NCBI GenBank assembly: GCA_017302015.1
Contig: JAFLEE010000033.1
Span: 1 to 47,349, forward strand
Source: Spirochaetota bacterium
Lineage (GTDB): Bacteria; Spirochaetota; UBA12135; COTS27; JAFLEE01
Length of the DNA: 47,349 nt
Reading direction: 5' to 3'
The notes below the pieces were generated by a model. That model was not told the origin of the DNA, ran no database searches, and worked only from the letters and a program-made list of their open reading frames with translations. The translations under genes were made by a program, and so were the position numbers. This document shows, piece after piece, positions 1 through 47,349 of the stretch. Within the stretch, counting starts at the first letter, position 1, and each line of letters opens with the position of its first letter.

Positions 1-125
1 AACAACAATTCCCTGATGGTATTTCTCGAAACGGCATGATAACCTTTTTCTGCGCGATTAAATATACGCTTAGCCTCCTCTAGTCCTTGTGGTGTTTTGG
101 ATAAGGCTTCATAAATTGGCTCTAG
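1..125 (-). pseudogene. Fragment: C-terminal end of an M1 / leukotriene-A4-hydrolase-like aminopeptidase
   Basis: Read on the minus strand from 125 down to the window edge, one frame stays open for about 41 codons. It gives a peptide starting LEPIYEALSKTPQGLEEAK and continuing through RIFNRAEKGYHAVSRNTIREL. This matches the C-terminal helical domain of bacterial leukotriene-A4-hydrolase-like M1 aminopeptidases, whose ends typically read as PLY..L..TPEG...A..IF..A..GYHP....... The stretch is about 40% G+C, far below the rest of the window, and the frame ends where the GC-rich beta-helix sequence begins at about 121-126. I infer a fragment from another genome (assembly chimera), or less likely a recent insertion. 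Family recognition is from memory and not from a search. Confidence 0.55.
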
Positions 126-487
126 ACCAACCCGTCATCTACATGAGCGTCTACCTCAAGACCGACCCCTCGTCGGAAAAGACCCCCTTCCCCATCCTCA
201 ACACCATCCTCATCGAGCGGAACCTCTTCGTCGACAACCCCGGGGCGATCGCCTACGCCTGCTCGGCCGGCAACGTGGTCATCCGCGACAACGTGGTGAG
301 GAACCCGACCCCGCGCGCGGTGAACTTTCCGTACCGTGGCAGCATCGGGACGGCTTATGCCACCGGCGTCGACGTGGTCAACAACGTGTTTTGGGCCTCG
401 CCGTCTATGCCCCGCCCTGGCTTGTTCGACGATGTGGAGACCACGACCGGCGTCCATTTCGAGGGGAACGCGCTCAAGAAGCCCTGA
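125..487 (+). CDS. C-terminal end of a right-handed beta-helix (pectate-lyase-like) protein, 5' truncated
   Basis: About 120 codons remain, from GAC at 125 to the TGA at 485-487. The peptide has short repeated strands with alternating hydrophobic and small polar residues (for example ILNTILIERNLFVDNPG, GNVVIRDNVVRNP, GVDVVNNVFWA). These are typical rungs of a parallel beta-helix of the NosD/pectate-lyase type. Upstream of about 121 the same frame runs into AT-rich sequence that codes for something else on the other strand, so the N-terminus with any signal peptide and catalytic part is missing. The full beta-helix genes at 38305 and 39993 show that this fold is used elsewhere in the window. 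Substrate unknown. Confidence 0.6.
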   Translation, partial: DQPVIYMSVYLKTDPSSEKTPFPILNTILIERNLFVDNPGAIAYACSAGNVVIRDNVVRNPTPRAVNFPYRGSIGTAYATGVDVVNNVFWASPSMPRPGLFDDVETTTGVHFEGNALKKP

Positions 488-573
488 CCCCCGGCGGGGG
501 ACCCCACGGGGGGGCGGGTGATGCGAAAATCAGGGGGTCGAACCCCGACGCTCCGAACTCCCCCGAGGTCCTC

Positions 574-1443
574 GTGAAGAATTCCTTCCCCGTCATCGCC
601 TTCGCCACCGTCGTCCTCGTTTTCCTCGCCTTTTTGGCGCTCCTCTACGTGCCCCCGCTGAAGTCCTATTGGGCCAAGGAAGCGGGGGACCTCCTCGCCG
701 AAGCGGCGGACCCCGTCGGCAGCACCAACGCCCTCATCACCGAGGCCGAGGTCGACCGCCTTCCCGAGCCCATGCGCCGCTACCTCAAATTCGCCGGGGT
801 CGTCGGCAAACCGCACCTCAACCGCGTGCACCTAAAAATGCGCGGCCAATTCAAGATGGGCACCAACGCCGACTGGATGCGCGTCACCGTCGACCAGGTG
901 AGCACCCTGCAGCCCCCGGGGCGCTCCTTCTATATCCACGGGAAGCCGTGGCCCTTCGCGGCCATCTCCGGCATCGACTCCTACCGCGCCGGCGAGGGCC
1001 GCATGCGCATCCGGCTCTTCTCGCGCATCCCCCTCCTCGACGTGAAGGGGGACGAGATCACCGAATCGGCCCTGGTGACGATGCTCAACGATATGGTGCT
1101 GTTCCCCCAGGCCTTCCTCTCGACGAATATCCGCTATCAGGCCCTCGACGCCCAATCCGTCGAGGCCACCCTGGCCGTCGGCGCGCGCCGCGTCAGCGCC
1201 GTCCTCGGGATCAACGCCAAGGGGGAACTCACCAATTTCACCTCGACCAACCGTTGGCGCCTCGAGGGCAAGACCTCCGTGCGCGAGACCTGGAGCACGC
1301 CGTTCTCCCGCTACACCAATCTCGGCGGCATCCAGGTCCCCGGCCGCGGCGAGGCCATCCACTTCTACGAAGACGGGCCCTTCCCCTACGCGCGGTTCGC
1401 GGTTCCCGAACTCATCCGCTTGAACCCGACGAACCTCGAATAG
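574..1443 (+). CDS. DUF6544/DUF6920-type membrane-anchored protein
   Basis: The 289-residue protein starts with a short cytoplasmic tail and one strong membrane helix (about residues 4-26). A soluble domain follows that begins with the family signature LPEPMRRYLKFAGVVGKP and goes on with GQFKMG, WMRVTVDQ, the W-P-F pair and a C-terminal FYEDGPFPYARF strand. This pattern is that of the DUF6544/DUF6920 proteins, whose function is unknown. I chose the GTG at 574 because GAGG lies about 6 nt before it and the hydrophobic helix follows at once; the longer open frame from 391 overlaps the beta-helix gene and has no family sequence. A strong terminator follows at 1552-1578, so it is likely the last gene of its unit. 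Confidence 0.7.
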   Translation: MKNSFPVIAFATVVLVFLAFLALLYVPPLKSYWAKEAGDLLAEAADPVGSTNALITEAEVDRLPEPMRRYLKFAGVVGKPHLNRVHLKMRGQFKMGTNADWMRVTVDQVSTLQPPGRSFYIHGKPWPFAAISGIDSYRAGEGRMRIRLFSRIPLLDVKGDEITESALVTMLNDMVLFPQAFLSTNIRYQALDAQSVEATLAVGARRVSAVLGINAKGELTNFTSTNRWRLEGKTSVRETWSTPFSRYTNLGGIQVPGRGEAIHFYEDGPFPYARFAVPELIRLNPTNLE

Positions 1444-1551
1444 GGAGCTTCCTCAGACGGGGAACCGAACAGGGGAAGGGACGTCGACAGATCCCGTTCA
1501 CGCCCGTTTGGCTGGGAGCTTGGTTTTCACCCCCCTTTGAAACCGCTTTCT

Positions 1552-1578
1552 GAACCCCGTTCACACGGGGTTCCTTTT
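1552..1578 (+). terminator. Rho-independent terminator after the DUF6544 gene
   Basis: A perfect 9-bp stem, GAACCCCGT (1552-1560) with ACGGGGTTC (1565-1573), closes a 4-nt loop (TCAC). It is followed at once by CTTTT (1574-1578). It lies 108 bp after the stop codon of the plus-strand gene and faces a separate minus-strand terminator at 1625-1649. Confidence 0.85.
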
Positions 1579-1624
1579 CGCGCCACCTGATAGGGTCGGG
1601 TCAGCAATCGGCGCACCGGGGTCG

Positions 1625-1649
1625 AAAAAGTGGCCGCACCCCCGCGGCC
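1625..1649 (-). terminator. Rho-independent terminator after the beta-mannosidase gene
   Basis: Read on the minus strand, GGCCGC and GCGGCC (1649-1644 and 1637-1632) form a 6-bp GC stem with a 6-nt loop. A run of five T follows (1629-1625). It starts only 2 nt after the stop codon of the GH2 gene. With the opposing terminator at 1552-1578 it insulates the convergent pair. Confidence 0.8.
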
Positions 1650-1651
1650 CC

Positions 1652-4153
1652 CTAGGATTCGAACGAATCGAAGAGGGAGATGCAGGTGAGTTCCGATCGG
1701 ATCCGCGACGCCGCGAGCGCCGAGGGGTTCTGCTCCACCCACACCGTGCGCGTCTCGCCGGCGGCCAGGTCGAAGTAATTGTCGGAGAAGACCACGTCGG
1801 CCTTCTTGAGGTCGAGCCAGACGAAGCGGGCGAAGGATCGGGCCTTCACGTCGATGCGCACGCGCCCCTTCGCCTCCGAAACCTTCACGCGGAGGCCCGG
1901 GTCTTCCAGGGAGAGGAACTTGCTTCGGGTGAAGAACGCGCTGCCGTGGCAAACGGCGCCCTTCTTGCCGTAAAACCCGTAGACGAGGGCGGCCTCGCGT
2001 TCCATCCCATCGGCGAGCTCCCTGGTGAAATCGAGGCGGAGCGCCGCCTTGGACGAGAGGGCCCCCGCCGCGAGGGCTTTCCGCCCCTTGCGCAGGGTCC
2101 GGCCGGCGAGGGAGACCAGGGACCAGCGGAGTTCGCCGGCGACGCCCTCGCGACCCTCGTTGGAGAGGTGGATCTCGGCCGTCTTCCCGTCGACCACGGA
2201 GGAGACGAGCACATTGTCGTAGATGCGCCGGGCCAGGTAATGGAGGGCCTTCCAGCGCCCGTGGTAATCGATGCTGGCCCAGGAGGCCACCGGCCAATTG
2301 TCGTTGAATTGCCAGTAGACGCTCCCCATGCAGCGGCCCCGGTTGCGGCGCATATGCTCGATGCCGGTGCGCATGGCCTCGGCCTGGATGACCTGGGAGG
2401 CGTAGACGAGGGAGGCGAAATCCTTCGGGTAGCGCAGGTGCTGGCTGACGTAATAGAGGATCGTGCCGTTGCCCCCCGCGCAGCGCTGGTGGTCTTCCAT
2501 CACCGGGGAGAAGACGTTGCGGTCGCCGGGCTCGGTGAAGGCCTCGATGGTCTTGATCGAGGGGAACGACTCGAAGCCGAACTCGGAGAGGAAGCGGAAA
2601 TGGTGCTTGGTGTATTCCTCGAAGGGGGCGCGGCCGTGCCATACCTTCCAGAAGTGCACGTCGCCCTTGTTCGCGTCGTTGGGCGCCTCGAAATCGCCGC
2701 CCGAAGAGGGGGAGGCGGGCCAATAGTGCACGTCGGGGCAGGCCTCGCCGGCGATGGCGGGGAAGAGCGCCTGGTACTGCTCGAGGTACTCGCGCCGCTC
2801 GCGTTTCCCGGCGCCCTTCATGTTCCATTCCTCGAAGGCCCACTCCATCTCGTTATTGCCGCAGACGAGGCCGAGGCAGGCGTGGTGGCGGATGCGCACG
2901 AGGTTGTCGCGGACCTCCGCGGCGATGGAGGCGCGGAAGCGGGGATCGTCCATGGGGTAGAGGGCGCAGGCGAACATGAGGTCCTGCCAGACGAGGAGGC
3001 CCATGCGGTCGCACAAGTCGTAGAAATCGTCCACTGGGTACACCCCGCCGCCCCAGACGCGCACGCAATTATAGTTGGCCGCGACGGCCTGCTTGAGGAG
3101 CGACTCGGTGGCGGCGCGGTCGGGGCGGTTCAAGAAGACGTCTTCGGGGATATAATCGCCGCCCCGGGCGAAGATCGGCACGCCGTTGACCACGAAGGTG
3201 AACGCCTCGCCGTGGCGGTCCGGGGACCGGTCGACGGCGACCGTGCGCAGGCCCAGATCGAGGGCGCGGGATCCGAGGAGATCGCCGCCGTGGGTGCGGA
3301 CCTCGCATTCCAGCCGGTAGAGGGGCTGCGCCCCCAGGCCATGGGGCCACCAGAGTTCGGGGTTGCGGATCTCCATGCGGAAGGGGCCCGCGGCGGTGTT
3401 CGGCTCGATTTCGCCGTGGATCCCGGTCTTTTTCCCGTCGGGGGCGGTGAGCACGGCGGAGAACGTGAGGGGGATCTCGCTCCACGCCGTGAGTTCGGGG
3501 GAAATCGAGAGCGAGACGGCGCCCTTTCGGTGGACCTGCTGCACCCGCACGGAATCGAGGCGGGCGTGGGCGCGGGCCGTGAGGCGGATCGGGCGCCAGA
3601 TGCCGACATCGGGGACCTGGGGGCCCCAATCCCAGCCATAGGAGCACGAGTTCTTCCGGATATGGTTGAAGCCCTTCATCGTCTCGACCCCGCCGCCCCC
3701 GTCGAAGAGGTCGCGGCGCTTCTTCCCCTTGGCGATGAAGGCGAGGGTATTGTCGAAGGCGATTTGGATGCGGTTCTCCCCGGCCTTGAGGAGGCCGTCC
3801 ACCGGGAACGCCCAGGACCGGTGCATATTGTCGGCCTTGCCGACGAGGGTGCCGTTGACGCGGACTTCCGCCAGGGTGTCGAGCCCCTCGCACTCCAGGG
3901 TCTGGCGCACGAAGGAACCCGCCGGGAAGCCCGCGGGGATCTTGAAGGTGCGCTCGTAGATGAACACGCGGTCGGCGACGGCGGGCGCGGCCCGGTTCGC
4001 CTCGCGCCAGAAGAGGCCCTTGGGGCCGAAGGCGCCTTTCTTTTCCAGGTCGAAAAAGACGCTTCCGGGCACCTGGCCCTCGAAGCGGTACTTCCCGTCT
4101 TTCGAATGGACCCGCCACTTACCGCCGAGGTCGAGGATCGTCGTGTGTTCCAT
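1652..4153 (-). CDS. GH2 beta-mannosidase
   Basis: The 833-residue protein has the layout of family GH2 beta-mannosidases: an N-terminal sugar-binding jelly roll beginning LGGKWRVHSKDGKYRFEGQVPGS, immunoglobulin-like domains, then a TIM barrel. The acid/base is E435 in GNNEMEW and the nucleophile is E524 in SEFGFESFPS. The motif RVWGGGVYPVDDFYDLCD, just before the barrel core, is also typical. It hydrolyses terminal beta-D-mannose from oligosaccharides (family knowledge). I see no signal peptide, so it is probably cytoplasmic or periplasmic by another route. The ATG at 4153 is chosen over one 8 codons upstream because GGGGGA sits 6 nt before it. The agmatine-deiminase-like gene ends 90 bp upstream on the same strand; a terminator follows directly downstream. 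Confidence 0.9.
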   Translation of the reverse strand: MEHTTILDLGGKWRVHSKDGKYRFEGQVPGSVFFDLEKKGAFGPKGLFWREANRAAPAVADRVFIYERTFKIPAGFPAGSFVRQTLECEGLDTLAEVRVNGTLVGKADNMHRSWAFPVDGLLKAGENRIQIAFDNTLAFIAKGKKRRDLFDGGGGVETMKGFNHIRKNSCSYGWDWGPQVPDVGIWRPIRLTARAHARLDSVRVQQVHRKGAVSLSISPELTAWSEIPLTFSAVLTAPDGKKTGIHGEIEPNTAAGPFRMEIRNPELWWPHGLGAQPLYRLECEVRTHGGDLLGSRALDLGLRTVAVDRSPDRHGEAFTFVVNGVPIFARGGDYIPEDVFLNRPDRAATESLLKQAVAANYNCVRVWGGGVYPVDDFYDLCDRMGLLVWQDLMFACALYPMDDPRFRASIAAEVRDNLVRIRHHACLGLVCGNNEMEWAFEEWNMKGAGKRERREYLEQYQALFPAIAGEACPDVHYWPASPSSGGDFEAPNDANKGDVHFWKVWHGRAPFEEYTKHHFRFLSEFGFESFPSIKTIEAFTEPGDRNVFSPVMEDHQRCAGGNGTILYYVSQHLRYPKDFASLVYASQVIQAEAMRTGIEHMRRNRGRCMGSVYWQFNDNWPVASWASIDYHGRWKALHYLARRIYDNVLVSSVVDGKTAEIHLSNEGREGVAGELRWSLVSLAGRTLRKGRKALAAGALSSKAALRLDFTRELADGMEREAALVYGFYGKKGAVCHGSAFFTRSKFLSLEDPGLRVKVSEAKGRVRIDVKARSFARFVWLDLKKADVVFSDNYFDLAAGETRTVWVEQNPSALAASRIRSELTCISLFDSFES

Positions 4154-4243
4154 AGTTTCCCCCAAGAAATGGCCCATCCGCCTTGCCGGGCGGCGGGTTC
4201 CCGGGAATCGAGGAGACTCCTGGCCTCGGGAACCGAAGCAGGA

Positions 4244-5206
4244 TTATAGGATCGGCGGGCCGAAAACGGGTCGGGAGACGGAGATGGTCCAAGAGAGGCA
4301 ATTGAGGACGCCCCCATGCTGGGCGACCTCCCGGGAATCCACCCCCCTCACGTTTTCCCTGCCAAAATGCTCCCGGAAAAAACCCAGGGCCTGGTCGTCG
4401 AGGCGGTGCCCGAAGGTCGGCACAACGAGTTTGTTCCCCACGCGGAGATAATTGAGGTAGAGGCACAGCGGCCGGTCGACGTAGGGGGCCCCCAAGAGTT
4501 CGTAGCCATCCTCCTCGAGGAGCCTCTCTCCGGCGATGATGCGGGTGCGCAAATCGTGGTTGAAACTCCCCCAGGCGCCCATCCACTCGTTGACGAAGAG
4601 CTGGCGATCCTTAAAGAAGCGGACCATGCCATCGGCATGGCCGAAAGGATCCCCCGGCAGGCGCGGCAGGAGGATGGCCGGGGCCCCGAAGCCCTCCTCG
4701 AGGGCCGAAAGCAGCTCAGCCCGGGCCTTGGGGGACAACCCCGCCGCCTTTCGCCTTCGGACCGGGACTCCCGCCCCGTCCCCCAATTCTCCCCGTCGGG
4801 GGGCGCGCTCGTTTTCGGTGAGTACGGAATCGGCGAGGAGGAGGTGCCGCGGGGTGAGGACCACATTGCCGCCGTCGAGGACGACGGGGGTCCGTTTGAA
4901 GGCGGCCTCGGCCCTCCAGACGCCCCGCTCGATCTCGACGTCCGCGAACGCCGTGCGCGTCTTGCTGCCGCGGCGGTTCTTCAAATAACTGGGATCGTAG
5001 GGGTAGACCGTGAAATCGTGCCTCCCCGTCTGGATCGGCATATAATCACGGCACCAGATGTCGCGGGTCCCGCCCAGGAGGGCCCAGGGGATGGCGAGTT
5101 CGTCGCAGGCCCGGGAGAGCGCCCCGAAGAAAGCCGGGTGGGCCCCCGGCAAGAGGCCGGAGAAATAGGCGAAGTCGGTGAGGTCTTCGGTCCAACGCAT
5201 CCCCAT
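4244..5206 (-). CDS. Agmatine deiminase / bacterial peptidylarginine deiminase family protein (PF04371)
   Basis: The 320-residue protein shows the family motifs in order: TRDIWCRDYMPI (about 47-58), LDGGNVV (110-116), the catalytic GHADG (H190, D192) and the C-terminal catalytic Cys in HGGVLNCLSW (C303). Members hydrolyse the guanidinium group of agmatine (to N-carbamoylputrescine and ammonia) or of arginine residues. Two points argue for a divergent member: it is shorter than typical agmatine deiminases (about 350-370 residues), and the usual His just before the Cys is Asn here. No signal peptide is visible, which speaks against the secreted peptidylarginine deiminases. I see no other polyamine gene nearby, so the substrate is open. 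Two start codons two codons apart are possible (5206 or 5200). Confidence 0.8.
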   Translation of the reverse strand: MGMRWTEDLTDFAYFSGLLPGAHPAFFGALSRACDELAIPWALLGGTRDIWCRDYMPIQTGRHDFTVYPYDPSYLKNRRGSKTRTAFADVEIERGVWRAEAAFKRTPVVLDGGNVVLTPRHLLLADSVLTENERAPRRGELGDGAGVPVRRRKAAGLSPKARAELLSALEEGFGAPAILLPRLPGDPFGHADGMVRFFKDRQLFVNEWMGAWGSFNHDLRTRIIAGERLLEEDGYELLGAPYVDRPLCLYLNYLRVGNKLVVPTFGHRLDDQALGFFREHFGRENVRGVDSREVAQHGGVLNCLSWTISVSRPVFGPPIL

Positions 5207-5306
5207 AAGCGTGGCATGAATCGCCGACGATCATGGTCCGAGGCGCCCCCATTCGATCCCCATCCCCGCCGCCACCTTCCCCGGGCCGGGAAAGGGCCGT
5301 TTTCCA

Positions 5307-5336
5307 TTGAGCTATCCGCGGCGTACAGGGGATAAT
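5307..5336 (+). promoter_or_regulatory. Sigma70-type promoter of glnS, near-leaderless
   Basis: TTGAGC (5307-5312), an 18-nt spacer and GATAAT (5331-5336) form a plausible promoter. The start codon of glnS follows after only 8 nt, so transcription would begin within 1-2 nt of the ATG and no Shine-Dalgarno sequence fits. The -10 lies at the centre of a 13-nt inverted repeat, GGGGAT-A-ATCCCC (5328-5340). Confidence 0.55.
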
Positions 5337-5344
5337 CCCCCGCC

Positions 5345-7024
5345 ATGAGCGAACACGAAACCACCCACTTCATCGCGGAAATCGTCGAGAACGACCTCGC
5401 CTCGGGCAAGCACGCCGAGATCGTCACCCGTTTCCCCCCCGAACCCAACGGCTACCTGCACATCGGGCACGCCAAGAGCATCTGCCTCAATTTCGGCCTG
5501 GCCGGGAAATACAAGGGGCGATGCCACCTGCGCTTCGACGACACCAACCCCAGCAAGGAAGACGTCGAATACACCGAAAGCATCCAGCGCGACGTGCGGT
5601 GGCTGGGCTTCGACTGGGGGGCGCACCTCTATTTCGCCTCCGACTATTACGACCGCCTCTACGACTTCGCCGTCGCCCTCATCCGGAAGGGCAAGGCCTA
5701 CGTCTGCGACCTCTCCGCCGACGACATGCGCCGCTACCGGGGCACGCTCTCCGAGCCCGGCCAACCGAGCCCGAACCGCGACCGCGGAATCGACGAGAAC
5801 CTCGCCCTCTTCGAGCGCATGAAGGCCGGCGAGTTCCCCGAGGGCAGCCGCACGCTGCGCGCCAAGATCGACATGGCCAGCGGCAACATCAACATGCGCG
5901 ACCCGGTGATCTACCGCATCATGAACGCGGTGCACCACCGCACGGGCGACCGGTGGCGCATCTACCCGATGTACGACTTCACCCATTGCCTCTCCGATAG
6001 CCTCGAGGGCATCACCCACTCCATCTGCACCCTCGAGTTCGAGGACCACCGGCCCCTCTACGATTGGGTGCTCGACGAACTCGCCACGCCCTGCCATCCC
6101 CGGCAGATCGAGTTCGCCCGGCTCAACCTCAACTACACCGTGATGAGCAAGCGCAAGCTCCTCGAACTCGTCACCACGAAACTCGTGGGCGGATGGGACG
6201 ACCCGCGCATGCCCACGATCTCGGGCATGCGCCGCCGCGGCTACCCCCCCGAATCCATCCGCGCCTTCTGCGACAAGATCGGCGTGGCCAAGGCCAATAG
6301 CACCGTCGAGATCTCCTACCTCGAGGCGTGCGTGCGCGAAACCCTCAACCAGGGCGCGCCTCGGGCCATGGCCATCCTCGATCCCCTCAAGGTCGTCGTC
6401 GAAAATTGGCCCGAGGGGAAAATCGAATTGCTCGACGCCCCCAATAACCCCGAAGACCCCGCCGCCGGCACGCGCCCCCTCCCCTTCTCCCGCGAACTCT
6501 GGATCGAACGGGACGATTTCCGGGAAGTGCCGCCGCCCAAATATTTCCGCCTCTCCCCCGGGAGCGAGGTGCGCCTGCTCCACGCCTATTACCTGAAATG
6601 CGAGAAGGTCGTCAAAGACGGCGCGGGGAAGGTCGTCGAACTCCGCTGCACCATCGACCCCGCCACCAAGGGCGGCTGGGCCCACGACGGGCGCAAGGTG
6701 AAGGGCACCCTGCACTGGCTCGCGGCCGACCATTGCGCCCGGGCCGAGGTCCGCCTCTACGACCACCTCTTCACCGTGGCCGATCCCGGCGCCGAAGAGA
6801 AGAAGGGCCGCGATTACCGGTCGCTCTTGAACCCCGACTCCCTCAAGGTGCTCCCCGATTGCCTCGTGGAGCTCGGCCTCGCGTCGGCCAAGCCCGGCGA
6901 TCGCTTCCAATTCCAGCGCCAGGGCTATTTCTGCGCCGACCCCGACGGCACCCCGGGCAAGCCGGTCTTCAACCGAATCGTCGGACTCAAAGATGCCTGG
7001 GCCAAGATCGAGAAGAAGGCCTAA
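5345..7024 (+). CDS. glnS: Glutaminyl-tRNA synthetase
   Basis: The 559-residue protein charges tRNA-Gln with glutamine in the cytoplasm. The class I catalytic core shows the HIGH motif in [16 protein letters not shown] (H39-H42) and the KMSKS equivalent VMSKR (263-267). The stretch [31 protein letters not shown] and the tRNA-acceptor region [18 protein letters not shown] are specific to GlnRS rather than GluRS. The beta-barrel anticodon-binding half ends in [18 protein letters not shown]. Length is normal (E. coli 554). Its presence means Gln-tRNA can be made directly; no gatCAB genes are in the window. It starts close to a promoter without room for a ribosome site. Its stop codon overlaps that of the convergent downstream gene in the four bases CTAA (7021-7024). 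Confidence 0.96.
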
Positions 7025-8049
7025 AAGCGGATCCCCGGCGTCAGGAGCAGGTGGAAGGGGTCGGGCGGATCGAGATTATTGAGGTTCTTCCCGTCGTAGG
7101 GGCTATTGATCGCCGCGGTGAACCCCACCGAGAGGGTGATCGCCGCCGGGTTCTTTTTGGCGTCGGCCGCGCTGGGCTTGACGAGCGGGAAGGCCTTGCC
7201 CACGATGAACTGGAATTTCCAGTACTGGTTATTGCCCAGGCCCTTGTCGATGCGCGCATCCACGAGCGTGTTGAGGAGCAGCGAAAACTTTCGGGAGGCG
7301 AAATCGATGCGCTCCCGCCGAGCCCGGACCCACAGGAGATCCTCGATGAGGTTCTGCGGGGAAAGGACGTGCCTGTAGCCGAACTCGAAGTTCCACGTCA
7401 AATTCCGGTAGACCGATTTGACGTCTCCCTTCAGTTTGATCTGGGCCTCGAGCCAAGGGAAGGGGAAGAGGCGGTTCTGGATGAGCATGGTGTCGCCGAA
7501 GGTGAGCACCGCGCCGCTATAGGCCATCCCCTCGGATTTGACTTCGTTCCCCGTGACGGCGAAAAAACCCTCGAGGTTCCCGCTCTCGGACGCCGGGGGC
7601 GCGTCGCCCTTGGCGAAGCCCGGGCCGGGCTTGAAGCGCAGGAAATTGCCGATGAAGAGTGAAAAGGCCCAGGGTTCGCGGTAGGTCAGCGTGAGGGATT
7701 TGACCAGGTTGAAGCTGCCCCATTGGAGGTTGGTGTAGGTCGAGTAGGCGAAGGTGCGCACCATCATCCCGCTCCAGGCCAGGGGATAGAAGCTCGCCTC
7801 GAGCACGATCGCCCGCGGGAAGAAAAAATGCCTGAGCAATTCGCGGTAGATATCCGCCTCGGCCATCGGCGGGCCCTTATTCGTGTTCCCGAACGGGGTG
7901 ATGTAGAAGTCGATGCTGGAATAATAGAGGTCGAGTTCCAGGTCGAACGCCGTGTAGGTCTTCTCCCAGACGGGGAGGATGGTCCCGGCCGGGGCCCAGG
8001 CGCTCAGGGCGGCGGCGAGTGCGAGGCCACGTAGAAACCAGCCGGACAT
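7021..8049 (-). CDS. Putative outer-membrane beta-barrel protein
   Basis: I recognise no family. The 342-residue protein begins with a clear Sec signal ([22 protein letters not shown]) and continues with many amphipathic strands that alternate aromatic and polar residues (for example [56 protein letters not shown]). It ends in [11 protein letters not shown] terminal Phe on an alternating strand is the usual beta-signal recognised by the BAM complex. I therefore infer an outer-membrane barrel of perhaps 12-14 strands with unknown function. The ATG at 8049 is preceded by AAGGA and fits the signal peptide; the open frame extends further but without protein-like sequence. An exact TATAAT lies 46 nt upstream. 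Its stop overlaps that of glnS. Confidence 0.6.
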
Positions 8050-8094
8050 CGGGATCCTTCCAACGGGGGTCGGCGCATCTGGAGTTTGCCCCCC

Positions 8095-8100
8095 ATTATA
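8095..8100 (-). promoter_or_regulatory. -10 hexamer for the outer-membrane protein gene
   Basis: A perfect TATAAT on the minus strand lies 46 nt before the ATG at 8049. It leaves room for a short leader with the AAGGA ribosome site. No good -35 is visible (the best is TTTCTG at a 16-nt spacing). It is divergent from the -10 at 8228. Confidence 0.45.
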
Positions 8101-8227
8101 CTTTCGGAGAAATCGACAGAAAGACGCGCGCCGATCCAATCCGGATATCATCGCCCACAATTCTCTCCATGCCCATGGTGGGCGGCGGCTCCCCCTTTTC
8201 ATTGCGGCATTCCCCATGACGGAAGCC

Positions 8228-8233
8228 TATAAT
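8228..8233 (+). promoter_or_regulatory. -10 hexamer for the small lipoprotein gene
   Basis: A perfect TATAAT lies 27 nt before the ATG at 8261. TTGCGG at 8202-8207 could be a -35, but the spacing would be 20 nt, which is too long. The -10 is the only strong element. Confidence 0.45.
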
Positions 8234-8260
8234 AGGGGCGTTCGACCCCACCGGTATTTC

Positions 8261-8626
8261 ATGAAGCAAAAAAAACTCGTCCTGCTTTTTCCGCTCCTCG
8301 TCGCCGCCTGCGCGCCTGAATTGCGATTCTCCAATAGCGCAGCCGCATCCTTCCAGGATCGGGGCGAGAGTTCCGCCCAGGCCCAAGCCGGCTTTGCGTC
8401 CTGGGATGTCCTTCGCCTGAAGAACGGCCAGACGACCGCCTACCGCGCCCTCGATAGCGACGGGGTCGGGGGTTGGATCGGCGCCGGCAACCTGGTCTTG
8501 AAGGGCGCGGAAAACACGAACCGACCGCTCTCCTTCCATCTCACTGCGGGGTTCCCGCCCGTGCCCTTCAAGCGCTATACCTGGGACCTCGCCCCCGGAA
8601 GCAACGGGAGCATCCGGGAGGATTAA
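8261..8626 (+). CDS. Small putative lipoprotein of unknown function
   Basis: The 121-residue protein starts MKQKKLVLLFPLLVAACAPELRF: a positively charged start, a hydrophobic core and a lipobox LVAAC with Cys at 17, so it should be lipid-anchored. The mature part is a mix of short beta strands (WDVLRLKNGQTTAYRAL, GAGNLVLKGAENTNRPLSFHL) and I recognise no domain. The start is set by the signal peptide; a perfect -10 lies 27 nt upstream. Its TAA stop (8624-8626) overlaps the stop of the convergent transglutaminase-like gene in the palindrome TTAA. Because both genes are secreted, they may act in the same compartment, but this is a guess. Confidence 0.6.
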   Translation: MKQKKLVLLFPLLVAACAPELRFSNSAAASFQDRGESSAQAQAGFASWDVLRLKNGQTTAYRALDSDGVGGWIGAGNLVLKGAENTNRPLSFHLTAGFPPVPFKRYTWDLAPGSNGSIRED

Positions 8627-10638
8627 CGCCGCAGGATGACTTCTTCCTGGAGGAACCAGGTGAAGCCGTCTTGCTGCTTGCCCGCCACCAGGCGGTAGGG
8701 CTTCTCCTTGGGCATCTCGACGAAGCGGGCCCACGGAACGCGCAGCAGGAAACAATCCCGATCATGGTAGGTGAGGGTCTCCACGGGCACGGGCGGCTGG
8801 CCCTCGGCCTTGAGGGTCCACTCCCGGGACGCGTTCCTCAGGAACGCGTCGTCGCCCGCCTCCTTTCCGCTCTCGCGGCGGATGCGGATGAAGAACGGCC
8901 GCCCCGAATCGTCGGCTCCCGAGGGCAGGGGCAGGAGGCCCAGGGGCGCCGATGGCGCATCCACCCAGAAGGCCTCGAGAACCTTGTAGACGGAGGGCCC
9001 CGCCGTCGCCGGCGGCGTGTCGTCGGGCCGGGCCTTATTGGAGAGGGCCGCGGCGGTGGGTTCCCGGTCGACGGCCGGATCTTCGGGGAAGAAGGTGTAG
9101 TCGCCCAGGGAACTGGAGAGGGGCTTCTTGCCGCCGAAACTCTCGATGAGGTCTTTGGAGGGATTCCAGGCCGGGTAGACCTGGAATTGGGGCAGGTCGT
9201 CGAGGCTCGTCGGCGAGTCGTAGAGCCCCGCGCCGCGGATGAGCCGCTGGAAGCGGTCGTCCCCCGTCGCGAGCACGCCCTCTTCCCAACCCACCGCCCG
9301 GGCGTAATCCTCGCCCTCCCAACCGGCCACGAGGGGCGCCCGGCCATCGCGCAAGCCGTTGATCACCAGGCGGTTTTGGCGGCCCACGACGTAGCTCATC
9401 GAGACCGTACGCCAGGGCCTTCCCCCCGCGCCGATCGCCCCCGCGACCGGGAGTCCGGCCGCCATGCGGCCCCAGGTTTCGTCGAACCGGACCTCGGAAG
9501 GATCGGCCATCTGGTGCACCCTCAGCAGGTACCCCGGCGTCACGTGGAACTGGATGGGCGCGGCGGGGAACACCACGCCGCCTAAGTCCTTGGGCAGGTT
9601 CAAGAGCACCCAACGGCCGCCGACGAATACCTCGTTCATCACGACCACCTGCAGCCCGGTGGCGAGGAGGCCGTGGTCGAAGACGTAGCGGACGTCCCCC
9701 TCCATCACGCGGCGCACCGGGCGCAGATGGGCCGGCCCGCCCATGGCGTCGAGGGGGGCCTTCGACTCGCCATCGACGAGCGGGGCGAAAGTCACGATGC
9801 GGGTGGGGACGCCCAGGGCCCGCAGAACCGTCGCGGCGTAGACGCACCACGGCAGGCCCCATTCATAGGTCTTGCGCCGGTACATCGCCCGGCCGCTGAG
9901 CATGAGGCCCGCGTAGGCCTCGTGGTTGGTGAAGTTCGGCGGCAGGTTCTTCCCCACGTACGGGAGGAAATCGGGGTGGAAGACGGGGCGCGCCCCGGTG
10001 GCGTCGACCATCCACGCCAGGGGGCTACGCGAGACGCAGCGCGAGGTGGCGTGGAGCCAAGAGGAGACGAGGGCCACCAATTCGCCGTCGGATAGGCTCT
10101 CGACCGCCACGCCGGTCTGGGCGCGGAACTCGGCGCGGATATTGCTGGCGAGGCTCGCATCCCAATCGCAGACCTTCCGCGGCTGCAGCCACTCTCCCAT
10201 GGCGCCGGGGCGCGAGCGCCCGTACCAATCCTCGGCGAGGCGGGACGAGGAGCGCAATTGGAAACGGAGGGAGAGGGGATCGGGCAGGCGGCGGGGTTCC
10301 ATGCCGCGCCGCCAAAGCACGCCGGTGACCTCGAGATCGCTCCAAAGGGGGCCGCGCGCGAGGACGCGCACGTCTTGCCAAGCGTCGACCACGGGGCTCT
10401 CGAGGCAGGGCCGCGCCACGCGCACCACGGCGCGCACCACCGTGGTGTACTTGAAGCGCTCGCCCCACTCCGCGTCGGGGGCCTTGTTGGCGTCGGTGTC
10501 CCGTCGCAATGGGTCGGTGAAGTACTTGTCCAGTTCGTCCTCGTCGGTCAGGCCATCGCCATCGCGGTCGAAGGCGGCCTGGCCGAAGGCGAGCGCCAGG
10601 AAGCAAGCGGCGGCAGCGGCGAACCGGGCGGACCTCAC
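8623..10638 (-). CDS. Secreted transglutaminase-like protein with calcium-loop motif (downstream paralogue)
   Basis: The 671-residue protein has a signal peptide and then a thrombospondin-3/dockerin-like calcium loop, DRDGDGLTDEDELDKYF (about 24-40), followed by TDPLRRDTDAN. The middle resembles the transglutaminase-like core: YEWGLPWCVYAATVLRALGV (Cys at 265) is its nucleophile helix. The strand VVVMNEVFVGGRWVLLN aligns with the usual HAWNEVYVDGRWYNLD, but the catalytic His is Val (332) and the Asp is Asn (347). The C-terminal 200 residues are unassigned. I infer either an inactive, binding fold or a changed active site. The GTG at 10638 overlaps the stop of the upstream paralogue (GTGA), so translation is probably coupled. 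The two genes clearly arose by tandem duplication. Confidence 0.7.
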   Translation of the reverse strand: MRSARFAAAAACFLALAFGQAAFDRDGDGLTDEDELDKYFTDPLRRDTDANKAPDAEWGERFKYTTVVRAVVRVARPCLESPVVDAWQDVRVLARGPLWSDLEVTGVLWRRGMEPRRLPDPLSLRFQLRSSSRLAEDWYGRSRPGAMGEWLQPRKVCDWDASLASNIRAEFRAQTGVAVESLSDGELVALVSSWLHATSRCVSRSPLAWMVDATGARPVFHPDFLPYVGKNLPPNFTNHEAYAGLMLSGRAMYRRKTYEWGLPWCVYAATVLRALGVPTRIVTFAPLVDGESKAPLDAMGGPAHLRPVRRVMEGDVRYVFDHGLLATGLQVVVMNEVFVGGRWVLLNLPKDLGGVVFPAAPIQFHVTPGYLLRVHQMADPSEVRFDETWGRMAAGLPVAGAIGAGGRPWRTVSMSYVVGRQNRLVINGLRDGRAPLVAGWEGEDYARAVGWEEGVLATGDDRFQRLIRGAGLYDSPTSLDDLPQFQVYPAWNPSKDLIESFGGKKPLSSSLGDYTFFPEDPAVDREPTAAALSNKARPDDTPPATAGPSVYKVLEAFWVDAPSAPLGLLPLPSGADDSGRPFFIRIRRESGKEAGDDAFLRNASREWTLKAEGQPPVPVETLTYHDRDCFLLRVPWARFVEMPKEKPYRLVAGKQQDGFTWFLQEEVILRR

Positions 10639-12746
10639 GGCGCATCCCCCTCGCCCGGTACCTCGAGGAAGAGCCCGGCCGCCACGGACCAGCGCCATTC
10701 GGGGATCTGGGCGCCCGCGACGAGGCGATAGGGGACGCCCGGCCTCAAGTTCTTGCCCTCCCACGGGGCGAGGCGGAGCAGGATGTGGTCGTCCCAGAAG
10801 AGGGGGGTCGTCTCGAGACGGAGGAGCGGGCCCTTGTCGGGTTTCAGGCGGAACTCTCGGGAGGCCCAGAGGAGGAAATTCTCGGTGAGGGATTCGTCGC
10901 GCTTCTCGGCGCTCACCTGGATGAGGATCCATCGCTCGTTGGAAATCGGTTTGCCGACCACGTCGGGGATGGTTTTGGGGCGGTCCTCCGAATCGAACCA
11001 GAACGCGTTCAGGACGGTGAACACCGCCTCGTTCGTCCGCGGCGGCGGCCTCTGGGCCGCCAGGTTGGTCAAGAGCGAACTGCGGGCGAGCACGGCGGGG
11101 AACTCGGCCGGCTGATCGGGGCGGCGCAGGGAGAAGGTGACGAACTCATCGGGCATGGTCGGCCACGCCCAGCTGCCGGCCCCGGTGCAGGTATCCTGGC
11201 CCTCTTCCGAGGGCAGGAGCGCCGCGGCGGCGACGGAGGGGAGCGCGGGCCCGGGGACATAGGCCCGCCGGGTGACGCGATTGGTTCCCACCATGACCGT
11301 GACCAGCGGCGCGGGCGCGAGGGCGACCTGGCTCATCCACTCCACCCAGGTCGTCGCCAAGCGGTTGGACCGCCCGATCTCAAGGGACATCGCGAGCACG
11401 CGCCAGGGTTTCAGCGTCGGCATCTCGGCGTTGGTGCCGCGGCCGAGGGCCTGCTGGGCCCAGGTGCCGGAGAAATCCCTCTCCCCCGGGTCGGCGAAGG
11501 TGTGGATGCGCAGCAAGTAACCGGGGGTCGCGTGGTAGAGGATGGGCGTGGCGGGAAAAATCACCCCGCCGAGTTCTTTCGGGAGATGCACGAGGCGCCA
11601 ACGATTCCCCACGTAGACTTCGACCATGGTGAGCACCTGGTAGGGCTCTTCCATCAGGTGGTTGCCGTTCATGTAGCGGGCGTTCTGCTCGAACCAGGCG
11701 CGCAGCCGGGGGTGCCAGATCGCCCGCGCCAGGCGCACGCTGCTCTCCGCTTCGTCGACATCATGGATGGGGGCGAATTGGACGAGGCGGGAGGGGATGC
11801 CGAGGGCCCTGAGTACCGTGGTCACGTAGGCGCACCAGGGAAGCCCCCACTCGTAGGACCGGGTGACGACCATGTTTCGGGCGTTGCCGACGAGATTGGC
11901 GAAGGTCTCCCGGCCCTCGATCTCCTCGGGCTTCTCGGCGTCGAAGGCGGCGGCCAGATTGGCGGGGAAGGCGGGGACCTTCCCCCGCATGTCGACGCGG
12001 TAGGCCAGGGACGCCTTGTCGAGGCAGCGGCCGTTCTTCAGCAGCCAGGGCACCACCGTTTCGACGAGGTCGGTGTCGGTGAGCAGGGTCGGGTCGATAC
12101 GGTCGTTGCGCAGGACCTTCACGAGGCGCACGCGCAGGTCTTCGTCCCACTGGCAGACTTTGCGCGGCCGAAGCCACTCGTCCATGCGCAGGCGGTCCTG
12201 CCGCCAGAACTCGTTCTCGGGCAGGCGCGCGGCCAGGGGGCCCACCAGGCGCTTGACCCCGGGATCGGGGGCGCGGCGCGCCTCGATGCCGCGGTTCCAG
12301 AGGTAGGCGACGATCTCGAGATCGACCCACCGGGCCGTCTCGGCGACGACGCGGACGTCTTGGAAGGCGTCATTGGTGACATCGGAGTGCAGCAGTCGCG
12401 CCGCTCCGGCGGCGTTGGACACCCAGGGGCTCAGGTTCCCCGTGCGGGCGCTCTCCGGAAGGGCGCCCAGCATCGTCTGGCTATCGTAGGGCTTGAGCAC
12501 CCGAATCGTGGCGCGCAGCGTGGTGGTGAATTGACGCCGTTCGTTCCAATCGCCGTCGCTCTTTCCGTTGCCGTCGCTGTCCCGGCGCAGGGGATCGGTG
12601 AGGTACTTGCAGATCTCATCTTCGTCGCTGAGCCCATCGCCGTCGCTATCGACGATGGGCAGGGGGTAGCGGCCCTGGCCGAAGGCCCCCGCGACCAGGA
12701 GCAGAAACAAGAACGCGCCCCGCAGGAGGGCTTTCTCGGCCATCAC
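10635..12746 (-). CDS. Secreted transglutaminase-like protein with calcium-loop motif (upstream paralogue)
   Basis: The 703-residue protein has a signal peptide (about 1-24), a calcium-loop motif DSDGDGLSDEDEICKYL with the same TDPLRRDSD follow-up as its neighbour, and a transglutaminase-like core with SYEWGLPWCAYVTTVLRALG (Cys at 305). As in the neighbour, the expected His in the strand VLTMVEVYVGNRW is Leu (372), and the expected Asp is His (387). Conservation between the two is strongest around the Cys helix, the RPRKVC-WD segment and the strand ATPILYHATPGYLLRIH / AAPIQFHVTPGYLLRVH. Function unknown; the fold suggests peptide or protein binding outside the cell. The first codon is GTG at 12746 or ATG at 12743. 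A TAAAAT lies exactly 6 nt before the GTG, which favours that start. Confidence 0.7.
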   Translation of the reverse strand: MMAEKALLRGAFLFLLLVAGAFGQGRYPLPIVDSDGDGLSDEDEICKYLTDPLRRDSDGNGKSDGDWNERRQFTTTLRATIRVLKPYDSQTMLGALPESARTGNLSPWVSNAAGAARLLHSDVTNDAFQDVRVVAETARWVDLEIVAYLWNRGIEARRAPDPGVKRLVGPLAARLPENEFWRQDRLRMDEWLRPRKVCQWDEDLRVRLVKVLRNDRIDPTLLTDTDLVETVVPWLLKNGRCLDKASLAYRVDMRGKVPAFPANLAAAFDAEKPEEIEGRETFANLVGNARNMVVTRSYEWGLPWCAYVTTVLRALGIPSRLVQFAPIHDVDEAESSVRLARAIWHPRLRAWFEQNARYMNGNHLMEEPYQVLTMVEVYVGNRWRLVHLPKELGGVIFPATPILYHATPGYLLRIHTFADPGERDFSGTWAQQALGRGTNAEMPTLKPWRVLAMSLEIGRSNRLATTWVEWMSQVALAPAPLVTVMVGTNRVTRRAYVPGPALPSVAAAALLPSEEGQDTCTGAGSWAWPTMPDEFVTFSLRRPDQPAEFPAVLARSSLLTNLAAQRPPPRTNEAVFTVLNAFWFDSEDRPKTIPDVVGKPISNERWILIQVSAEKRDESLTENFLLWASREFRLKPDKGPLLRLETTPLFWDDHILLRLAPWEGKNLRPGVPYRLVAGAQIPEWRWSVAAGLFLEVPGEGDAP

Positions 12747-12752
12747 TCAGGG

Positions 12753-12758
12753 ATTTTA
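12753..12758 (-). promoter_or_regulatory. -10 hexamer 6 nt before the GTG of the transglutaminase-like operon
   Basis: TAAAAT on the minus strand ends 6 nt before the GTG at 12746. This is the same spacing as in two of the other candidate leaderless promoters of the window. No convincing -35 is present, so the call rests on the -10 and its position. Confidence 0.35.
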
Positions 12759-12801
12759 ACCCATATTTTCGCCTTTTACCTGAGTCGGCCGCGGGGTCCT
12801 T

Positions 12802-12919
12802 GCGGGAGGAAAGCCGGGCGCCCCAGGCCCGGAGGGCGGGGTGGGACCGCTATGAACACCGGGGCGCGGTTCAACGCTCCGGCCGATTTCTCGACTGCGG
12901 CGCCCGGCTTTCCTCCCGC
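12802..12919. repeat. 21-bp perfect inverted repeat spanning the 3' end of araC
   Basis: The 21 bases at 12802-12822 are the exact reverse complement of 12899-12919. After one mismatch, three further bases pair (12824-12826 with 12895-12897). The spacer is 76 bp. The right arm codes for the end of the AraC-type protein (REESRAPQ), and the left arm, read on the plus strand, would code for the same peptide. It therefore looks like an inverted copy of the gene end. The stop codon of araC and the region before the next operon lie inside the loop. It could fold as a cruciform or an RNA hairpin. Confidence 0.9.
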
Positions 12920-13689
12920 CAGGCCCTCGGCGAAAGTTTAAAGCGCGATTTGAACCGCTTGGAAAACTGGAAGAGGTCTGGGAATCCGACCCGCTCCCCC
13001 ACCTCGCGGATCGGCAGGTGGCCGGTCGACAGGAGGGCCGCGGCGCGTTCCATGCGCGCCTGGAGGAGGTACTGGTGCGGCGCCAGGCCGGTGAGGTCGC
13101 GGAAGTTTTTCCGGAACGCGCGGTAGGAGAGCCCGGCGCGTTCGGCGCCCTGGGCCGCATCCCAATCCAGGTGGGGGGCCTCCCGGATCCGGCGGCACCA
13201 GGCATCGATGGCCGCCACCCGGGGGGCCGGGGTCTCGGCGAGGGTGCGCTGCTCGTGGAGGAGGAGAAGGAGCCCCTCGAGCAGGTGGACGGCACGGGGC
13301 GGGGACGGGCGACGGGCGCCGAGGAGGTCGTGGAGTTCGTCGAAGGCCGCCCGAACCTTCTCGCCCTGGCGCACGGGGATGAGGGGATCGTCTTCGGGAA
13401 ACAGGCCGCTCTCGATGAAGCGGGCCACCCGGGGCCCGGTGAAATTGAGGAAGCGATTACCCCAGGCGCTGCCGTCCTGCGTTCCATATTCGAAGTGGCC
13501 CGGCCGCGTGAGCCACGCGATGGGCGCGGCGACCGACACGGGCCCCCGGCCGTCGCAGGAAAAGAGGATGCGCCCCTCATGGGCATAATTCACCCCGTAG
13601 CGCCCCCGGAAATCGCGCACGACCATGCCGGGGCCCACCCCGCGCCCCCGGTTGAGCCATTGGATGCCATCGAAATGGGAGAATGCCAT
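12871..13689 (-). CDS. AraC-family transcriptional regulator
   Basis: The 272-residue protein has an N-terminal cupin-like sensing part (about 1-100, with GVNYAHEGRILFSCDGRGP) and a C-terminal double helix-turn-helix domain (about 175-258). The second helix-turn-helix reads IREVGERVGFPDLFQFSKRFKSRF, and the family ending LSPRAWRE follows. It probably binds a sugar or related ligand and controls the divergent isomerase and dehydrogenase genes that begin 62 bp away. The ATG at 13689 lies next to ATTTCACAAAT (13691-13701), a small interrupted palindrome that may be an operator. The last codons carry one arm of the inverted repeat at 12802-12919. The family call is firm; the ligand is unknown. 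Confidence 0.85.
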   Translation of the reverse strand: MAFSHFDGIQWLNRGRGVGPGMVVRDFRGRYGVNYAHEGRILFSCDGRGPVSVAAPIAWLTRPGHFEYGTQDGSAWGNRFLNFTGPRVARFIESGLFPEDDPLIPVRQGEKVRAAFDELHDLLGARRPSPPRAVHLLEGLLLLLHEQRTLAETPAPRVAAIDAWCRRIREAPHLDWDAAQGAERAGLSYRAFRKNFRDLTGLAPHQYLLQARMERAAALLSTGHLPIREVGERVGFPDLFQFSKRFKSRFKLSPRAWREESRAPQSRNRPER

Positions 13690-13716
13690 ATTTCACAAAT
13701 CCTGCCGATTTTCCCA

Positions 13717-13745
13717 TTGCGGCGCTTGGGATGTCGATCTACGAT
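13717..13745 (+). promoter_or_regulatory. Sigma70-type promoter for a leaderless isomerase transcript
   Basis: TTGCGG (13717-13722), a 17-nt spacer and TACGAT (13740-13745) are followed after exactly 6 nt by the ATG at 13752. Transcription would start at the A of the start codon. No Shine-Dalgarno sequence precedes it. It lies in the 62-bp region shared with the divergent araC gene. Confidence 0.55.
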
Positions 13746-13751
13746 ACATCC

Positions 13752-14495
13752 ATGAAATTTGGAATCGCCGACTACGGCATGAACGTCTGGTACGGCGTCT
13801 GCTACGACACCGGCGCCCGGTTAGACGACTTGAAGGCCATCGGTTATGATGGGATCGAGCGCCTCGAGGCCGCCAGCCCCTCCGACGCCGTGGCCAAGGC
13901 CGTCCTCTTCCGCGAGCGCGGCATGGACTTCACGACGGTGCGAGGCCCCAACCCCGAGGCGACGATCCGCTGGACGGCCGCCCTGGGCAAGGGCTACACC
14001 TGGACCCACTCCTCCTCCCGGGATCTCGACCTTTTCTGCCGCCAGACGAACGCCCAGATCCAGGCCGCGGGGCGCTTCGGGGTCCGTATCGGCATCCATA
14101 ACCACCTGGGAGCGGCCGTCGAAAGCCAGGCCCAACTCGAGACCTTCCTCGAGCGCTGCCCCCTCGCCGGCCTCGTCCTCGACACCGGGCACCTGGCCGC
14201 CGCGGGGGGCGACCCGGTGGAAATCGTGAAAAAGTACGCCGCGCGCCTCCTCGTGGTCCACGTGAAGGATTGGCTCGTCAAGAATCCCGGGATCGGCCTG
14301 GAAAAATGGCAGGAACGGGGCTATTTCACGACCCTGGGACGTGGTAATATCGGGCAAGACAATGCGCTCGTGCTGAAGACCCTCCGGGCCGTGGGCTACG
14401 ATGGTTGGGTCTTCGTGGAGCACGATACCCACCTCCAAGACCCCCTCCTCGATCTCAAAGAAAGCCGCGAATACCTGCGGCGCGCCGAAGCCTAA
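13752..14495 (+). CDS. Sugar phosphate isomerase/epimerase (AP-endonuclease-2-like TIM barrel)
   Basis: The 247-residue protein is a xylose-isomerase-like TIM barrel (PF01261). The metal and substrate residues are visible in order: H116-N-H118 in IGIHNHLG, D144 and H147 in VLDTGHLAAAGGDP, H170 in VVHVKDW, the LGRGNI loop and E223 in FVEHDTH. This pattern is shared by inosose dehydratase (IolE) and many sugar epimerases; the exact reaction cannot be read. I start at ATG 13752, not at earlier in-frame codons, because the protein then begins MKFGIADYGMNVW as the family does, and because of the promoter spacing. The Gfo/Idh/MocA gene follows after 9 bp, and araC is divergent; together they form a small sugar-conversion unit. 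Confidence 0.85.
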   Translation: MKFGIADYGMNVWYGVCYDTGARLDDLKAIGYDGIERLEAASPSDAVAKAVLFRERGMDFTTVRGPNPEATIRWTAALGKGYTWTHSSSRDLDLFCRQTNAQIQAAGRFGVRIGIHNHLGAAVESQAQLETFLERCPLAGLVLDTGHLAAAGGDPVEIVKKYAARLLVVHVKDWLVKNPGIGLEKWQERGYFTTLGRGNIGQDNALVLKTLRAVGYDGWVFVEHDTHLQDPLLDLKESREYLRRAEA

Positions 14496-14504
14496 GGAAC
14501 CCCC

Positions 14505-15578
14505 ATGAGCCGCACCAAGAAAGAAACCGCCACCGGCCCCATCCGCATCGGCCTCTCGGGCCTCGGCCGCGCCGGGTGGGGCATGCACCTCTCCGAAATC
14601 AAGGACCGCACGGACCGCTTCAAGGTCGTCGCCTGCTGGGATCCCGACGCCGCGCGCATGAAGCGCGCCCAGGAACGCCTGGGCTGCCGCGCGTGCAAGT
14701 CCTATGAAGAATTGGTGAAGGATAGCGAGGTCGAACTCGTCGACATCGCCTCGCCCTCCCTCGACCACGTCCCCCAGGCCCTCAAGGCCCTGGCCGCCGG
14801 GAAGCGCGTCTTCCTCGAGAAGCCCGCCGCGCTGCGCTACCTCGACGCCCAGAAACTTCAGGCCATGGCGAAGAAGAACGGCGGCAAGCTCTTCATCCGC
14901 CATAACCGGCGCTTCGAGCCCGCCTTCGCCCACATCCGCGAAATCATGGAGGCCGGCCTCCTCGGCGAGGTTTACGAGGTCAAACTCCGCCGCCATAGCT
15001 ATTCCCGCCGCGACGATTGGCAGACCCTCGTCGCTTGCGGGGGCGGCCAACTCAATAATTGGGGCCCGCACTTGGTCGACCACGCCCTGCAATTCCTCGA
15101 TTCGCCCGTGGAGAGCGTGTGGAGCGACCTGAAGCGGGTCGCGGCGGTGGGCGACGCCGAAGACCACCTGAAGATCCTCCTGCGCGGCAAGAACAAGCGC
15201 CTCGTCGACGTGGAGATCAGCGGCGGCGCCGCCCTCGCCGAGCCCGAATACATCCTCTTCGGCACGAAGGGCGCGCTCACCAGCGACGGCAAGACCCTCC
15301 AACTGAAATACCTCGACCCCGCCGTCAAACTCGCCCCCCGCAAGGCCTCGAAGGAAACGCCCCCCTCCGAAGGGGCCTTCGGCGCCCCCGATCAATTGGT
15401 GTGGAAGGAAGAGGCCCTTCCCGTGTCCCCCAAATCCAAGTGCAATACCGACCACATCTGGGACCACCTCTTCGCGGCCATCCGCGAGGGCAAGAAATTC
15501 CCCATCACCCTCGAAGAGGGCATCGAGGTCGTGCGGATCACCGAACTCGTGAAGAAAAATAGCGGATTCAAGGCTTAA
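14505..15578 (+). CDS. Gfo/Idh/MocA-family NAD(P)-dependent oxidoreductase
   Basis: The 357-residue protein has an N-terminal Rossmann fold beginning IRIGLSGLGRAGWGMHL (glycine-rich loop about 17-25) and the signature EKPAA (105-109). The C-terminal half carries GGGQLNNWGPHLVDHALQFL (H189), the usual substrate-site motif, with Asn-Trp in place of the common D-x-G. Members oxidise or reduce the carbons of sugars, inositols and related polyols. AAGGA precedes the ATG by 8 nt, and the isomerase ends 9 bp upstream, so the two are co-transcribed. The pairing suggests oxidation of a sugar to a keto form, followed or preceded by isomerisation. The substrate is unknown. The 124 bp after it, up to the convergent UPF0126 gene, hold the palindrome GGAGCGCGCTCC but no clear terminator. 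Confidence 0.88.
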   Translation: MSRTKKETATGPIRIGLSGLGRAGWGMHLSEIKDRTDRFKVVACWDPDAARMKRAQERLGCRACKSYEELVKDSEVELVDIASPSLDHVPQALKALAAGKRVFLEKPAALRYLDAQKLQAMAKKNGGKLFIRHNRRFEPAFAHIREIMEAGLLGEVYEVKLRRHSYSRRDDWQTLVACGGGQLNNWGPHLVDHALQFLDSPVESVWSDLKRVAAVGDAEDHLKILLRGKNKRLVDVEISGGAALAEPEYILFGTKGALTSDGKTLQLKYLDPAVKLAPRKASKETPPSEGAFGAPDQLVWKEEALPVSPKSKCNTDHIWDHLFAAIREGKKFPITLEEGIEVVRITELVKKNSGFKA

Positions 15579-15702
15579 AAAGCCCCGCCTTCGATCGTCA
15601 TACGACCGCTTAGCGCCCGTTTCGCGCGGGGGTCAGTAGGTGGGTATCGCCGCCCGGAGCGCGCTCCCTCGGCGCGATCGAGCCTATCGGGTCAGGGAAC
15701 CC

Positions 15703-16332
15703 TCACGGCTTCCCCGAAACCGCCGCCGTTCGGATCCCGCCGTAGCGCGAGAGGAGCCTCACGCCGAGGCAGGCGGCGACGCCGATGGCGATCACCGCGC
15801 CTTGGGGGAGACCGAAATACAGGGCCAGCCACGCGGCCGCGGCGCCGACGGCGCTGGAGGTGACGTAGAGTTGGCCGGGATAGAGCATCTCGCACGGGCG
15901 CTGGGCCACGATGTCGCGCACGAGCCCGCCGGCCATGGCGGTGACGACGCCCATGAGGATGGCGAGGGCGGGATGGAAGCCCGCCTGCGCGGCCTTCATC
16001 ATGCCGGTGCAGGAGAAGAAGGCGACGCCCAACGCGTCGGCGAAGCGCAGGCCCCGCTCGAGGCGCGCCCACATGCGGGCGGTGATGATGGTGGCGAGGC
16101 CGGCCCCGCTGGCGACGGCGAGCCAAACGGGTTCCCGCGTCCACAGCACCGGCAGGCCGAGGATGAGGTCGCGCAGCGTGCCCCCGCCGAGGGCGGTGGC
16201 GCCGGCGAGCACGAGGGCGCCGACCCAGTCCATGCGGTGGCGGGCGGCTGCGAGCGCCCCCGTGGCGGCGAAGACCGCCACCCCCGCCAGGCCGATGAGC
16301 CGAACGCCATCCAGTTCCGGTGCGCCGGTCAT
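15703..16332 (-). CDS. UPF0126 / TRIC-type seven-helix membrane protein
   Basis: The 209-residue protein is almost wholly hydrophobic, with about seven membrane helices in two inverted halves. Each half carries the family motif: TALGGGTLRDLILG in the first and AMAGGLVRDIVAQRP in the second. Bacterial members of UPF0126 (YicG, YadS) are homologues of the TRIC trimeric cation channels; some are linked to glycine uptake. GGGAGG precedes the ATG at 16332 by a few bases. It lies 13 bp after the Fe-type dehydrogenase and is probably the last gene of that operon. The start and the family are secure; the transported substrate is not known. Confidence 0.9.
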   Translation of the reverse strand: MTGAPELDGVRLIGLAGVAVFAATGALAAARHRMDWVGALVLAGATALGGGTLRDLILGLPVLWTREPVWLAVASGAGLATIITARMWARLERGLRFADALGVAFFSCTGMMKAAQAGFHPALAILMGVVTAMAGGLVRDIVAQRPCEMLYPGQLYVTSSAVGAAAAWLALYFGLPQGAVIAIGVAACLGVRLLSRYGGIRTAAVSGKP

Positions 16333-16345
16333 GCCTCCCCCCGCC

Positions 16346-17476
16346 TCAAAGGGCCGATTCCACGAGGCGCCCGATCTCGTCGGGCGTCAGGTCCGCGGGG
16401 TTGGATTTGAGGTTCCCGGCCCCCGCGCCCGCGATGAGGGCGGGGATCATGGCCGGCTCCACGCCGAATCGGGAGAAGCGCGCGAAGGAGAACGGCGCGC
16501 AGAACGCCGGGATCTCTCGGCCGAGGGCGAGTTCGGCCTTCCGGTAGCGCTCGAGGGCGCCGGCGTCGCCGCGCCCCTCCGTAAGCGCCTTCCGGTTGAG
16601 GGCGCTGGCGCCGGGGAGCAGCATCGCGCAGGCGGTGGTATGGGGAACGCCCCCGAGGCCGCCGAGGGAGGAGGCCAGGGCGTGGACGATGCCCAGGCCC
16701 GCATGGGCGAGTCCGATGCCCGAGAGGCAGGCGGCATAGGCCATTTTCCCCCGTGCCTCGAGGTCGCTCCCATCGCGGGCCAGGCGGGGGAGCGCTTCGC
16801 CGACGGCGGCGATGCCCGAGAGGCAAAGGGCCTCGATGGGCGGCGTGACGCGGCGCGAGGTGAGGCTCTCGATGAGTTGGGTGAGGGCATCCATGCCCGC
16901 GGCGAGGGTCACCTCGGTCGGGCACCCGAGGGAAAGTTCGGGGTCGAGGAGGGCGACGCGCGGCATGAGGCGCGCATCGCGCACGCTGCGTTTGAACCCC
17001 TCGGCGCGGGTCCCCACGACCGCGTTGCGCGTGGCCTCGCTTCCCGTGCCGGCCGTAGTGGGCACGGCGAGGAGCGGGAGCGGGTCTCGGGCGAAGACCG
17101 AACCGTCGCCCACGGCCTCGAGGTAGGGCCGGATATGCGGCCCGTTGGGGATGAGACCGGCGGCCGCCTTGGCCAGGTCGATCGCGCTCCCGCCGCCGAT
17201 GGCGATGACGAGGTCGCAGCCGTGCTCCCTGCCGATGCGGGCCGCATCGTCCACCTCCGCGGCGGAGGGTTCGCCTTGGGCCCGGGCCCGGGCGGCGACG
17301 AGGCCGAGGGCTTCGAGTTCATCGAGGAAGCGCTTCAGTCGGCCCCCCGACTCGAAGGAGGATTTTCCCGTGACGAGGAGCGGCCGGCGACCGAAGCCCT
17401 TGGCCAGGCCGGCGAGGGAGGCGAAGCGCCCCGCCCCGAAGCGGATTTCCCCGGGGAGGGCGAGTTCGAAATCCAC
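16346..17476 (-). CDS. Iron-containing alcohol dehydrogenase (group III)
   Basis: The 376-residue protein has the family's N-terminal dinucleotide domain with the GGGSAID motif (94-100) and AVPTTAGTGSEATRN (138-151). In the metal site, D196 (GMDALTQ), H265 (IVHALAS) and H279 (VPHTTACA) are present, but the second ligand, usually His in GxDALTHA, is Gln200. Gln at this place occurs in some subgroups, so the protein need not be inactive, but its metal may differ. Members reduce or oxidise small alcohols and aldehydes such as lactaldehyde. The GTG start at 17476 follows directly on the stop codon of the ABM gene (TGA then GTG), so translation is probably coupled to it. Substrate unknown. Confidence 0.88.
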   Translation of the reverse strand: MDFELALPGEIRFGAGRFASLAGLAKGFGRRPLLVTGKSSFESGGRLKRFLDELEALGLVAARARAQGEPSAAEVDDAARIGREHGCDLVIAIGGGSAIDLAKAAAGLIPNGPHIRPYLEAVGDGSVFARDPLPLLAVPTTAGTGSEATRNAVVGTRAEGFKRSVRDARLMPRVALLDPELSLGCPTEVTLAAGMDALTQLIESLTSRRVTPPIEALCLSGIAAVGEALPRLARDGSDLEARGKMAYAACLSGIGLAHAGLGIVHALASSLGGLGGVPHTTACAMLLPGASALNRKALTEGRGDAGALERYRKAELALGREIPAFCAPFSFARFSRFGVEPAMIPALIAGAGAGNLKSNPADLTPDEIGRLVESAL

Positions 17477-17794
17477 TCAGGTCGCGGCCCAGAGGCCGTC
17501 GTCCGCCGGGAACACGTTCTCGTACTTGACCCCGACGCGCGGCTCGGCCAAGTAATCCTTCACCGCCTCTTTCCACTTGAAATAATGGGGGTTCTGCTGG
17601 TGCGCGGCGAAATCTTCCTTGCGCCGGTAGACCTCGTAGAAGAAAACGAGGTCTTTCTGGTCGCAGCCCCGCAGCACGTCGAAGCGCAGGTTCCCCGGCT
17701 CCTGCCGGGTCGCGCGCGCGTTCTCGAGGGACGCGGCGACGTAGGCCTCGACGAACTCGGGCTTGACCTTGGAGGTGACGCAGACGACGTACAT
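17477..17794 (-). CDS. Antibiotic-biosynthesis-monooxygenase (ABM) domain protein, LsrG-like
   Basis: The 105-residue protein is a single ABM-fold domain (dimeric ferredoxin-like barrel). It starts MYVVCVTSKVKPEFVEAY and has the typical EPGNLRFDVLRG, FFYEVYRRKEDFAAHQQNPHYFKW and a VGVKYENVFP end. The length is typical of LsrG (the isomerase that degrades phosphorylated AI-2) and of small quinol monooxygenases. It is coupled to a downstream iron-type alcohol dehydrogenase, so a role in handling a small reactive carbonyl or diketone is plausible, but this is inference. AAGGAG stands 6 nt before the ATG at 17794. It is likely the first gene of an operon with the dehydrogenase and the UPF0126 protein. 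Confidence 0.82.
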   Translation of the reverse strand: MYVVCVTSKVKPEFVEAYVAASLENARATRQEPGNLRFDVLRGCDQKDLVFFYEVYRRKEDFAAHQQNPHYFKWKEAVKDYLAEPRVGVKYENVFPADDGLWAAT

Positions 17795-17853
17795 GGAGGC
17801 TCCTTTGGAGGGGATGGTTTTAGGGATCCGATGATCGCCGGGGGCCGATGGCC

Positions 17854-18396
17854 CTATTTGAAGCGGATCTCGGTCTGGCCGAACACCGTGTTGATCTCGA
17901 GGCGCACTTTCGGCGCGCCCTTCGCGCCGGGCTTCGTGCGCCAGGTGGTCACGCCGAAATGGGCGGCCTCGGAGCCGTCGGGCAGGGTGGCCGCGCCGAA
18001 GGCCGTGTGGAGGACGAGGAGCGCGTCGGTCTTGGGGGAAAGGAGGATTTCATGGCGGGCGAACACCGCGTTGAGGCGCGGAACCCGATCGCTCTCGACG
18101 GCCTTCTCCAAATCGGTGCGCCCGGAGGAAAAGACCATGCTGTATTCGCGGATGCCGCTCTCCCAGGCGAGGTCGCCGCTGCCGAAGACGATGGCGCTCT
18201 CGGACCGCAGGCCCTTGCCGACGAAGCGCCCGCCGAGGACGAGGCTCACCCCGATGGCGATGAGGAGCAGCCCCCAGAGGATGCTGAACACCGGCAGATC
18301 GATATGGAAGACGGCCTTCAGGAGCACCGCCACCCCGATCAAGAGGAGGAAACAACCCCAAAAAACGCCGCTGAATAGGAACATGAGACCCTTCAT
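17854..18396 (-). CDS. LiaF-like membrane protein (DUF5668 plus LiaF C-terminal domain)
   Basis: The 180-residue protein has two membrane helices (about 3-23 and 33-55: LMFLFSGVFWGCFLLLIGVAVLL and VFSILWGLLLIAIGVSLVLGG). A beta-rich soluble domain follows with SAIVFGSGDL, EYSMVFSSGRTDL and a final VRLEINTVFGQTEIRF. This is the pattern of LiaF-type proteins, whose soluble part forms a right-handed beta stack at the membrane face. In Firmicutes LiaF restrains the LiaRS cell-envelope stress system; there is no liaRS pair next to this gene, so its partner is unknown. The ATG at 18396 has GGGAGG a few bases upstream; the longer open frame overlaps the SGNH gene and looks non-coding. Confidence 0.75.
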   Translation of the reverse strand: MKGLMFLFSGVFWGCFLLLIGVAVLLKAVFHIDLPVFSILWGLLLIAIGVSLVLGGRFVGKGLRSESAIVFGSGDLAWESGIREYSMVFSSGRTDLEKAVESDRVPRLNAVFARHEILLSPKTDALLVLHTAFGAATLPDGSEAAHFGVTTWRTKPGAKGAPKVRLEINTVFGQTEIRFK

Positions 18397-18490
18397 CCCG
18401 CCCTCCCGGCGGGACGAGGCCCCGCCTGGGGCCAGTGTACTTTGAGCGGGCGGCGTTTGGGAAGGAACCGGTCGAGGAGCCGCCCGGTCG

Positions 18491-19810
18491 TCAGCCTTCT
18501 TGGACGAGCTCCATCGCTTGCCAAGCCGGGCGCGCCTCTCGGTAGAGCGCGCGCTCGAGGAAGCCGATCTCATCGCGTAGTTCCCGCTGCCGTCCCCGAT
18601 GGGCGAAGACCCGAATGACGTTCGGGGCCAACCACGCGTGGGTTTTCACCAAATGGCCGCAGGCCAGGTCGGCGTCGGCGGGGTCGATGCCGGCCCGCCG
18701 CAGGGATTCCCGGGCATAGCGCACGACCCCCAAGAGCCCCTCCAGTTCGGTCCGCCGCCTCGAGAGATCGCGCACCCTCTCCGATCGGGCCGCATCGGGG
18801 GCCGCGGGGATCCTGGCGAGGTCCACGCCGCGCGCCCAAGTCTCGGCATCCGCCCGGTAGATCGTCTCGCCGTCGGAAACCAAGCGGTGGGAACCGGGGG
18901 CCAAGCCCGTGACGGCCAGTGGCGCCCCGTTCCATTCGGGGAGCGGGTGGGTGAGGGCGCGCGCGGCCTGGGTGGCTTCGCCGTCCCCGATCCAGGGGAG
19001 GGCGTCGGATCGCCAACGGAAGCGTAGGCCTCGCGGGGTGCGCTTCAGGGACGAGAGGCGTCCCCCTTCCCATCGGGAGGACCCGGGGGCTCCCGCGTCG
19101 ATCTCGATGGATGCGACCCGGGGCGGTACGTCGAGCCCGGCAAGGAGCAGGCGCGCCATGACCGCGTGGCCGAGCCCTTGGGGATGGACCCGGTCGTTGC
19201 CGCAAAGGGTGAAGGCGGGATCCCGTTCCCGTTGCCCGTTTTGGAGGCCGTCCATGGCGGCATGCAGATCGATGAAGGTTTCCCCGCGTTTCGCCGCGAA
19301 GTCACCCATCGCTTTCGCCATCTCGGCGAGGGTGCGATTCCACCCCCGCCTAGCCGGGACCGGCAGGGCGACTTCTTCATCGTAGGGCGTCGGGGACGCC
19401 CAGATGAGCCGGGTGCCGAGGCCATCCAGCATCCCCGCGAGCTGGGCGAGGCGTGCGCGATAGGCGGCGACCTTTGCGGCGCGAAAAGCATCCCGGGTTT
19501 CGGCCGAATCGCGGGGATCGTACTCGCCCCCCGCATCGTTCATCCCCAGCATGAGGAGCGCCACCGCCGGCTTCAGCGGCGCGACATCAATGGGAAAACG
19601 CCCGAGAACGTCCTGGGCCGTATTTCCTCCGACCCCCGCGTTGACGAACCGAACGCGGAGGCGGGGCCAACGGGTGGCGTGGAAGGTCCGAAGCCCGTCG
19701 AGGTAGCGGCCGTCCTGGGTAATGCTGTCGCCGATAGCGACGAGGGTTTCTCCGGCCTTGAGCGGGAACAAGGATGCTGTCCGAGATTCTGGGAAACGGG
19801 CCGGCCGCAT
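18491..19810 (-). CDS. SGNH/GDSL-family hydrolase
   Basis: The 439-residue protein has the SGNH fold in its first half: block I ETLVAIGDSITQDG (Ser29), block II around VNAGVGGNTAQD, block III LLMLGMND (Asn91) and block V NDRVHPQG (Asp206, His209). These are the catalytic Ser, the oxyanion residues and the Asp/His pair of esterases that remove acetyl or other acyl groups, often from polysaccharides. The C-terminal 200 residues (from about 230) form an extra beta-plus-helical part that I cannot assign. No signal peptide is seen at the ATG chosen (19810). It lies 44 bp after the DUF2341 gene, beyond a strong hairpin. A polysaccharide ester is a likely substrate, judging from the neighbourhood. 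Confidence 0.82.
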   Translation of the reverse strand: MRPARFPESRTASLFPLKAGETLVAIGDSITQDGRYLDGLRTFHATRWPRLRVRFVNAGVGGNTAQDVLGRFPIDVAPLKPAVALLMLGMNDAGGEYDPRDSAETRDAFRAAKVAAYRARLAQLAGMLDGLGTRLIWASPTPYDEEVALPVPARRGWNRTLAEMAKAMGDFAAKRGETFIDLHAAMDGLQNGQRERDPAFTLCGNDRVHPQGLGHAVMARLLLAGLDVPPRVASIEIDAGAPGSSRWEGGRLSSLKRTPRGLRFRWRSDALPWIGDGEATQAARALTHPLPEWNGAPLAVTGLAPGSHRLVSDGETIYRADAETWARGVDLARIPAAPDAARSERVRDLSRRRTELEGLLGVVRYARESLRRAGIDPADADLACGHLVKTHAWLAPNVIRVFAHRGRQRELRDEIGFLERALYREARPAWQAMELVQEG

Positions 19811-19815
19811 CGCGG

Positions 19816-19837
19816 GCGCCGGGGAGGCTGCCCCCCG
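19816..19837 (-). terminator. GC-rich hairpin between the DUF2341 and SGNH genes
   Basis: GCCGGGG (19816-19822) pairs with CCCCGGC (19831-19837) over an 8-nt loop. It lies between the stop of the DUF2341 gene and the start of the SGNH gene. No T run follows on the minus strand, so it may be a weak terminator, a processing site or a structure before the SGNH start. Confidence 0.4.
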
Positions 19838-19854
19838 GCCGATTTCAGCGGCGC

Positions 19855-22560
19855 CTATTGGCCCATGACCACGAGGCTTCCGCGATAGGCTTTCGTCCCC
19901 ACGATGACCGCGTAGAGGTAGACCCCGGGGGCCGCGAGGGTGCCGTCGGTGCCGCGGCCATCCCAGAACCAGAAGGGGTCGAGCATATCCTTTCGCTGGA
20001 AGATCAGCCGACCGCTCTGGGTGTAGATCGACAGCGTCGCCTTCTCGTCGACCTTCTTATTCCAGGAAAAGAGCATGCTGCAATAGGAAGGATCGGTGGA
20101 ACCCGGCACCAACATGCGGTTGCGCAGGCGGAAAGCGTCGACCCCCGCGGAAGAGCCGTCGTTGAACATGAGCGCCACGCGCCCCTCGCGGGAGATGGCC
20201 GATTTGAGCTCCACGCGGTCGGCGAAGGGGGTCACGGTCGTGGAGAGCGCGTTCCATTGCAGCCCGTCCCAATAGCCGAGGGTGAGGCGCGAAGCCTCCG
20301 AGAGGATCACGCGCTTGGTGGTGCCCGGCACCGTCACGTAGCCGCCCGCGATGCGGACCTTCAAGCGCAGCGAAACCGGCTGGGAGAAGTTGGCATAGAC
20401 CCCATCGCCGTCGTCGATGACCATCTGGCGGTAGCCGTCGACGCCCACTTGGTCGGTCGGGAAGGCGAGGGTGTAATCCGCATCCGCAGCGAGGGTGCCC
20501 GAGGGGAACTGGGCCGCCATCTCGAAGTTGAGGAGCATCCGCGCGTCATCGGCGCCGGCCGCCGAGATCCGGTTCGTGACGCTCTTCTTTCCGGGGGCCA
20601 CGCCCCAATAGTTCGAGTAGTAGGTCACATTCGAGTACTGGATCCAGGTGCGGTAGGTCCGCGTCTCGTCGTAATAGAGGTCGTTGGTATCGAGGTAGCG
20701 GTTTCCGCCCAGGGGGATCATACCGGTGTACTGCACATTATCGCGCCAGAACTTGGTGTCCGTAGGACGTGCCGCCCCGCCGTCGTAGCCGGAGAAGAGG
20801 TCGAGGATGAACCCGGTGTTCGTCTGCTTGATGCTGAACCGGGAGAGGTCGTAGGTCGCCTCCGTGCCCACCACGAAAAAGAAGGGTTTCGAGAGGCCCG
20901 TATCGGCCGCGCTGGAGGTGGACAGAATCTGGGCCCGGCAGACGCCCGCGGGGAGGCCCGAGAAGGTCACCCGGTAGTCGTTGGTATCGCTCGTATAGAT
21001 GATGTTGGAAACGATCCCCCACGCGGCATTGGTATTGGTGAGAATCCAGGTATTGGTCAGCACAAATTGGGGCGGCCGCTCGGGCACGACCAGGGTGGCG
21101 AGGTCGACCCCCAGCGTCACGCTGCCACCGACTACCGGGGAGCCGAACGCATTGTAATTGCTGACTAGGATGTAGAGGAGGCTCTCTTGCGTGTCACCCG
21201 AGAGGCCGTTGAAGACGGCCATATTGGTGGTACTCACGACGTTCGAATATTCATTGAGGACCCAATTGGAGGGCCGTTGGATCGCCGACAGGCGGTACTC
21301 ATCGAAGTAGGCGTTGGGCGTCGCCCCGTAGGAAGCGTCGGGGAGATACTCCGTGGTCACGCCCATGAGCGTGATGCCGCCCAGGGTGCTGCCGGTCTCG
21401 GCGGAAGGCGTGACGTAGTTGGACTTGATCATCAAGGTGTTTTGGTAGAGTTGCAGGGCGACGCGGTTTGCCACGAGATCATGCAGTGCCGTCACATCGT
21501 ACTTAAGCCACGTCTCGTACGGCCCCCCCACCGGGCCCAGATTGGTGTTGGTCAGGTAGAAGGCCGACGCACCCGTCATCTGCTGTTGCCGGTGGAACGC
21601 GTTGTGGTTTCCGTTCGTATTTTGGAGCAAGAGGCCCCCATAGCCGTCTTTGCCATTCGGGAACCCCCAGGCGCGGTTGAGCGTGAACAGACCCGTTCGA
21701 AGGCCATTGGAGGACCCGACCCACGTGCCGGTCGACGGGTGGAAATAATTCGCGTTGGAGGGATAACTCTGGAAGCGCATCCAAAGAGAATGGGTGATGC
21801 TCCCGTTGCTATAAAACCGGTCGTAGGGAACCGTGCCCGGTTTGTTATTGAACGCGCTGAGCGAGACGCCGCTCACATTGGCATAGCCCGCCGGGGTCGC
21901 AAAGAGCCGGTTGCTGGAAAGATAGCCACGGGGCTGGCTCCCGGCCGTATTGATCCATAAGCCGGGGACATTTGAGTAGATGTTCGTGCCTACCGAGGTC
22001 ACGTGTGTGCCATAGACGGTCGAATCCCGCCCGAGTCCGCTGACCTCGGAGAAGTGATGTACCGAGAGAAAATCCGTGTCCCAGACGTTATTGTAGATGG
22101 ATGGGGTAATCAAGCTCGCAAAATTGCCCGAAAGGGCCTGGGTCGAGTTGGAACCCGCGAAGACGAGGGGCACGTTCAGGTTGCGCCAGTAGATGTAGAT
22201 CGTCGTTTTATTGCTGAAGGTGGGCAGGCAGACCCAGGCCTGGAGGGTGCTCTTACCCGAGGTACGGTTGTAGAACTCGATTTCGTGGAAGAGTTGCTGG
22301 CCGTCGACCCCCGCGAAAGTGATGTCCGAACCATCGGAATAGTAGGCATTGAGCCAATAGGAGTTGGTGATCGCGATGACGACCGGGAAATCCGTCAGCG
22401 GCTTGGTCGGGTCGGCCGGATTCAGGTTGGTGATGGCCATCCGGTAGAGATAACCCCGGTCGATCCACGGATCGGTGGCCACGGCGTAGGCGGTCGCCAG
22501 CGCCCCCCAGGCCAAGACCAGCAGAAACCTTACCAAAACGGCGATTTTATTGGTTTTCAT
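19855..22560 (-). CDS. Large secreted DUF2341 / concanavalin-like / FlgD-type C-terminal protein
   Basis: The 901-residue protein has a signal peptide (about 1-28). A DUF2341 domain follows (about 40-135; for example GSDITFAGVDGQQLFHEIEFYN and TTIYIYWRN), then a LamG-like concanavalin domain that starts FLSVHHFSEVSGLGRDSTVYG and ends with AYFDEYRLSAIQRPSNWVLNEYSN. A long middle part is rich in Asn, Thr, Tyr and Ser. The last 90 residues (SIYTQSGRLIFQRKDM through FWFWDGRGTDGTLAAPGVYLYAV) are a FlgD/CHU_C-like immunoglobulin domain, as often found at the end of exported surface proteins. DUF2341 proteins bind or present carbohydrate; no catalytic residues are evident. Its Asn/Thr/Tyr-rich composition and lower G+C set it apart from its neighbours. 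It is likely an adhesin or a glycan-binding exoprotein. A purine-rich AAGGAAGCGGAG precedes the ATG. Confidence 0.78.
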   Translation of the reverse strand: MKTNKIAVLVRFLLVLAWGALATAYAVATDPWIDRGYLYRMAITNLNPADPTKPLTDFPVVIAITNSYWLNAYYSDGSDITFAGVDGQQLFHEIEFYNRTSGKSTLQAWVCLPTFSNKTTIYIYWRNLNVPLVFAGSNSTQALSGNFASLITPSIYNNVWDTDFLSVHHFSEVSGLGRDSTVYGTHVTSVGTNIYSNVPGLWINTAGSQPRGYLSSNRLFATPAGYANVSGVSLSAFNNKPGTVPYDRFYSNGSITHSLWMRFQSYPSNANYFHPSTGTWVGSSNGLRTGLFTLNRAWGFPNGKDGYGGLLLQNTNGNHNAFHRQQQMTGASAFYLTNTNLGPVGGPYETWLKYDVTALHDLVANRVALQLYQNTLMIKSNYVTPSAETGSTLGGITLMGVTTEYLPDASYGATPNAYFDEYRLSAIQRPSNWVLNEYSNVVSTTNMAVFNGLSGDTQESLLYILVSNYNAFGSPVVGGSVTLGVDLATLVVPERPPQFVLTNTWILTNTNAAWGIVSNIIYTSDTNDYRVTFSGLPAGVCRAQILSTSSAADTGLSKPFFFVVGTEATYDLSRFSIKQTNTGFILDLFSGYDGGAARPTDTKFWRDNVQYTGMIPLGGNRYLDTNDLYYDETRTYRTWIQYSNVTYYSNYWGVAPGKKSVTNRISAAGADDARMLLNFEMAAQFPSGTLAADADYTLAFPTDQVGVDGYRQMVIDDGDGVYANFSQPVSLRLKVRIAGGYVTVPGTTKRVILSEASRLTLGYWDGLQWNALSTTVTPFADRVELKSAISREGRVALMFNDGSSAGVDAFRLRNRMLVPGSTDPSYCSMLFSWNKKVDEKATLSIYTQSGRLIFQRKDMLDPFWFWDGRGTDGTLAAPGVYLYAVIVGTKAYRGSLVVMGQ

Positions 22561-22725
22561 GGCGACTCCGCTTCCTTAGCGAGTGAATAACGAATCCAGA
22601 TGCTTCCTGGCCCACCCGGGCCGCTCGGGTCTCATAGACGCACCCGGGGGCAAAGGATGAAGGTATTTTATACCAAAAACGCCCCGACCACCCCCCATCA
22701 TCCACAGATGCTAGAATCCCGCCTA

Positions 22726-22741
22726 GGCCCTTTTTTGGGCC
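22726..22741. repeat. Perfect hairpin with a T6 loop just before a lipoprotein start
   Basis: GGCCC (22726-22730), six T and GGGCC (22737-22741) form a perfect small stem-loop. It ends 7 nt before the ATG at 22749 and lies in the 188-bp region between the divergent DUF2341 and lipoprotein genes. It could influence ribosome access to that start. A TAGAAT at 22712-22717 is a possible -10 upstream of it. Confidence 0.5.
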
Positions 22742-22748
22742 GGAATTC

Positions 22749-23276
22749 ATGGGAAATAGCCCTTTTTCCCCTTGGCGATGGCCCCTCGGGTGCCTCCTTT
22801 TGGCCCTCGTCAGCTCCTGCACCTGCTCCTATGTTAACGACGAGCCCCTGCCCCAGGGGCGTTTCTGGGGGGAAACCATCACGATGGAGTACCGGGAGAG
22901 CCCGGCCCCCCTCGCTCCGACCGACCCGGTCATCACCGTCACCTACGCCCTGACCTCCACGGGCTACGGGACGGTCAGCATGGTCGATTTCAGCCTGGGC
23001 CTGAAGCTCGATGGGCAGCCGATCCCCCTCTCCGCCCTGATCCTCTCCATCGATGACCGCTACGGCCAGGTCTCCAACGCCATCAGCATCTCGAATTTCA
23101 TCCGCGACCGCGACATCGGAGCCAACGGGGGGTTCAAGATCGCGGCCCAATTCCGCCAAGCCCTCACCGGAGAGAATCCGGACATCGAGGTCACCCTGCG
23201 GGAAGTCGTCATCGCCAATACCAACCTCGTGGCCACCAACACGGTGGTGGTGCACCCCCGCAAGCGTTGCATCTGA
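22749..23276 (+). CDS. Putative lipoprotein of unknown function
   Basis: The 175-residue protein begins with a signal peptide ending in the lipobox LVSSC (Cys24), so it should be lipid-anchored. The mature part looks like an all-beta domain: ETITMEYRESPAP, DPVITVTYALTSTGYGTVSMVDFSL and DIEVTLREVVIANTNLVATNT alternate in the way of an immunoglobulin-like fold. I recognise no family. It is divergent from the DUF2341 surface protein and convergent with the SGNH esterase, and all three are exported. The stretch GGGG-ACGCG-CCCC after its stop could be a weak hairpin (23277-23289). Start chosen at the ATG giving the signal peptide. Confidence 0.6.
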   Translation: MGNSPFSPWRWPLGCLLLALVSSCTCSYVNDEPLPQGRFWGETITMEYRESPAPLAPTDPVITVTYALTSTGYGTVSMVDFSLGLKLDGQPIPLSALILSIDDRYGQVSNAISISNFIRDRDIGANGGFKIAAQFRQALTGENPDIEVTLREVVIANTNLVATNTVVVHPRKRCI

Positions 23277-23292
23277 GGGGACGCGCCCCCCG

Positions 23293-24948
23293 TCAGCGTA
23301 CCCCGGCCGCCCCGAGGCAGAGGATGCGGAACTCGTTGCCCGCCGAGAGCGCCTGCTTCTCCGCAAGGAGCTCCACCCGCACGAGGTGCTTGCCCGGCTT
23401 TCCGTCGACGAGGCGGATCATCTGGCGATAGCCCCCCCAGGTCTGGTCGAACCAGGCGTCGCACACGACGGGGTCTCCCCCATCGACGCTCACCTTCGCC
23501 TTGCCCATGGGGCCCCGCACGCGGTAATAGGTGAAGAACACCTTCTCGCCCGTCGTCTCGAATTGGATGACGCTTCCCGGTTTGGCGCTCTTCCAGCACT
23601 TGAGGCCGGCCTGGGCGCCATCGAAGGCCCACCCGTCGTTCGACAGCGGCGTGAGGGAGTCGGCCTCGGCGAGGGAACAGAATTGGAACGCGTCGGTGAG
23701 GAGCGGCGCGGGCAGGGGCCGCTCGCTGGAGGCGCTCCCATTGGCCCGGGCACGGTCGAGCATGGCGCACACGAGTTTCCCGGCGTAGGCGTGGCCGATA
23801 TCGTTGGGATGCACCGTGTCGGGGCTGAGATCCCGCCACGCGATGCGCTTGGCCTCGACCTCGGGCCACAGCAGGTCGCGGTAGCTCACCATGGGCAGCC
23901 CGTAATGCTTGCCGAGTTTGGCTTGCCATTCCTGGGCGTTGCTCCCGATCGAGTTCATCATGAAGAGGAGGAGCAGCCCCGGCTTGGACGGGAGCGCGAG
24001 GATCTGGCGCAGGACTCCCTCGTAGGATTCCGCCTTGTCCTGGGTATTACCGTCGTTGACCGCGTACTCCACGATGATGACGTCGGGATTCTTGGACAGC
24101 AGGTCGCGCGCCATGCGCATGGCCCCGTAATCGGATCCGGTGGCGCCGATGCCCGCGTTCACCAGCGCGACCTGGGCGCCGGGGAAGTTCCGCTTCCACC
24201 ATTGGGTCAAATAAGCCGAATAATGCTTGTCCTTGCCGCTGGCCGAGGCGCCCTGGGTGATGGAGCCGCCGAGGATGCCCACGGTGAAGGCCCCGCCGCG
24301 GCCCGCCTTCTCGAAGGCCCGCCGCAGGAGCGCGAGGTTGCCGTCGCTGACGAAGGCGCGCTGGAGCCAATCGGCGGGCAGAGGCTTCTCGAGGTCGCGG
24401 ATCGCCTGCTCGGCCTTCGGATCCCGGGAGAGTTTCACGTCGTCGAACCACGCGGTGCCCTGCCCGTGGAGGATGAGTTTCACGAGCATGGATTTCGCCC
24501 CCGACGGGGCCGCGGCCTTCAAGAACACCTGCCTCCAATCGCTCGTACTGGAGACCATGGAACTGCTGGCGAAGGAGAGGCGCGCCCCCTTCTCGTCCAG
24601 GAAATCCACCGCGAGGTAGGCTCCCCCGCCGCCCCGGGCGTTCTCGGTGCGGATCCACGCCTCGCCCTGGAAGCATTGGCCCGCCTCGAGGTTCGAAAGT
24701 TTGACGAAGAGATTCGGCCAGGAAACCTTGTCGTTGCGGGTCACCACCGCCTTGACCGCGGCGCTCCCCCCGAGTTTCACCGCGGAATCCAGGGTGAAGA
24801 CGGCGTCCACATCCCCAACGTCCTTCTTCCACGGGCTGAGATCGGCGCCGAGGCCCTCGAAGCCTCCGGCCGGTACGAGGCTATCTTCTGGAGAACCCCA
24901 CAAACTTGCGAAAATGAGGAAGGCCAGGGTGGATCGGATGCGTTTCAT
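23293..24948 (-). CDS. Secreted SGNH/GDSL esterase with an N-terminal carbohydrate-binding-like domain
   Basis: The 551-residue protein has a short signal peptide (MKRIRSTLAFLIFASLWG). A beta-sandwich that resembles a carbohydrate-binding module follows (about 25-175, ending HGQGTAWFDDVKLSRD), then an SGNH catalytic domain (about 218-400). Block I is FTVGILGGSITQGAS (Ser229), block II includes LVNAGIGATGSDYG, block III VEYAVNDG and block V LSPDTVHPND (Asp377, His380). A C-terminal beta domain of about 130 residues completes it. It is probably an exported deacylase of polysaccharide esters. GAGGA stands 5 nt before the ATG at 24948. A palindrome that contains a -10-like TACTAT lies just upstream. 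Confidence 0.85.
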   Translation of the reverse strand: MKRIRSTLAFLIFASLWGSPEDSLVPAGGFEGLGADLSPWKKDVGDVDAVFTLDSAVKLGGSAAVKAVVTRNDKVSWPNLFVKLSNLEAGQCFQGEAWIRTENARGGGGAYLAVDFLDEKGARLSFASSSMVSSTSDWRQVFLKAAAPSGAKSMLVKLILHGQGTAWFDDVKLSRDPKAEQAIRDLEKPLPADWLQRAFVSDGNLALLRRAFEKAGRGGAFTVGILGGSITQGASASGKDKHYSAYLTQWWKRNFPGAQVALVNAGIGATGSDYGAMRMARDLLSKNPDVIIVEYAVNDGNTQDKAESYEGVLRQILALPSKPGLLLLFMMNSIGSNAQEWQAKLGKHYGLPMVSYRDLLWPEVEAKRIAWRDLSPDTVHPNDIGHAYAGKLVCAMLDRARANGSASSERPLPAPLLTDAFQFCSLAEADSLTPLSNDGWAFDGAQAGLKCWKSAKPGSVIQFETTGEKVFFTYYRVRGPMGKAKVSVDGGDPVVCDAWFDQTWGGYRQMIRLVDGKPGKHLVRVELLAEKQALSAGNEFRILCLGAAGVR

Positions 24949-24973
24949 GGGGTCCTCGACGGGGCGATATGCC

Positions 24974-24987
24974 CCTACTATAGTAGG
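24974..24987 (-). promoter_or_regulatory. 14-bp perfect palindrome at the promoter of the SGNH esterase gene
   Basis: CCTACTATAGTAGG reads the same on both strands. On the minus strand it contains the -10-like TACTAT (24985-24980), 31 nt before the ATG at 24948; TTTTGC at a 16-nt spacing could be the -35. A dimeric regulator or a role in RNA start-site structure is possible. The 187 bp between this gene and the DHH gene otherwise hold GC-rich inverted repeats such as CCGCCTTAGGCGG, but no clear terminator. Confidence 0.45.
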
Positions 24988-25135
24988 AAGTCGCGGAGAT
25001 TGCAAAAAGGTTCGCCGGCAAGGTGGCACGACCCGATACAGAGGGCCGCCTCCCCTTCCTTCCCCGATCCGCCTTAGGCGGCGATCCAGGGCCGCTTCGC
25101 CAAGGCGCGAACGCGCCGCGCCGGGGAAGCAACCC

Positions 25136-27769
25136 CTATTCCCCCTGCCTCGGGAGGTACGGCGTGATGTCGGTCTTCCTGCTATTGAGGGCCCCCGCGC
25201 GGAATCGCAGCACCGCCACGGCATGGGGAAGCGCCGCGTTTTCCGAGGCCGCGACCTGGTCTTCCCCGAAGACGTCGCCCAGGATATGGGTGAGGAAGGC
25301 GCGCTCGGCCACGGGGCCGCCCTCCACGGAGGGGGAAAGGGCGATGCCGTCGAGGCGGGGATGGTTCCGCCATCGGGCGAGGAAGAGGCGGAATTGGCTG
25401 GCGACCTGGTCGTTGGTGCGGTCGAAACGGATCCAGATCTCGTCGCGCAGGGAGACCGGGGGCTCGCGGTCGGCGAACGACTCGGCGGCCCCGCGCACGG
25501 TGCTGATCATCTGGAGGAAGAAATCCACCCCGGGCTGGGTGGCGCGCACCTCGGCCATGCGCCGCAGCCACGCGTTGAGGATGGGCGCTCGCAGGCGCTC
25601 GAAGGTGGGGCGATTGCCCGGGTAGAGTTTGCTCTGGCCGACGTTGAAACGCGCGTTCTGCACCTTGGTATCGCTGAAGAGGCGGAGATCATCCCCGGCG
25701 GCGGCGGAAGCGAGGTGGGCCTCGACCAAGCGCTCCTTCATGGCGTAGATGCGGGCGTAGAAAGAATGCAGTTCGGGATGGGTGAGCAGGCGCCGCAGGG
25801 CCGTGGCCACCCCCGCGGGGGTATGGGGAAGGTCTTCCAGGCCTAGGATCTCGACTTCTTCCCCCGCCTGGAGGCTCTTGAGGCGGTTCACCAATTCGCA
25901 CACGACCTCGAGGTCGCGCCAGCCGGCCTTAGCCAGCAGGTCGGTGTCGTCGAGGATCGCGTTGAGGAAGCAGAGGTACTCGGCCGATTCGCGGTGCGGG
26001 TGCACCCAATGGGCCGCGCCCGAGCGCCGACGGGCCTCCTCCTTGGCGATCAGACGCCGCGCCAAACTCAAGGACGCCTCGCCTTCCGGCCCGGGAGGAA
26101 GGGCCTGCCGCCGCTGGCGGGCGAGGGATTCGCTGGACTGGCCCCGCAGGGAATAGCGGTCGTGGCGGGCGAAGGAGAACTCCGCCAGGAGGGTGTTGGA
26201 GGATTGGACGTCGCTCACCGAGATGGCGGCCGCGCTGCGCGTGCGGATCTCGCTCTTATGGTGGTCGATGACCGAGATCACCTCGAGATGGCCGGCCAGG
26301 GAGATCTCGTGCCCGTTGGCGAAATCCCGCAGGCTCACCGTGCCCTGGATCGGCTTCTCCAATTCCTCCGCGTGGATCGTGCCCACGGGCAGGAGTTTGC
26401 CCGACCGGGTGGGGAAGACGACGGTGATGTGCTCGTAATTGTGGATCTTGTCGCGGATCTCGTCGATGGTGGCCCGGGTCGTGACGTAATTGGGGGAAAA
26501 GCCCAGCACCTCGTGCTTGACCTGCATCACGACGTCCATGCGCAGGGTATGGGCGCCCACTTGCCGCACGGCCCGGGAGAGCGCCCCGTGCACGGCCTCG
26601 AAGGCGCGGAAGACGGGGGCCACGCCCGCCTTCAGGAGGCCCGCCCCGTCCCACAGGTCGTCTTCCAAGAGCCGATCCAGGGCCGCGAAGTACGAGGCGA
26701 AATCGCTGCCCGTGCGCTCGTCGAAGCACCGCAAGACCTGCTTCAGCGGCGTCGCCCCGCCCCCCTCCAGCCCGTAGATCTTCGAGAGGAGGGCGTCGAG
26801 TTCCCGGGGATCGTCGGGCAGGTGCCCCACCGAGAGATCATGGGGCCATTGGAACGGCCGCTCGGACAAGGAGGCCACGGCGGCCGCCACCTCGGCCCGG
26901 GTGAGGGAATCCTTGCCGAAAGAGAGGCTCAGTTCCGCGGTGACGAGGCGCAGGTACTCCCGCAGGGCCCCGGTGAGGGTTCGACGCACCCGGCCCACGG
27001 TATCGATGTCGCCCAGGCGCCAGTCGCCCACGTAGAAGCCGCCCTCGTCCACCATCACGATGGCGTTCTGGTAGCGGTTGTGCCGGTAGGTGGTGAGGTC
27101 GCGCTCGCCCCGGGCGAGGATGAAGCGGTCGCGGGTGAGGATATCGTGCCCCACGTGGGCGATGTGGCGGCGGTCCTTGGCGAGGCGGGTGAAGACATGG
27201 GGGGTGAAGAGTTCGTCGAAGAGGAAGGCGGTCTCGTCTCCCGGGCGCCCGCCGGGCAGGTTCCAGATATGCAGCGCGCTCCCCACCCGGGCCGCGAAGG
27301 CATCGAGCCAGGTGATGAAACTCGCCGTCGTGGTGTCGATGTCGGGCGGGTTATGGGCGGTGACGGTATGGCTTCCGGGATGGATCTTGCCCCCGCCGAT
27401 GGGGAAGACCTGCTGGTAGGCTTCGCGGGGCAGGTACTCGCCGACGAGTTTCCCGCGCACGAGCCGGTTCTCCTCGAAGGAGAGGCCCGAGTCGTGGCCG
27501 AGCCAGGATTCGAACCCGGTCTGGTTGAGGCGCGAATCGAGGATCTTCTCTTCGGTGATGCGCGCGAGGTACTTCAGGAAGGGGACGAGGAGGAAGCAGG
27601 GGGACGGGGTGGCCTGGATGAGGCCCAAGAGTTCGCGGTTGACGATCTCGAACCGCTCCTGCGGGGGGAGCGCGCGGAACGACGCCTCCCGGAACCGCTC
27701 GAGGAGGGCCCCGGTCCCGGGGAAATCGTCCATTGGAAGCGCGAGGGCGCCGATGCTCTGGTTCGCCAT
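25136..27769 (-). CDS. Very large DHH / family II pyrophosphatase-like phosphoesterase
   Basis: The 877-residue protein carries the metal motifs of the DHH superfamily in the right order. AHNPPDIDTTTASF gives H139-x3-D143-x-D145, the exact spacing of family II pyrophosphatases. VISVIDHHKSE holds the D-H-H triplet (502-504). FLNAILDDTDLL (601-612) matches the ILSDT motif that carries the last metal ligand. About 350 residues separate the first motif from DHH, where a normal pyrophosphatase has about 85; the whole protein is nearly three times the usual length. The insert and the C-terminal 250 residues match nothing I recognise. No signal or membrane segment is seen. It likely cleaves a phosphoanhydride or a nucleotide signal with Mn2+. 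It follows the kinase-regulator-CheB operon by 109 bp on the same strand and may belong to it. Confidence 0.6.
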   Translation of the reverse strand: MANQSIGALALPMDDFPGTGALLERFREASFRALPPQERFEIVNRELLGLIQATPSPCFLLVPFLKYLARITEEKILDSRLNQTGFESWLGHDSGLSFEENRLVRGKLVGEYLPREAYQQVFPIGGGKIHPGSHTVTAHNPPDIDTTTASFITWLDAFAARVGSALHIWNLPGGRPGDETAFLFDELFTPHVFTRLAKDRRHIAHVGHDILTRDRFILARGERDLTTYRHNRYQNAIVMVDEGGFYVGDWRLGDIDTVGRVRRTLTGALREYLRLVTAELSLSFGKDSLTRAEVAAAVASLSERPFQWPHDLSVGHLPDDPRELDALLSKIYGLEGGGATPLKQVLRCFDERTGSDFASYFAALDRLLEDDLWDGAGLLKAGVAPVFRAFEAVHGALSRAVRQVGAHTLRMDVVMQVKHEVLGFSPNYVTTRATIDEIRDKIHNYEHITVVFPTRSGKLLPVGTIHAEELEKPIQGTVSLRDFANGHEISLAGHLEVISVIDHHKSEIRTRSAAAISVSDVQSSNTLLAEFSFARHDRYSLRGQSSESLARQRRQALPPGPEGEASLSLARRLIAKEEARRRSGAAHWVHPHRESAEYLCFLNAILDDTDLLAKAGWRDLEVVCELVNRLKSLQAGEEVEILGLEDLPHTPAGVATALRRLLTHPELHSFYARIYAMKERLVEAHLASAAAGDDLRLFSDTKVQNARFNVGQSKLYPGNRPTFERLRAPILNAWLRRMAEVRATQPGVDFFLQMISTVRGAAESFADREPPVSLRDEIWIRFDRTNDQVASQFRLFLARWRNHPRLDGIALSPSVEGGPVAERAFLTHILGDVFGEDQVAASENAALPHAVAVLRFRAGALNSRKTDITPYLPRQGE

Positions 27770-27878
27770 GAGGGCCCCATCCTACCCTCGAGCGTTCCCC
27801 GGCGCGCGCGCTTCCCCGGGGATCCTTCCCGAGAATCAGGCCCCCGCTTGTCTTGAATGCCGCGCGCCCGAGGCGGCG

Positions 27879-28436
27879 TCAGCCCGCCCAAGCGATCATG
27901 GCGGCCCGGATCTGCGCCGGGGCGAGGCTGCGCTCCACGCAGCCCGACTCCACCGCCACGCGGGGCATGCCGTAGACGGCGCAGCTGCCCTCTTCTTGGG
28001 CCAGGGTCACGGCCCCGAGGCGCCTCAGGTGGGCCAGGCCCGCCGCCCCGTCATGGCCCATGCCGGAGAGGATGATCCCCATGAGACGGCTCCCCGGGGC
28101 GGGCTCCTGGACGGAGAGGAAGGTGACGTCGGCGGCGGGGCAGACATAATTCACCCGTTCGCCGCGGACGAGGCGCATGCGCCGGTTGCCCACGAGTTCC
28201 AGGTGCACGTCGCTCGGCGCGATGAAGGCCGCCCCGCTTTGGAGCGCTTTCCCGTCCTCCGCGAGGGCCACCCGCATCGCCGTGAGGGAGCCGAGGCGCT
28301 CGCGCACCGAATCGTTGATGAGGACGGGCATGTGCTGGACGATGACCACGCAGGCGTCGAGCGCGGGGAGATCCCGGAAGATCCCGTCGAGGGCCACGAG
28401 GCCGCCGCAGGAGGAGGCGATGAGGATGAGGTTCAT
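27879..28436 (-). CDS. Stand-alone CheB-type methylesterase domain protein
   Basis: The 185-residue protein is a bare CheB catalytic domain without the usual receiver. The triad is intact: Ser9 in IASSCGG, His35 in VIVQHMP and Asp129 in GMGHDGAAG, and the linking motifs FIAPSDVHLEL and YGMPRVAVESG are typical. In chemotaxis CheB removes methyl esters (or deamidates Gln) on receptor glutamates. No receptor or CheR methyltransferase gene is in the window, so the target is unknown. Its ATG overlaps the stop of the response-regulator gene (ATGA), so a two-protein equivalent of full-length CheB is plausible, with the separate regulator acting as its receiver. Confidence 0.85.
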   Translation of the reverse strand: MNLILIASSCGGLVALDGIFRDLPALDACVVIVQHMPVLINDSVRERLGSLTAMRVALAEDGKALQSGAAFIAPSDVHLELVGNRRMRLVRGERVNYVCPAADVTFLSVQEPAPGSRLMGIILSGMGHDGAAGLAHLRRLGAVTLAQEEGSCAVYGMPRVAVESGCVERSLAPAQIRAAMIAWAG

Positions 28437-28828
28437 GGCCGCACGGCCCCCGGCGCGGGGGGGAGGAAGTCGAGCCACTGGCTGACCGCGCGCACCAGGG
28501 CATCGCCGTCGAAGGGCTTGGTGAAATAATCCAGCACGGCCTCCTGGAGGCCCTCCATCTTGGCGTCGGGGGTCTCGCGGGCCGTGAGCATGAGCACGTG
28601 GCAGCCCGCGAGCAGGCCCCGCTCGGCGAGCAGGCGTATCGTGTCCCAGCCGTCGAGGCCGGGCATCATGATATCCATGAGCACGATGCCGCGGTAGCCG
28701 CCGGCGACGAGGCCCAGGCATTCCTCCCCATTGGAGGCCTCAAGCACCTCCCAGCCCTCCGACTCGAAGAGCACCCGCACCGTGTAGCGGATGGACGGTT
28801 CGTCGTCCACGATGAGAAGGCGTTTCAT
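28433..28828 (-). CDS. Single-domain response regulator
   Basis: The 131-residue protein is one receiver domain. The acidic pair D8-D9 (LLIVDDEPSIRYTV), the phosphorylated D52 (IVLMDIMMPGLDGWD), T82 (LMLTARE) and K104 (YFTKPFDG) are all present. There is no output domain, so it must work through a partner, most likely the CheB-type esterase that overlaps it downstream, or as a phosphate relay. It overlaps the kinase gene upstream by ATGA as well, so all three are translationally coupled. Kinase, receiver and esterase should form one pathway. Confidence 0.93.
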   Translation of the reverse strand: MKRLLIVDDEPSIRYTVRVLFESEGWEVLEASNGEECLGLVAGGYRGIVLMDIMMPGLDGWDTIRLLAERGLLAGCHVLMLTARETPDAKMEGLQEAVLDYFTKPFDGDALVRAVSQWLDFLPPAPGAVRP

Positions 28829-31251
28829 GCGGTCCTCCCTGGATCGGCCCTTTGGAGGGCGAAATGCACGGCCGAGCCCTTTCCCGGGCCCGCGCTCTCG
28901 GCCCAGATGCGGCCCCCGTGCTTCTCGACGATGCGCCGGCAGATCGAGAGGCCCAGGCCGCTGGAGCCCAGGTCATGGCGGGAGGGGTCGGCCTTGTAGA
29001 ACTCGTCGAAGATCCGGGCGAGCTGGCCTTCCGTCATGCCCACGCCCGAATCGCTGACCGTGAAGCGCACCGTGCCCCCCTCGGGCCGGGCCTCGAGGCG
29101 GACCTGGCCGCCCGACGGGGTGAACTTCGCCGCGTTGCGCACCAGGTTCTCGACGAGCTCCTCGAAGCGCAGGGGGTCCATGCGCACCGGGATCCCCGCG
29201 GGGACGAGGTTCTCCACACGCACGCCGCCCTTCTCGAAGATGATCGTGTTGCGCCGCAGCACCTTCTCGACCGCGGGGCCCGGCTCGGCGTCCACCAATT
29301 TGAGGACCGCCGACGGCGCGTTGAGCCGCGCCAGGGAGAGCGTGCGCAGCACGAGATCCTGGATGAACGAGACATTCTCGATGACCACCTCGAGCATGCG
29401 CCTCGGCGCCGGCTCGCGGGTCTGTTCGAGGATCTTCGGCAGGAGCGCCACCAGGGGCGTGAGGGGATTCTTGAGGTCGTGGCCGAGGAGGTTGATGAAC
29501 TCGTCCTTCTGCTTGAGGAGCTTCTCCATCTCGCGGTAGGTCTTGCGCTCCGATTCCTCCGCCAGGCGCCGCGACAGGTGGATCGAGGCCAGGTTCCCGA
29601 GCTCGGCGAGGATCCGCGGCGCCTCGTCGAAGAGGTCGGCCCGGGGGAGGTCCTCGGCGCGCACCTCGAAGATGAACCAACCGACGAAGCATTCCCGGAC
29701 CCGGAACGGCTGGAGGGCCACCAGGGCGAGGCCCGCCCAATGCTCGACGATGGGCCAATCCCCCGCGCGGCCGCGCACCGCCTCGGGGGTCAGCACCTGG
29801 AAGACGGGGCGCGAGAGCCATTCGGGGATCGGCACCGAGACCACCCGCCCCAACCCCGGCTCGAGCCCGGGAAGGCGCCACTCGACGGCGCAGCGCAGCG
29901 GGCTGGCGGGGTCGTCTTCCCTCAGGAAACGATGGAAGGCGGCGCGCGAGGCGCCCAAGGCGGGGCCGATATGGGAGAGGAGGGCGAGCAGCAGGGAGTC
30001 TTCCCCCAGGTCCTGCTCCATGGCTTTCCGCCAGATCTCGGCGCGCAGGCCGTTGACGCGGTTCTGGCGCTCGAGGATCTGCTCGGCCTGGAGTTTTTCC
30101 CGGAAGACTTCGTCGATGTCGTCCTTGATGATGGCGACGGCCTCGTAGAGCGGCCGGAAGAGGTGGGTCTCGCTATAGGCGCCCCGCTCCTCCACCTCGC
30201 CGTCGCGGTCCCAGTGGATCGAGCCGAGCACGCCCAGGAATTCCTGGATGCCCTCTTCGACGTGCGCCTGGGCCACCGCGCCGCGGCGCGCCGGATCCCG
30301 CGACTGGGAGCGAAGGGGGAGCGGCCCCTTGGCGCGGTCCTTTTGGATGAGCGCATCGGCGTCCTCGGGGCCCTCCACCTGATAGACCCCGATCGGGGAA
30401 AAACGCCGACTGACGTTGATCATCATGCGCATGGTGCGGTTGAGGCCGAAGACCGCGGCGAAACGGCAGGGGAACTCGTCGTGGAGCGCCTTGAGGCGCT
30501 CGATATAATGCACGCGCGCCTGCCATTGGACGGCGCGGACCCCCTCCCAATCGGCGATGGCGTACCATAGCCCGCGCGGGCGCGCCATGGACGAGAGCGC
30601 CGCGCGGTAGGCGGCGAAGATCGCGTCCAGGTGGGACTCCTTCAATTTGCCGCGGGCGCTCTGGTGGAGGACCTCGTCATCCCGCACGCGGAAATCCAGT
30701 TGGAAATCGTCGAACGCGACGCGCAGTTCCTCCGGCGGGACCGGGGGGGCGATCGGGAGCGCCGCCGTGGCGCCCTTGGTCGCGCGTTCCTGGGTCCACC
30801 TTACGGCTGCGGGGTAGTCCCGAGCGATCTCCACCGGGAAGCGGGGGCGGCTGATGCGCACGCCGATCTTGATGGTGATGCGTAAGACCTCGCTCACGCC
30901 GAAGAAGACCACCCCCTTCATCCGCGGATCCGAACGGCGCCATTCCAAGTACGCTTTCCGCGCTTCCCGGGTCGCCCCGTTCAAGGCCGAGAAATCTTCG
31001 ATGGCGAAATGGGCGCCGTCCGGGGGAAAGACCTCGGCGACGAGGCGGTCGTAGGCCGCGATATAGGGCACCATATTGTCGATGCGCGACACGCCTTCCG
31101 AGCGGATGAGGAGGGTGTCCTGCCCGATCACCGAAAGGGAGACCCGGTAATGGTCGGTCCCGAAGTCGAGTCCGCACCATTCGGGCCGGGTGCGGATGGG
31201 GAGCCCGGTGGCCGGGCAGGTGGAGAGGGTCTCGACGGGGGAGGGTGTCAT
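28825..31251 (-). CDS. Soluble histidine kinase with a duplicated N-terminal domain and a GAF-like domain
   Basis: The 808-residue protein lacks membrane helices. Residues about 25-155 and 175-305 are two copies of one domain. Matching parts are HFAIEDFSALNGATREARKAYL with LWYAIADWEGVRAVQWQARVHY, and FFGVSEVLRITIKIGVRISRP with VFGLNRTMRMMINVSRRFSPI. I cannot name this domain; it is reminiscent of STAS/SpoIIAA-like modules. A GAF-like part follows (about 410-560), then a short coiled coil, the dimerisation box with His591 (INLLGHDLKNPLTP) and an ATPase domain with the N box (LVENLVRNAAKF), G1 (DSGVGM) and G2 (GSSGLGLSI). It should phosphorylate the overlapping single-domain regulator. A TATAAT lies 12 nt before the ATG. 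Confidence 0.88.
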   Translation of the reverse strand: MTPSPVETLSTCPATGLPIRTRPEWCGLDFGTDHYRVSLSVIGQDTLLIRSEGVSRIDNMVPYIAAYDRLVAEVFPPDGAHFAIEDFSALNGATREARKAYLEWRRSDPRMKGVVFFGVSEVLRITIKIGVRISRPRFPVEIARDYPAAVRWTQERATKGATAALPIAPPVPPEELRVAFDDFQLDFRVRDDEVLHQSARGKLKESHLDAIFAAYRAALSSMARPRGLWYAIADWEGVRAVQWQARVHYIERLKALHDEFPCRFAAVFGLNRTMRMMINVSRRFSPIGVYQVEGPEDADALIQKDRAKGPLPLRSQSRDPARRGAVAQAHVEEGIQEFLGVLGSIHWDRDGEVEERGAYSETHLFRPLYEAVAIIKDDIDEVFREKLQAEQILERQNRVNGLRAEIWRKAMEQDLGEDSLLLALLSHIGPALGASRAAFHRFLREDDPASPLRCAVEWRLPGLEPGLGRVVSVPIPEWLSRPVFQVLTPEAVRGRAGDWPIVEHWAGLALVALQPFRVRECFVGWFIFEVRAEDLPRADLFDEAPRILAELGNLASIHLSRRLAEESERKTYREMEKLLKQKDEFINLLGHDLKNPLTPLVALLPKILEQTREPAPRRMLEVVIENVSFIQDLVLRTLSLARLNAPSAVLKLVDAEPGPAVEKVLRRNTIIFEKGGVRVENLVPAGIPVRMDPLRFEELVENLVRNAAKFTPSGGQVRLEARPEGGTVRFTVSDSGVGMTEGQLARIFDEFYKADPSRHDLGSSGLGLSICRRIVEKHGGRIWAESAGPGKGSAVHFALQRADPGRTA

Positions 31252-31263
31252 GCGGGCTCAGGC

Positions 31264-31269
31264 ATTATA
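31264..31269 (-). promoter_or_regulatory. -10 hexamer for the kinase-regulator-CheB operon
   Basis: A perfect TATAAT on the minus strand ends 12 nt before the ATG at 31251, so the transcript leader would be about 5 nt. The obvious TTGACG is only 4 nt upstream of the -10, so it cannot be the -35, and no other good one is visible. Confidence 0.45.
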
Positions 31270-31322
31270 ACACCGTCAAAAAAGGAGACGGCCTCTTTTC
31301 TCGAACGCCCGATGGGCCCCTT

Positions 31323-31351
31323 TTGATAATTCCCCCTTCCCGCGCTAAACT
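31323..31351 (+). promoter_or_regulatory. Sigma70-type promoter of the YidB-like gene
   Basis: TTGATA (31323-31328), a 17-nt spacer and TAAACT (31346-31351) form a good promoter. In contrast to several other promoters here it is followed by a 25-nt leader with a strong ribosome site, GGGAGGGG, before the ATG at 31377. Confidence 0.6.
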
Positions 31352-31376
31352 CCTTTATCGACCTTCGGGAGGGGCC

Positions 31377-31784
31377 ATGGGACTCTTCAGCAATCTTCTC
31401 GGATTATTCCTGAGGCGCCGCGGTGGGGGCGTCCAGGCGGCGCTCCTGGAAGCAGTCGTGGGCATGCTCACGAACCGGCAATCCGGGGGGCTCTCCGGCC
31501 TCGTCAACCAATTCGGCGCCCAGGGCCTCGGCCCCATCGCCGAATCGTGGGTCGGCACGGGGAAAAACCTGCCCATCACGGCCGTCCAAATACAGCACGG
31601 GCTGGGCAACCAGGCCATCGGCCAACTCTCCCAGCGCATCGGCATCGCTCCCGAGCAACTCGCCTCCCAATTGACGACGCTCCTTCCCCGGGTGGTCGAC
31701 CGGCTCACCCCGCAGGGGCACGTCCCGCCCGCCGAACACCTCGAGACCAAGGGGTTGGAACTGCTCAAGGGCCTCTTCAAGTGA
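31377..31784 (+). CDS. YidB-family (DUF937-like) protein
   Basis: The 135-residue protein is small and rich in Gly, Leu and Gln. It carries the family sequence: SGLVNQFGAQGLGPIAESWVGTGKNLPI, then GLGNQAIGQLSQRIGIAPEQLASQLTTLLPRVVDRLTPQG. Family members such as E. coli YidB are soluble and of unknown role. GGGAGGGG stands just before the ATG, and a good promoter lies 25 nt upstream of it. The DUF6259-type hydrolase gene starts 29 bp downstream with its own ribosome site, so they may be co-transcribed, though no functional link is evident. It is divergent from the kinase operon, with 125 bp between the start codons. Confidence 0.85.
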   Translation: MGLFSNLLGLFLRRRGGGVQAALLEAVVGMLTNRQSGGLSGLVNQFGAQGLGPIAESWVGTGKNLPITAVQIQHGLGNQAIGQLSQRIGIAPEQLASQLTTLLPRVVDRLTPQGHVPPAEHLETKGLELLKGLFK

Positions 31785-31813
31785 TCTCCCGCGCCTAGCG
31801 GGGGAGAGAAGCC

Positions 31814-33931
31814 ATGCTCCTCACCAACGCACTCCTCGCCACCCTCCTCTTCCTCGAGACCCCCACGGCCCGCCTCGCCATCGATGCGGCGCGGGGCGGC
31901 GCGCTGGTGAGCCTCGTGGACAAAAAAAGCGGCCGCGAGTTCATCAACGCCCGCACGGGCCCCCTCCTCTACGAAATCCGCCTCGGCGGCGGGAGCAAGG
32001 CCCTCATCAGCGAGGCCGACGCCCGGGACGTCACCGTGAGCCGGGAAGAAAACGCCCTGCGCATCCGCTCCGCGCGCCATGAAGGGGCGGCTCTTCGGGT
32101 GGAATGCCGCCTCTGGGTGGACGCCTCCGATCTCCCCCCGGCGGGCGATACCGCCGCCGCTTCCTTCCCGGTCTTCCGCGCGTCCATCGAAATCTCCAAC
32201 GGCAGCGGGGCCGAACTCCAAACCGTGCGGTTTCCGTGCCTCACTTGGTCCAACCACTTCAGCGCGGACACCAATGGGGAATTCCTGATGCTCCCCCGAA
32301 ACGACGGGTGCCTGGTCCAGGATCCCGGCAGCCAGAATGCCACGCCCCAATCGCCCTACCCCGGCTCCGCCTCGCTCCAATGCCTCGCATGGTACGACCG
32401 GGCGGCGGGCCTCTACGCGGATCTTCGGGATGCGAATGGTTGGATGAAGATGCTCGGGGTCGAACGCAGGGGCGATGCGCTGCGGCTCTCGTTCCTCCAC
32501 GGAGTTCCCCGTTCGGAGACGGCTTCCTATCTCCTCCCCTACGACGTCACCTTCGGCACCTTCTCCGGTGATTGGCAGACGGCGGCCTCCCATTACAAGC
32601 GGTGGGCCGTGAAGCAGGCCTGGTGCCGCAAGACCCTGGCCCAGCGCGTTGGGGAGGGCGAGATGCCCAAATGGCTCCTCGATCCCTCCCTCTTCTATGT
32701 CTACACGGCGCGCGGGATCCTGGGGTCCAATCTCTATACCAATCGAATGGACCGCATGCTGCCCCAGGCCCGGGCCTGGAAAGAACTCCTCGGATCCCCC
32801 GTGGTCCTCATGCCGTGCGGCTGGGAGAAGAAGGACATCTGGGTCACCCCCGATTATTTCCCGCCCCTGGGCGGCGCCAAGGCCTTCGCCCAGCTCAACC
32901 AAGACCTCCACCGGGAGGGCCACCACGCCTTCGTCTTCCTCTCCGGCTTGAAGTGGACCCTGGAAAAACGCCTGGAGGACCGCGGCGTGCGCGTCGATCA
33001 ATGGGCCGATTTTTCCAATCGCGGGATGGCCTGGGCGACGGTGAGCACCCAGGGCGTGGTCCAGATCGACGGCGCCCCCGACCGCGACGTGGGCCGCAAC
33101 GCGAGCATCTGCGTCGCCACGCCCATGGCGAGGGAGATCCTCCTCGGGAATACCCTCGCCGGCTTGGGGCTCGGTTTGGATGTCGTCCAAGCTGACCAGA
33201 TCGTCGGCGGCGGCGTGCCCGTTTGCTGGGCCACCGGCCACGGCCATCCGCCCGGCTACGGCAATTGGGCCGCGAAGGCGCTCTACGCGCTCTACGAGCG
33301 CATCCGCCGCGAGGGGCGCGCGGCCCATCCCGATTTCGCCTGGTCGATGGAAGAACCCAACGAATATTTCATGCCGGTCCTCGATACGGTCCACGCGCGG
33401 GACTACGCCCAGGGGCGCTGGCCGCGGGACGGCCGCACGACCATCGGCATTCCCCTCTTCTCCCACGTCTACCACGAGTACCAGCACGGCTACGGTGGAG
33501 ACTCCTGCGCCGTGAGCGACAAGAAGGGCGGCAATACCCTCTACCAGCAGGGGATGAATCTGGTGTGCGGCCGCGCGCCCGCCGTGGCGGTTTGGACGCG
33601 GGACTACGACCCGGCGACGACCCACCCCTTCCAAATCCGCCTCCTCAAGGGCCACCTGGAACTCTGGAAAACCAAGGCCGATTTCCTCGCCCTGGGCGAG
33701 CGCGAAGAGAGCCGGGATCTCCCCGCGCCGAGGCTGCTCCTCAAGTTCTGGCAGGGAAGCGGCAAGCCCCAGCGCGAACTGGAGGTCCCCGCGGTGCTGC
33801 GCGGCGCCTGGGTGAACGCCCGGGGCGCTCGGGGGGAAGTCTGGGCCTGCATCGCCGATGCCGCCGTCACCATCACCAACCGGGGCGAGGCCGTCACCCT
33901 GGAACCCGGCGAGGTGCGCTGGCGCGAGTGA
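31814..33931 (+). CDS. Putative DUF6259-type glycoside hydrolase
   Basis: The 705-residue protein starts with a weak signal-like segment. A beta-sandwich follows, of the kind that precedes a TIM barrel in GH31/GH36-type enzymes (about 15-265, with ARLAIDAARGGALVSLVDKKSGREF), and then a barrel region. Conserved-looking barrel stretches are SPVVLMPCGWEKKDIWVTPDYFPP, GLDVVQADQIVGGG (Asp) and the acidic WSMEEPNEYFMPVL. A final small beta domain reads GAWVNARGARGEVWAC. This is the layout I associate with DUF6259 proteins, which are thought to be glycosidases; I cannot assign the catalytic residues. A purine-rich ribosome site (GGGGGAGAGAAG) precedes the ATG. It is convergent with the esterase at 33935, only 3 bp apart. 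Confidence 0.65.
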   Translation: MLLTNALLATLLFLETPTARLAIDAARGGALVSLVDKKSGREFINARTGPLLYEIRLGGGSKALISEADARDVTVSREENALRIRSARHEGAALRVECRLWVDASDLPPAGDTAAASFPVFRASIEISNGSGAELQTVRFPCLTWSNHFSADTNGEFLMLPRNDGCLVQDPGSQNATPQSPYPGSASLQCLAWYDRAAGLYADLRDANGWMKMLGVERRGDALRLSFLHGVPRSETASYLLPYDVTFGTFSGDWQTAASHYKRWAVKQAWCRKTLAQRVGEGEMPKWLLDPSLFYVYTARGILGSNLYTNRMDRMLPQARAWKELLGSPVVLMPCGWEKKDIWVTPDYFPPLGGAKAFAQLNQDLHREGHHAFVFLSGLKWTLEKRLEDRGVRVDQWADFSNRGMAWATVSTQGVVQIDGAPDRDVGRNASICVATPMAREILLGNTLAGLGLGLDVVQADQIVGGGVPVCWATGHGHPPGYGNWAAKALYALYERIRREGRAAHPDFAWSMEEPNEYFMPVLDTVHARDYAQGRWPRDGRTTIGIPLFSHVYHEYQHGYGGDSCAVSDKKGGNTLYQQGMNLVCGRAPAVAVWTRDYDPATTHPFQIRLLKGHLELWKTKADFLALGEREESRDLPAPRLLLKFWQGSGKPQRELEVPAVLRGAWVNARGARGEVWACIADAAVTITNRGEAVTLEPGEVRWRE

Positions 33932-33934
33932 ACC

Positions 33935-34816
33935 CTAGCGGTTCGACCCTTCGGTCGCGTCACGCCAAAGCCAGCGCATGGCGTCGGGGAAGAGGGCGGC
34001 GCCGTGCTTCGAGTTGTGGGCGCCATCGCCCATCACGAAGCGGTAGTCGTAGCCGGAGAACTTGAGGGCCGCCGCCATCTCCTGGTTCGCCAAGGGCCAA
34101 TTGCCGAAGGGGTTGTCGAGGTCGTTGGTGCCGTCCTGGAGGAAGACCCGGATGGGCTTCACCGGGCGCGTCTTCCGGATCATGGGGGGATAATTATGCC
34201 CGCCCCGGAGGTCGACGAAGCTCCCGACGCAGCTGAAAGCCTTGCGGAACTGGTCGGGCCGCTCCCAGCACGCCGTGAAGGCGCAGATGCCGCCGGAACT
34301 GCTGCCGGCGAGGCCGCGCCCCTCGGGGTCGGGGGTGAGACGCACGCGCTTTTCCACCTGGGGCAGCATTTCGGTGACGAGGAACTCGGGATAGCGGCTG
34401 CCGTTGGTGACGGAGTCGTACTCGAGGCCCCGGTTCTCGGGGCGCCGCTTCAGGTCGGTCACCGGCAGCTTCCGGCCGGGGTTGACGAAGAGGCCGGCCA
34501 TGGGCGGAATGGCCTTCTGGTGGATGAGGTTATCCAGCACGTAGGTCGCCCGGATCTGGCCATTGGTGCGCACCCATCCCTCGCCGTCCTGGAAGACCAT
34601 GAGGCAGAGCGGGCGCTGGCCATCGTAGCCCGCCGGCACGTAGATCCAGAATTTGCGCGTCGTGCCCGGGTAGACCGCGCTATGGCTCCACTCGTGCTCG
34701 TAGACCGTCCCCTCGGGCACGCCCGGCTGCTTGAACGAGTCGGGGCCGTTGGTGTAGTCGTCGAAGGCGGCGAGGGATGCCAGGAGCATCAAGGACGAAA
34801 GCGCCCGTGTCTTCAT
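33935..34816 (-). CDS. Secreted alpha/beta-hydrolase esterase (esterase D / enterochelin esterase-like)
   Basis: The 293-residue protein has a short signal peptide and an esterase-D-type fold (PF00756). Typical features are [31 protein letters not shown], the nucleophile elbow [15 protein letters not shown] (Ser173), the acidic loop [10 protein letters not shown] (Asp232 or Asp234) and [10 protein letters not shown] (His267). Relatives include feruloyl and acetyl xylan esterases and enterochelin esterases. With the glycosidases around, a plant or algal polysaccharide ester is a likely substrate. I chose the ATG at 34816: TATACT ends 7 nt before it, which also suggests a leaderless transcript. 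The gene lies 37 bp downstream of the hybrid kinase on the same strand. Confidence 0.8.
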
Positions 34817-34823
34817 GCCCACG

Positions 34824-34829
34824 AGTATA
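34824..34829 (-). promoter_or_regulatory. -10 hexamer 7 nt before the esterase start
   Basis: TATACT on the minus strand ends 7 nt before the ATG at 34816, so transcription would begin at or within a base of the start codon. No clear -35 is seen at 16-18 nt. It lies in the 37-bp gap after the hybrid kinase gene. Confidence 0.4.
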
Positions 34830-34853
34830 CGATCCCGGGAACCGACGCTCCCC

Positions 34854-37800
34854 TCAACGCACCCCGGCCCCCGCGCGGCGCATGAGGCCGAGGAGTTCAT
34901 CCGCCAGGTAGGGTTTGGACAGGGCCGCGTGGAAGCCATGCTCGGCCGGGGCGGCCATCACCGGGTCGTTCGAATAGCCGCTGGCCGCCACCAAGTAGAG
35001 CGCGGGATCGGCGGCGCCCATGGCCTTCGCGGCCTCGCGGCCGCCCATCCCCCCGGGGATCGTGAGGTCGAGGATCGCGATGCGATAGGGATCCCCCGCG
35101 GCGAGGCCCTCGTAGATGCGTTCCACCGCGGCCTGCCCGTGGTCCGCCTCCCCGACGCGGAAGCCCTGCTCTTCCAGGAATTCCCTGGCCACCCGCCTCG
35201 CGTATTCCTGGTCATCCAGCACGAGAACCCGGCACGCCGCCCCGCAGAGTCTTTCGGCTCCGCGGGCGGGAAAGGGCTCGGGCGGCGCTTGGGCCCCGGA
35301 AGCCGGGAGGAAGCAATGGAAGGCGCTTCCCTTCCCGGGCCCGGATTCCACTTCCACCCAACCCCCGTGGGCCTTGAGGATGGAGTGGACCATGGTGAGG
35401 CCGAGGCCCTGGCCCTTTTCCTTGGTGGTGAAGAAGGGATCGAAGATGCGGGGAAGGTTCTCGTCGGGGATGCCGCACCCGCCATCGCGGACGCTGATGC
35501 GGACGAAGCGACCGAGGGCACCGCCGGAAGGCGGTTGGATCTCGACGTTTCGCGCGGAGGCTTCGATGCTCCCGCCCTGGGGCATGGCTTGCCGGGCGTT
35601 GATGAGGAGATTGTCGATCGCGTGCCCCAATTGCTGCTCGTCCGCATCGCAGAGCCAAAGCGCCCCGTCGATGGCGACGCGGGCCGTGGATTTGGAGCCG
35701 GCGAGGGAAAACTCGGCGCAGTGGCGCAGCAGGGGCTCGATCGGGATCGTCCGTCGCACGGGGGCGCCCCCCTTGGAGAAGGTGAGGAATTGCTGGGCGA
35801 GCGCGCGGGCCCGCCCGTAGACGGGCTTGGTGGCTTCGAGGAATTCTCCCGCCTTCTGGGCCTCGCCCCTCGCGAGTTTCAGTTTGGCGAGCTCCACCAG
35901 GTTGAAGACGCCATGGAGGAGATTATTGAAGTCGTGGGCGATGCCGCCGGCGAGCAGGCCCAGGGACTCGAGTTTCTGGCTCCGCTGGAGGTTTTCCTCG
36001 ATGCGCCGGCGCTGGGTCGCGAGGGCCTCCTCGGCGGCGCGCCGCTCGGTGAGGTCGGCCACCGTATGGACGAAGGAGCTGGGCCGTCCCGCCGCGTCGA
36101 GGATCGGCCAAATCGATTCTTCATAGATGCGCCCGCGTTCCCGGATCTCCCGCGCCTCGTGGAGGCAGGTCTCGCGGGCCCGGGTGCAGGGGCAATCGGG
36201 GGTGGGTTCCCCCGATTCGTGGTAGAGCTCGCTGCAGCGCTTCCCGAGGAGCGAAGCGGGCTCCACGCCGAGGGCCATGCTGGTCGCCCGATTGGCGTGG
36301 AGGATCACGAGATCCGGGGAGGTGACGAAGACCTGGTCCTGGATGGCATCGAAGGTTTGTTGCCAACGCTCGGTCTGCCGGCGCAGCGCCTCTTCCGCCC
36401 GCAGGCGCCTGATGGCGGTGGAGGCTTGGCGGGCGAGGTGTTCCAAGGCCTCCTTCCCGCGGAAGGCCCCGCCGCCCCGGAGGGCGACCATGATCCCACC
36501 GTAATGGAGCTGATCCCAGGCGAAGCCAACGAAATGGATCGCGCGGACGCCGGCGAGGGCGGTGAGGGACGCGCAAATCGGGCGCGGGATCGACCGGAGG
36601 GCGAGGGCCCAGAGCCCGTCTTCCATCTCGTGCACCTTCCCATCCCGGTAGACCGCGAACTCCTCCGGGGTGATGGCCGCCAGGGGGCCGCGCCAATCCC
36701 AGAGGTCGTAGCCGAGGAGGCCGCGTATCGCGCCGCGCAGCGACGCCAACCCGTCGATCCAATAGAGGCGCAGGAATCGTTCGTCTTCCGCCAGGCCGCT
36801 GATGAAGACGTACGCCCCCGGCGCCAGGCGGCCCGTCGCTTCCCCGACCAAGACATACACCTCTTCGATCGTCTTGGCCCCCAGGAGCCCTTCGAGGGAA
36901 CGATTGAGCAGGGTGGAGTCCGCGAGATTCCACCCGAGTTTCTCCGCGGCCGCGCGCCGCGCTTCCTCCGCGCCGTCGGCCCTCCTAAAACTCCGCCGCG
37001 CGACGAAGCTGATGGCGGTGGCGGAGAACGCCAACATGGCGCAGGTGAGCACGATCTGGGCGAAGCCCCGCTGCGCGCCGGAGGGCGGGAGGAGCCGCTG
37101 CTGGATGAAGCCGATGGCCAGGATCGACCCCGCGACCACCGGCAACGTCGCCCGGAGGAAGATCGCGCTGGGCCCCCCGCCGATGAGCGGGCGCAGGATC
37201 GGGAACCTCGGCCCCGCATCGGCGATGAGCGCGGCGCCCACCGCGATGTAGGCCAGGACCGCGCTGAGCGAGATCGGGGTGTATTGATCCTGGAAGAGCA
37301 CAGGCGCCCCGAACGCCCATGCGAGGAGGCCGAGGAACCCCATCGTCAAGCAGAGGAAGCCGAGGGCTCCGCTCCCCGCGCGCAGGCGGGGCCACCGCGA
37401 AGCGAGGATCGACAGGCAAATGGCGGCCCAGGACCCTCCGAAGAACAGGCCGGTATACGGCGACATCCGGGAATAAAACTGCGGACCCGGCAGGGATCCG
37501 ATGGGAACCAAAAAGCCCCCATCGAGGAGGGGGCCCACGAAGAGGCGCAGCCCCCTTGAGAATCCATAGACCGACGCCGCGAGTGAAGCCGCGAAAAGAA
37601 GGAGCGTCAGGAACCCGCGCCGCGATTCGGTCAAGCCGAGGGCGAGCACCAGCGCGAGGGGTACCAAGAGGCTCGCCGACTCCGCCACCAAAGGCACCGA
37701 TGAACCGGTTCGCCCCGTCAGGGCGAGAACTCCCGTGGCCCAACCGATGAGGGCCAGGAGGCCGAGGCCCAGGGCCGAGAAACCCGCCAAGGCGCGGACC

Positions 37801-37874
37801 TTTCGAAGTCCCGCGGTCGGCGCGACCCAAGGTGAACCGAGAGAATCCCCCAAGGAGCCTCCGGGTGGAGGCAC
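34854..37874 (-). CDS. Hybrid membrane histidine kinase with PAS and receiver domains
   Basis: The 1006-residue protein begins with a polytopic region of about eight helices (to residue 290). A GAF-like stretch follows (about 310-490), then a PAS domain (about 500-615) with the cysteine cluster [12 protein letters not shown]. The kinase core has His647 in [15 protein letters not shown], an N box in [35 protein letters not shown] and [16 protein letters not shown]-terminal receiver follows with DDQEYARR, Asp936 ([10 protein letters not shown]) and a late Lys (SKPYLADEL). It should sense a membrane or small-molecule signal and pass phosphate to its own receiver. The start is uncertain: GTG 37874 or TTG 37853 (GGAGG 4 nt before it). 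The frame is open up to 38276 but without protein-like sequence. No output partner is adjacent. Confidence 0.82.
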
Positions 37875-38304
37875 TCGCCTGAAGGCCCACCCACCGGGGG
37901 CAAGTCTACCCTGAATCCATCGATGCCAAGCGGGATTTATGTGCTCGGCCTGGAACCATCGCCTCGGGGAATCCCCGGGACCCGGTCGATCACCGCGCGA
38001 CGAGACGGAAGCTCCTCCGGGAAGCCCCGTGGATTTCCAAAAACCCGGAAGGGCAAATGGGAGGGGGCGAGACCCCCGTGGGGCCCCAACCCGACCTTTC
38101 GCCGTTTGCCCGATCGGTCGAGGTGGACACCGCGGACTGCGCGAGTTTCCATCAAGAGTCACCGAGCGCTTGGCTAAGCCATCGAGAACTCCGCCCGGAA
38201 CCGATGACGCGTGGCACATCGGTGCGACTGGCAAGCAGAACGGGCGATTTTTTGAAAAAGATGCCAACGTTGGCACTTTTTGATTCCATGCCTATAATAT
38301 CCCC
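37875..38304. other. 430-bp intergenic region between a divergent kinase and a beta-helix operon
   Basis: I see no protein-like sequence here, although high G+C leaves several frames open. On the minus strand TTGGCA and TAGACT, at a 15-nt spacing, could be the kinase promoter (about 37904-37930). Near 38052 and 38113 GGGCAAA and TTTGCCC form a spaced inverted repeat that could fold. The last 45 bp hold the operator and promoter described at 38262-38298. The middle remains unexplained. Confidence 0.5.
38262..38298 (+). promoter_or_regulatory. LacI/GalR-type operator over a strong promoter for a leaderless transcript
   Basis: TTGGCA (38270-38275), a 17-nt spacer and TATAAT (38293-38298) are close to consensus. 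The ATG of the beta-helix gene follows after exactly 6 nt. The -35 is the right half of the perfect palindrome TGCCAACGTTGGCA (38262-38275). That sequence fits the LacI/GalR operator pattern, TGnnAnCGnTnnCA with a central CG. A repressor bound there would block polymerase directly. No LacI-family gene lies in the window. Confidence 0.7.
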
Positions 38305-39996
38305 ATGCGAATACTCATCCCGATCCTGTTCATTCTCCTCCCGCTCTTCGGCGCGGTGTACCACGTGGATCCCGAACGCGGAAAGGCGGGGGCCTCCGGT
38401 CTCACCCCCGAAGACGCTCTCCCCACCGTCAAGGAAGTCCTCGCCAAATGCCGGGGCGCGGAGGCCGACGAGATCCGGGTGGCGCCCGGGGTGTTGCCGC
38501 TGCGCGAAGAGGTGGTGCTCGCGGGGAAGGTGTACTCTCCCGAGAAACCCCTCGTCCTCGACTTCGGGTCCCGGTGGATCACGGCCACCGAACCGATCCC
38601 CGCGGAGGCCTGGCGGCCGGAAGGGGCCGGCCTGTGGAGAGCCGAGGGGCTCCTCAAGACCGTGCCGTTTAGTTTTCTCGTCATCAATGGGAGGGCCGAA
38701 CGGATGGGCCGGGGACGGATCTTTTCGACGAAGCCGCTCCCCGCGAGGACGGCGCTCGCGCCTTGGCAATGGACGATCGAGGGGGATGACCTCCTCCTCT
38801 GCTTACCGAACGGGCGGGACATCGCGCAAGTCGGCGTGGAACGGGCGCACCGCGCCACGGGGATCTCCCTCATGGGCGGGAGCCGCAACGCGAACATCTG
38901 GATCCGGAACGCGCGGGTGAAATTCGCCACCAACGACGGGATCAACCTCCACGGCCCCCGGGAGGGCGCGCTCACCGAGGGCATCCGCTTCAGCGAGGTC
39001 CGCTCCGATTGGAATTGGGACCAGGGCATCTCCAGCCACGACGGCTGCCAGTCCGTGGTCGAGGACGCGGTCATGATCGGCAACGTCGCCGGGCTCGTCC
39101 ATATCGATACCACCAAGACCGTCCATCGGAGGCTGCTCCTCGCCGAGGGCGGCCGCTTCGATCTGTTCTTCTACGGCCAGTGCCAGGCGGTCTTCGAGGA
39201 TTGCTACGTCTACTCCGCGGGGGCGGAACGCCATCTCTTCTATAAAGAGAAGGAACTGCGCCCCGACGCGCTCTTCGCCTTCTCCAATAGCGTCTTCCAC
39301 CTCGGGGCGTCGAACGCGATGCCCTGGGTGTTCGCCCTGGGCGGCATCCCGTTCCGTCTGGAGCAGAGCACCTTCTGGCTCGACCAACCCCGCGCGGTGC
39401 GGGCGGAGACCTGCGATGTGGAGACCCGGGGCCTCATCCGCCACTGCATTTTCCGCAGCGCCCTCGGCGGCACCGCGATGGCCTGGGGCCCCCGGGCCTC
39501 GGTGCGCCTGGAGCGGACCCTCTTCGACAAGGTCGGCGTGAGGCTCGGGACGAACACCTATCAGGATGGCCCCGCCCTGCGCGCCAGCGGGTTCGCCGAT
39601 GCCCAAACGGGCTTCTGCAAGCGCCTCGAGGCCAGCCCCTTTCCCGGCGCGGCGAGGCTCGAAGGCCTCGGCGCCCAACTCTCCCCGGCCATGCAGGAGC
39701 GCGTGCGCCAGTATCAAACCCGCGAACTTCTCGGCGGCGGCTTCGCCCTCGTCTCCAAGACGCGCGGCCCGTCCACCCTCACCCTCGTCTTTAATCGCCC
39801 GGTGGATCCCCTCAGCCTGAAGGGCGGCCTCCTGCAGACCCGGGAGGGGCGGCCCGTCGCCATCCGGGTCGCCCAAAGCCCGCGGGGAGATTCCCTGGAA
39901 CTCAGGGATCTCGGGCCCGCCGACAAGGTCCTCCTGACCACGGAACTGCGCAGCGATCTGGGGCCGGACGGCCTGGCGGGAGAGGTGGCCCTATGA
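38305..39996 (+). CDS. Secreted right-handed beta-helix protein, probable polysaccharide-active enzyme
   Basis: The 563-residue protein has a signal peptide (MRILIPILFILLPLFG). An N-terminal stretch follows that is typical of NosD-like beta-helix proteins (YHVDPERGKAGASGLTPEDALPTVKE), then about ten beta-helix rungs (about 190-440). The motif ATNDGINLHG (N210-D211-G212) and ISSHDGCQS resemble active-site loops of beta-helix glycosidases and lyases. The C-terminal 110 residues form a small beta domain (STLTLVFNRPVDPLSLKGG). The substrate is unknown. The ATG is placed by the promoter geometry and the signal peptide. Its stop overlaps the start of the next beta-helix gene (ATGA), so the two are produced together, probably under control of a LacI-type repressor. 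Confidence 0.75.
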   Translation: MRILIPILFILLPLFGAVYHVDPERGKAGASGLTPEDALPTVKEVLAKCRGAEADEIRVAPGVLPLREEVVLAGKVYSPEKPLVLDFGSRWITATEPIPAEAWRPEGAGLWRAEGLLKTVPFSFLVINGRAERMGRGRIFSTKPLPARTALAPWQWTIEGDDLLLCLPNGRDIAQVGVERAHRATGISLMGGSRNANIWIRNARVKFATNDGINLHGPREGALTEGIRFSEVRSDWNWDQGISSHDGCQSVVEDAVMIGNVAGLVHIDTTKTVHRRLLLAEGGRFDLFFYGQCQAVFEDCYVYSAGAERHLFYKEKELRPDALFAFSNSVFHLGASNAMPWVFALGGIPFRLEQSTFWLDQPRAVRAETCDVETRGLIRHCIFRSALGGTAMAWGPRASVRLERTLFDKVGVRLGTNTYQDGPALRASGFADAQTGFCKRLEASPFPGAARLEGLGAQLSPAMQERVRQYQTRELLGGGFALVSKTRGPSTLTLVFNRPVDPLSLKGGLLQTREGRPVAIRVAQSPRGDSLELRDLGPADKVLLTTELRSDLGPDGLAGEVAL

Positions 39997-41783
39997 AAAC
40001 GAATCGGCCCGCCATTCGTTGCGTCGCCGCGGCCGGTTCCTTCGCGCTCCTCCTCGCGGCCCCGCGCCTTCATGCCCAGGAAGCGGACCTGGAAACCCTC
40101 AACCGAATCGTCGCCGCGGGAAAACTTAGCCGCGCTCCGATCATCCGCATCCCGCCGAAGACCTATCGCATCGCCTCGTCTTGGGACTTACGGGGCCTCT
40201 CCAACACGGTGCTCGACGGGCAGGGTTCCCTCGTTCTCTATACCGGCACGAACCTGGGCCTCATGCCCTGGTCGCTGCGCGACGGCGCGCGCCTGACGAT
40301 GCGCCATTTCGTCTTCGACTACGAGGTGCCCCCCTTCGCCCAGGGGGAAGTCGCGGAGGTCGGCGCGGGGGGGCGCATACTTCGCCTGCGCGCCCATGCG
40401 GGCTATCCCGATTTCTCGCGGACGGGCTCCTTCCGCCAGATGTACCTCTTCGACCGTCAGACGCGCGGTTGGAAGCGCGGCACGGCCGATCTCTATCCGG
40501 AGAAGGTCGAGATCCTCTCCCCCACCGAAGCCCGGGTGACCCTCCCCACCAACCTGGCCCCCACCTTTCCCCGCCACCAAGCGGGCGACCTCTGGGCGGC
40601 CACGATGCGGGTGTCCTCCGCCTTCGGGATCTACCATTGCGAAGACCTCGTGCTGGAGAAGATCACCCTCCGGGCCGCGCCCTCCCTGGCCTTCGTCATC
40701 CGCTACCAGCGCGGCGGCCTCCTCGTCGACGGCTGCCGCGTGGAGCGGGGCCCCCTGCCCCCGGGCGCCACGGAAGCGCGCCTCATGTCCTCCGGGGCCG
40801 ACGCGCTCAACGTCGCCTACCTCACCGCGGGGATGCGGGTGGAGCATTGCGATTTCGGGTGGATGGGGGACGACTCGATCAATATCCACGGCGGCGTCTA
40901 TCCGATCCTCCGGGTGGAGGCCCCCGACCGCCTCGTCATCGCCAAGCGCGGCGACCTGGGGGCCCTCGACGAACTCCTCCAGGGCGGCGCACGCCTGCGC
41001 TTCACCCAGGGCGGCTCGTTCGCGCCCCTCGGCGATGGCCAGGGCGCCTCGCTGGCCCCGGTCCCCGAACCGAGGCCCCATGACGAGGGGGAGATCAAGG
41101 CCTGGTGGCCGAGCCTGTCGAAGACCCGGGTGGTGGAGTACGCCCTCCGGTTGACCAACACCGTCCTGCGGGCGAAGGCGGGGGACTGGGTGGAGTTCCC
41201 CGACATCAACGGCGACGGCTACGTGGTGCGCGACAATTATTTCCACGACCACCGGGCCCGGTGCGTGCGCATCCAGGCCGGGCGCGGGCTCATCGAGCGC
41301 AACCGCTTCGAGCGCATCGGGCACGCCGGGCTCTCCATCGGGCCCGAGTACACCTATTGGCGCGAAGCGGGCTGGGCCTGGGACGTCGTCATCCGCTCCA
41401 ACCAATTCAAGGACATCGGCATGCAGTGGAACCTGGTCTCGCCCTATGGCTATTGCCCCGGGGCGATCTCGCTCTTCTACAAGCCGGAGAACGCCTCACT
41501 GCGGCCGCCCATCGGCAATCGGCGCGTCACCATCGAGGGGAACCGGATCGACGGGTGCACCGTGGCGGGCATCCACGTCAACGCCAGCGAGGACGTCCTG
41601 ATCAAGGGCAATTTGCTCAAGTCCTGCAATCTCGAGGACGGCTCCATGGCCGGAGCCCAGTACGGCCTCTCGAGCACCCACGCCATCACCGTGCTCAATA
41701 GCCGCGACGTGCGCACGGAGGGGAACCGGGTGGAGAACCCCGGGCGATACGCCCGGGGAGAGGTCGGCCCCCAAGAGAAGTAG
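39993..41783 (+). CDS. Secreted right-handed beta-helix protein, GH110-like
   Basis: The 596-residue protein has a signal peptide ending in LHAQ (about 1-29) and a long parallel beta-helix. The motif MGDDSINIHGG (D293-D294) sits on a helix turn; in GH110 alpha-1,3-galactosidases a D-D pair in a similar DD-x-N-H-G setting is catalytic, so I suggest a GH110-like glycosidase. Further rungs such as GLIERNRFERIGHAGLSIGPEY and DVVIRSNQFKDIGM are classic. A beta-barrel insertion with FPDINGDGYVV lies in between. It overlaps the upstream beta-helix gene by 4 nt, so they are coupled. Fold confidence is high, enzyme assignment moderate. Confidence 0.75.
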   Translation: MKTNRPAIRCVAAAGSFALLLAAPRLHAQEADLETLNRIVAAGKLSRAPIIRIPPKTYRIASSWDLRGLSNTVLDGQGSLVLYTGTNLGLMPWSLRDGARLTMRHFVFDYEVPPFAQGEVAEVGAGGRILRLRAHAGYPDFSRTGSFRQMYLFDRQTRGWKRGTADLYPEKVEILSPTEARVTLPTNLAPTFPRHQAGDLWAATMRVSSAFGIYHCEDLVLEKITLRAAPSLAFVIRYQRGGLLVDGCRVERGPLPPGATEARLMSSGADALNVAYLTAGMRVEHCDFGWMGDDSINIHGGVYPILRVEAPDRLVIAKRGDLGALDELLQGGARLRFTQGGSFAPLGDGQGASLAPVPEPRPHDEGEIKAWWPSLSKTRVVEYALRLTNTVLRAKAGDWVEFPDINGDGYVVRDNYFHDHRARCVRIQAGRGLIERNRFERIGHAGLSIGPEYTYWREAGWAWDVVIRSNQFKDIGMQWNLVSPYGYCPGAISLFYKPENASLRPPIGNRRVTIEGNRIDGCTVAGIHVNASEDVLIKGNLLKSCNLEDGSMAGAQYGLSSTHAITVLNSRDVRTEGNRVENPGRYARGEVGPQEK

Positions 41784-41861
41784 GTATTGCCGCGGATCGG
41801 TTCGCGGTTTCAGGCGGAAAGTTCGCGTCTTCCCGAACGCGGTGCGCCCTGCGGGGCCCCT

Positions 41862-43610
41862 TCAAATCTCCCGCGGCAACCGGTAGGCCGCCATCTCCTG
41901 GGCGTTCCGCACCAGGAGAATGTCTCCGGCCAGTGCCGGATGGTTCCAGGTCTTTCCCGTCAGGGCCTTCATCCGCGCGCGCTCGGTGTACTTCCCGGGC
42001 TTCGCCTCGACGAGGACCAATTCCCCCTTCTCGGAAAGCACGAGGATCAGCCCCTGCTCGGGCATCAGCAGCGTGAATCCCGCATCGGGCGCGCCCTGCC
42101 AGCATTTCTTCCCGTCCTTGAGGTCGAGGCAGGCGAGGCGGGGACCGAGATAGCCGTAGGCGTGGCCGTCATGGATCAGGGTATCGTTGAAATTGGGCTG
42201 CAGGGCCCGGGATGCCCAACGCTGGGAAACCGTCCACCCCTCGGCGGCCCGGGAGATGGCCAGCCGGCGAATGCTGTAGTCCATCCCGCCGCCGCCGAGG
42301 ATCAGGTCGCCCTCGGCGGTCACGGCGGGCTGCACGATGCGGTCCTCCCCCGGCCAGGGAAGTTTCCAAAGGACCGCGCCATCGGTCGGCGCCAGAGCCT
42401 GGGCGCCCTCCTGGTTCATGAACAGAATCTGGGTGGATCCTTGGGCCGCGATTCGGTGGGGGGAACTATAGCCCTTTCCGCCGCCGAGGCGGCGCCAGCG
42501 CAGCCCGCCGGTCGCCAAATCGTAGGCCGCGAGGGCGCCGGAAACCGACACGATGACGGCGTCGCCGAGCACCAGGGGCGAACCCGCCATTCCCCAATTC
42601 GGCGGTTCCGACTCGGTGTCGCGGGCGGCATTTCGGGACCACACGACCGAGCCGCTGCGGGCATCCAGCGCATTGAGGATCCCGGTGGCGCCGAGGGCAT
42701 AAACCCGCGCGCCATCCAGGGTCGGTGTGGCGCGGGGGCCGGCGCCGGCATGGGAATCGTAGAACCGGGCCGCGTCGCCATGGCGCCAAGCGGGTTTTCC
42801 CGAATCGAGGTGGTAGCAGGCGACGACCTCTTCGGCGCCGCGCTGCTCCTGGGTGTAGAGGAGGCCGCCGCGCACGGCGAACGAGGAGCAACCCGGCCCG
42901 ACGGGACGCCGCCATAATTCCTTCGGCGGCCGCGCCGACCAATCCGCGGCGATGCGCAGGCCGCGCGCGACCCCATCGCGATCCGCCCCGCGGAACCCGG
43001 GCCAATCGGCGCCCGGCCGGATCGTCGTCGCCTCGACCCCGGGGAGCGACATCGCTTCGCGGTCGAGGACGGCCTCGGACTTTTCCTCGGCGGTGGGCGC
43101 CCAACGCCAGGTGAAGAGCGTGCCCGCGTGGCCGGTGATCCCGTCGTTGCGCACGAGGATCCAGCCACCGCTGGCGAGGAGTACGGTCGCCACCAAGGCG
43201 GCGCGCCGGACTTTGTCCGGTAGGTTCCGGGTGCCCGCGGCCCAAACGACGAAGGCGAGGCTCATCACCGGGATGGCGTAGAGGGCGAACATGAGCCCCA
43301 TATTCCCGGTGCGGATCGACACGTGGATGAATCGGGAAGCCACCGCGAGGGCGACGGCCATCAGGACGGGGGCGCCCCAACGTTCCACGCCCGGGGCCCG
43401 GCTGAAGAAGGCCCACCAGAGGAGCACCGCGAGACCGCCGACCATCCCTCCGGCGACCCCGGCCAGCAGGGTGGAATCTCCCGGGGCGATGAGGGGAATG
43501 ACGAGCCACAGGAGCCACTGGACGGCGACGATGACCACGCCGGGCAACCATCGCAGCGCGCGGGTTTGGACCATCGGGCCAGCAGTCGGCATTTGGTTCT
43601 GATTCGCCAT
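41862..43610 (-). CDS. Membrane-anchored PQQ-like beta-propeller protein
   Basis: The 582-residue protein has five membrane helices in its first 165 residues (for example LPGVVIVAVQWLLWLVIPLI and AALVATVLLASGGWILV) and then a soluble beta-propeller. The entry DWPGFRGADRDGV resembles the W-P-x-x-R-G-x-x-R-D-G sequence at the start of many PQQ-repeat proteins in Planctomycetes and Acidobacteria. PQQ-type blades repeat as GGLLYTQEQ, YALGATGILNALDARSGSVVW and GALAAYDLATGGLRWRR. The propeller probably faces the periplasm. Pyrroloquinoline cofactor need not bind, as BamB-like members lack it. GGGAGG precedes the ATG at 43610. It follows the glycosidase candidate by 112 bp on the same strand. Confidence 0.78.
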   Translation of the reverse strand: MANQNQMPTAGPMVQTRALRWLPGVVIVAVQWLLWLVIPLIAPGDSTLLAGVAGGMVGGLAVLLWWAFFSRAPGVERWGAPVLMAVALAVASRFIHVSIRTGNMGLMFALYAIPVMSLAFVVWAAGTRNLPDKVRRAALVATVLLASGGWILVRNDGITGHAGTLFTWRWAPTAEEKSEAVLDREAMSLPGVEATTIRPGADWPGFRGADRDGVARGLRIAADWSARPPKELWRRPVGPGCSSFAVRGGLLYTQEQRGAEEVVACYHLDSGKPAWRHGDAARFYDSHAGAGPRATPTLDGARVYALGATGILNALDARSGSVVWSRNAARDTESEPPNWGMAGSPLVLGDAVIVSVSGALAAYDLATGGLRWRRLGGGKGYSSPHRIAAQGSTQILFMNQEGAQALAPTDGAVLWKLPWPGEDRIVQPAVTAEGDLILGGGGMDYSIRRLAISRAAEGWTVSQRWASRALQPNFNDTLIHDGHAYGYLGPRLACLDLKDGKKCWQGAPDAGFTLLMPEQGLILVLSEKGELVLVEAKPGKYTERARMKALTGKTWNHPALAGDILLVRNAQEMAAYRLPREI

Positions 43611-43693
43611 CGGACCTCCCATCGCCCGAGTCGACGGATTCCCCGCCACCGGAGCCTGACGCGCCGATTGTCCCATCCATTCCCGCCAGCGGG

Positions 43694-43713
43694 GCCCGCC
43701 GCGGGGGGCGGGC
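43694..43713 (-). terminator. GC-rich hairpin after the glycosidase gene
   Basis: GCCCGCC (43694-43700) and GGCGGGC (43707-43713) form a perfect 7-bp stem with a 6-nt loop, 9 bp after the stop codon of the minus-strand gene. There is no T run, so it is at best a weak terminator or an mRNA-stabilising structure between two genes. Confidence 0.4.
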
Positions 43714-43722
43714 TTCCCCGGA

Positions 43723-46242
43723 TCAGGGCTCGATGCGGAAGATCCGCGTCTCCCCGAAAGCCATCTTCACGTGGACCATGGGCCCTCTTCCGACGGCCGT
43801 CCCGGTGAGCGCATCGCTTAAACGCCCCGCCACCGAGAGGGGCACGTCTCCCGCGACCGAGGCGTGGACGCCCAGGAAGGGGCCCCGGGCGCTGACGGCC
43901 ACGGGCGACTTCGTGAAGCGCTTCACCCCGGCGCGGTCGGCGCAGAGGGCCAGGAGCGCGCGGGGAACTTCCGTCGTGGCGCAGAAGGCGGTGAAGCCCT
44001 TGCCGCGGGGACGCAGGATGACGGCGGGCTCGCCGGTGGCGAAGCGGGCGAGCACTTCATCGCCCTTCTCTTCCCGCGGCGTCAGGAGCGGCTTCACCGC
44101 GGCCTCGGGGCCGAAGGGCGCATCGAGCCCCAGGGCCTTCCCCGCATCCGTCGGCACGGCCCGGGCGGAGGCGCCCTCCGGAAGTTCCGCGGCGGAGAAT
44201 CCCGTGAGTTCCTTCACCGATTCGGTCGAGAGGCGCGGGCCGTCCACATAGCCCGGCAGCCAGCACCAGAGGGCGCCGCGCCCTTCCATGGCGGCGGCGA
44301 GTTTCTTCCGCTCCGCGTCGGAGGGGGCCCAGGCGGCGGCGAAGACGCAGAGTTTCGCCCCGACCTTCCCCGCGGCCGCATCCTCCAATTGGTATTGCCC
44401 ATAATCGGCGCCGAGGAGGTTCAGGTTCGAGCGCATCTCGCGCACCAGGGGCCTCGTCGTCGTCGTCGCGGCCCCGGCCGCCCCGATCTGGAGCATGCTG
44501 CGTTCGTGGATGATCGAGGCGATCTCGGGCCGGTACGGCGCGGGATGCTCCATGAAATAGCGGTCCACCGGGGCGAGGGCCTTCATCTCCTCCCAAAGCG
44601 CGGCGTCGTTGAACCAGCCGGAGCCGCCGAGGTCCATCCACCAGGTGGCCTGGTTGCGGCAGCCTTCCCAGAACACGTTGCGTCGCAGGAGTTGGCGCGT
44701 CTCCCAGGCGTTCGTGCCCCCGTCGCGCCAGCCGGGGAAGCTCGTCTCCCGGGTGAGGTGGGTGCGCGTGTCGTCTTCGTTGAGCCAGAGTTTCCCGGCG
44801 AGGGCGACGGACTCGGCGGGGCTCATCACCGTGGTGGCCCCGCCCAGGCCCCGGTGGAAATAGGAGATCGGGGCGCAGAGCACATCCACCGACGGCGCGG
44901 AGAGGAGCCGCCGCAGGGCGTAATGCCCCGTATTGGCGGGCCCGTTCTGGGCGGAACCGAACTCGTACTCGTATCCGTAGAAGAACACCGTGAGTTTTTT
45001 CGGGGCCGCCGCGCGGATGGCATCGGCGAAATCCACGAGCATTCCCGCCATCGCCTCCTGGCGCCACGCCTCGAAGGCGAGGATGTCCGCCTGATCCTTC
45101 GGATGGCGCAATTGGCCGAAGGCCGCCCGGCGTTCGGCTGGGGTGGGCACGGCCTTGTCCGAAATCGCCTTCCACGCCGCCGCGGTCGCCCCGTCGTAGC
45201 CGCAGAGGTCCTTCCCCCAGGAATCCATATAGAACCACTCGCCCGTATTCTGGCCGCTGGGATGGTAACCGAGGACGGAAGCCGGGAAGCGCTTCTCCAA
45301 AGCCGCCACCAGGCGGGTCAGGGCCGATGAGCATTCCTTGCGGAAGGCGTCGGAGGCCGGGGTCGCCTGGTTATTGCGCCGGCCGTCCTCGTATTGCATG
45401 GCCGCCTCGGGATGGGACGCGAGCCACCAGGCGGGCGCCTTCATGTCGATGCGCGGCAGGAGGAGCGCCTTCGGGTTCATGGCGAGCACGTTCTCGCAGG
45501 CGCGGATGGCCTCGGTGAAATCCTCCTTCCCCGGTTCGTTCCAGCACAGGCGCACCGGGAAACTGAGGATGCGGATGTCCGCGGCGGCCGCGAGGGCGAC
45601 TTGGGCGGCGAAGAGCGGCGGTAGGCCCGCGTAGAAACGGAAATCGCCCCCGGCGTGGCGCAATTCGGGCTTGTAGAACCGCTTCTCGTTGGCCCGGATG
45701 CGCAGGCTCACCGCGTAGGTCCGCCCTTTTTTGAGCGCGATCGGTTGGGTGTAGAGGTGGAAGCCCTTCGCCCCGTCCACGCGGCGCACGTCCACCCGGA
45801 GCCCCGCGCTTCCCCCGACGCCCGCACCGGCCTCCACGCGAAACGCATCGGCCATGGCGCGCCGGTCCTGGCACCAGAAGGTCCACCGGTTGGTCCATTC
45901 GCCTGTTTCAAAATCCGTCTGAATCAGGTTGCTGGCCATTTCGAGGTCACGGATGGCGATCTCGTCGATCCACACCGTGCCCGCCTCTTCCCCGAAACGG
46001 AGTTGGAGCGTGCAGGCGTTGTCATCCTCGGGCAATTTCGCCTCGAAGCGGGAGAGGAGCCATTCTTTCCCGATCTCCTGGCCTCCGCCGCCGCTGGCGC
46101 CGTGGCCCCAGAAGATGCGCGCGCGCTCCGGTTTCCCGTCGACCATGAGCATGGGCACTCCCTGGCGGAGTTCCACGGTGGCGGTCAGGGGGAAAAGCGC
46201 CGCCATGAGAAGCAGGGAGGCGAGAAAATTACGGGATGCCAT
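43723..46242 (-). CDS. Secreted glycoside hydrolase candidate, GH42-like clan A
   Basis: The 839-residue protein has a signal peptide. An N-terminal carbohydrate-binding-like sandwich follows (about 45-190, with FGEEAGTVWIDEIAIRDLE), then a TIM barrel and a C-terminal flavodoxin-like and beta part. This resembles GH42 beta-galactosidases and their relatives. Candidate catalytic residues are E335 in HPSGQNTGEWFY (acid/base) and E489 in KLWLNEDDTRTHLT (nucleophile). KAPAWWLASHPEAA is a typical barrel start in such enzymes. The ATG at 46242 has GGAGG 5 nt upstream; an in-frame TTG four codons earlier is less likely. It should act on beta-galactosides or related sugars outside the cytoplasm. Family assignment is by pattern, not search. 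Confidence 0.7.
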   Translation of the reverse strand: MASRNFLASLLLMAALFPLTATVELRQGVPMLMVDGKPERARIFWGHGASGGGGQEIGKEWLLSRFEAKLPEDDNACTLQLRFGEEAGTVWIDEIAIRDLEMASNLIQTDFETGEWTNRWTFWCQDRRAMADAFRVEAGAGVGGSAGLRVDVRRVDGAKGFHLYTQPIALKKGRTYAVSLRIRANEKRFYKPELRHAGGDFRFYAGLPPLFAAQVALAAAADIRILSFPVRLCWNEPGKEDFTEAIRACENVLAMNPKALLLPRIDMKAPAWWLASHPEAAMQYEDGRRNNQATPASDAFRKECSSALTRLVAALEKRFPASVLGYHPSGQNTGEWFYMDSWGKDLCGYDGATAAAWKAISDKAVPTPAERRAAFGQLRHPKDQADILAFEAWRQEAMAGMLVDFADAIRAAAPKKLTVFFYGYEYEFGSAQNGPANTGHYALRRLLSAPSVDVLCAPISYFHRGLGGATTVMSPAESVALAGKLWLNEDDTRTHLTRETSFPGWRDGGTNAWETRQLLRRNVFWEGCRNQATWWMDLGGSGWFNDAALWEEMKALAPVDRYFMEHPAPYRPEIASIIHERSMLQIGAAGAATTTTRPLVREMRSNLNLLGADYGQYQLEDAAAGKVGAKLCVFAAAWAPSDAERKKLAAAMEGRGALWCWLPGYVDGPRLSTESVKELTGFSAAELPEGASARAVPTDAGKALGLDAPFGPEAAVKPLLTPREEKGDEVLARFATGEPAVILRPRGKGFTAFCATTEVPRALLALCADRAGVKRFTKSPVAVSARGPFLGVHASVAGDVPLSVAGRLSDALTGTAVGRGPMVHVKMAFGETRIFRIEP

Positions 46243-46558
46243 GCGTTCCTCCAAAAAATCCCGGTGGGGGATGGGCGGAGCCGAAGTATTTCATCCAATC
46301 CCACGGGGCCAAAACAAAAGAAGCGGGCTCTACTATATTTGGAGACCGATCAGGGCGTTCCACGTCGCGAGTTTGGTCCGTCCCGTTGATCCCACGACTT
46401 GAGTTTGTATAGAAGGGAGAGCAACTATCGGGGAAACTCCGATGCGCATGAACGGCTTTCCAAGAGCCTTTTCTCCGCCCTATTCTCGGAGATGACGGAT
46501 CCGCGATGGTTCTTTGATCATAAAATAACCCAACCTGTCCACCCTTGAGGAGCCCGGC
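46243..46558. other. 316-bp intergenic region between divergent glycan-active genes
   Basis: No coding sequence is apparent. For the minus gene, TATAGT lies about 90 nt before the start (around 46332-46337). For the plus gene there is a candidate promoter at 46386-46413 with a leader of about 140 nt. The stretch 46314-46345 is AT-rich by local standards. I looked for riboswitch-like conserved cores in the leader and found none that I recognise. Confidence 0.45.
46386..46413 (+). promoter_or_regulatory. Candidate promoter of the sialate O-acetylesterase gene
   Basis: TTGATC (46386-46391), a 16-nt spacer and TATAGA (46408-46413) are a fair match to sigma70 promoters. The resulting leader of about 140 nt is long for this window, where several genes seem to have almost none. 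GAGGAG lies 8 nt before the ATG at 46559. Confidence 0.4.
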
Positions 46559-47349
46559 ATGAAACTCCCATCCCTGCGTTTGGTCCGCCGCTTCAAATGT
46601 TTCCCCCTCTTCGGGCTCCTGCTTTTCGCGACGGCCTTCTCCGAGGTCCGCTTGCCCAAGATTTTCAGCAGCAATATGGTGCTGCAGCAAGAAAAACCGA
46701 TCATCATTTGGGGATGGGACGCGCCCGGCACGGTCGTCACCGTCACCTTGGGCTCCAAGTCCGCCCAGGCGACCGCCAACCCCAAGGGTGAATGGAAGGC
46801 GACGCTGCCGGCGATGAAGGTCGACGGCAAGGCCTACACCCTGACGGTGAAGGGCACCACGACGATCCTCCTGGGGAATCTCCTTATCGGGGAAGTCTGG
46901 CTCTGCTCCGGTCAATCCAATATGGAGATGGGCATCAAGGCCTGCCTCAACGCCGACGCCGAGATCGCCGCCGCCAATTATGCCAAGATCCGCCTCTTCC
47001 TCATCCCAAAGAAATTCCTGCGTTCGCCCACCAACGACGTGCCCGCGACCTGGGTGGAGTGCAGTTCCTCGAACATCGTCCAGGGCGGATGGGGCGGGTT
47101 CTCCGCCGCGGCGTATTATTTCGGGCGCACGATCCACACGAACTTGAAGATCCCCGTGGGCCTCATCGAGTCCGCCTGGGGCGGTACGCGCATCGAGCCC
47201 TGGACGCCCCCGGAGGGCTTCGCCATGGTCCCCGCCCTCCAATCCCAACTCACCCAGGCCATGGGGATGGACCCGACCTCGCCGCTGCGCAAGGCCATGC
47301 TCGCCGATTACCTGAAGAAAACCGACGAGTGGATCGCTTCCGCGCGCAA
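46559..47349 (+). CDS. Sialate O-acetylesterase-like SGNH esterase, 3' truncated by the window
   Basis: The reading frame is open from ATG 46559 to the window end (263 codons). It starts with a signal peptide (about 1-28). A beta domain follows with RLPKIFSSNMVLQQEKPIIIWGW and WKATLPAMKVDGK, and then the SGNH entry IGEVWLCSGQSNMEMG (catalytic Ser120). The family strand VGLIESAWGGTRIEPWTPP is also present. These are the hallmarks of sialate O-acetylesterases (PF03629), which remove acetyl groups from sialic acids or from other acetylated glycans. The His/Asp block near the C-terminus is beyond the window. GAGGAG precedes the ATG. It is divergent from the GH42-like gene, and both act on secreted or environmental glycans. 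Confidence 0.88.
   Translation, partial: MKLPSLRLVRRFKCFPLFGLLLFATAFSEVRLPKIFSSNMVLQQEKPIIIWGWDAPGTVVTVTLGSKSAQATANPKGEWKATLPAMKVDGKAYTLTVKGTTTILLGNLLIGEVWLCSGQSNMEMGIKACLNADAEIAAANYAKIRLFLIPKKFLRSPTNDVPATWVECSSSNIVQGGWGGFSAAAYYFGRTIHTNLKIPVGLIESAWGGTRIEPWTPPEGFAMVPALQSQLTQAMGMDPTSPLRKAMLADYLKKTDEWIASAR

Follow-up and report, generated by a model that had tools for sequence, protein, structure and literature searches.

The window analysed here is a stretch of 47,349 nucleotides from a Spirochaetota bacterium (contig JAFLEE010000033.1 of assembly GCA_017302015.1, genome G000; 5.4 Mb, 93% complete). On its minus strand lie a histidine kinase of 808 residues (positions 28825..31251), a single-domain receiver of 131 residues (28433..28828) and a CheB methylesterase of 185 residues (27879..28436), in that order. 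Both junctions within this trio are ATGA overlaps of four nucleotides, between kinase and receiver at 28825..28828 and between receiver and CheB at 28433..28436. An initial annotation, made from the DNA letters, had described three genes joined in this way, a soluble kinase, a receiver with all its phosphorylation residues and an intact CheB catalytic triad; all of these descriptions hold, the solubility of the kinase as a probable feature.

CheB normally carries a fused receiver that is phosphorylated by CheA, and receptor adaptation is thus closed on itself. The window CheB matches Pfam CheB_methylest (PF01339) over the whole protein (5e-50; 170 bits against a cut-off of 24), and alignment places its Ser-His-Asp triad at S9, H35 and D129. 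With canonical CheB, a glutamate methylesterase/glutaminase (PDB IDs: 1a2o; 1chd; 6ymz), it shares the triad and the whole-length catalytic domain, for which 6ymz and 1chd are the matching structures. However, it begins at the first catalytic strand and therefore has neither the N-terminal receiver nor the linker that are fused in the canonical protein; instead, the adjoining genes encode a kinase that is not CheA and, as a protein of its own, a receiver of another type.

A CheB without a receiver is in itself already known and has arisen repeatedly: by parsimony, the receiver-less or receiver-fused state changes eight times on our sampled CheB tree. In Myxococcus xanthus, CheBa (MXAN_0714), also of 185 residues, is an orphan receiver-less CheB, and FrzG consists of a CheB domain with a degenerate receiver, having lost a working one (PMC3945109, Table 3 for CheBa; PMC4546325). 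CheBa has the same catalytic domain without a working receiver; it is listed as belonging to no che operon, and the passages of these two papers that describe it give no receiver partner, unlike the situation in the window. FrzG likewise lacks a working receiver, but sits in the full Frz operon. Stand-alone CheB proteins are also listed for archaea (PMC5847659, Table 2). Within the phylum of the window, receiver-less CheB occurs in three CheR-CheD-CheB rows (L068, 5174-7216; L069, 2-1107; L070, 7944-9984), where CheR and CheD were identified by reading the sequence. Though receiver-less like the archaeal proteins and that of the window, these three CheB take another position in the CheB tree, and no dedicated kinase and receiver were seen with them. 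The genome of the window also has a second, apparently receiver-less CheB frame (L016, contig C67, about 88-717, plus strand), with a stop about 65 nucleotides ahead of the catalytic domain and no ordinary start codon between; as it is close to the contig end, a frameshift or truncation is possible.

The receiver matches Response_reg (Pfam, 7e-24) and has its phosphorylation residues at D8/D9, D52 (the phospho-acceptor), T82 and K104. With PDB 3cg4 as its closest structure (1e-34), it is classed by sequence as a CheY/PhoB-like single domain and not as a detached CheB receiver. This bears on whether the assembly, or a frameshift, has simply split an ordinary receiver-fused CheB into two frames. 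Such a break is seen in a Zixiibacteriota MAG (L119, 1399-2475), where a canonical CheB is broken, probably by a frameshift, into an ORF for a CheB-type receiver beside a CheB ORF. The window receiver, however, is not of the CheB type, a linker is lacking, and six loci have preserved the arrangement as two ORFs; we therefore rejected a frameshifted canonical CheB as refuted in substance, its likelihood being close to nil.

The kinase has a HATPase_c domain (residues 692-801; Pfam, 4e-27) and, with its H-box present, a HisKA domain (residues 581-645) that falls just under the Pfam cut-off (2e-5; 24.8 bits against 26.9). The gene adjoining receiver and CheB is thus for a kinase of the HisKA/HATPase_c type, not a CheA, and together with a receiver carrying the DD/D/T/K residues it makes up a two-component pair. 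Its highest hydrophobicity mean over 19 residues is 1.54, and the lack of a strongly hydrophobic stretch suggests a protein that is probably soluble. By repeat alignment, its N-terminus consists of two divergent repeats, at about residues 10-165 and 176-320, followed by a middle region; in Pfam the repeats give a weak DUF7793/SpoIIAA-like (STAS-type) match. The same repeats are found in another kinase of this genome and, across the phylum, in kinases from five further genomes; none of these kinases adjoins a CheB. The trio was therefore rejected as a family native to the phylum of the window, and the sensor part and transmitter of the kinase seem to have different histories: the patterns of scores suggest a trio transmitter joined to the sensor repeats of large local hybrid kinases. 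The repeated domain itself (window 30292-31224; L073, L074, L075, L077, L078, L079 and L080) is present in one to three N-terminal copies in soluble, often very large hybrid kinases of the phylum, often begins with CPxxGxP and is weakly covered by Pfam.

We scanned genome contigs with a pattern derived from the window CheB, which gave one outstanding match, in a Verrucomicrobia MAG (L082; 53% identity, 5e-55), the runner-up reaching 41% identity and 2e-38. A search of the phylum and order of that genome yielded five loci, spread over four genomes that all belong to a single Verrucomicrobiota order (G296 twice, G713, G714 and G814), with E-values of at most 7e-68 compared to 5e-50 for the next match. 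In the phylum of the window, 295 further genomes were sampled, and in none of them does the close CheB subfamily or the receiver subfamily stand out; the class to which the window belongs consists of four genomes only. All five related CheB are receiver-less and each has the same type of receiver directly before it. The order kinase-receiver-CheB is common to the window, G296:C356, G714:C323, G713:C34 and G814:C89, while G296:C506 has the receiver-CheB pair alone with no kinase upstream. The four related kinase cores score 148-208 bits against the window kinase, compared to at most 90 for any other kinase collected. The pattern scan is of limited reach, missing G296:C506 though it returned the other copy in that genome, and the trio is therefore probably commoner than the loci found.

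In quick trees of sampled collections, with SH-aLRT alone as support, the six receiver-less CheB form one clade (99), as do the six receivers encoded with them (99) and the kinase cores of the window and the four Verrucomicrobiota trios, five in all (97). The CheB triad and the phosphorylation residues of the receiver are invariant at all six loci, and the H-box HDL(K/R)xPLTPLVxLLP in all five trio kinases. The receiver-CheB junction is an ATGA overlap in four cases (the window, G296:C356, G713 and G714); at the other two loci, gaps of a few and of about 36 nucleotides separate the genes. What the sequences show is the gene content, the intact residues, the coupling and the inheritance of the three genes as one unit across two phyla. 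Given that the pair recurs five times outside the window, with the kinase core upstream in four cases, and that four of the six junctions are ATGA, the proposal of the initial annotation that receiver and esterase form a split CheB is supported in that the two travel together, and a functional pair is likely.

Not all of the evidence on the receiver points the same way. PDB 3cg4 groups within or beside the six-locus receiver clade, so the receiver appears to be of a wider type that may have other partners elsewhere; this weakens the notion of a CheB-specific receiver and counts against the split-CheB reading. It is in keeping with a receiver-less CheB that is constitutively active, in which case the receiver would be a phosphate sink or serve another output, co-transcription would set dosage only, and expression level would tune basal demethylation. 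The isolated CheB catalytic domain is indeed active in known systems, and receiver-less CheB is found elsewhere with no adjacent receiver. This account fits poorly, however, with a receiver that adjoins CheB at every one of the six loci, including G296:C506 with its lack of an upstream kinase, and that mostly overlaps it by four nucleotides. We consider a constitutive CheB rather improbable.

The relatives also decide the extent of the module. Downstream of CheB, also on the minus strand, is a gene for an orphan protein of 877 residues (25136..27769) in which the motifs HNPPDID and DHH are visible, and which the initial annotation had put forward as a fourth component. Its matches are weak, both to the Mn-pyrophosphatase model PRK05427 (NCBIfam, 5e-4) and to Pfam DHH, where 14.9 bits (E-value 0.033) lie below the cut-off of 28.1 bits; a structure predicted for it without an alignment (pLDDT 37.5) was not used as evidence. 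The common strand, the distance of 109 nucleotides and a similar GC and GC3 would be compatible with membership. But the gene does not overlap CheB, it is absent from all five related loci, and no relative was found in 296 genomes of the phylum, in the pattern scan of genome contigs or among plasmids. When the four-gene order was looked for in other genomes, three genes proved conserved and the fourth was never found; a four-gene module is thus highly unlikely, and we place the DHH-like gene outside it.

The absence of chemotaxis genes noted initially is true of the window, which encodes no CheR, CheW, CheA or MCP and where unrelated genes surround the trio, but not of the genome. When the genome was checked for CheR and MCPs, as had been suggested, both were found: it encodes three CheB and three CheR, MCP domains are matched 22 times (in about 20 proteins), and another contig (C87) carries a chemotaxis cluster of MCP, CheW, CheR and receiver-fused CheB, so that a chemotaxis-free genome was rejected. 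In two of the five relatives the trio closes a chemosensory operon. At G296:C356 the genes ahead of it encode a receiver-SpoIIE phosphatase, an anti-sigma-like kinase, STAS, CheA, MCP, CheW, receiver-fused CheB, CheR and a hybrid kinase of 2056 residues; those at G714:C323 encode MCPs, CheW, receiver-fused CheB, CheR and a hybrid kinase with a terminal Hpt. The Verrucomicrobiota trio kinases open with a receiver of their own, which suggests a relay from hybrid kinase to trio kinase. No chemotaxis genes were seen in the sequence examined at G814, G296:C506 and G713, where the contig extends just 0.8 kb upstream of the locus. The earlier proposal of a pathway without chemotaxis is therefore not borne out; orthologues lying mainly in complete chemotaxis operons had been named as evidence against a split CheB pathway, and two in five neither refutes nor clears it.

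These neighbourhoods also bear on the substrate. The CheR and MCPs of the window genome are possible partners of its CheB, and with two relatives in chemosensory operons there is no need for the unknown target invoked initially, though three relatives and the window, with no chemotaxis genes nearby, make a receptor substrate appear less certain. A split CheB could instead act as esterase or amidase on something other than a chemoreceptor, in a non-chemosensory pathway, as the unrelated genes around the window trio and the lack of chemotaxis genes in the sequence examined at four of the six loci would allow. Against this stand the chemosensory genes at the other two, the CheR encoded in both the window and G296 genomes and the standard active site of CheB, and we think such a substrate unlikely.

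The explanation we prefer, to which we give about an even chance, is that the trio forms a two-component input, not involving CheA, into a split CheB with an auxiliary role in demethylating or deamidating chemoreceptors. The soluble kinase would sense a cytoplasmic cue through its STAS-type N-terminal repeats, autophosphorylate, and pass the phosphate to the lone receiver. The receiver, produced alongside CheB by translational coupling, would bind it and govern its access to substrate, the role that the fused receiver has in ordinary CheB. Chemoreceptor glutamates or glutamines being the most likely substrates, the trio would then reset receptor methylation or amidation upon a signal other than that of CheA, beside the normal receiver-fused CheB.

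In the open-access literature, itself part of the whole literature, we found no description of the trio and nothing direct on CheB being split or receiving input independently of CheA. Kinase core, receiver residues and adjacency are those of an ordinary two-component pair with a 3cg4-type, CheY-like receiver; in the trio, that pair is coupled to a CheB gene. A kinase other than CheA, a separate receiver and a receiver-less CheB, conserved together in two phyla both with and without chemosensory neighbours, looks new, and suggests a route, wired separately, by which chemoreceptors are reset. More tentatively, and as a possibility we hold to be doubtful, the trio may be an interphylum cassette that links cytoplasmic signals independent of CheA to receptor demethylation or deamidation with the receiver acting in trans or, further out, a CheB with a new target that is not a receptor. 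If an unrelated soluble kinase does drive the separate receiver beside the receiver-less CheB, receptor adaptation would have an open input, and the trio would be a natural test of receiver control over CheB in trans. A possible further kinase-CheB pairing is seen in a different CheB clade, in two Defluviitaleaceae MAGs (L084, 3720-6405; L130, 5055-7920), where a receiver-less CheB is immediately followed by a hybrid kinase.
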